Part shown: one piece after another, positions 1 through 32,012 of the stretch
Layout of the letters: each line of letters opens with the position of its first letter
How positions within the stretch are numbered: position 1 is the stretch's first letter
Origin: Gammaproteobacteria bacterium
Lineage (GTDB): Bacteria; Pseudomonadota; Gammaproteobacteria; Pseudomonadales; Litorivicinaceae
DNA length: 32,012 bases
Assembly (NCBI GenBank): GCA_002730235.1
Contig: PBZS01000094.1
Span: forward strand, 1 to 32,012
Direction of reading: 5' to 3'
The notes under the pieces: generated by a model
The model's input: only the letters and a program-made list of their open reading frames with translations
Database searches by the model: none
Told to the model about the DNA's origin: nothing
Position numbers and translations under genes: made by a program

Positions 1-1216
1 AATCCCTCGCTTCATCAATACCCTCGTCAGACATTTCCAAAATCCAGTGGTGTTCATAATCCTCACGATATTTTTCTAACCTCCCTGGAATTTGATTTGG
101 AAGAAGCCGGCTTATTTTCTGCATAAACTTATCTGAAAAATTCGAAGGTAAAAATTCTATTTTTGCCGCCCATCTATCCAAGAAAATTTTCATATTGAAT
201 AATTTTTGGATGTATTTACTTCCAACGGTATTGATTATAAAAAAATTATCCTTCCCATATTTTTTGGTTACATCATAAACTCGTCGATGAATATATTCTC
301 CAGATACAGGTAGTTGCCTGAAGTTTCCTAAAATCTCTCGCCTCATAGTTTCAAGTAATTGAGTATCGTTTACACCGACATAGAAGACTTTCTTATTCTC
401 TGGACGTTGATATGAATCAACCCTGACCGCAAAAACTGCAATTTTACCTGCGCATCCCGAGGCACCATGCAACCTAGTAGGATCACGATTGAATCTCGAC
501 GGAGTCTGTGCATCTACTTCGCGAACCGCTTTCTTGTACGTGCGATCAGAAGCGAGTTTATTCGTGGCCTTAACGTGTTGTTTTGTATAGCATTTATTTT
601 GAAGAGTTTGGAGGATCTCTTCGGGGCTATCACCCAAGTCAACTTCGAGTTCATTTACAAGCTCGAGCACACCTTCCGCGTTTATCCTGGCATATAAAGC
701 GAGCTCTGTATAAGCTGGACCACGTTGGAGTAACGCCCCTCCGGAATTATTACATACACCGCCAACGATTGAAGCGCCAATACATGAGGATCCTAAAACT
801 GAGTGTGGTTCTCTGCCTTTCTCGTAGAGGGTTTCTTCTAGTTGGAAAAGGGTCGCCCCCGCAAAGGCAATGAATTGTTTCGAGTCGTCAATCAGATGAA
901 TATCATCTATTCGAAGTGTATTTATTATTACTATCAGTCGATCATAGTCCGTGCCGTTAGGTGTAGAGCCTCCGGTTAGCCCTGTATTGGTCGCCTGTAC
1001 TAGAATCGCGAGATCTTCTTCTACGCAGAGTTTCAGGATATCCCACATCTCCAAAAGAGTAGCCGGCCTCACAACAGCTGCTGCTGGGCCTCCACCAAGA
1101 CGCCAGCCTTGAGTAAATGGCCTCATTTTTTTCTCTTCCGTGATTACAAACCGTCGGCCCACAATGGCGTTAAGTTGTTTCCGCAACTCATTTAGTTGGT
1201 CTTCGTGGTTAAACAT
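1..1216 (-). CDS. dld: D-lactate dehydrogenase, quinone-dependent (partial, C-terminus outside window)
   Basis: This is an FAD-dependent, membrane-associated D-lactate:quinone oxidoreductase that oxidises D-lactate to pyruvate. The minus frame is open from an ATG at 1216 to the window edge, about 405 codons; the E. coli Dld family is about 570 residues, so the C-terminal third lies outside. The translation follows E. coli Dld closely: the FAD-binding segments NTGLTGGSTPNG and GSSCIGASIVGG with CNNSGG, then LQRGPAYTEL, ASGCAGKIAVFAVR, and further in PVSGEYIHR and KYGKDNFF. It is divergent from the L-lactate dehydrogenase at 1423, so the two lactate enantiomers are handled side by side. A weak GAGG lies about 12 bases before the ATG. 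The family call is firm from remembered E. coli sequence; quinone use and membrane association are inferred from the family. Confidence 0.93.
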   Translation of the reverse strand, partial: MFNHEDQLNELRKQLNAIVGRRFVITEEKKMRPFTQGWRLGGGPAAAVVRPATLLEMWDILKLCVEEDLAILVQATNTGLTGGSTPNGTDYDRLIVIINTLRIDDIHLIDDSKQFIAFAGATLFQLEETLYEKGREPHSVLGSSCIGASIVGGVCNNSGGALLQRGPAYTELALYARINAEGVLELVNELEVDLGDSPEEILQTLQNKCYTKQHVKATNKLASDRTYKKAVREVDAQTPSRFNRDPTRLHGASGCAGKIAVFAVRVDSYQRPENKKVFYVGVNDTQLLETMRREILGNFRQLPVSGEYIHRRVYDVTKKYGKDNFFIINTVGSKYIQKLFNMKIFLDRWAAKIEFLPSNFSDKFMQKISRLLPNQIPGRLEKYREDYEHHWILEMSDEGIDEARD

Positions 1217-1264
1217 GAATAAATTTGGCCTCGCTACTTGTTAACACCTGTGGTTATACTCTTG

Positions 1265-1283
1265 GTCTGCCTCCAAGGCAGAC
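1265..1283. promoter_or_regulatory. Perfect palindrome between the divergent lactate dehydrogenase genes
   Basis: GTCTGCCT and AGGCAGAC form an 8-base perfect inverted repeat with a 3-base centre. It sits in the 206-base gap between the divergent dld and lldD starts. Its position fits a two-sided operator, but it could also be a hairpin in the dld leader. A TTGACA at 1319-1324 could be a -35 box for lldD, but no convincing -10 follows at normal spacing. I see no copy of the GntR-type LldR operator known from enterobacteria. Confidence 0.35.
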
Positions 1284-1422
1284 GATTAACATTGCATTCC
1301 CAACCGCAGAAACATCGTCTTGACAGTAAGCTGGGCATCACACAGCCATCTAGATAAATACGCGTCGGTGAGTCTTTTGGATTGTATTACCCTACCTTAA
1401 CTGGCTGGAGATTTAGTTTATT

Positions 1423-2571
1423 ATGAGTTTAGAGAGTTGTCACAATTTTAAAGATTTTAGAAAGTTAGCAAAACGACGGTTACCCGCCCCTGTATTTCAT
1501 TACATAGATGGAGCCGCGGATGACGAGCTTACGAAAGCCAGAAACACTTCGGCGTTCGATGACGTCGACCTCGTCCCAAACGTACTGGCTGGTGTTGAAG
1601 ATGTAGATTTATCAACAACGTTGTTTGGGAAAAAGTTGAGTATGCCTCTCTACTGCTCACCAGTAGCCATCCAGCGCCTATTTCACCACGAAGGCGAACG
1701 AGCCGTCGCAAAGGCAGCAGCAAAACACGAAACCATGTTTGGTATATCGTCGTTATCCACCGTGAGTGTGGAGGAAATAGAGAAACTCGTGGATACACCT
1801 AAGATGTTTCAATTTTACTTCCATAAAGACCGTGGACTTAATGACAATCTTTTGGAGAGAGCGAAGGCAGCAAAGTTTGATGTTTTAGCGCTCACCGTTG
1901 ATACAATTACGGGAGGCAATCGGGAGCGTGATTTAAGGACTGGATTTACTATCCCACCCAGACTTACATTCGCTAGCATGCTGAGTTTTGCTACCCATCC
2001 AATGTGGGGTATTAATTATTTAACGAAACCGAAATTTAGACTGCCTCATTTGGAGGAGTATGTTTCTGAGGGCACAAATGTGAATACATCTATAGGACAG
2101 TATTTTTCGACCATGCTTGATCAGTCGATGAATTGGAATGACGCAGAACGCCTGTGCGCAAAGTGGGGTGGTCATTTTGCATTGAAAGGGATAATGAGTG
2201 TCGATGACGCAAAGAAAGCAGTTGATATCGGTTGTTCAGGTATAATGGTGTCCAATCACGGTGGGCGTCAGCTTGACGGAGGGCGTGCTCCGTTTGATCA
2301 ACTCGCCGAGATTGTTGATGCGGTTGGCGATAAAGTTGAGGTAATTTGTGAAGGGGGCATTCAGCGAGGCACTCACGTACTCAAAGCTCTGTCTATTGGC
2401 GCGAAAGCATGTGCAGGAGGCAGATTATATTTATATGCTTTAGCAGCAGCCGGGCAGGCGGGCGTCGAACGCGCACTCAACCAATATAGAAGCGAATTAG
2501 AACGTGACATGAAATTAATGGGTTACAACTCGGTAGATCAACTCCGCAGATCAAATCTTCGATTCCGATAG
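1423..2571 (+). CDS. lldD: FMN-dependent L-lactate dehydrogenase (alpha-hydroxy acid oxidase family)
   Basis: It oxidises L-lactate to pyruvate and passes electrons to the quinone pool. The 382 residues are the usual length for the bacterial LldD and flavocytochrome b2 flavoprotein domain. Visible family features are the N-terminal LPAPVFHYIDGAADDE segment, the FMN-contacting QFYFHKDR and LTVDT strands, and the signature SNHGGRQLDG with the probable catalytic base His279. The C-terminal phosphate-binding region reads GGI-RG then AGGRLYLYAL, slightly different from the common GRPYLYGL. The start is the first ATG, with GGAG about 12 bases upstream. A related alpha-hydroxy acid oxidase (for example glycolate or mandelate type) is possible, but the neighbouring D-lactate enzyme favours lactate. 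It converges with recA. Confidence 0.88.
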   Translation: MSLESCHNFKDFRKLAKRRLPAPVFHYIDGAADDELTKARNTSAFDDVDLVPNVLAGVEDVDLSTTLFGKKLSMPLYCSPVAIQRLFHHEGERAVAKAAAKHETMFGISSLSTVSVEEIEKLVDTPKMFQFYFHKDRGLNDNLLERAKAAKFDVLALTVDTITGGNRERDLRTGFTIPPRLTFASMLSFATHPMWGINYLTKPKFRLPHLEEYVSEGTNVNTSIGQYFSTMLDQSMNWNDAERLCAKWGGHFALKGIMSVDDAKKAVDIGCSGIMVSNHGGRQLDGGRAPFDQLAEIVDAVGDKVEVICEGGIQRGTHVLKALSIGAKACAGGRLYLYALAAAGQAGVERALNQYRSELERDMKLMGYNSVDQLRRSNLRFR

Positions 2572-2595
2572 TTTTTTGATTCTACCGCTTTTAAA

Positions 2596-2625
2596 ATCAA
2601 CGTTTACTAGCCCGTAAACGTTGAT
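2596..2625 (-). terminator. Hairpin between convergent lldD and recA, probable terminator
   Basis: A perfect 12-base inverted repeat (ATCAACGTTTAC / GTAAACGTTGAT) with a 6-base loop lies between the lldD and recA stop codons. Read on the minus strand it is followed by TTTTAAAAG, so it most resembles an intrinsic terminator for recA. Read on the plus strand it is followed by CATTTCAAATT, a weaker U tract, so it may serve lldD too. Confidence 0.6.
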
Positions 2626-2710
2626 CATTTCAAATTAATGAAGCACCTTTGCAGGTTTGTCGCCGGATCAGTTTAAACGTTCACCAATAAACAAAATAAT
2701 TCCAGCTTGC

Positions 2711-3757
2711 TTAATTTTCTTCCGACGGTGATTCCTCAGAGCCCACAGCACGCTCTTCGAGCTCTACTGGTTTGACTAATAAACGGTCACGGAGGGTTGT
2801 CTCGATCTCGTCGGCCATTGCTTGGTTTTCGCCAAAAAACTGCGCAGCATTTGCTTTCCCTTGCCCAATACGTTGTCCGTTATACGAATACCAAGCGCCT
2901 GATTTCTCAATTAGACCTTCCTGTACGCCCAAGTCAAGCAACTCGCCCATGCGGTAAATACCGTGGCCGTACATCACCTGAAACTCGGCTTGACGGAATG
3001 GTGGCGACACCTTGTTCTTCACAACTTTTACACGAGTTTCATTCCCAATTACTTCATCGCCCTGCTTTACACTTCCAATTCGCCGAATATCCAATCGAAC
3101 AGAACTATAGAATTTCAATGCATTACCCCCGGTTGTTGTCTCGGGGTTTCCAAACATAACCCCTATTTTCATCCTTATTTGGTTGATAAAGATGACCAAG
3201 CAATTAGACCGCTTGATATTACCTGTGATTTTGCGGAGGGCTTGGCTCATGAGACGGGCCTGCAGTCCGACATGTGTATCGCCCATGTCGCCCTCAATCT
3301 CGGCCCGAGGAGTCAAAGCCGCAACAGAATCAATCACTAGAATATCAATGCTCCCAGAACGAACGAGCATGTCAGCGATTTCAAGCGCCTGCTCACCAGT
3401 ATCCGGCTGGGATACCAGCAAATCATCGACATTAATTCCCAATTTACCGGCATACACAGGGTCAAGTGCGTGTTCAGCGTCGATAAACGCCGCTGTGCCT
3501 CCAGCTTTTTGGCACTCCGCAATCGTCTGCAACGTTAAAGTAGTTTTACCTGATGATTCTGGTCCATAAATCTCAACAATTCGTCCTTTTGGAAGACCGC
3601 CGATCCCCAATGCAATATCGAGCCCTAGTGATCCTGTAGAGATGGCCGGAATCGCCTCACGCGGGGAATCTCCCATGCGCATGACGGCACCTTTGCCAAA
3701 CTGGCGCTCGATCTGACTTAACGCTGCATCAAGCGCTTTACGACGATTGTCATCCAT
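2711..3757 (-). CDS. recA: Recombinase A
   Basis: RecA forms filaments on single-stranded DNA, drives strand exchange and stimulates LexA self-cleavage in the SOS response. The 348 residues match the family length. Visible are the Walker A motif GPESSGKTT (residues 65-73), the Walker B-type strand [18 protein letters not shown], the L1/L2 region with [20 protein letters not shown], and an acidic C-terminal tail. The ATG has AGAAGG upstream at good spacing. Its neighbours are unusual: there is no recX downstream (lldD converges instead) and no cinA/pncC upstream; the next minus gene upstream is hda. A LexA-like site lies about 75-90 bases before the start. Confidence 0.98.
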
Positions 3758-3830
3758 TCAAATACCCTTCTCATGTGTCTGTCATTTAGTCTTAGAGTAA
3801 CCATGTTCAAGCATACTGTCAGCAGAAAAC

Positions 3831-3848
3831 ACTGAAAATAATGTCAGT
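3831..3848 (-). promoter_or_regulatory. LexA (SOS) box-like operator upstream of recA
   Basis: Read on the minus strand the sequence is TACTG, ten bases, CAGTG, which fits the outer TACTG-N10-CAGTA frame of the gammaproteobacterial SOS box. The inner bases differ: CTGA/TCAG instead of CTGT/ACAG, symmetrically in both half-sites. A TATAAA lies just upstream of it, so the site could cover a promoter. Position before recA is the main support; the symmetric mismatch lowers confidence. Confidence 0.4.
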
Positions 3849-3851
3849 ATT

Positions 3852-4544
3852 TTATAGCTGTGGAAACAGAAACTGTTTCAGCCAAGGGATCGTAATTTTT
3901 CGCTGATCTCTCAAGCTTTCCTGATCAATTGAGTGAACCAAATTCATCAGTCGGGATGGATTTCTTGGGAGACGAGGTGCCAAAAATCGCAGTACATCAG
4001 ACGACATTTCAATATCTAAGTTATGCAGATGACAGTGAAACAATTCATTTATCCCTTCATCGTCCAAGCCTTCCAGTGGAAAAATCATGCTCGCATGGGC
4101 GCGGCTTCGCAAATCTGGCAAAGCAAACTGGTAGTCAACATGTGGTGAATACTCCGATACTAGGACCAGTGCATTGCGCTTTCGCTTCCACCAAGAAAAC
4201 AATGCAGACTCGGCTTCTATGTCATTTAGCCAATAATCAATTCGGTCGAGAATAAGACCTTTATCGATATCAAGCCATTCAATTAATTCGGTTGCTCTCG
4301 AAGGGTCGATGTCTCCACAATCGTAGTAACTGCAATCAAAATGCTCAGCGACAAATAACGCTAGATGTGTTTTGCCCACGCCTAGTGGGCCATATATCCA
4401 AAGCTCAGCCGATCGTCCAGTCACCGCGTCACGCATATAATTGAGAATCATGCGATGCTGATCAGTCTCAATCCAACAATCAAAAGAGTAGCCCGCTGGC
4501 CTCGCAAGCTTGAGTATCTCTTGTATTGGTCTGGATCGAGTCAC
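3852..4544 (-). CDS. hda: DnaA regulatory inactivator Hda (DnaA-like AAA+ ATPase)
   Basis: Hda-type proteins stimulate ATP hydrolysis on DnaA at the DNA-loaded beta clamp and so limit re-initiation. The 230 residues match the family. Walker A is GPLGVGKTH (residues 52-60), followed by the Walker B-like LILDRIDYW, the LPDLRSRA segment typical of DnaA/Hda, and a C-terminal QRKITIPWLKQFL that parallels E. coli Hda. The start is a GTG overlapping the DUF2066 stop codon in a GTGA. The N-terminus lacks the short QL-x-LPL clamp-binding motif at which E. coli Hda begins, and reading further upstream in frame does not reveal one. The order hda-DUF2066-purM-purN supports the call. Confidence 0.88.
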   Translation of the reverse strand: MTRSRPIQEILKLARPAGYSFDCWIETDQHRMILNYMRDAVTGRSAELWIYGPLGVGKTHLALFVAEHFDCSYYDCGDIDPSRATELIEWLDIDKGLILDRIDYWLNDIEAESALFSWWKRKRNALVLVSEYSPHVDYQFALPDLRSRAHASMIFPLEGLDDEGINELFHCHLHNLDIEMSSDVLRFLAPRLPRNPSRLMNLVHSIDQESLRDQRKITIPWLKQFLFPQL

Positions 4545-5560
4545 TTGAGCAAATAGACCAGCGGCGAAATAAATTGGAGTGCTGGGAAGGCTGAAACCAA
4601 ATCATCAGTCACACCAAGTGACAAATCCGTTTTCAGAATAATCGTAGCATCATTAGCTCGTATCTCAGTGGCATGAATTGCTAGAGCTTCAGACGCCTCA
4701 ATGTGATCAATTAGTTCCATTAGTCGAATCACTTCTGTGTACTCTACTCGCACAGTCCACTGACCGACCACGTCCTGTATTTGAGGCTGAAATGAAACCG
4801 AAGGTTCCGCGGTTCTGGCTACGACTACTGGACTTTTTCGCACGTCATCAGAAATTGATCTCGCATATTGCATAACTAGGACAATTAGCTCATTCGCGCG
4901 CTGATCAGCGTCAGTGCCAGATAACTCACCCGAACGAAACCCCCCATTCGGCTCAAACAACCAATATTTCATCGACTGGCGCTCTGGTCGATCGCCAACG
5001 ACTAAGACACGCTTGATACCATAACGGGAAGATGCATTATTTACTGCTCCGGCAAATTCTCCCCATATCTCGGCTGGAGACAAAGCCAATGTATCTTCAA
5101 GATCCATCAACGGCCGTTGCATCGGCACACCAAATCGCTTACTCGCGGCCATCAGACGCTCAATAATCCGGTTGGGCTCTTGGCCAATCATTAACCGTTC
5201 TAGTCCTCGCTCCTCTGTCGCCCAAATCAGAAACTCAGGACGTTCAGACTCCCATAATTCAATACCGGCTGTCTCAAGCCTCGTTTTCAAACCATCAACG
5301 TCAATATCAACGACAAAAACATTGTCATCATAACCGTAGGAATTCACCAAGGCCTCAGAAAGGCTAAATAGATCAGGAGCCTCAATGATCATTTGCGACC
5401 GTGGAACACCTGCCATTTTTTCAGCCGCACCGACAATTACTTTTTCGATTGAATTCTCAACATCGAACAGAGAGGGCTCCTCGACGTGAATGCGGTATTC
5501 CAGCGCGGTCACTGCGGTTGGAAGTAAGCATGCAATAATGAAAAGAAATCGAGCAGCCAT
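4541..5560 (-). CDS. DUF2066 family exported protein
   Basis: This is a conserved protein of unknown function that sits between hda and purM in many gammaproteobacteria. I place the start at the ATG at 5560 because the product then begins with a clear signal peptide (MAARFLFIIACLLPTAVTA, likely cleavage after the last Ala). The frame stays open upstream to 5629, but that part has no signal-like sequence. The mature part of about 320 residues has no catalytic motif I can name; it ends in a hydrophobic LQFISPLVYLLK. Its stop overlaps the hda start by 4 bases, so translation is probably coupled. It is divergent from purM, with about 76 bases between the starts. Confidence 0.8.
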   Translation of the reverse strand: MAARFLFIIACLLPTAVTALEYRIHVEEPSLFDVENSIEKVIVGAAEKMAGVPRSQMIIEAPDLFSLSEALVNSYGYDDNVFVVDIDVDGLKTRLETAGIELWESERPEFLIWATEERGLERLMIGQEPNRIIERLMAASKRFGVPMQRPLMDLEDTLALSPAEIWGEFAGAVNNASSRYGIKRVLVVGDRPERQSMKYWLFEPNGGFRSGELSGTDADQRANELIVLVMQYARSISDDVRKSPVVVARTAEPSVSFQPQIQDVVGQWTVRVEYTEVIRLMELIDHIEASEALAIHATEIRANDATIILKTDLSLGVTDDLVSAFPALQFISPLVYLLK

Positions 5561-5636
5561 GGGACCCCACATTGGTTCTGTTGTCTCGGCAGATGATACA
5601 CTTCCCGAACCATTTACGCAGGAAGCCATGAAGTCA

Positions 5637-6692
5637 ATGACTCACAATCATCAGAAAGGTCTCACATACCGAGACGCTGGTGTCGATATTAATGCGGGCA
5701 ACGCACTCATCGAACGCATCAAACCACACGCAAAAAGAACGGCCCGTAAAGAATCATCAGGGCCCCTCGGTGGGTTCGGGGCATTTTTTAAAATTCCTGA
5801 GCGCTATAATAACCCTGTACTGGTATCAGGTACCGATGGCGTTGGTACTAAATTGAAGCTCGCAATCCAGTACCAGCGTCACGGCCAAATTGGTGAAGAT
5901 TTGGTCGCAATGTGCGTCAACGATTTGATTGTGTCCAATGCTGAACCCCTGTTTTTTCTCGATTATTACGCAACCGGGCAACTAGATGTTAACCTCGCTG
6001 AGGAGGTCATAGCCTCAATCGCGAATGGATGTGAACTCGCTGGCTGCGCCCTAGCCGGGGGCGAAACAGCTGAAATGCCAGGTATGTACCAAACAGGTGA
6101 TTATGATCTTGCGGGATTCTGTGTCGGTGTCGCCGAAGAATCAAATATTCTCGACGGAAGCCGCGTGAACGCAGGCGATATTGTCATTGGCCTGCCTTCA
6201 TCTGGGCCACACAGCAATGGCTATTCGCTGATTCGCAAGATGATTACAAACGCCGGTATCGACCCTGTTACCAAAGAACTCGCTAGTGGCGATCTACTTA
6301 TCGATGCAGTCATGAAGCCTACACGCATCTACGTTAAAGCGGTCCTTCAAGCAATGGCAACTGGCTACGTGTCTGGCGCAGTGCATGTAACAGGGGGTGG
6401 GTTCCAAGAAAATCTACCTCGCTCTTTTGGCAGTAACCTCACAGCATCAATTGACCTCGATTCATGGGAACGTCCAGCAGTTTTTAAATGGCTTGAAGCC
6501 CAGGGCGATGTTGGTGCGGAAGAAATGCTTCGTACCTTTAACTGCGGTATTGGTTTTATCTTGTTCTGTCCCCCAGAACACGTGACAAGCCTCACACAGG
6601 TGCTGACAAGAGCCGGTGAATATCCACTCGTTATCGGGGAACTGGTTCAACGTACATCTGACTCAGTTATTTTCTCTGGAGACTTTACTTAA
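5637..6692 (+). CDS. purM: Phosphoribosylformylglycinamidine cyclo-ligase (AIR synthetase)
   Basis: PurM closes the imidazole ring in purine synthesis: FGAM plus ATP gives aminoimidazole ribonucleotide. From the ATG at 5637 the product has 351 residues, close to E. coli PurM at 345. Family hallmarks are LTYRDAGVDINAGN at the N-terminus, the ATP-binding SGTDGVGTKLK, MCVNDLIVSNAEPLFFLDYYA, AGGETAEMPGMY and GLPSSGPHSNGYSLIR. An in-frame ATG at 5628 is also possible; AGGAAG is only about 3 bases from it but 11 from 5637. The frame is open back to 5490, but that part is antisense to the DUF2066 signal peptide and is unlikely to be translated. The stop codon shares one base with the purN start. Confidence 0.97.
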   Translation: MTHNHQKGLTYRDAGVDINAGNALIERIKPHAKRTARKESSGPLGGFGAFFKIPERYNNPVLVSGTDGVGTKLKLAIQYQRHGQIGEDLVAMCVNDLIVSNAEPLFFLDYYATGQLDVNLAEEVIASIANGCELAGCALAGGETAEMPGMYQTGDYDLAGFCVGVAEESNILDGSRVNAGDIVIGLPSSGPHSNGYSLIRKMITNAGIDPVTKELASGDLLIDAVMKPTRIYVKAVLQAMATGYVSGAVHVTGGGFQENLPRSFGSNLTASIDLDSWERPAVFKWLEAQGDVGAEEMLRTFNCGIGFILFCPPEHVTSLTQVLTRAGEYPLVIGELVQRTSDSVIFSGDFT

Positions 6693-7270
6693 TGCGCATC
6701 GTTTGTCTGATATCCGGTGGAGGAACGAATTTACAAGCACTCATCGATTGGCAGGCGAACGACTTGCTTGGGGATGCCAAAATCGTTGCCGTCATCTCTA
6801 ATGCGGCAGCTGCTCCGGGACTTGGGGTAGCAAATAACGCTGCGATACCCACCGGAACGGTATCACACGATGACTTCCCTAATCGATCTGCCTTCGATCA
6901 CGCATTGATAAAGTTGATCAATACCCATGAGCCCGACCTCGTCGTATTAGCGGGTTTCATGCGTATCCTTACCGGTGATTTTGTGGCTCATTACGATGGA
7001 CGTCTAATAAATATACACCCCTCGCTGCTACCTAAATACAAAGGATTGAATACGCATAGGCGTGCCCTCGAAGCTGGAGACAATTATGCTGGCGCCACCG
7101 TGCACTGGGTCACCTCAGAACTCGACGCGGGCGACATAATCCGACAGGTGGAGGTTCCTATCATGCGCGAGGATACGGAAGAAACGCTTAATGCAAGGGT
7201 CCTCGACGCGGAATATACATTGTATCCTTCAGTGATTCGCGATCTCTCTTTAGGGTTAATTAAATGTTGA
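6692..7270 (+). CDS. purN: Phosphoribosylglycinamide formyltransferase (GART), folate-dependent
   Basis: PurN transfers a formyl group from 10-formyl-THF to GAR, the third step of purine synthesis. The 192 residues are typical. Visible are the phosphate loop SGGGTNLQALID, the catalytic set Asn107 and His109 in LINIHPSLLPKYKG, and Asp145 in SELDAGD. It follows purM with a one-base overlap (TAATG) and overlaps the DUF3108 gene by 7 bases, so the three genes are almost certainly one transcript. It consumes one-carbon units of the folate pool that the genes at 17-29 kb are predicted to feed. Confidence 0.97.
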   Translation: MRIVCLISGGGTNLQALIDWQANDLLGDAKIVAVISNAAAAPGLGVANNAAIPTGTVSHDDFPNRSAFDHALIKLINTHEPDLVVLAGFMRILTGDFVAHYDGRLINIHPSLLPKYKGLNTHRRALEAGDNYAGATVHWVTSELDAGDIIRQVEVPIMREDTEETLNARVLDAEYTLYPSVIRDLSLGLIKC

Positions 7271-7956
7271 AAATTTTATTTTTACTGGCTTACTTGGTTT
7301 GTTTGCCTGCCCTTGCACGAGGCTATGAAGCAAAATACGACATGCTGTGGAGCGTAGGCTTGAAGCTAGAGGCTGAGGCAACTGAAACACTAAAAAAAAA
7401 TGGCGACCGCTATCAAATTATCCTCGATGCCAAAGCGAGTATCGGTTCCGCAAACGAAACAACCAATCTGGTTTATATTCCAGAAAGCGGATGGAGACCA
7501 TTGGACTACAGCTACACTCAAAATATCCTCGGTCGTACCACAGGACGTCATTTCCGATTTAACTGGAATACAGGAATTCTCACCTGGTTACACCAACCTG
7601 GGCGAGATGAGGTAACTATCCCAACAAACACACTCGACCCCCTCGGATTTCGGCTACAATTGGCTTTCCTGTTGATGAATGAGAAAAATCTGCCGAATGC
7701 TATTACCCTACTAGAGGGTAACGATATCAAAGCCCGTACTATTCTGGCTGGTGGTCTTGAAGTGTTGGATACTCCTTACGGAAAAATCAAAGCGCAAAAA
7801 TTTGTACTAACGGAAGATAATCCAAGACCAGAAGGTTCATTTGAGTTTTGGCTGGCTCCGTCGCTGGACTATCAACTAGTGAAACTTGAAAAACGGGATA
7901 AAAAGGGGCTCCTTGCACTGACGCTAAAGGCCTTCAAAAAAACGGGGGCGCCGTAA
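7264..7956 (+). CDS. DUF3108 family exported protein
   Basis: This is a conserved protein of unknown function found directly after purN in gammaproteobacteria such as Pseudomonas. The 230 residues begin with a signal peptide (MLKILFLLAYLVCLPALARG), so it is predicted periplasmic. The body reads as beta-rich, with alternating strands such as YEAKYDMLWSVGLKLEAEA and FEFWLAPSLDYQLVKLEK, as expected for the family. No catalytic residues can be named. The start overlaps the purN stop, and a GNAT-type gene begins 16 bases after its stop. Confidence 0.83.
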   Translation: MLKILFLLAYLVCLPALARGYEAKYDMLWSVGLKLEAEATETLKKNGDRYQIILDAKASIGSANETTNLVYIPESGWRPLDYSYTQNILGRTTGRHFRFNWNTGILTWLHQPGRDEVTIPTNTLDPLGFRLQLAFLLMNEKNLPNAITLLEGNDIKARTILAGGLEVLDTPYGKIKAQKFVLTEDNPRPEGSFEFWLAPSLDYQLVKLEKRDKKGLLALTLKAFKKTGAP

Positions 7957-7971
7957 CAACTGAAGGCATAT

Positions 7972-9123
7972 ATGCAACCAGGATTACACCAGTCGATACA
8001 CGCCTTTAAGCCAGACGAGTGGGATGCCCTAAATCCCTCTCGCTATCCTGGTCTCCTACACGGCTTTCTATCTTCCCTCGAGGATTCTAAGAGCGTTGGT
8101 GAGGGCACTGGATGGCAACCACTTTACGCATCGGTGATGAAAGATGGCAACCTCGTCGGTGCCATGGTCTGCTATCTAAAATCTGACTCGTACGGCGAAT
8201 ACGTATTTGATTGGGCGTGGGCGGATGCCTATCATCGGCACGGCATCAACTACTATCCGAAGTGCGTGACTGCGATCCCATTTACGCCAGCCACCGGACC
8301 CCGCGTTTTGTTCAAGGACGGGGAAGATTACGCAAAAATCACGAGACAACTCGTTGAGGTACTCAAAAAGGAGTTGGTTGACCGAGTATCCACTTGGCAC
8401 ATTCTTTTTCCTGATGAGCAAAGCTCACAACTCCTTAACTCAAACGGATCATGGCTCGAACGCTTCGGTGTACAGTTTCACTGGTTTAATGACGGATTTG
8501 AAACCTTTGATGAGCATCTTGCGACGTTTAACTCAAAACGCAGAAAAGAAGTTCGAAGAGAACGGAGACGTGTTGCCGATCAGGGGATCATGTTCGAGCG
8601 ACTGAGTGGGTACGAATTGAATAATCAGACAATCGATACTCTATTTCAGTGCTATCAGATGACCTATCGATTACGGGGTAGTCTTGGCTACTTGAACCGC
8701 GCCTTCTTTGAATACGCGGTCGAACGTATTCCTGATGCGATTCGAGTAGCGTTTGCAATCCACCAAGGCAAACGTATCGCTATGTCGTTTTGCTTAAGAG
8801 ATATAAAAAATTTTTACGGTCGCTACTGGGGGGCACTATATAACGTTGATTGCCTCCACTTTGAGACCTGTTTTCACCAATGGATCGAGGATGCTATTGA
8901 GCAAGGAGTTGAACGTTTCGATCCTGGAGCGCAAGGCGAACACAAAATAGCACGAGGATTCCGGCCGGTTAAAACCCGCAGCCTGCACTGGGTACAACAT
9001 TCTGAATTTGAACTAGCGATCAAGCAGTTCCTTATCAACGAGAGGAATCACATCGATGGATATTTCGAGGCCTGTGACGGTCATACGCCCTTTAAAGCAC
9101 TAGATGAGGGAATCTCACTTTAG
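7972..9123 (+). CDS. Predicted N-acyltransferase, GNAT/FemAB-like (DUF482, COG3146)
   Basis: The 383-residue product matches the DUF482 family of predicted N-acyltransferases: HSIHAFKPDEWDAL near the start, a central basic RRKEVRRERRRV stretch (about residues 190-201), and the C-terminal FYGRYWGA ... FDPGAQGEHKIARGFRPV that is the family's most recognisable part. The fold resembles FemAB peptidyl/acyl transferases, but the natural substrate is unknown, so no reaction is assigned. There is no signal peptide, so it is predicted cytoplasmic. GAAGG lies 5 bases before the ATG. It starts 16 bases after the DUF3108 gene and may share its transcript. Confidence 0.82.
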   Translation: MQPGLHQSIHAFKPDEWDALNPSRYPGLLHGFLSSLEDSKSVGEGTGWQPLYASVMKDGNLVGAMVCYLKSDSYGEYVFDWAWADAYHRHGINYYPKCVTAIPFTPATGPRVLFKDGEDYAKITRQLVEVLKKELVDRVSTWHILFPDEQSSQLLNSNGSWLERFGVQFHWFNDGFETFDEHLATFNSKRRKEVRRERRRVADQGIMFERLSGYELNNQTIDTLFQCYQMTYRLRGSLGYLNRAFFEYAVERIPDAIRVAFAIHQGKRIAMSFCLRDIKNFYGRYWGALYNVDCLHFETCFHQWIEDAIEQGVERFDPGAQGEHKIARGFRPVKTRSLHWVQHSEFELAIKQFLINERNHIDGYFEACDGHTPFKALDEGISL

Positions 9124-9277
9124 GACACCTACGAACCAATTTTTCTACGTTGCTAAACTATCGGTCTTCTGAAAGTTTGATGAAATATAGTCCAAACAAA
9201 CTAGGAGTACTTTCCACTCTTGAAGGTGGAAGCCCGTTATACTTAGTGATTAAAGACTTAGAACAATTGGAAGTATT

Positions 9278-10987
9278 ATGCGAACCTCCGAAATGTTACT
9301 GCCTACTCTCAAAGAAGACCCTGTCGATACCGTTGTCATAAGCCATAAGCTGATGCTGCGCGCGGGAATGATCCGGCAGCTTGCCTCGGGGTTGTATACA
9401 TGGTTACCGCTCGGGCTTCGTGTATTGAAGAAAGTCGAGCGGATCATACGAGAAGAAATGGACCGAGCGGGCGCTCAAGAAGTTTTAATGCCTGGTGTTC
9501 AACCAGCTGAACTGTGGCAAGAGTCTGGTCGTTGGAGCCAATTTGGGCCGGAACTTTTGCGGCTCAAGGACCGACATGAGCGAGATTTTTGTTTGGGGCC
9601 GACACATGAGGAGGTTATCACCGACATCGTCCGCCGCGAGGTCAGTTCATATAAACAATTACCGCTTAACTTGTATCAGATGCAAACAAAATTCCGGGAC
9701 GAGGTTCGCCCTCGGTTCGGTGTTATGCGTTCACGCGAATTCATCATGAAAGATGCCTACTCTTTTGATAGTAATGAAGATGGATTACGAAAAAGTTATC
9801 AAGCTATGTATGAAGCCTATTGTCGCATCTTCGATCGGTTCGGTTTAGATTATCGAGCGGTTTTAGCCGATTCAGGCGCTATTGGTGGTAGTGGATCACA
9901 AGAATTCCACGTACTCGCGGATTCAGGTGAAGACGAAATAGTTTTTTCAGATGGATCGGGCTACGCTGCTAATATCGAAAAGGCAGAATGCATCGCTTCA
10001 GGAAACCGCAACGATCCGGACGAGCAAATGCGTAAGGTCGAAACACCGACTCAAAAAACTATCGAAGCGCTGGTGAATGATTTCGGGATCGACATCCAAA
10101 AAACTGTCAAAACATTGATTGTTCGTGCTTCTGATTTATGTAAGGCGGATTTTATCGCGCTTATTCTTCGTGGCGACCATACACTGAATGAAGTCAAAGC
10201 AGAAAATCACCCGATGGTCGCGAGCCCGCTTACCTTTGCAACAGAATCGGAGATCGAAGCAGTAATGGGGGCCGGGCCTGGATCATTAGGTCCAGTGAAC
10301 TGTCCGATACCTCTGGTCACCGACAGACAGGCTGCTATGTGTTCTGACTTCGGAGCCGGTGCTAACGAGAATGGCTGGCATTATTTTGGGATTAACTGGG
10401 ATCGAGATTGTGCCGCCCCAAAAACGGCAGATCTACGGAACGCTGCTGAGGGAGATCCAGCTCCAGATGGATCAGGTAGTTATCTAATCCGTCGTGGAAT
10501 AGAGGTCGGTCACGTCTTTCAACTCGGTAAAAAATACTCACTCGCAATGGATGCAACCGTCCTTGACGAGAATGGAAAGCAATCAGTCCTATTCATGGGT
10601 TGCTATGGTATTGGGGTGACAAGAATAGTCGCAGCCGCAATCGAGCAACGCCATGATGACCGAGGCATTTGCTGGCCACGGTCACTATCACCATTCGACA
10701 TCTGCATCGTTCCTATAGGCGGTAACAAGAATCCTGCTGTGGATGTGGAAGCAGTCCGAATCCAGAATGAACTGCAAGATCGAGGTCTTGAGGTTTTACT
10801 TGATGATCGCAATTTAGGCCCAGGTTCTCGTTTTGCAGACATGGACTTGATCGGCATCCCAATCCGGATTGTTGTTAGCCCAAAGACCCTTGAAGAGTCT
10901 GAGGTCGAACTCAAACATAGAACACAAGACATCGTGATCCGCGTGCCACTCTCAGACATTTTAGACAATGTGATAACTCTCGAATGA
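9278..10987 (+). CDS. proS: Prolyl-tRNA synthetase (bacterial type)
   Basis: ProS charges tRNA-Pro with proline. The 569 residues match the bacterial form with an inserted editing domain. The N-terminus ([17 protein letters not shown]) and class II motifs align by eye with E. coli Pro[51 protein letters not shown] and MKDAYSF. The insertion, with a YbaK-like region ([16 protein letters not shown]), spans roughly residues 235-385. The C-terminal anticodon-binding domain includes [10 protein letters not shown] and [18 protein letters not shown] precedes the ATG. A TATACT at 9239-9244 may be a -10 box, without a good -35. The stop overlaps the next gene by 4 bases. Confidence 0.97.
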
Positions 10988-11562
10988 CCCAAATCCTTAT
11001 CCTTTTCTACAGTCGTACTGGCCATATTGCCGAGTTGGCCGAAGCGATAGCAGCAGGTATCGAACTCAGGGGCGGCGAGGCAAAGCTCCGGACTGTACCG
11101 AATCTAAAACCGGCTTCTGAGCCAGCATCCGATGATACATTCGAGAGCAAGCTAGGATATTTGTTCGCGACTAAGGATGATTTACGAGAGTGTGACGGGC
11201 TTGCGCTCGGCTCGCCATCGCGGTTTGGCACCATGGCTGCACCTTTAAAAGGTTTTCTAGAAACAACATCAGATTTGTGGTTGTCAGGGGCAATGATTGA
11301 TAAACCGGCAGCCGTATTTGCGTCTGCATCTTCACTACATGGAGGCCACGAGTCAGTTCTACAATCGATGATTACGCCTTTGTTGCACCACGGAATGTTA
11401 GTTATGGGCTGTCCCTACTCGGATCCGGGGTTAGCGGCAACCGAAGGTGGTGGAACGCCCTACGGTCCGACACACCTAGATGCAGAAAAGCTTCGCCCAC
11501 ATGAGAAAGATATGGCCGTGCGCTTGGGCCAACGGCTCGTCAAATGGAGTCAACATGACTGA
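10984..11562 (+). CDS. wrbA: WrbA-type NAD(P)H:quinone oxidoreductase (flavodoxin-like)
   Basis: WrbA-type flavoproteins bind FMN and reduce quinones by two electrons, limiting radical formation. The 192 residues carry the FMN phosphate loop [36 protein letters not shown], and the late [15 protein letters not shown] and [20 protein letters not shown] segments typical of WrbA. It starts within the proS stop (ATGA) and its own last codons overlap the DUF2069 start, which suggests one transcript. Classification in the WrbA family is firm; the physiological quinone is not visible. Confidence 0.9.
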
Positions 11563-11950
11563 GATAGAACTTTATCGCCAACGTAAACAGCTGTTTCATA
11601 GTTTTTTACGGATTTCTTTGATTAGTCTGATTGCGTTACGCATTTCAGGATTGTGGTTACTCACCCCCCCAGCTACTCTAACCGGGGCAATCGGGGTAAC
11701 TTTGATTTTAGTTGCTTTTGTATGGCCAGTTTTTAAAAGAGATATCAAAGCCTCGTTATGGCTAAGCTTTATTTCATGTCTGTTTTTTACTATTGGAGTT
11801 CTCAATGCCATGACCGAGGGCAGAGAATTGTTTGGGATTGTTGAGTCCGTCTTAGCCGCTGGGATTTTTTTCTCCGCCATGTTGTTCGCGCGTTACGGCT
11901 ATCGAGAACTCGAAGCTACAACAGAAGCGTCAGAGCAATCAACCACATAA
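11555..11950 (+). CDS. DUF2069 family small membrane protein
   Basis: I choose the ATG at 11555 ([15 protein letters not shown]), giving 131 residues. The frame is open back to 11480, but that part lies inside wrbA and looks non-native. About four hydrophobic segments follow: SLISLIALRISGLWLL, GAIGVTLILVAFVWPVF, ASLWLSFISCLFFTIGVL, and ESVLAAGIFFSAMLFARYG. This matches the DUF2069 family of inner-membrane proteins of unknown function that often sit next to wrbA in gammaproteobacteria. Its start overlaps wrbA by 8 bases and its 3' end overlaps the convergent exporter gene by 35 bases. Confidence 0.8.
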   Translation: MTEIELYRQRKQLFHSFLRISLISLIALRISGLWLLTPPATLTGAIGVTLILVAFVWPVFKRDIKASLWLSFISCLFFTIGVLNAMTEGRELFGIVESVLAAGIFFSAMLFARYGYRELEATTEASEQSTT

Positions 11951-12518
11951 GGATACCAATTCCGATATCAAGCACAGTCCAGGCTTTGGGGTTTTCAAAT
12001 GTCGGTCCCAATAAGCGTGCTCCATAGCCCAAGGCCAAAAACCACACCCAGCTCGCTGAGATGGCGCCTAGAGTGAACGATAATCGTTCGTCTTCACCAT
12101 ACTGCGCACCAATGCCTCCAATAAATATAAGCGTATCCAAGTAAACATGGGGATTTAACAAGGTCACTGCCAAAATCGAGAATAGGGCAGGCCAGAACGA
12201 CTCGATCACCTGGCCTTCAATTCCGAGCGCCTGATTTTTTAAGGCTGATCGAAAACACAGCCCACCATAAGCAATTAAGAAAATCGCGCCACCAATCCGG
12301 GTAATCCACTCAAATGGTGGCCAAATTGTGGCTATCGTGCCCATCCCGTAGACACCGGAGGCCATCAAGATTGTGTCGCAGATAATACAAATAGCCACCG
12401 TTCCGGGAACCTGACGCCCAGCTATGCCCTGTCTTAATACATGGGCATTCTGGGCGCCGATGGCTGCGATCAGCCCGAGAGCGATCCCAAAGCCAGAGCC
12501 TGCAACAAGCCAGTTCAA
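11916..12518 (-). CDS. LysE/ArgO-family amino acid exporter
   Basis: Members export basic amino acids (lysine, arginine) across the inner membrane. The 200 residues form about six hydrophobic segments, with the family signature GIAAIGAQNAHVLRQG-like stretch (here LGLIAAIGAQNAHVLRQG) at about residues 15-32 and the LLNPHVYLDTLIFIGG motif in the middle. Both are hallmarks of LysE/ArgO rather than the wider RhtB group. Translation starts at a TTG; an in-frame stop lies 12 bases upstream and no earlier ATG or GTG exists, with AAGG just before. The transported amino acid cannot be told. The 3' end overlaps the DUF2069 gene on the other strand. Confidence 0.85.
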   Translation of the reverse strand: MNWLVAGSGFGIALGLIAAIGAQNAHVLRQGIAGRQVPGTVAICIICDTILMASGVYGMGTIATIWPPFEWITRIGGAIFLIAYGGLCFRSALKNQALGIEGQVIESFWPALFSILAVTLLNPHVYLDTLIFIGGIGAQYGEDERLSFTLGAISASWVWFLALGYGARLLGPTFENPKAWTVLDIGIGILMWLIALTLLL

Positions 12519-12662
12519 AATCTGCCTTCACTCATTGACGATGAGCGATTATTAATGCGAGCCATAAGGAACACTATGCCGTTTAAATGATAAGCAACAA
12601 TCGCGTCGCAAACGCAAGCAAGCGGCGAACAACGAAATCGATCCTGTAGTGATATTTCCCTC

Positions 12663-14366
12663 TCAACCAGCCGTTTTTCGCCTCGATGACAAAACTGACT
12701 CAAACAGATCTACACGACGGATGAGAAGGTGCAACCGGTGGTGGCTTCCCGCGGCCCCCCACAACAGCATTTGATCATTATCCGCTAGTAAGAGGTCTTC
12801 CCCCGGGAAAGGCACCAAGTCACCATTAAACCGGGCCAATAGCAAGCAGATCAGCGGCATATTCAAATGATCGACCCCAGGATCCACTAACAAATCAGCC
12901 ACTTTGGGAGCTCTTGCAGTGTTTAGGAATGGCAACACTCCCGGGGCATCCTCTGCGTCTAAGCTGATGTCAAAGTGAGCTAACTCAGGGCTTTGATTAC
13001 CCAATCGCAAGTTAAGGTTCTCGATAATTCCCTGTACCAACGCTTCCGGCATCACCTCAAGCTGTCCTATAAACTGATGTAACAGTGGAGTCGTAATCCG
13101 TGCATACATCTCCTGAGCAATTATCCGCCCTTCACGCAGCACGTAGTGAAAATTACCTTGGCGGAACACAGGTTCGCTTGTTGATTTATTTCTTCGAGCG
13201 ACGGTTATTAATCGTTCGTTTTCAGTTTGGGCGGTTAAAAGAATCGAAAGATTATCCCCGTCGTCGTTGGTTCCTGCGATAATTCCTGCTGCTTCGGTGA
13301 TCCTTGCTTGCCGAAGCGTGTTCGCCTCTGTACCCAGCCCTTGTACCCAAGTAATGGAGTCGGCAGTCACCGACACCTCTGGACTCACGAGACAGAACGG
13401 TATTTCGGCCCTCAAAAATGCCTCGGAGATTGTGTCAGCTAAGCGGTCTCCGGCACAAACGATCCAGTGTCCGGAATCAGGTACATCAAGTATTTCAATC
13501 TGGTTAAAGTCCGGGTCCACCAGTTCGTGATACAGAGCAAATGCGCGTGGTTTTCGAATGAGCTGTGTCAGACTGCGGGCTGCGACTCGATAAGGATCAA
13601 TTACTACCTCTGTATTGAAACTTCTAAGATTACGGGTGTTGGCATCGCTCTCCGAACGAGCATGAACAGGTACCCTTGGTGCCAAAATACGGGTATTCGT
13701 CGCAATGGTTAGATTCGTTTGATTGTGATCGGTTAGTGCAAGAACGCCACGGCACAACGCACTCCGCACCCCTGCATCAACTAGCGTTTGAGGCTCACTG
13801 GCATCGCCAACCAAAACATCGAGATCATAAGCCATATCGGATAATTTAGCCGTATCGGCCCGTGTCTGATTCGAATCAATCATCACGCTACGGATACCCG
13901 ATTGATCCATGAATCGGATCACTTGATTACCTGCACCGCCATATCCACAAACAATCCAAAACGGTTGCTTCTGGGCCTTAATCCGACCAACCGTTCGCTG
14001 ATACACGCGAAGCCGACGAAAACCAGGATCTGAGATCACAGATAACACAGAACCTATCGCGTAGAGCCAGGCGATTACCGTGGAATACATAACAAAAAGC
14101 ATCCACAATTTTTGCTGAGCCGTGAACGGATGCGGAATTTCACCAAAGCCGATGGTCGTCGCGGTGTAACTTACGACAAAAAATGCATCGAGGAATGACA
14201 AGTAGTAGACACCGCCATTGGGTGCCTGTCCTGGAATTAAAACCAACCCCAAAATACTCACAGAGTAGGTGACGATCAGAGCTATAAGTGGCGCCCTGAG
14301 CCTCGGAAGTAAGAGCCACATCGCTGCGCCACGAATTCGTGACCGAGTCCGATGGGTAGATTCCAT
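12663..14366 (-). CDS. Potassium channel protein with two TrkA-type NAD-binding regions
   Basis: The 567-residue product joins a two-helix pore to cytoplasmic regulatory domains. The pore has the helix LIALIVTYSVSILGLVLI, a filter TIGFGE at residues 71-76 (K+ channels usually have TVGYGD), and a second helix FVMYSTVIAWLYAIGSVLS. A Rossmann fold starts with WIVCGYGGAGNQ (residues 137-148) and continues with DSNQTRAD and a VLVGDAS ... VLALTDHNQTN segment, as in TrkA-N/RCK domains; a second such region follows (about residues 300-400), then a TrkA-C-like tail. It starts one base into the stop codon of the upstream small membrane gene (TAATG), so the two are probably co-translated. The ion is inferred from the filter; regulation by nucleotide binding is a family inference. 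Confidence 0.88.
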   Translation of the reverse strand: MESTHRTRSRIRGAAMWLLLPRLRAPLIALIVTYSVSILGLVLIPGQAPNGGVYYLSFLDAFFVVSYTATTIGFGEIPHPFTAQQKLWMLFVMYSTVIAWLYAIGSVLSVISDPGFRRLRVYQRTVGRIKAQKQPFWIVCGYGGAGNQVIRFMDQSGIRSVMIDSNQTRADTAKLSDMAYDLDVLVGDASEPQTLVDAGVRSALCRGVLALTDHNQTNLTIATNTRILAPRVPVHARSESDANTRNLRSFNTEVVIDPYRVAARSLTQLIRKPRAFALYHELVDPDFNQIEILDVPDSGHWIVCAGDRLADTISEAFLRAEIPFCLVSPEVSVTADSITWVQGLGTEANTLRQARITEAAGIIAGTNDDGDNLSILLTAQTENERLITVARRNKSTSEPVFRQGNFHYVLREGRIIAQEMYARITTPLLHQFIGQLEVMPEALVQGIIENLNLRLGNQSPELAHFDISLDAEDAPGVLPFLNTARAPKVADLLVDPGVDHLNMPLICLLLARFNGDLVPFPGEDLLLADNDQMLLWGAAGSHHRLHLLIRRVDLFESVLSSRRKTAG

Positions 14367-14746
14367 TAGCGTTTCAACTGGATCGTTTCAGCGATTAATA
14401 GAATAACGCTTGTGACGTTGGCCAGCATTGCTCCACCTGCGAGGGATACAATACTTGCCATTAAGCTGCCCGATACATGGCCAGTCACTTGGGATCCATA
14501 GCCCCAAATCACCGCTGCCACAATTAATTGGAGATCAGCAACCAAGCTTGTCGCCAACAAGACTGCGCCCAGGTGTGATCGATCACCAATTTTCAGGATC
14601 GTGGCAATAAGCGACACCATCAGCGCAAAGAAAAACTCATAAAGGTTGTGGTGATCAGGGTTATCGATCTCACCAACGAAGAATCCGAAATTCAATGTGA
14701 GCGCAAGGACGATAAAAAAAGCAAACCAAACACGCTGGGTATTCAT
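14366..14746 (-). CDS. Small membrane protein, probable DUF6394 family
   Basis: The 126-residue protein has about four hydrophobic segments: FAFFIVLALTLNFGFFVG, FFFALMVSLIATIL, GAVLLATSLVADLQLIVAAVIWG and SIVSLAGGAMLANVTSVILLI. The EIDNPDHHNLYEFF loop and the LKIGDRSHLGAVLLATSLVADLQL stretch recall the DUF6394 family; the family name is from memory. The start is the ATG at 14746 with GGAG 6 bases upstream; a TTG at 14758 is in frame but less likely. It is joined to the downstream K+ channel gene by a one-base overlap, which suggests an accessory subunit, but this is inference. Confidence 0.7.
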   Translation of the reverse strand: MNTQRVWFAFFIVLALTLNFGFFVGEIDNPDHHNLYEFFFALMVSLIATILKIGDRSHLGAVLLATSLVADLQLIVAAVIWGYGSQVTGHVSGSLMASIVSLAGGAMLANVTSVILLIAETIQLKR

Positions 14747-14763
14747 AAGCAACTCCAAACTAT

Positions 14764-14777
14764 GGGGGCTAACGCCC
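14764..14777. terminator. Short GC hairpin between mdh and the channel operon
   Basis: GGGGC and GCCCC form a 5-base stem with a 4-base loop. On the plus strand it is followed by TTTTATTTTAT, a textbook U tract, yet no plus-strand gene is known just upstream. On the minus strand, the direction of mdh, it is preceded by the A-rich tract and followed by CATAGTTTGG, so it would be a weak terminator for mdh. It could end an antisense transcript. Confidence 0.35.
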
Positions 14778-14798
14778 CTTTTATTTTATAGTCACCGA

Positions 14799-15821
14799 TT
14801 ATGCGACAGGATGCGAGACCGACTTGAGTTTCGCTTCAGTTTCCGGAGGTAGCAAATCAGCAATCGCGTCGCGCTCGCCAACTAATTCATCATTGGTTGC
14901 ATCCATCTTTCCACGCGAAAAATCGCTCACACTGATACCCTGAACGACCTTATAGTCACCGCCCTGGCAGACAACTGGGTATGAATAAATCACGCCTGGT
15001 GCAATTCCATATGAACCATCTGCAGGAACCGCCATTGAAACAATCTTACCATTCGTTCCTAGGGTCCAATCACGCATGTGATCAATCGCCGCCTGCGCCG
15101 CAGACGCAGCAGATGAGGCTCCACGCGCATCAATGATTGCTGCACCACGCTTCGCGACCGTCGGAATATAATCATTCTCATACCAGGCTCGATCAACCTG
15201 ATCCAGAGCCGGTTGACCTTTCACGGTCGCGCGATGCAGATCTGGATACTGGGTTGGTGAGTGATTACCCCAAATGAATGCGTTGTCAACATCCGTTGGC
15301 TGAGCGCCCAAGTGATTCGCCAGGATCCCAACCGCACGGTTGTGATCAAGGCGTGTCATCGCTGTGAACTGACGCGGATCGAGCCTCGGAGCATTGCGGC
15401 TCGCAATCAATGCATTGGTATTCGCCGGATTACCAACGACCAAAATACGAACATCCTTCGATGCAACCTGGTCTAACGCTTTACCCTGTACGGAGAAGAT
15501 CTTCGCGTTCTCTTTGAGCAGGTCAGCCCGCTCCATACCCGGTCCACGTGGGCGTGCACCAATCAAAAAAACGAGATCAGCATCTTGAAAGCCCTCTTCT
15601 GGGTTGTCGTTCGTTGAGATACCAGTCAGTAGCGGAAAAGCGCAGTCGATCAATTCCATAACAACACCATTAAGCGCTGTCATTGCCGGTGGGATTTCTA
15701 CCAACTGAAGGATCACCGGTTGATCTTTGCCCAGCAGCTCTCCGGCCGCAATTTTGAATAAAATTGTGTAACTAATTGCGCCGGCTGCACCAGTAACAGC
15801 AACACGTAAAGGTTTTCTCAT
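14799..15821 (-). CDS. mdh: Malate dehydrogenase (NAD-dependent, MDH type 2)
   Basis: It interconverts malate and oxaloacetate in the TCA cycle. From the ATG at 15821 the product has 340 residues. The start is supported by AAGGAGCAAGGA directly upstream; the frame is open a further 16 codons into the preceding gene. Visible are the NAD-binding GAAGAISY (residues 11-18), the mobile-loop [13 protein letters not shown] carrying substrate arginines, [13 protein letters not shown], the catalytic TRLDHNRA aspartate, and the catalytic His187 in [10 protein letters not shown]. This is the lactate-dehydrogenase-like type 2 form with a long C-terminus, not the E. coli type. The ATG overlaps the stop of the upstream carboxylesterase gene by 4 bases. 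Confidence 0.95.
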
Positions 15822-16501
15822 TCCTTGCTCCTTGATGAGGAATCGGGTTTCAAACGTAACGCCATCCATTGCCCGATGGCACGAAGTTGCTCAGGCACCA
15901 CACTGTGCGGCATGGCAAACGCCTGAAACGTAACCGGGTAGCCCAGCACCGACAGTGCGTCACGTGCTTGCTCTCCTAGTACATAGGGGACCACAGGATC
16001 AAAAGTCCCATGGTGAATCTCGATAGGTAAGCCCTCAGGAGCACGCCCTGGTATTAAGCTGGAATCTTGTGCGCCAACCCAATAAGTCGACAGCGCTAAA
16101 ATTCCAGCAAGAGGTTGTTTGGAACGCACACCGGCATAGAGCGCAACAGCTCCACCTTGGCTAAAACCAACAAGAATAATGCGGTTTACAGGGATGTCCT
16201 CATCCATTTGCGTCTGAATAATCGCATCTACTCTGTCTGCCGAGAGGGAAATCCCAGGAACATCGATTGTCCGATCGATATCGATGTGCTCAATGTCGTA
16301 CCAGGCTGGCATCGACATCCCACCATTCACGGTCACAGGAAGTTCGGGAGCATGTGGGAAAATAAAACGCGTGGTTTGGTTGTCAAGTTCTAACAACGGC
16401 AATACTGGCTCAAAGTCATTACCACTTGCACCGAGCCCGTGGAGCCAAATAACCGCACTATCCGCTTTTTTTGATGGTTCTACGACGACCGCGTCAAACA
16501 T
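15818..16501 (-). CDS. Phospholipase/carboxylesterase family alpha/beta hydrolase
   Basis: This small cytoplasmic serine hydrolase hydrolyses carboxylic esters, perhaps lysophospholipids. The 227 residues match the family (about 220). The oxyanion-region motif is [12 protein letters not shown], the nucleophile is Ser114 in GFSQGGA, and the triad is completed by Asp168 in [10 protein letters not shown] and His199 in MPHSV. The SMPAWYDI segment is also typical. No signal peptide is present. It overlaps mdh by 4 bases and is likely the first gene of that transcript; no metabolic link to malate dehydrogenase is evident. The true substrate is unknown. Confidence 0.9.
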
Positions 16502-16578
16502 TAAAATTCCAATGTATTAAGGACTGCGAAGCCTAATCGCGATACTCTAATGCGCGCGGCAACACTTTGGCTAAATAA

Positions 16579-17454
16579 ATGTTTTCAATTTTACGTCTTT
16601 TTCTTCTCGCAGTCGCAACATTTTTGGGCGGATTGCTCATAACCCTCGTATCACCCCTCAAGTTATTCCCACCAACGCAGGCACTAAGCTATCGACTCGC
16701 CGTTCGTATTGCTGGGATTTGGGGTGACCTTATGCGTTGGCTATTGACAACGATACCCATGGAGTACGTCATCACCGGTGACAAAATTAATTCCAAAGGG
16801 ACTTATCTTATCCTCGCAAATCACCAAAGTTGGATTGACATCATGATGGTGATGGTTGTTCTCGGCAAGGGCACAACGCTTCCACGTTTTTTCATGAAAT
16901 GGGAACTGATTTATGTACCTGTTATCAATATTTGCGCGTGGACTCTAAACTTCCCAATAATGCGCCGCTTCACTCAGGAAGACGTGAAAGATAGACCTGG
17001 TTTGAAGAATCGTGATTTCAACCATGCCCACGACGTGTTGTCGCGGAACCCCGACCAGGCGTGTGTGGTGGTGAATTATGCTGAGGGCACGCGATTTACT
17101 CCCGAGAAACACAAGAAAAATCGTTCACCGTATCAGCATTTACTTAAACCCAAGGTTGGCGGTCCACAGCTCGCGCTTGATTGCCTCCGGGACCGTCTGG
17201 ATGGAGTATTTGATATCACGCTCGCATATCCCGGAGCACAACTCAGTGTCTGGCATTTACTCGCGGGTCGTATCCCCAAAGCCATGATCCACGTCGAGCA
17301 GATTGAGGTACCAAACGGGCTTGAAAAAAAACCAAAAACCTTAGCCGAACTCAAAGCCTTTCGAGGGTGGATGAATTCAATATGGGCGAAAAAAGATGCC
17401 CATATTGAACGGATGCTTAGCGGTATACCGGCAGACGATCACACATCGTCTTGA
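16579..17454 (+). CDS. PlsC-family acyltransferase, YihG-like
   Basis: The family transfers acyl chains to lysophosphatidic acid or similar lipids at the inner membrane. The 291 residues start with a hydrophobic anchor ([19 protein letters not shown]). The acyltransferase motif HX4D is His82-Asp87 in NHQSWID, followed by [19 protein letters not shown], and the glycerol-phosphate-binding [10 protein letters not shown] (Glu169 to Arg172). The ILANHQSW and NYAEGTRFT stretches resemble E. coli YihG more than PlsC. Its exact acceptor is not visible. It is divergent from the carboxylesterase gene with 77 bases between starts, and its last 38 bases overlap the convergent glyA. Confidence 0.87.
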
Positions 17455-18670
17455 CTTGACCACGGACTCTCCCCTTGACGCCCTCATCGTCAAGGTTATC
17501 AAGCACATCACAGATCAGATTAGCGAGCTCGTGACAGTCGCTTTCGACGAATCCACGGGTTGTTACAGCAGGTGTACCAATTCGGATCCCTGAGGTCACG
17601 AATGGCGACTGCGGGTCGTTTGGCACAGCATTCTTATTCACTGTAATATGTGACTCACCAAGCGCAGCATCAGCCGCTTTTCCTGTAATTCCCTGAGCAA
17701 CTAAATCGACCAGCATCAAGTGATTATCGGTTCCACCCGAGACGATTTTGAATCCACGTTCGACGAACACCGACGCCATCACCTGAGCATTTTTTACAAC
17801 CAGCTCTTGATAGGTCTTAAATTCCGGCTCCATTGCTTCTTTAAATGCAACGGCTTTAGCGGCAATCGCATGCATAAGCGGTCCACCCTGCATTCCAGGA
17901 AAAACAGCCGAATTGAGTTTTTTGTGGAGAGTTTCGTCATCCTGACCTGACAGAATCAAACCCGACCGGGGCCCGCGCAAGGTCTTGTGTGTTGTGGTTG
18001 TCACCACATGTGCGTGCGGGATGGGTGACGGATAAACATCGGCCGCAACGAGCCCTGCAATGTGGGCCATATCAACCAAAAAATAGGCACCAATATTATC
18101 GGCAATTTCCCGCATCTTCGCCCAATCAACCACACGAGAGTATGCCGAGAAACCACCAAGAATTAGCTTAGGCTTGTGCTTTTCAGCAAGGTCCGCTATC
18201 TGGTTGTAGTCCATGTATCCATCAGCATCGATCCCATACTGAACCGCGTTATAGACCTTACCCGAGAAGTTGACAGAGGCACCGTGTGTCAAGTGACCGC
18301 CATCCGCCAGTGACATACCCAGAACCGTATCGCCAGCTTCCATCAACGCGAGATAGGCTGCCGCATTGGCTTGCGAACCGGCATGAGGCTGCACATTTGC
18401 GTACTCCGCTCCAAAAAGCTTCTTTACGCGATCAATAGCCAACTGCTCGACCACGTCCACATGTTCACAACCTCCGTAGTAACGCTTACCGGGGTAACCT
18501 TCTGCATATTTATTTGTAAGAACTGATCCTTGCGCCTCCAGCACCCGAGGACTCGCATAGTTCTCCGAGGCAATCAGCTCAACGTGATCCTCTTGCCGTG
18601 TAGATTCATGCTTTAACGCCTCACACAAAACTTCATCGTATACTGATAATGATGAATTCATGTCGAACAT
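17417..18670 (-). CDS. glyA: Serine hydroxymethyltransferase
   Basis: GlyA is a cytoplasmic PLP enzyme that interconverts serine plus THF with glycine plus 5,10-methylene-THF. The 417 residues match E. coli GlyA. Hallmarks are [19 protein letters not shown], the [15 protein letters not shown] motif, [14 protein letters not shown], and the PLP-binding Lys229 in [12 protein letters not shown], with [15 protein letters not shown] near the end. AGGAG lies 9 bases before the ATG; a second ATG is 3 codons inside. It is divergent from the MetF-like gene at 18852, with 181 bases between. That placement ties it to the C1-folate run on the plus strand. I see no glycine riboswitch in front of it. Confidence 0.97.
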
Positions 18671-18851
18671 TTACGTTCACTCCTGTTACCTAATCATTCT
18701 GAGAGATCTATTGTTAAGTCACTGCTAACGGCTACGGGACCTTTCTGCACGCAATACGATCGCGCACTTTGAAGCGACCTATGATTTTAGTTACGATTCG
18801 TTAGATTCGGGTTGATCTGATGGTGGTACCCTAACAAAAAGTGGACATAAA
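18671..18851. promoter_or_regulatory. Divergent control region of glyA and the methylenetetrahydrofolate reductase gene
   Basis: The gap of 181 bases must hold promoters for both directions, but I find no clear -35/-10 pair. The element TTAGATTCG at 18801-18809, preceded by GATTCG, recurs in front of dmdA at 19730-19738 as ATTCGGTTAGATTCG. GTGGA, 8 bases before 18852, serves as ribosome binding site for the plus-strand gene. Confidence 0.35.
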
Positions 18852-19694
18852 ATGAAAACGTTTGATGCAAAGGGTATCCCCAATGGCTGGTCGATAGAAA
18901 TCACGCCTAAAGAAACTAAGACTATTAGTTGTTTCTCAACCTTTCTCGAAGAGGGCACCAAAGTTAACGTAACTAACCTGCCGAAGACGTCTATCCAAGA
19001 CACCCTCGCAGCGGTTGAGCAATTGAAACATGATGGCATGAATCCGATACCGCACATTACTGCCCGTACTATAACCGATGAAGATGACCTAACCAGAATC
19101 GTTTCAAATTATGCAAGCCTTGAGATCTCTGAGGTCCTAATTATCGCTGGCAGCAAAGGCCAAGCTGCTGGCAGCTTCTCAAGTTCCGTGGAACTCATTA
19201 GTTCTGGTGTATTTGAACACTTTGGTATAGTGAACATCGGAGTAGCAGGCCATCCGGAGGGTTCCCCCGACATCACAAAACAACAACTCGAGGACGCTCT
19301 ATATCAAAAAAATCACCTCGCAGTATCGCGAGATTTGAATATTTTTCTCGAGACTCAATTCTGCTTCGATGCACAGAAGATAATCGATTGGGAAAAGGCA
19401 ATTCGCGACCGAGGTAACTCGCTGCCAATCCGAGTCGGTATTGCTGGACCGACAAAATTACTCTCATTAATCAATTTTGCTATCAAGGCTGGTGTAGGAC
19501 CTTCATTAAAATTTCTAATTAACGAGCGAGATAAGCTTACCAAATTGGTGACTTCATACGATCCTACCGAACTTATTTTTTCTCTGGCTCCACAATTTTC
19601 CCCCGCAGCTAATACTTGCTTTGAGTCAATCCACTTCTACGCATTTGGCGGTTTTCAAGAAACCGCCAAATTCGCACAAAAATTATTCAAATAG
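18852..19694 (+). CDS. Divergent methylenetetrahydrofolate reductase (MetF family)
   Basis: The MetF fold binds FAD and interconverts 5,10-methylene-THF and 5-methyl-THF. The 280 residues can be laid beside E. coli MetF by order of motifs: SIEITPKE (Glu17, where MetF has FEFFPP), PHITARTIT (for HLTC), VLIIAGSKGQ (for the LRGD strand), NIGVAGHPEGSP (for AAYPExHP) and FLETQFCFD (for ITQFFFD). It is thus a distant, shorter relative, and the RGD strand is changed. Ahead of dmdA it may work in the oxidative direction, returning the methyl group from DMSP to methylene-THF; that direction is inference. It is unlikely to be the sole MetF for methionine synthesis. The last 50 bases contain a strong hairpin. 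Confidence 0.75.
   Translation: MKTFDAKGIPNGWSIEITPKETKTISCFSTFLEEGTKVNVTNLPKTSIQDTLAAVEQLKHDGMNPIPHITARTITDEDDLTRIVSNYASLEISEVLIIAGSKGQAAGSFSSSVELISSGVFEHFGIVNIGVAGHPEGSPDITKQQLEDALYQKNHLAVSRDLNIFLETQFCFDAQKIIDWEKAIRDRGNSLPIRVGIAGPTKLLSLINFAIKAGVGPSLKFLINERDKLTKLVTSYDPTELIFSLAPQFSPAANTCFESIHFYAFGGFQETAKFAQKLFK
19644..19670 (+). repeat. Perfect 11-base inverted repeat inside the 3' end of the MetF-like gene
   Basis: TTTGGCGGTTT and AAACCGCCAAA pair perfectly around the 5-base loop TCAAG. The hairpin ends 24 bases before the end of the stop codon of the MetF-like gene, so it is coding sequence (FGGFQETAKF) as well as structure. No U run follows directly, so it is not a plain terminator; it may be a processing or stability element between this gene and dmdA. 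Confidence 0.6.
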
Positions 19695-19808
19695 AATTTA
19701 CTCGGGTAGCTCAAGCCCTAAATATTCGGTTAGATTCGATTGTCAGCGAAAAATTAATTGACTCAAAGAAAAGTTTTCCTGCAAAGTCCGAAAAACAGAG
19801 GAGCGACC

Positions 19809-20921
19809 ATGACCATCTCCCTTTCAATCGGTCCACAGAATCGAAAAAGTCCTTTTTTTAACTCGACGCTACAGGATGGGCTCACGGCAGCTAGCATTTA
19901 TAACCACATGTATTTCCCAACCACTTTCGGTGACCGACCGGCGGAGTATGATCGATTATTAAACGGGGTAGCAATGTGGGATGTCAGCATAGAACGACAA
20001 GTTGCCTTCAAAGGCAGGGACGCAATAAAGCTTGCGCGGTATCTCACAGGTAGAAATCTGGACGACTTACAGATTGGTCAAGGTAAATACATTCCACTTT
20101 GCGATTACCGCGGTAGGCTTATTAACGATCCTATCCTTCTCCAAATTTCGAAAGACGAAATTTGGTTATCAATAGCAGATAGTGATATCAAATTATGGGT
20201 ATCGGGAATCGCTGACTCCCTTGAATATCAAGTTGATGTTTTCGAGCCTGACGCCTCGCCACTCGCTGTGCAAGGACCGCTTGCGACACCCTTGATAGCC
20301 GACCTATTTGGGCAGTGGATCCATGATCTCAAATTCTTTGGTTTCAGAGAAATAAAGTTAAAGGACATCCCGGTGATTTTGGCCAGATCTGGTTGGTCGA
20401 AACAGGGAGGCTTTGAAATCTATCTCCTCGATAAGAATTTAGGAGAAAACTTATGGGCCGAGATTAAGAGTGCGGGGGCAAAATACAATATCGGTCCAGG
20501 TGCCCCAAACTATATCGAACGATTGGAAAGTGGATTGCTGTCCTTCCGGACCGACTGTGACAAGCACAGTAATCCGTTTGAGTTCGGTCTTGGTCGTTTT
20601 ATTGACCTCGACCAAAATCAGGAGTTTATCGGCAAGACAGCACTGCAAAAGATTAAGGAGGCCGGCGTAAAACGGGACTTCATTGGACTCCGAATAGATG
20701 GGCCAAAGTTTAATTCACCCCCGGAAGACAGGTCTTCAATCTATTCTGATGATAAATACATCGGTTACTCGTCCGCAGCGGCATACAGTCCGAGACTGAA
20801 ATCCAATATTGCGGTCGGTGTTGTAGACATCTGTCATGCAATAGAAGGAGAGGTTGTACTTATTGACTTTTCAGACCATAAAAGAAAGGCACGAGTGACC
20901 ACACTACCAGTGTTTAGGTAA
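19809..20921 (+). CDS. dmdA: Dimethylsulfoniopropionate demethylase (DmdA), GcvT-fold
   Basis: DmdA moves a methyl group from DMSP to THF, giving methylmercaptopropionate (MMPA) and 5-methyl-THF, the first step of DMSP demethylation in marine bacteria. From the ATG at 19809, with AGAGGAG upstream, the product has 370 residues, the size of SAR11 DmdA. Diagnostic stretches are MWDVSIERQ (56-64), SIADSD (121-126), SPLAVQGP (150-157), ARSGWSKQGGFEIY (192-205) and PNYIERLESGLLSF (243-256). Trp170, Trp196 and Tyr205 fall about where I recall the substrate-pocket aromatics of the SAR11 enzyme; this is from memory and unaligned. The frame is open back to 19758 but without a ribosome site. The DmdB-like gene starts 7 bases downstream and supports the call. 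A GcvT-fold paralogue of other function is the main alternative. Confidence 0.83.
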   Translation: MTISLSIGPQNRKSPFFNSTLQDGLTAASIYNHMYFPTTFGDRPAEYDRLLNGVAMWDVSIERQVAFKGRDAIKLARYLTGRNLDDLQIGQGKYIPLCDYRGRLINDPILLQISKDEIWLSIADSDIKLWVSGIADSLEYQVDVFEPDASPLAVQGPLATPLIADLFGQWIHDLKFFGFREIKLKDIPVILARSGWSKQGGFEIYLLDKNLGENLWAEIKSAGAKYNIGPGAPNYIERLESGLLSFRTDCDKHSNPFEFGLGRFIDLDQNQEFIGKTALQKIKEAGVKRDFIGLRIDGPKFNSPPEDRSSIYSDDKYIGYSSAAAYSPRLKSNIAVGVVDICHAIEGEVVLIDFSDHKRKARVTTLPVFR

Positions 20922-20928
20922 GGAAAAA

Positions 20929-22569
20929 ATGACTACGGTAGATTCGATCAATAGTAAATTTATGGAGCCGAGGGTTGCGAATCACGTCCCTCTAAGTCCT
21001 CTGTCCTTTCTCAAGAGAACGGCCGCGGTTTATGGAAACAAACCAGCCACGACTTATAACGGAAAAACAAGGACATGGTCCGAGGTCTACAAACGCTGCT
21101 GCCTGTTTGCCTCCGCGGTTAAAAAATCTGGTATCAAGCGTGGTGAGGTTATAAGCGTTCTCGCTTTCAATACACCAGAAATGGTTGAATTACAGTTCGC
21201 CGTCGCGATGGCTGGGGGCGTATTGAATACCATAAATACTAGACTAGATGCAGACACAATCGCTGTGATCATAGCGCACGCGGAGCCTGCGATTATCGTC
21301 GTAGACGCCGAACTAACAGCGCAACTGGAATTAGCGCTTACTCAGACCCATAGTAGCGAAAAAGAATTAATTGTTATCCCGTGCCTCGAGCATGAGGCGG
21401 GCCGATATCACTTCGCAAAAGAGATTCTTTACGACGATTTTCTTGAAAGCGGGGACCCAGGTGATTCCTGGTCACTGCCAGAAAGTGAATGGGAAGCATA
21501 CGGCCTAAACTACACATCAGGTACGGGGGGCACACCAAAAGGTGTAGTGATCCATCACCGTGGTGCATATCTTATGGCTATGGGAACAGTGCCGGCATGG
21601 GGTGTACCGCAGCATCCCGTTTATCTTTATACGGTGCCAATGTTTCATTGTAACGGCTGGGGCCATGCTTGGCTTAATGCGCTTGTAGCAGGTTCAATTA
21701 TTTGCTTAAAAAAGATTAGTGCCAAAATAATTTTCGATGCGATAAGTGAATATAAAGTCACGCACTTTGGAGGTGCTCCAGTCGTTCTGGGACTCTTGAT
21801 CAACGCCACAGAAAATGACCAGAAGATATTAAAGCATTCCGTTCAAGTCATGACAGCAGGTGCGCCGCCGCCGCCCGCTATTCTTGAAAAAATTGAACAT
21901 TTGGGGATGGAGGTAATGCAGGTCTATGGCTTGACTGAAACGTTTGGCCACATAATGCACTGTGCCTGGAACACAGACTGGGATAATCTAGATTTTAGTG
22001 AACGGGCGACTATAAAAGCCCGCCAGGGTGTCCAATTCACTCACACTGAAGAAACAGAAGTACTTGGGCTAGCAGACGACAAGCCAGTGCCACATGATGG
22101 AAAAACTCAAGGCGAAATTGTGATTAGGTCTAACACTTTGATGAAGGGTTATCACAAAGATGAGTCAGCAACAGAGGCTGTCTTCAAAGATGGTAAATAT
22201 TTCCTGACTGGAGACATCGCAGTCCGACATCCTGGCGGATATATTGAAATCAAAGACCGGCTAAAAGATGTAATAATTTCGGGCGGAGAAAATATTTCCT
22301 CTGTCGAGGTAGAAAACGTTTTGTATCGGCTACCAGGGGTTGCGTGTGCAGCGGTTATAGCCAAACCCAACGAAAAATGGGGCGAGATACCCATCGCTGT
22401 GATTGAGCTCAAAGAAGACACAGAATACTCAGAGACTGAAATACTCGACCATTGCCGTCGCTCGCTTGCTGGATTTAAGACCCCAAAGGAAGTCGTATTC
22501 AAAGAAATCCCAAAGACTGCTACCGGTAAAGTTCAAAAATTTTTATTGCGTCAAGAATACGATTCATGA
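20929..22569 (+). CDS. dmdB: Acyl-CoA synthetase, probable MMPA-CoA ligase (DmdB-like)
   Basis: DmdB activates methylmercaptopropionate with ATP and CoA, the step after DmdA. The 546 residues are an AMP-forming synthetase. The N-terminus NHVPLSPLSFLKRTAAVYGN recalls characterised DmdB. The P-loop reads YTSGTGGTPKGV (195-206), with Gly where most have Thr (SGTTG). Further motifs are VPMFHCNGWGHAW, MQVYGLTETFGH, LTGDIA, KDRLKDVIISGGENIS, and Lys534 in KTATGKVQK, the adenylation lysine. AAGGA is 5 bases before the ATG. Its stop overlaps the DUF2182 start (ATGA). A medium-chain acyl-CoA ligase is the alternative from sequence alone; the position after dmdA decides for DmdB. DmdC and DmdD, the next enzymes, are not in the window. 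Confidence 0.78.
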   Translation: MTTVDSINSKFMEPRVANHVPLSPLSFLKRTAAVYGNKPATTYNGKTRTWSEVYKRCCLFASAVKKSGIKRGEVISVLAFNTPEMVELQFAVAMAGGVLNTINTRLDADTIAVIIAHAEPAIIVVDAELTAQLELALTQTHSSEKELIVIPCLEHEAGRYHFAKEILYDDFLESGDPGDSWSLPESEWEAYGLNYTSGTGGTPKGVVIHHRGAYLMAMGTVPAWGVPQHPVYLYTVPMFHCNGWGHAWLNALVAGSIICLKKISAKIIFDAISEYKVTHFGGAPVVLGLLINATENDQKILKHSVQVMTAGAPPPPAILEKIEHLGMEVMQVYGLTETFGHIMHCAWNTDWDNLDFSERATIKARQGVQFTHTEETEVLGLADDKPVPHDGKTQGEIVIRSNTLMKGYHKDESATEAVFKDGKYFLTGDIAVRHPGGYIEIKDRLKDVIISGGENISSVEVENVLYRLPGVACAAVIAKPNEKWGEIPIAVIELKEDTEYSETEILDHCRRSLAGFKTPKEVVFKEIPKTATGKVQKFLLRQEYDS

Positions 22570-23342
22570 CAAATCTGGACGGGATGCCAACGATAACCCG
22601 ACCATCCTACATTTTTTGGATCTTATTTTACGGAGGCATCTGTTCGAGTTGGCTGCTACTTTTCGTCATGTCGGGCGCCGACAAAGGATCGAGCTTTGAT
22701 TTTATTAAGGACTTGTGCCTATCAGCATCCAAGGCGTCTATATCTCAGCTTATGGGAATGTGGGGTCTGATGATCGGGGCAATGATGCTTCCCTCGTTTT
22801 ACAACTTCGTAGTCGTCCACCAAGATATTAGACGAGATAATTTCAGGCATACGGCTCTACTTACATCGGGTTATGTTACGGTTTGGTTAACGGTGGTCCC
22901 TCTGGCAGGCCTTACTCAGAAGTACTTCCTCGATCAGGATTTGATAGATCTAGATGGTAGAAGTCAGTCAATGTTTTTAAGCAGTCTTCTTCTGTTCACA
23001 GCTGGTGTATATCAGTTCACAAAAATCAAAAATACATGCCTTAGTGTCTGCTCATCCCCAATGCATTTCTTCTTAAGTCATTGGAAAGAAGGCTACATAG
23101 GCTCTTACCGGATGGGCATGCACTTGGGTATGGTCTGCGTTATTTGTTGTTGGGCTCTTATGCTTCTAGCATTCGTAGGCGGTGCGATGAATATGGTTTG
23201 GATGGCTGGTTTAACATCCATTATGGTTATCGAGAAACAAGGCTACCTAAGCAAAAATTTCTCTGGCCTGGTAGGGCTGACACTCCTAGGTGCAGCCACG
23301 ATCACCTTCGTTCTATCGTTCGTTTTGGAGGTAATGATATGA
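22566..23342 (+). CDS. DUF2182 family integral membrane protein
   Basis: A conserved, predicted metal-binding inner-membrane protein without assigned function. The 258 residues have about six hydrophobic segments. Family features are a Met-rich helix MGMWGLMIGAMMLPSFYN (about 63-80), the loop YQFTKIKNTCLSVCSSPMHFF with Cys158 and Cys162, and VCVICCWALMLLAFVGGAMNMVWMA. DUF2182 genes often stand beside DUF1326 genes, as here: the DUF1326 start overlaps its stop (ATGA). It begins in the stop codon of the dmdB-like gene, so the three are translationally coupled. Metal binding is a family guess from the Met, Cys and His residues. Confidence 0.82.
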   Translation: MTNLDGMPTITRPSYIFWILFYGGICSSWLLLFVMSGADKGSSFDFIKDLCLSASKASISQLMGMWGLMIGAMMLPSFYNFVVVHQDIRRDNFRHTALLTSGYVTVWLTVVPLAGLTQKYFLDQDLIDLDGRSQSMFLSSLLLFTAGVYQFTKIKNTCLSVCSSPMHFFLSHWKEGYIGSYRMGMHLGMVCVICCWALMLLAFVGGAMNMVWMAGLTSIMVIEKQGYLSKNFSGLVGLTLLGAATITFVLSFVLEVMI

Positions 23343-23959
23343 GCATAGAAATCCCTTCTTGGCACATCAAGGGAGAACTCATTCTTAATTGTAATTGTAC
23401 GGTCTTTTGCCCCTGCGTGATTAGCTTGGGTGCGCACTATCCCACAGAAGGCCACTGTCAAGCATGGCTTGGTGTGGATATTCATGAAGGACGATTTGAT
23501 AACGAGGATCTAGACGGCCTCAAAGTAGCGATGCTCCTCGATATACCGGGTCGAATGTCCAGAGGGGATTGGAAAGCTGGAATATTTATCGATCAAAGAG
23601 CGTCCGCTCCCGCACACGAGGGCCTCAGCCAGATATTCAGCGGCAAAGCGAAAGGAACTACTCACCTTTTCTCCCTGCTAATTAGTGAGCATCTCGGTAC
23701 CTCCCGGGAGCCAATTGAGTTCAAAACAGAAAATCAGATTCGAAGTCTCACGGTGGGGAAAAAAATCATTGGAAGTGTTGAGCCAATAAGTGGGGCCGAC
23801 GAAAATCAAACAGTTGTCGTCACAAATACAAACTACTGGATGGGCCCGGACATAACAGTATCAAAGGCACTGAAAGGCAAGGTTAGAGCATTTGGTCGGG
23901 TCTGGGACTTTGAAGATCGAAGCGCCGAAATATGTCAGATCAATTGGACCGGTCCGTAG
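23339..23959 (+). CDS. DUF1326 family protein, Cys-rich
   Basis: A conserved protein of unknown function that pairs with DUF2182. From the ATG at 23339, overlapping the DUF2182 stop, it has 206 residues and no signal peptide. The N-terminal motif CNCTVFCPC (Cys18, 20, 24, 26) is the family mark and looks like a metal or redox site. It is followed by GHCQAWLGVDIHEGRFD and, in the middle, GIFIDQRASAPAHEGLSQIFSGK. The frame is open back to 23081 but that part is a shadow of DUF2182. The gene ends 107 bases before the glycine riboswitch with no visible terminator, so transcription may run on into gcvT. Confidence 0.82.
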   Translation: MSIEIPSWHIKGELILNCNCTVFCPCVISLGAHYPTEGHCQAWLGVDIHEGRFDNEDLDGLKVAMLLDIPGRMSRGDWKAGIFIDQRASAPAHEGLSQIFSGKAKGTTHLFSLLISEHLGTSREPIEFKTENQIRSLTVGKKIIGSVEPISGADENQTVVVTNTNYWMGPDITVSKALKGKVRAFGRVWDFEDRSAEICQINWTGP

Positions 23960-24003
23960 AAATTCTGTTCGGCATGATTTTTGTAATCTTGCTTGCCTAC
24001 GGG

Positions 24004-24032
24004 TTGCCTGAGAGGTTTTTAAAGGTAATAAT
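24004..24032 (+). promoter_or_regulatory. Candidate sigma-70 promoter of the gcvTHP operon
   Basis: TTGCCT (24004-24009) and AATAAT (24027-24032) are separated by 17 bases. Against TTGACA and TATAAT they match 4/6 and 5/6. Transcription would begin near 24040, just before the glycine riboswitch, as expected for its leader. An additional TTGCCT lies 11 bases upstream. Confidence 0.5.
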
Positions 24033-24066
24033 ATTCGATCCTCGCAATTTATTTTGCGACCGTCTC

Positions 24067-24221
24067 AGCGGGAGAGAGCACTCACGTGCCGCCGAAGGAG
24101 CAACCGACTCGGAAACTCTCAGGCAGAAGGACCGCTTTGATGAATGAGGAATCTGGAAAGAAGCAATCGCTCACCGAAGGAGAAAGGGGTCAAACCTGAA
24201 TCTCTCAGGTCTATGACAGAT
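24067..24221 (+). promoter_or_regulatory. Tandem glycine riboswitch (two aptamers)
   Basis: The leader of gcvT holds two glycine aptamers. The first spans about 24067-24136, closed by AGCGG/CCGCT, with the core GCCGAAGGAGCAA and AACTCTCAGGCAGAAGGACC. The second spans about 24151-24221, closed by ATCTG/CAGAT, with CACCGAAGGAGAAA and GAATCTCTCAGGT. GCCGAAGGAG plus CTCTCAGG is the hallmark of this class. A short linker joins them. Glycine binding is known to switch on glycine-cleavage genes, which fits the gcvT gene 33 bases downstream. Confidence 0.95.
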
Positions 24222-24258
24222 GGGTCATGCGAAATAGCCTGTAAGGAGGATGCATGAC
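24222..24258 (+). promoter_or_regulatory. Predicted riboswitch expression platform covering the gcvT start
   Basis: GTCATGC (24224-24230) and GCATGAC (24252-24258) are a perfect 7-base inverted repeat, and the second arm contains the gcvT start codon. CCT (24238-24240) can also pair with part of the AAGGAGG ribosome site (24243-24249). TCAT of the first arm can pair instead with ATGA at 24144-24147, extending the closing stem of aptamer 2. Glycine binding could thus free the start codon. The pairing is visible; the mechanism is inference. Confidence 0.5.
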
Positions 24259-25369
24259 AGATCTACACTCGTTGGTTTTAGAATCATTCCATGCTGAGCA
24301 AGGCGCGAGATTTGGCCCATTCGCTGGCTATAGGATGCCCATACAGTATCCACTCGGAGTCAAGGGCGAACACATACATACCCGAGATGCTGTTGGTCTC
24401 TTCGACGTGTCACATATGGGCCAACTCCTTATCGAAGGGGCCGGTGCGACAAAGGCTCTTGAGAGATTGGTTCCAGCATCGCTTCAAGATATGACTCGCG
24501 GTCAAATTCGGTATTCACAGCTGACGCTTGATAATGGTGGAATTCTCGATGATTTAATGCTGACTCGTTGGGACCACGAGTCCTGGAGGCTAGTAGTCAA
24601 CGGCGCCTGCAAATTCGAGGACATAAGACACCTTAAAACGTACCTGCCAGCAGAAGTGACCATACGCTATTTGGATAATTACTCCTTGATCGCCGTCCAG
24701 GGTCCCAAAGCTCGGCGCATTCTTTCTGAGCTTATACCTGATGCAAGGACGCTTGTATTCATGCGTTCACTGCAAACGACATGGAATGACTGTGACATAG
24801 TGCTGTCATGCTGCGGGTACACGGGTGAAGATGGGTATGAAATCTCGATCGCCAAACAATTTGTGCATGAACTAGCCGATGCGCTCACGGATTTGGCGGA
24901 GACCACTTGGGTTGGGTTGGGCGCTCGAAATTCACTTCGGCTTGAGACAGGTCTGTGCCTTTATGGGAACGATCTCACTACCGACACGACACCAATCGAG
25001 GCTGATCTGCTGTGGTCAATTCAGAAACGGCGCAGGATAGATGGTGGGTTTCTGGGTGCCAAAATAATTCTCAAACAGATCACGGATGGAGTATCGAGAA
25101 AACGAGTGGGGATTAAGCCGAAAGATGGAAAAACTCCGTTGAGAGAGCATACGGTATTGAAAAATATCGCTGGCGATTTGGTTGGAGAAATCACTTCTGG
25201 AGGTTTCGGGCCAACGCGCAGGGGACCCGTGGCTATGGGTTACGTATCACAGTATTTGAGTGCACTCGGCACAGAATTAGTTGCAGAAGTCAGGGGCAAG
25301 CCCCTTAGTTGCACCGTCTGCGATCCAATTTTTATCCAACAACGCTACGTTCGTAATTTGAGCTGCTGA
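24254..25369 (+). CDS. gcvT: Glycine cleavage system T protein (aminomethyltransferase)
   Basis: GcvT takes the aminomethyl group from lipoylated GcvH and THF, releasing ammonia and methylene-THF. The 371 residues are close to the E. coli length. Motifs are RFGPFAGYRMPIQYPLG and GLFDVSHMGQLLIEG near the start, GGILDDLMLTRW with the folate-contacting Asp at about 101, and SCCGYTGEDGYEIS, GLGARNSLRLETGLCLYGNDL and the late TSGGFGPTRRGPVAMGYV. The ribosome site AAGGAGG is strong, with 4-5 bases to the ATG, and lies in the riboswitch hairpin. It shares its fold with the DmdA-like protein 3.3 kb upstream, but differs in the motifs above. Confidence 0.95.
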   Translation: MTDLHSLVLESFHAEQGARFGPFAGYRMPIQYPLGVKGEHIHTRDAVGLFDVSHMGQLLIEGAGATKALERLVPASLQDMTRGQIRYSQLTLDNGGILDDLMLTRWDHESWRLVVNGACKFEDIRHLKTYLPAEVTIRYLDNYSLIAVQGPKARRILSELIPDARTLVFMRSLQTTWNDCDIVLSCCGYTGEDGYEISIAKQFVHELADALTDLAETTWVGLGARNSLRLETGLCLYGNDLTTDTTPIEADLLWSIQKRRRIDGGFLGAKIILKQITDGVSRKRVGIKPKDGKTPLREHTVLKNIAGDLVGEITSGGFGPTRRGPVAMGYVSQYLSALGTELVAEVRGKPLSCTVCDPIFIQQRYVRNLSC

Positions 25370-25381
25370 GAGGACCACTGC

Positions 25382-25756
25382 ATGACTGTCAAATATACTC
25401 GCGAACACGAATGGATCCGTATCGAAGGTGATACGGCAACGGTCGGTGTCACTTTCTATGCCCAAGAACAACTCGGCGATGTCGTCTTTGTGGAATTACC
25501 TGACGCCGACACATCAGCTGATCAGGGCACTGAAGTCGCGGTAGTAGAGTCTGTAAAGGCAGCAAGTGACATCTACGCACCGGTCACCGGAACCATTGTC
25601 GAATCCAATGCAGAATTGTCGAACCGACCGGAACTGGTTAACGAGGATCCAGAGAACGATGGTTGGTTTTTCAAAATCAAAATAACCGATACATCAGAAC
25701 TCGAAGATCTGCTCGATGAAGCTGACTATCAAGCCTTTATTCAAGAAGAATTGTAA
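25382..25756 (+). CDS. gcvH: Glycine cleavage system H protein (lipoyl carrier)
   Basis: GcvH carries the aminomethyl intermediate on a lipoyl arm between the P, T and L proteins. The 124 residues are the usual size. The lipoyl lysine is Lys59 in EVAVVESVKAASDIYAPVTG. Other hallmarks are TREHEWIRIEGD and YAQEQLGDVVFVELPD at the N-terminus and NEDPENDGWFFKIKI. The ATG has AGAGGA upstream and lies 12 bases after gcvT. The lipoyl group may be made by LipA, encoded in the same run. Confidence 0.97.
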   Translation: MTVKYTREHEWIRIEGDTATVGVTFYAQEQLGDVVFVELPDADTSADQGTEVAVVESVKAASDIYAPVTGTIVESNAELSNRPELVNEDPENDGWFFKIKITDTSELEDLLDEADYQAFIQEEL

Positions 25757-25768
25757 GAGGTAAATTGC

Positions 25769-28600
25769 GTGAAGCAGGAAATGATATTTCGCGATCGTCA
25801 TATCGGCCTATCCGAAGATGAACGAGCCGTGATGCTCGAGACTTTGAGTCTAAAATCGATGAACGATTTGGCCACCAAAGTGGTCCCAGAGAATATTCGA
25901 AAAACAACACAGATGATAATTCCGGAGGCGGTATCCGAGGTAGATGCTCTTGCGCATCTAAAAGCAATTGCCATGAAAAACCAGGTGGTCCGCTCACTGA
26001 TCGGACAGGGCTATTACCACACGCTTACACCGGCGGTCATCCAACGCAATGTTCTCGAAAATCCCGGCTGGTATACAGCCTATACCCCATACCAGCCAGA
26101 AATTTCTCAGGGTCGACTCGAGGCTATTTTTAATTACCAAACGATGATTGTTGAACTCACCGGTATGGCTGTTGCTAATGCATCCCTGCTTGATGAGGGC
26201 ACAGCAGCTGCTGAAGCGATGACGCTTTGTGAACGGAGCTCTAAGTCGAAGTCGAAAAGGTTTTACGTCGCCAATAACGTCTTCAGCCAAACTCAAGCCG
26301 TTATAAGGACAAGGGCAAAACCTCTTGGATTTGAAATTATTGAGTTTGATCCACAAGACCCACCCATATTTACGGATGCCTTCGGCTTGATCACTCAATA
26401 CACAGGAAAAGATGGATCAATAACAAACATCAAACCATTAATCGAATCGGCGAAAACCCAAGGGATTCTTACAATCGTTGCCGCCGACATCTTAAGCCTC
26501 ACCATACTTGAAGCGCCCGGATATTTGGGTGCGGATATTTGTCTAGGCTCGACACAACGCTTTGGGGTACCGATGGGCAATGGGGGACCACATGCCGCCT
26601 TTTTTGCGGTCGCAGAAAAACTAAAAAGGCATATCCCCGGCCGTCTTGTCGGTCAGTCTATTGATTCCGAGGGCCGTCACGCGTTCCGATTGACACTGCA
26701 AACACGTGAGCAACATATCCGTCGCGAGAAGGCCACCAGCAATATCTGTACAGCACAGGTACTTCTCGCCAATATCGCAGGATTTTATGCGTGCTATCAC
26801 GGACCTGACGCCCTAGCAGCACAGGCTATAAGGGTTAACCAGCTCGCTTCACGATTCCATGCTGGAATCAAGGCCACTGGTCAAATGGTCAACCATACGT
26901 TCTTTGATACTGTCTCGATTCGAGTGGACAATGCGGACGACACTCTAGCCGCAGCGCTCGCGTTTGGATTCAATATTTATAAAGCGGACCAGACAACGGT
27001 CTCAGTATCATTCGATGAGGCATCGACCGAAGCAGAATTAAAAAAGCTGGCTCAGTTATTTAGTATCTCGCCCGGGGCTCCAAAATCCGATATCCCAACC
27101 TATGCCGTGAGATATTCGGAATTCATGAGCCAAGAAGCATTCAACACCTATCACTCTGAAACCGAAATGACGCGGTATTTACGTAAATTGGCAGACCGGG
27201 ATCTAGCCCTCGACCGGGCCATGATTCCGCTGGGGTCCTGCACTATGAAACTCAACGCAGCCTCAGAGATGACACCAGTTACTTGGCCTGAATTCGCCAA
27301 CATACATCCGTTCGCACCAGCCTCCCAACGCCTTGGTTACCAGGAAATGATAGAAAACCTAAATGATTGGCTTTCCGAAATAACAGACTATGACACTATC
27401 TCGCTACAGCCCAATTCAGGTGCGCAGGGGGAATACGCCGGACTTCTGGCCATCCAAGGCTATCATCAATCACGTGGTGAAAGTCATCGCAAGATTTGTC
27501 TTGTTCCCTCCTCCGCACACGGCACGAATCCAGCCTCGGCCCAGATGGTAGGTCTCGATGTTGTGGTGGTTGGTTGCGATCAACACGGCAATATTGACCT
27601 CGACGATTTGAGGTCGAAGGTGGAAATACACGGAACAAATGTGTCTTGCCTGATGATAACCTACCCATCAACACACGGCGTGTTCGAGACCGAGGTACAG
27701 GAAGTCTGTTCAGTGATACATGCTGTGGGTGGTCAAATATACTTGGATGGAGCCAACCTAAATGCACAAGTTGGACTCACGAGTCCAGGAATCGTCGGTT
27801 CTGATGTTTCTCACCTGAATCTTCATAAGACCTTCTGTATACCGCATGGAGGAGGTGGACCAGGAGTTGGGCCAATTGGCGTTGCTGAGCACTTAAGGCC
27901 ATTTATGCCCGGGCATCCGGAGTTAAAAGGTGATCACACGATCGGGCCAGTGTCGGCCGCACCATACGGTTCTGCATTGATTCTTCCGATTTCTTGGATG
28001 TATATCCGAATGATGGGGCCTGATGGCCTTACCGCAGCGACAGAAAACGCAATCTTATCGGCCAATTACATTGCCAAGCGGCTCTCACCACACTATCCAA
28101 TTCTCTACACTGATCCTTGCGGATTTGTTGCACACGAGTGCATTGTTGACACTCGGGTAGTCAAAGCGGCTGCGGGTATCACAGTTGATGATATTGCAAA
28201 ACGCCTAATCGATTATGGATTTCATGCACCAACGATGAGCTGGCCAGTCGCTGGAACATTGATGATCGAGCCAACAGAAAGCGAACCATTAAGCGAACTA
28301 GATCGGTTTTGTAATGCGATGATCTCAATCCGAAACGAAATCACAGTAATCGAAAACGGAGAGGGATCGGCTGAGGATTCTGTATTACGTCATGCCCCAT
28401 ATACTGTAGAAGCAGTAACGGCTCATAACTGGGATTATCGATTCTCACGACAGGAGGCTGCATTTCCCCTACCTTCATTGAGGAAGGATCGCTACTGGCC
28501 ACCAGTCGGTCGGATTGATAATGTATACGGTGACCGAAACCTAGTTTGCAGTTGCCCACCGCTTTCTGAGTACGCAGATACACCAACGGAAGCCGCATGA
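25769..28600 (+). CDS. gcvP: Glycine dehydrogenase (decarboxylating), P protein
   Basis: GcvP is the PLP enzyme that decarboxylates glycine and loads the aminomethyl group onto GcvH. The 943 residues show the single-chain form, with the catalytic half C-terminal. The PLP-binding lysine is Lys687 in [18 protein letters not shown]. Other family stretches are FRDRHIG at the start, [46 protein letters not shown] and [16 protein letters not shown] take the GTG at 25769, with AGAGG 8 bases upstream; an ATG at 25781 is in frame but has poor spacing. The stop overlaps the lipA start (ATGA). The L protein (dihydrolipoyl dehydrogenase) is not in the window; it is usually encoded elsewhere. Confidence 0.97.
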
Positions 28601-29619
28601 CAGAACACAACTCACGCTCAAAGAGCGGCGACAAAATTATCAATGCAGTCGGTGTAAAGGCCATTAAAAACGGTCAGAAACGCCGGTCAGATGAGAAGGC
28701 TCCGCGCGGTGATAAACCGAATTGGCTGCGCTTTGTAAGCCCTGGAGGACAAGGCTACCAAGACGTCAAAAAAATCGTCCGAACCCATAGCCTTTCCACC
28801 GTGTGTGAGGAAGCAATGTGCCCCAATATTGGTGAGTGCTGGAGTGCAGGAACCGCCACAATCATGCTAATGGGGTCAGTATGCACGCGAGCTTGTAAGT
28901 TCTGTGCGGTTGATACTGGCAACCCTAAAGGATGGATTGATTTACATGAACCACAGAATACAGCTGATTCTGTTGCTTTAATGGGGCTTAAATATGTGGT
29001 CCTGACCAGCGTGAATCGGGACGACCTTGATGACGGCGGAGCGAATCACTTCGCTGCCACCGTACGCGCAATCAAACAAAAAAGTCCCGACACCGCAGTC
29101 GAAGCATTAACGCCAGATTTTCAGGGAGTTATATCTGATGTTGAGACAATTATAGACTCGGGGCTTGAGGTATTCGCTCAGAACGTAGAGACAGTCAAAC
29201 GACTTACGCAACCTGTGAGAGATCCTCGTGCGAGTTATCAACAAACCCTTAATGTTTTATATCACGGAAAAAAATATAGACCCAAAGTGCTTACCAAAAC
29301 CAGTTTGATGCTAGGCCTTGGTGAAACTGAGGACGAAATTAGACAAGCCATGGACGATATGCGTGAGCATGAAGTGGATATCGTCACCTTTGGCCAGTAT
29401 TTAAGACCGACAGTTAATCATTTACCGATCGATCGGTACGTTACTCCCGAACAATTTGATCTCTATCGCAAATGGGGTCTTGAACGTGGATTTCTTGAGG
29501 TCATTTCAGGACCAATGGTCCGTTCGAGCTACCGTGCCGAACGTGCTCTTTTGAAAAATAACGCGGGTATTGCAAATGCCGCAATTGAACGAAACACCAT
29601 CCCCCTAAAGCGATTATGA
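28597..29619 (+). CDS. lipA: Lipoyl synthase
   Basis: LipA is a radical SAM enzyme that inserts two sulfurs into a protein-bound octanoyl group to give lipoate. The 340 residues include the auxiliary iron-sulfur cluster cysteines Cys70, Cys75 and Cys81 ([12 protein letters not shown]), the radical SAM set Cys96, Cys100 and Cys103 (CTRACKFC), and RSSYRA near residue 309, whose serine ligates the auxiliary cluster. The N-terminal 40 residues are basic and poorly conserved. It starts in the gcvP stop codon (ATGA), so it is in the gcv operon. GcvH needs the lipoyl group, which explains the link. LipB, the octanoyl transferase, is not seen. Confidence 0.97.
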
Positions 29620-30746
29620 GACTAACCGCTCTCACCCTAATTTTAATGACAACGGGACTGGCAGGATGTCAGAACCCAATCAGGGACCCCATCGATTCAG
29701 TCGTACAAGTAGTCACGGATCCTAGAAAAGAAATTCAAAAAGGACAACGTCAATATCCATTCGCTCTGGCACAATCGGGTGGCGACCTCGCTCAATTTCA
29801 AGTAACGACTGACTACTTAAATACTTTAATCCAACGCCTCGCGGTAACAGCTAACTCGCCTTTCCCATGGGAAATCCGCTTAGTCAACGATGGTTCCATC
29901 AATGCCTGGGCTCTCCCAGGAGGCAAGATGGGTGTTAACTACGGACTGATCAATACAGTCGAGACAGAGGCCGAACTGGTCTCTGTTTTGGGACATGAAA
30001 TGGCGCATAGTCTTGAGCTTCATGGCACAGGACGCGAGACATTTGGGGCTCTGGTCGGACTAGCCGCTAAGATTATTGAGATTGGGATAGAAGAACCAGC
30101 GGGCCAAGCCGGCTCTAATAAGCTAATAGACCTTGGCCAAAACATCTTAATGGGCCAATACAGTCAGTCCAACGAGCTTGAAGCGGATCGTGTGGGTGTT
30201 AACTTAATGGTTCGTGCCGGTTTTGATCCACGTGGGGCGATCGGCATGCAACAAAAACTGGCAAAACTCAGTGCCGGAGGAAACTCTGTCGCACAGAAAC
30301 TATTAGGAACCCATCCGATCAGCAGAGAACGTCTCAACGCAATCAAATTAGAAGTCTCGAAATACCCAAATAAAGGCCAAATAACAAGTCCTGAGTTTGA
30401 GCAAGTCAAAAATGAGATCAAGACACGCGAGACTGAACTGAAACTCGTTTCTGAGGCCCGCGGAGCGGGGACAGATCGAAATTTCTCGCTAGCACTGAAA
30501 TTGACCAAACGCGCACTTAAAAATCTTCCTGATGAACACAGTATTTGGCGACTTCACGCCGAATTACTTGTCGCGAGCAAACAAGCAAACAAAGCCATCC
30601 AGTCTGCTCTCAAAGCCCGCTCCCTAAACCCAACCGATCCGGTCAGCGAGTTACTGTTAAGTTATTGTTATTCCGCGGCCGGTGATAGAATTCAAGCCGA
30701 GAGGGCAAAAAAGCGAGCAAGGTCGCTGACTCTGCAATTAAAATGA
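29616..30746 (+). CDS. M48 family zinc metalloprotease, lipoprotein with TPR-like C-terminus
   Basis: A predicted envelope protease. The N-terminal 18 residues are a lipoprotein signal with the lipobox LAGC (Cys18). The zinc site HEMAH is at residues 127-131, with the third ligand probably the Glu in [10 protein letters not shown] (about residue 190). The C-terminal third reads as helical repeats ([40 protein letters not shown]), as in BepA-type M48 proteases involved in outer membrane protein quality control. The start overlaps lipA (ATGA), so it likely shares the gcv transcript although no metabolic link is evident. The exact substrate is unknown. Confidence 0.88.
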
Positions 30747-30774
30747 AGCTATCCTTCCTGCCTGAGATTGAAAT

Positions 30775-31071
30775 ATGCAAAAACTAATGATCCTATTTAA
30801 AGCCAAATCTCGTTGGCAGTTGTTAGTCATTTTCGTGGTATTTGCAGTAACAGGATCTGTAGCCGTAATTGTCGCGGGGCCGGTGTTGAATTTTTTTATG
30901 ATAAAGACAGAAAGCTTCTCCCCTTGGATCTTTTGGCCGCTCCGTATCCTTATCATTTTCCCAATTTATCAATTCTTACTGATCGTGATTGGCACGTTAG
31001 CTGGACAGTTTAGTTACTTTTGGGAGTTTGAAAAAAAATTCCTTCGTCGGTTTGGTATTCATTTGTCCTAG
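30775..31071 (+). CDS. Small membrane protein, probable DUF6787 family
   Basis: The 98-residue protein has two hydrophobic segments, WQLLVIFVVFAVTGSVAVIVAG and ILIIFPIYQFLLIVIGTLAG, framing the loop KTESFSPWIFWPLR. The pattern SRWQLL, FAVTGS, PWIFWPLRILIIFPIYQ and GQFSYFW recalls the DUF6787 family, named from memory. Function is unknown. It starts 28 bases after the M48 protease gene and probably ends the plus-strand run. Its TAG stop lies in the palindrome CTAG shared with the stop of the convergent gene. Confidence 0.7.
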   Translation: MQKLMILFKAKSRWQLLVIFVVFAVTGSVAVIVAGPVLNFFMIKTESFSPWIFWPLRILIIFPIYQFLLIVIGTLAGQFSYFWEFEKKFLRRFGIHLS

Positions 31072-31742
31072 ACAAGGCTAATCTCTAAGTCGGTTAATCC
31101 GTTGATTTTACCGACAAGGCGATCGCCGCGAGTAATCTGGCCGACTCCCGACGGAGTCCCCGTAAAAATTAGATCACCGGCTTTCAGCTCTTGGAGAGTT
31201 GATAGAAACGCTATCAATTCGGTCACGTTATATGCCATTTGTTTGATGTTGCCAGATTGTCGTATTTCGCTATTCACTTCGAGAGTAATTACGGCATCGC
31301 GCATCAACCCAATTTCCGGTTGGGGCGTAACAATACCCATAGCACCTGAGTCATCAAAATTCTTCGCAATTTCCCACGGACGGCCTTCTTCTTTAGCCTC
31401 CGTTTGACGGTCGCGACGCGTGAAATCAAGTCCCACTGCGTAACCGAAGATAACAGCCTCGGCATCTTCCAATCTAAGATTACGCCCACCTTTACCCAAG
31501 ACTACAACCAACTCCACTTCGTGATGCAGGTCATCAGTATGGGTCGGATAGCGAATACGTGGTTCGAAAGTCACCGCATCAAAACTTTTCTGGAAATGGA
31601 AAGGCGATTTACGATCAATCTCTCCACCCATTTCTTTCGCATGTTCTTCGTAGTTCTTAGCAATGCAAAATACACGATTAACGGTAAAGCGGCGACCATC
31701 CGTAGTTAAAAATTCTGGATGTAGTGGGGAATTCCAATTCAT
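31068..31742 (-). CDS. Fumarylacetoacetate hydrolase family protein (YcgM/FAHD1-like)
   Basis: The FAH family includes acylpyruvases, oxaloacetate decarboxylases and oxaloacetate tautomerases. The 224 residues of the chosen form match E. coli YcgM in length. Visible are CIAKNYEEHAKEMG near the start, the metal-binding HHEVEL (Glu75, Glu77), LDFTRRDRQ with the third acidic ligand, PWEIAKNFD, and the late KAGDLIFTGTPSGVG. The frame is open to an ATG at 31862, adding 40 residues that family members lack. A possible promoter (TTGGTA at 31782-31787, 17 bases, TATACG at 31759-31764, read on the minus strand) lies between the two starts and favours 31742, although neither start has a good ribosome site. 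Confidence 0.85.
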   Translation of the reverse strand: MNWNSPLHPEFLTTDGRRFTVNRVFCIAKNYEEHAKEMGGEIDRKSPFHFQKSFDAVTFEPRIRYPTHTDDLHHEVELVVVLGKGGRNLRLEDAEAVIFGYAVGLDFTRRDRQTEAKEEGRPWEIAKNFDDSGAMGIVTPQPEIGLMRDAVITLEVNSEIRQSGNIKQMAYNVTELIAFLSTLQELKAGDLIFTGTPSGVGQITRGDRLVGKINGLTDLEISLV

Positions 31743-31868
31743 AGAGATAACGAAACCTCGTATACTTTTTAGATGACCATTTACCAAACTATAAAAACCT
31801 TCGACAACTTTCCATGCAGTCATCGACAGTGGCAGCATGAGGGACATTGTAAGTTTATTCATGGCTAC

Positions 31869-32012
31869 TCACGTAGCTTTAAATTGACTTTTGGCTGTCA
31901 CGACCTCACGGAATCGGGTTTTAGTGTCGATTTTGGGAAGCTCACCGCGATTAAATCGTGGCTCTCTCATTGGTTCGATCACACCATGCTCATTAACGAG
32001 GATGATCCTGAA
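31869..32012 (-). CDS. C-terminal fragment of an unrecognised protein (runs out of window)
   Basis: One minus frame is open from the window edge to a TGA at 31869, giving the last 47 residues of a gene. The stretch begins FRIILVNEHGVIEPMREP and ends with a basic, hydrophilic tail (VVTAKSQFKAT). I do not recognise the family, and 47 residues are few. It is on the same strand as the FAH-family gene, with 126 bases between the stop and the preferred start of that gene. Confidence 0.5.
   Translation of the reverse strand, partial: FRIILVNEHGVIEPMREPRFNRGELPKIDTKTRFREVVTAKSQFKAT

Follow-up and report, generated by a model that had tools for sequence, protein, structure and literature searches.

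Between glyA and the glycine-cleavage (gcv) genes of a member of the OM252/HIMB30 genus lie five genes (positions 18852–23959) that probably, though by no means certainly, form a self-contained methyl-harvest cassette exchanged horizontally at the glyA|gcv junction of this genus. They were studied in a window, that is, the whole stretch of DNA analysed, of 32,012 nucleotides. The OM252 clade consists of cosmopolitan small ocean bacteria, and DMSP is an algal compound whose demethylation sets the share of its carbon and sulfur that is kept in the food web rather than lost as DMS. Judging by its sequences, the five-gene set looks made for DMSP demethylation in this clade, HIMB30 included. This contrasts with a survey of OM252, the available part of which describes DMSP demethylation genes as missing from all its genomes, that of HIMB30 among them (PMC8269220). 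Since cultured HIMB30 bears the cassette, the question is directly testable.

Gene content of the locus

An initial annotation of this DNA had named a MetF-like gene, a DmdA-like gene, a ligase gene, gcvT-gcvH-gcvP-lipA and a divergent glyA. All were recovered where it had placed them and on the same strands, but its gene run was incomplete, omitting a DUF2182 and a DUF1326 gene between the ligase gene and the riboswitch. The locus is laid out as follows.

17417–18670, minus strand: glyA, serine hydroxymethyltransferase (NF000586, 645.9 bits; cut-off 335)
18671–18851: intergenic stretch of 181 bp separating glyA from the divergently oriented cassette
18852–19694, plus strand: cassette gene 1, second MetF-like methylenetetrahydrofolate reductase (MTHFR; PF02219, 36.2 bits; cut-off 24)
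19758–20921, plus strand: cassette gene 2, DmdA-like THF methyltransferase (NF009133 DmdA, 360.1 bits; below the cut-off)
20929–22569, plus strand: cassette gene 3, acyl-CoA ligase, DmdB-like (NF006020, 733 bits; cut-off 677)
22566–23342, plus strand: cassette gene 4, DUF2182/PpoB2 membrane protein, putative copper chaperone (PF09948, 170.5 bits)
23336–23959, plus strand: cassette gene 5, DUF1326 protein with a CNCTVFCPC motif (PF07040, 165.8 bits)
24059–24144, plus strand: glycine riboswitch, first aptamer (RF00504, 64.1 bits; gathering score 32)
24145–24229, plus strand: probably the second of two tandem riboswitch aptamers (by eye; hallmark CTCTCAGG)
24254–25369, plus strand: gcvT (NF010093, 475.6 bits; cut-off 459)
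25382–25756, plus strand: gcvH (TIGR00527, 161.4 bits; cut-off 115.85)
25769–28600, plus strand: gcvP (TIGR00461, 1356.1 bits; cut-off 859.2)
28597–29619, plus strand: lipA, lipoyl synthase (TIGR00510, 378.3 bits; cut-off 310.25)

The earlier gene names were somewhat loose. The genes are real, but the MetF-like and DmdA-like products score below their equivalog cut-offs, and the ligase is assigned at subfamily level only, clearing in the profile search of the window just the subfamily model PRK08162. The DmdA-like protein probably starts at the ATG at 19809, the start position shared by several relatives. No promoter-like pattern was evident in the 181 bp that separate glyA from the cassette. 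A scan for promoters and terminators was set aside as evidence: promoter-like sites were fewer than in shuffled sequence (2 versus a mean of 9.1) and terminators stood at chance level (5 versus 4.9).

The glycine riboswitch that had been claimed ahead of gcvT was confirmed by the RF00504 covariance model, which matches the first aptamer above its gathering score; the second aptamer had no Rfam match in the window. A glycine aptamer is present at the gcvT loci of all 18 relatives, and both aptamers pass Rfam in five of them. Ten relatives have the riboswitch and the gcv genes without the cassette; the riboswitch is thus part of gcv. As in other glycine-riboswitch-controlled gcvTHP operons, a tandem-type riboswitch precedes gcvT, whereas the window differs from these in having a catabolic cassette between the divergent glyA and the riboswitch.

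The glyA–gcvT junction is a site of exchange

The insertion site is bordered on the left by glyA in empty and filled relatives alike. Across the 19 genus genomes with gcvT, the gap between glyA and gcvT exists in six states: empty, with ~280 bp (six genomes); a forward cassette (seven); a reversed, diverged cassette (two, G019 and cultured HIMB30); a sarcosine-oxidase/betaine-transporter island (one, in another species); a lone cupin gene (two); and no gene (one). With its common flanks, alternative contents and incongruent phylogeny, the site has the features of a flexible island or insertion hot spot.

Nine of 22 genus genomes carry the cassette. It lies between glyA and gcvT on a single contig in eight of them; G016, the remaining carrier, has two contig ends that are compatible with the same arrangement. 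This linkage is therefore not due to chance, and the gene order that was to be sought in relatives is borne out within the genus. The gcvP tree rejects the grouping of the cassettes (AU test, p = 5.8e-41), demonstrating that the cassette has moved between species. G018, for example, is the sister of HIMB30 by gcvP, yet bears the other, forward allele.

The initial annotation had further placed the DMSP genes in line with gcv. Read as a transcriptional unit, this layout finds no support in the ten relatives with a cassette-free gcv or in the opposite orientation in HIMB30 and G019. Because both orientations are found, co-transcription is not conserved, and the reversed allele rules it out as a general point of the layout. 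What is supported of the proposed one-carbon salvage island is a one-carbon link, backed by a second MTHFR specific to the cassette and by an alternative methyl-donor module in the same gap; the single operon does not stand, since the reversed allele breaks it.

It is conceivable, and we take it seriously without thinking it probable, that the site simply tolerates insertions, the glyA/gcv neighbourhood being metabolically meaningless and kept since its homologous flanks ease exchange. Such an explanation would suit the very unlike contents of the gap, including the lone cupin gene, and the occurrence of the cassette in both orientations. It would also agree with the absence of linkage to gcv or glyA within 6 kb at all 88 DmdA-like loci outside the genus, where some contigs are short. 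However, the two large inserts at this site, the DMSP-type cassette and the sarcosine-oxidase/betaine-transporter island, would both, by established chemistry, yield folate one-carbon units.

The DmdA-like protein probably adjoins the clade of tested DmdAs

The DmdA-like protein matches the structure of P. ubique DmdA (3tfh, E 1.3e-78), with which it shares the active-site motifs SGWSKQGG and PNxIER. Its W213, E220 and Y222 correspond to W197, E204 and Y206 of P. ubique, which we matched to the site residues numbered W171/E178/Y180 in PMC7487153 by an assumed offset of 26 residues. These three residues are only weakly diagnostic, because the tested P. inhibens DmdA has a Y at W197 and most non-DmdA rows keep the W. 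On the curated NCBIfam equivalog model (PRK12486/NF009133), the proteins of the window and of HIMB30 reach 360.1 and 385.6 bits, below the cut-off of 410, whereas two proteins from the window's order (G027 and G070) exceed it with 463 and 458 bits.

Two trees were calculated, the first rooted on a single GcvT row with an outgroup branch length of 10, the second with nine outgroup rows. Both were built without G017, whose sequence has many undetermined letters, and without the DmdA of SAR92 HTCC2207, and G034's family was represented by only two genomes. In both, the DmdA-like protein falls outside the clade of tested DmdAs that holds the P. ubique and P. inhibens enzymes. It did not group with tested DmdAs in the first tree; in the second it joined them together with a Chloroflexi/Thioglobus-type set (support 94/90, not starred and with a long-branch warning). 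Strict membership among classical DmdAs is thus rejected on both the curated cut-off and the tree, and the sequences suggest that the protein probably adjoins the tested clade. A position outside the DmdA clade had been named beforehand as evidence against the DMSP reading; the protein does lie outside the tested DmdAs, but probably next to them.

This placement leaves room for an enzyme that demethylates a compound other than DMSP, such as another sulfonium or some quaternary ammonium compound, as a paralogue similar to SAR11_1265. We consider this unlikely, if far from negligible. Outside the genus, the nearest relatives of the protein are SAR116 loci (57–59% identity), and the partner genes sought were absent within 6 kb at 30 of the 33 loci of the wider DmdA-like clade, these SAR116 loci included. 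MetF-like genes also stand beside other DmdA-like proteins (at nine of the 33 'other' loci, including six from SAR86), and the accessible text of PMC3160333 describes SAR11_1265 as an aminomethyltransferase of unknown substrate that adjoins metF. P. inhibens-type DmdC was found in only two of 25 genomes, those of the window (37%) and G022, and the other eight of the nine carriers gave no match at E 1e-60. On the other hand, the active-site motifs agree with those of P. ubique DmdA, the ligase and the DUF pair resemble those of classical dmdA clusters, and a Marivivens relative in the window's clade stands beside an AMP-ligase, an acyl-CoA dehydrogenase and dmdD. Km values of DmdA for DMSP are in the mM range, 5.4 and 13.2 mM in the part of PMC5395565 available.

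The ligase and the DUF2182–DUF1326 pair recur beside classical dmdA

The ligase, DUF2182 and DUF1326 genes all recur in classical dmdA operons. The ligase is 51% identical to the one adjoining dmdA on Marinovum pMaD9 and 49% to that of the P. inhibens dmd cluster, a DmdB-like relationship, although it scores 276 against 822 bits on the PRK07008 model. DUF1326 copies with 50–67% identity lie beside classical dmdA elsewhere; of the 15 genomes with a classical dmdA in a sample of 398, 13 have a DUF1326 gene ≤1.7 kb upstream of it. One classical-dmdA plasmid cluster comprises DUF2182-DUF1326-ligase-DmdA, an AcuI-like dehydrogenase and SBP56/MtoX. The recurrent pair offers a concrete gene target.

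Methanethiol oxidase is no more than a candidate for the protein that the DUF2182 'copper chaperone' would serve: the window's genome lacks MtoX, though SBP56 is found in the Marinovum cluster. An AlphaFold model of DUF1326 was left unused (mean pLDDT 44.3), a PDB sequence search gave no credible match, and a literature search for the two DUF names returned no papers, possibly a limit of the search.

A second MTHFR accompanies the cassette

The MetF-like protein scores 42.6 bits on the canonical equivalog TIGR00676, against a cut-off of 293.7. Its best solved relative is 7xg9 (E 1.2e-49), to which it is 34% identical, versus 21% to a canonical MetF. In a set of 25 genomes, this second MTHFR was present in all nine cassette carriers and in none of the 16 non-carriers. 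Six carriers retain canonical metF and metH. In the window's genome and G019, canonical metF is reduced to about 100 codons and metH has disappeared from its normal site, with no further MetH detected. Counted with G017, which is 78% complete and whose normal site was not seen, loss of metF-metH affects three of nine carriers and none of 16 non-carriers (one-sided chance 84/2300 = 0.037, calculated by hand and uncorrected for relatedness). Without G017, the value becomes 36/300 = 0.12, likewise uncorrected.

That the MetF-like enzyme works reductively, replacing canonical MetF to make methyl-THF for methionine, would explain the metF relics in the window's genome and G019, but is improbable. 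Methyl-THF would there have lost its known user, since metH is missing from the same site and neither genome yielded another MetH; six carriers keep canonical metF, and the enzyme is nearer to 7xg9 than to canonical MetF.

Proposed working of the cassette

Taking the locus as a methyl-harvest cassette, we infer DMSP as its substrate, the direction of flux and the role of the DUF pair. The DmdA-like enzyme would demethylate DMSP with tetrahydrofolate as the methyl acceptor, and the 7xg9-type MTHFR would oxidise the resulting methyl-THF to methylene-THF, so that folate would not be trapped. Exchange of methylene-THF with serine and glycine by GlyA and the glycine-cleavage enzymes is established chemistry, and these enzymes, encoded next door, may draw on the cassette-derived pool. 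The ligase would activate the leftover methylmercaptopropionate, and DUF2182–DUF1326 may assist DMSP demethylation as an accessory unit, probably through metal (copper) handling.

As a tentative extension, possible rather than probable, the glyA|gcv junction could be an exchange port for methyl-donor catabolism, where DMSP-type cassettes (two diverged alleles, in both orientations) or a betaine/sarcosine module are traded at the point where the cell uses one-carbon units. Some carriers might have coupled the cassette with metF-metH loss, DMSP methyl groups then serving as serine/glycine units and not as methionine methyl. Where a genome that possibly has no metF-metH bears a cassette complete with an MTHFR, the fate of the DMSP methyl group could be tested cleanly.

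Comparison with known systems

Like the window, clusters on Marinovum algicola pMaD9, Antarctobacter heliothermus pSMS3-2 and P. inhibens pPGA1_262 combine a demethylase with an acyl-CoA ligase and/or DUF2182–DUF1326. Unlike the window, these Roseobacter clusters have no MTHFR annotated in the stretches viewed and do not lie beside glyA/gcv; they have instead an AcuI-like dehydrogenase, DmdD with an acyl-CoA dehydrogenase, or MtoX.

An MTHFR serving THF-dependent demethylation is a likeness to the 7xg9 enzyme and to MetF of Methylobacterium chloromethanicum CM4. The former we take to come from Sphingobium SYK-6 and, unlike the window's enzyme, to be tied to lignin-aromatic demethylation. The catabolic MTHFR of CM4, reportedly metF2, is tied to chloromethane, whereas that of the window is tied to a DMSP-type cassette and gcv. 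The available portion of PMC3160333 names the CM4 MetF as a catabolic MTHFR and proposes oxidative use for SAR11_1264 metF. As in the window, the latter adjoins a DmdA-related aminomethyltransferase (SAR11_1265), a likeness by description; the same portion names no ligase or DUF pair beside the two.

The SAR92 cluster dmdA-acuH-dmdB-dmdC has another gene order than the window, and metF is named nowhere in the accessible part of PMC10746254. Both encode a gammaproteobacterial DmdA or DmdA-like protein distant from ratified ones: in that same text, SAR92 DmdA is 35–40% identical to ratified DmdAs and gives an R. pomeroyi dmdA mutant back 34–54% of its MeSH production.

The glyA–gcvT gap holds an exchangeable cassette

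The window takes up the whole of contig C94, from a 2.10-Mb genome that is 88% complete, and its nearest named loci are those of the marine gammaproteobacterial MAGs MED759 and NP1472, the cultured HIMB30 and the 'Litoricola' single cell AG-905-C17. They belong to the group referred to as OM252 or 'Ca. Halomarinus' in the available passages of PMC8269220. All genes named in the initial annotation were found in the window, and the riboswitch that it placed before gcvT is real. We compared the locus across 25 genomes (G000–G024, G000 being the window's), 22 of them from the window's genus. gcvT was found in 19 of these 22, and the gap between it and the divergent glyA varied widely.

States of the glyA–gcvT gap across 19 genomes of the genus (L, extracted locus; C, contig)
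Empty, 273-286 bp: 6/19 (G001, G003, G006, G007, G011, G020)
781 bp, no listed ORF: 1/19 (G014)
Lone cupin-like gene, ~1.04 kb: 2/19 (G002, G015)
Sarcosine-oxidase and betaine-transporter island, ~17 kb: 1/19 (G010, L231:765-18005, G010:C1)
Cassette co-oriented with gcv: 7/19 (G000, G005, G008, G012, G017, G018, and G016, split over two contig ends)
Diverged cassette, reversed: 2/19 (G009, which is HIMB30, on AGIG01000002 = G009:C35; G019, on C3)

The window's cassette comprises five forward-strand genes (18852-23959), encoding a MetF-like protein, a DmdA-like protein, an acyl-CoA ligase and, 3' of the ligase, DUF2182 (Pfam 'PpoB2, copper chaperone') and DUF1326; these last two were not named in the initial annotation. 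The linkage to the gcv genes is real and goes beyond a static operon: the cassette sits at a one-carbon junction and is exchangeable. Its parts are of known kinds; what is new is their arrangement, their mobility and the loss of metF-metH. A glycine aptamer lay 5' of gcvT in all 18 relatives searched, including 10 without the cassette, so the riboswitch belongs to gcv and is independent of the insert. Both halves of the tandem riboswitch scored above threshold in five of the 18; the window's second half was seen by eye only.

The G010 island includes the same gene as the G002 and G015 gaps, which we read as cupin-like, there being no NCBIfam match. Its soxB (sarcosine oxidase) scored 663.5 bits against a cut-off of 529 and its ProV-type betaine transporter ATPase 338 against 327; soxD (76 against 116.5) and soxA (1114 against 1164) fell below theirs. 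At E 1e-100, soxA was seen in G010 alone among the 22 genomes of the genus, and in two of the three from the sister genus.

The cassette and its flanks have different histories

The flanking genes of G012 and G018 are as distant from the window (gcvT 73-74%, gcvP 80-81% identity) as those of HIMB30 (74% and 81%). Their cassettes match the window's at the level of near relatives (MetF-like 81-83%, ligase 88%, DUF1326 88-90%), and that of HIMB30 at 46%, 67% and 67%, respectively. In a gcvP tree of 16 rows, G018 was sister to HIMB30 (96% identity) and G012 grouped with the cassette-free G001 and G015; constraining the seven forward carriers together cost 127.9 log units (p-AU 5.8e-41). The simplest reading of these comparisons is that the cassette was replaced through recombination at conserved flanks. 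glyA may have travelled with it in G012 and G018, as its identity to the window is raised there (93-94%, versus 89-90%).

Canonical metF and metH are lost in some carriers

The best PF02219 match was MetF, or a piece of it, in all 25 genomes; exactly the nine cassette carriers also gave a weak second match. In G017 the weak match lay just below the curated cut-off, and the best match is interrupted by two stops and reaches just 34% identity to MetF of G005. The cassette MTHFR shares 34% identity with 7xg9, the closest solved MTHFR structure, and 21% with a canonical MetF. The normal metF site, as in G001 and HIMB30, carries genes for a crotonase-like protein, an ArsR-methyltransferase, metF, metH, a pdxB-like gene and a gene for a 1173-aa protein, which we read as mfd. 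Two carriers retain relics of metF there:

L066:4221-4598 (G000:C34), first 104 codons recognisable
L240:1837-2133 (G019:C3), first 99 codons recognisable, with a stop

Both relics lie inside contigs and keep the site's outer flanking genes. Neither has a metH behind it: the next gene is the pdxB-like one, preceded in G000 by a 131-aa ORF. Of the 25 genomes, 22 yielded a MetH, one of them a partial copy; none was found in G000, G017 or G019, the normal site being seen in G000 and G019, not in G017. If these genomes hold no other methionine synthase, the cassette MTHFR could be the sole outlet for the methyl-THF that the demethylase makes. With that proviso, the oxidative direction proposed in the initial annotation, from methyl-THF to methylene-THF, gains support in the genomes lacking metF-metH; the six other cassette carriers keep both genes.

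MetF-like genes also stand beside DmdA-like and other GcvT-related genes at L123, L125, L128 and L114 (SAR86 and one Cryomorphaceae locus), so that the pairing of a 7xg9-type MTHFR with an aminomethyltransferase recurs.

The DmdA-like protein and DMSP

Against P. ubique DmdA (3tfh) the DmdA-like protein gives E 1.3e-78, but its score is below the NCBIfam DmdA cut-off. A 101-row tree, with one very long outgroup branch, placed it outside the group holding the DmdAs of P. ubique and P. inhibens; in the latter, under standard conditions, DMSP is reported to shorten the lag phase only with dmdA (PMC12366255). In a second tree of 83 rows (nine outgroup and 74 of the earlier 100 non-outgroup rows), the window clade joined the tested DmdAs and a Chloroflexi/Thioglobus-type set at 94/90, a grouping not starred and under a long-branch warning, and a SAR86/SAR92/Loktanella-type set stood apart from it. 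Motifs agree with this split: DmdA-side rows mostly carry SG(W/Y)SKQGG and ER, the other set variants like RTGWSSELGYE and IRR. A DmdA of low identity can still function, since SAR92 DmdAs of just 35-40% identity are described as partly rescuing an R. pomeroyi mutant (PMC10746254).

Gene neighbourhoods count against DMSP as substrate: in the wider clade of the window's protein, 30 of 33 loci had not one of the partner genes sought within 6 kb, counted without the forward carriers (exceptions: G009, G019 and Marivivens). The SAR116 loci, nearest outside the genus (57-59%), had no MetF-like, ligase or DUF neighbours. P. inhibens-type DmdC (E 1e-60, 25 genomes) was found in G000 (37%) and G022 only, and MtoX was absent from G000, which speaks against a complete pathway. 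Both DMSP as substrate and the flux direction are best called putative.

The available passages of an OM252 survey give DMSP demethylation genes as missing from all its genomes (PMC8269220), likely, we infer, because the proteins score below the curated DmdA cut-off. Among open-licence papers, that survey was the only one found to mention HIMB30 with DMSP, and none was found that combines dmdA, glycine cleavage and a genomic island.

Carriers G016 and G017 have a second DmdA-like gene (41%; L059:9469-13543, L060:11765-15851). In G016 the genes after it encode an OsmC-like protein, an enoyl-CoA hydratase and an acyl-CoA ligase, an arrangement shared with Loktanella L163.

The ligase and the DUF2182-DUF1326 pair recur in dmd clusters

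The cassette ligase is 51% identical to the ligase of the Marinovum dmd cluster and 49% to that of P. inhibens. On Marinovum pMaD9 the order is DUF2182, DUF1326, ligase, DmdA, an alcohol dehydrogenase (AcuI in our reading) and SBP56/MtoX, both DUFs being annotated as involved in DMSP breakdown; Antarctobacter has DUF2182, DUF1326, dmdA and an MDR oxidoreductase. In the actinobacterial loci the pair lies immediately 5' of a DmdA from the tested group.

DUF2182-DUF1326 pairs beside dmdA
L158:8227-9618, Roseobacter
L159:8199-9609, Roseobacter
L145:4342-5774, actinobacterial
L149:7609-9013, actinobacterial

DUF1326 matched 44 of 398 Pseudomonadota genomes at E 1e-12, 24 of them, the window's included, at 50% identity or more; this subfamily stands apart, the rest reaching at most 35%, save short pieces up to 39%. 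Classical dmdA (at least 67% to Marinovum) occurred in 15 of the 398, with DUF1326 at most 1.7 kb upstream on the same strand in 13 (exceptions G406 and G159), a count from match coordinates with neighbourhoods inspected in part and including the near copies G513 and G515. The 24 comprise these 13, the window's, G446, where DUF1326 adjoins a dmdA remnant and AcuI, G151, where it adjoins a ligase, and eight without a DmdA match at E 1e-50, two of which had their neighbours inspected. Our guess, from the Pfam name and a CNCTVFCPC motif, is that the pair might handle copper; one paper that names both dmdA and a copper chaperone deals with SCO1, encoded beside mtoX.

The G446 remnant is a short DmdA-like piece (L224:7955-8362) adjoining a DUF2182-DUF1326-AcuI run. 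Several of the sampled Pseudomonadota genomes have a gene of ~170-180 aa between DUF1326 and classical dmdA (L227:8752-9291, L229:6953-7468).
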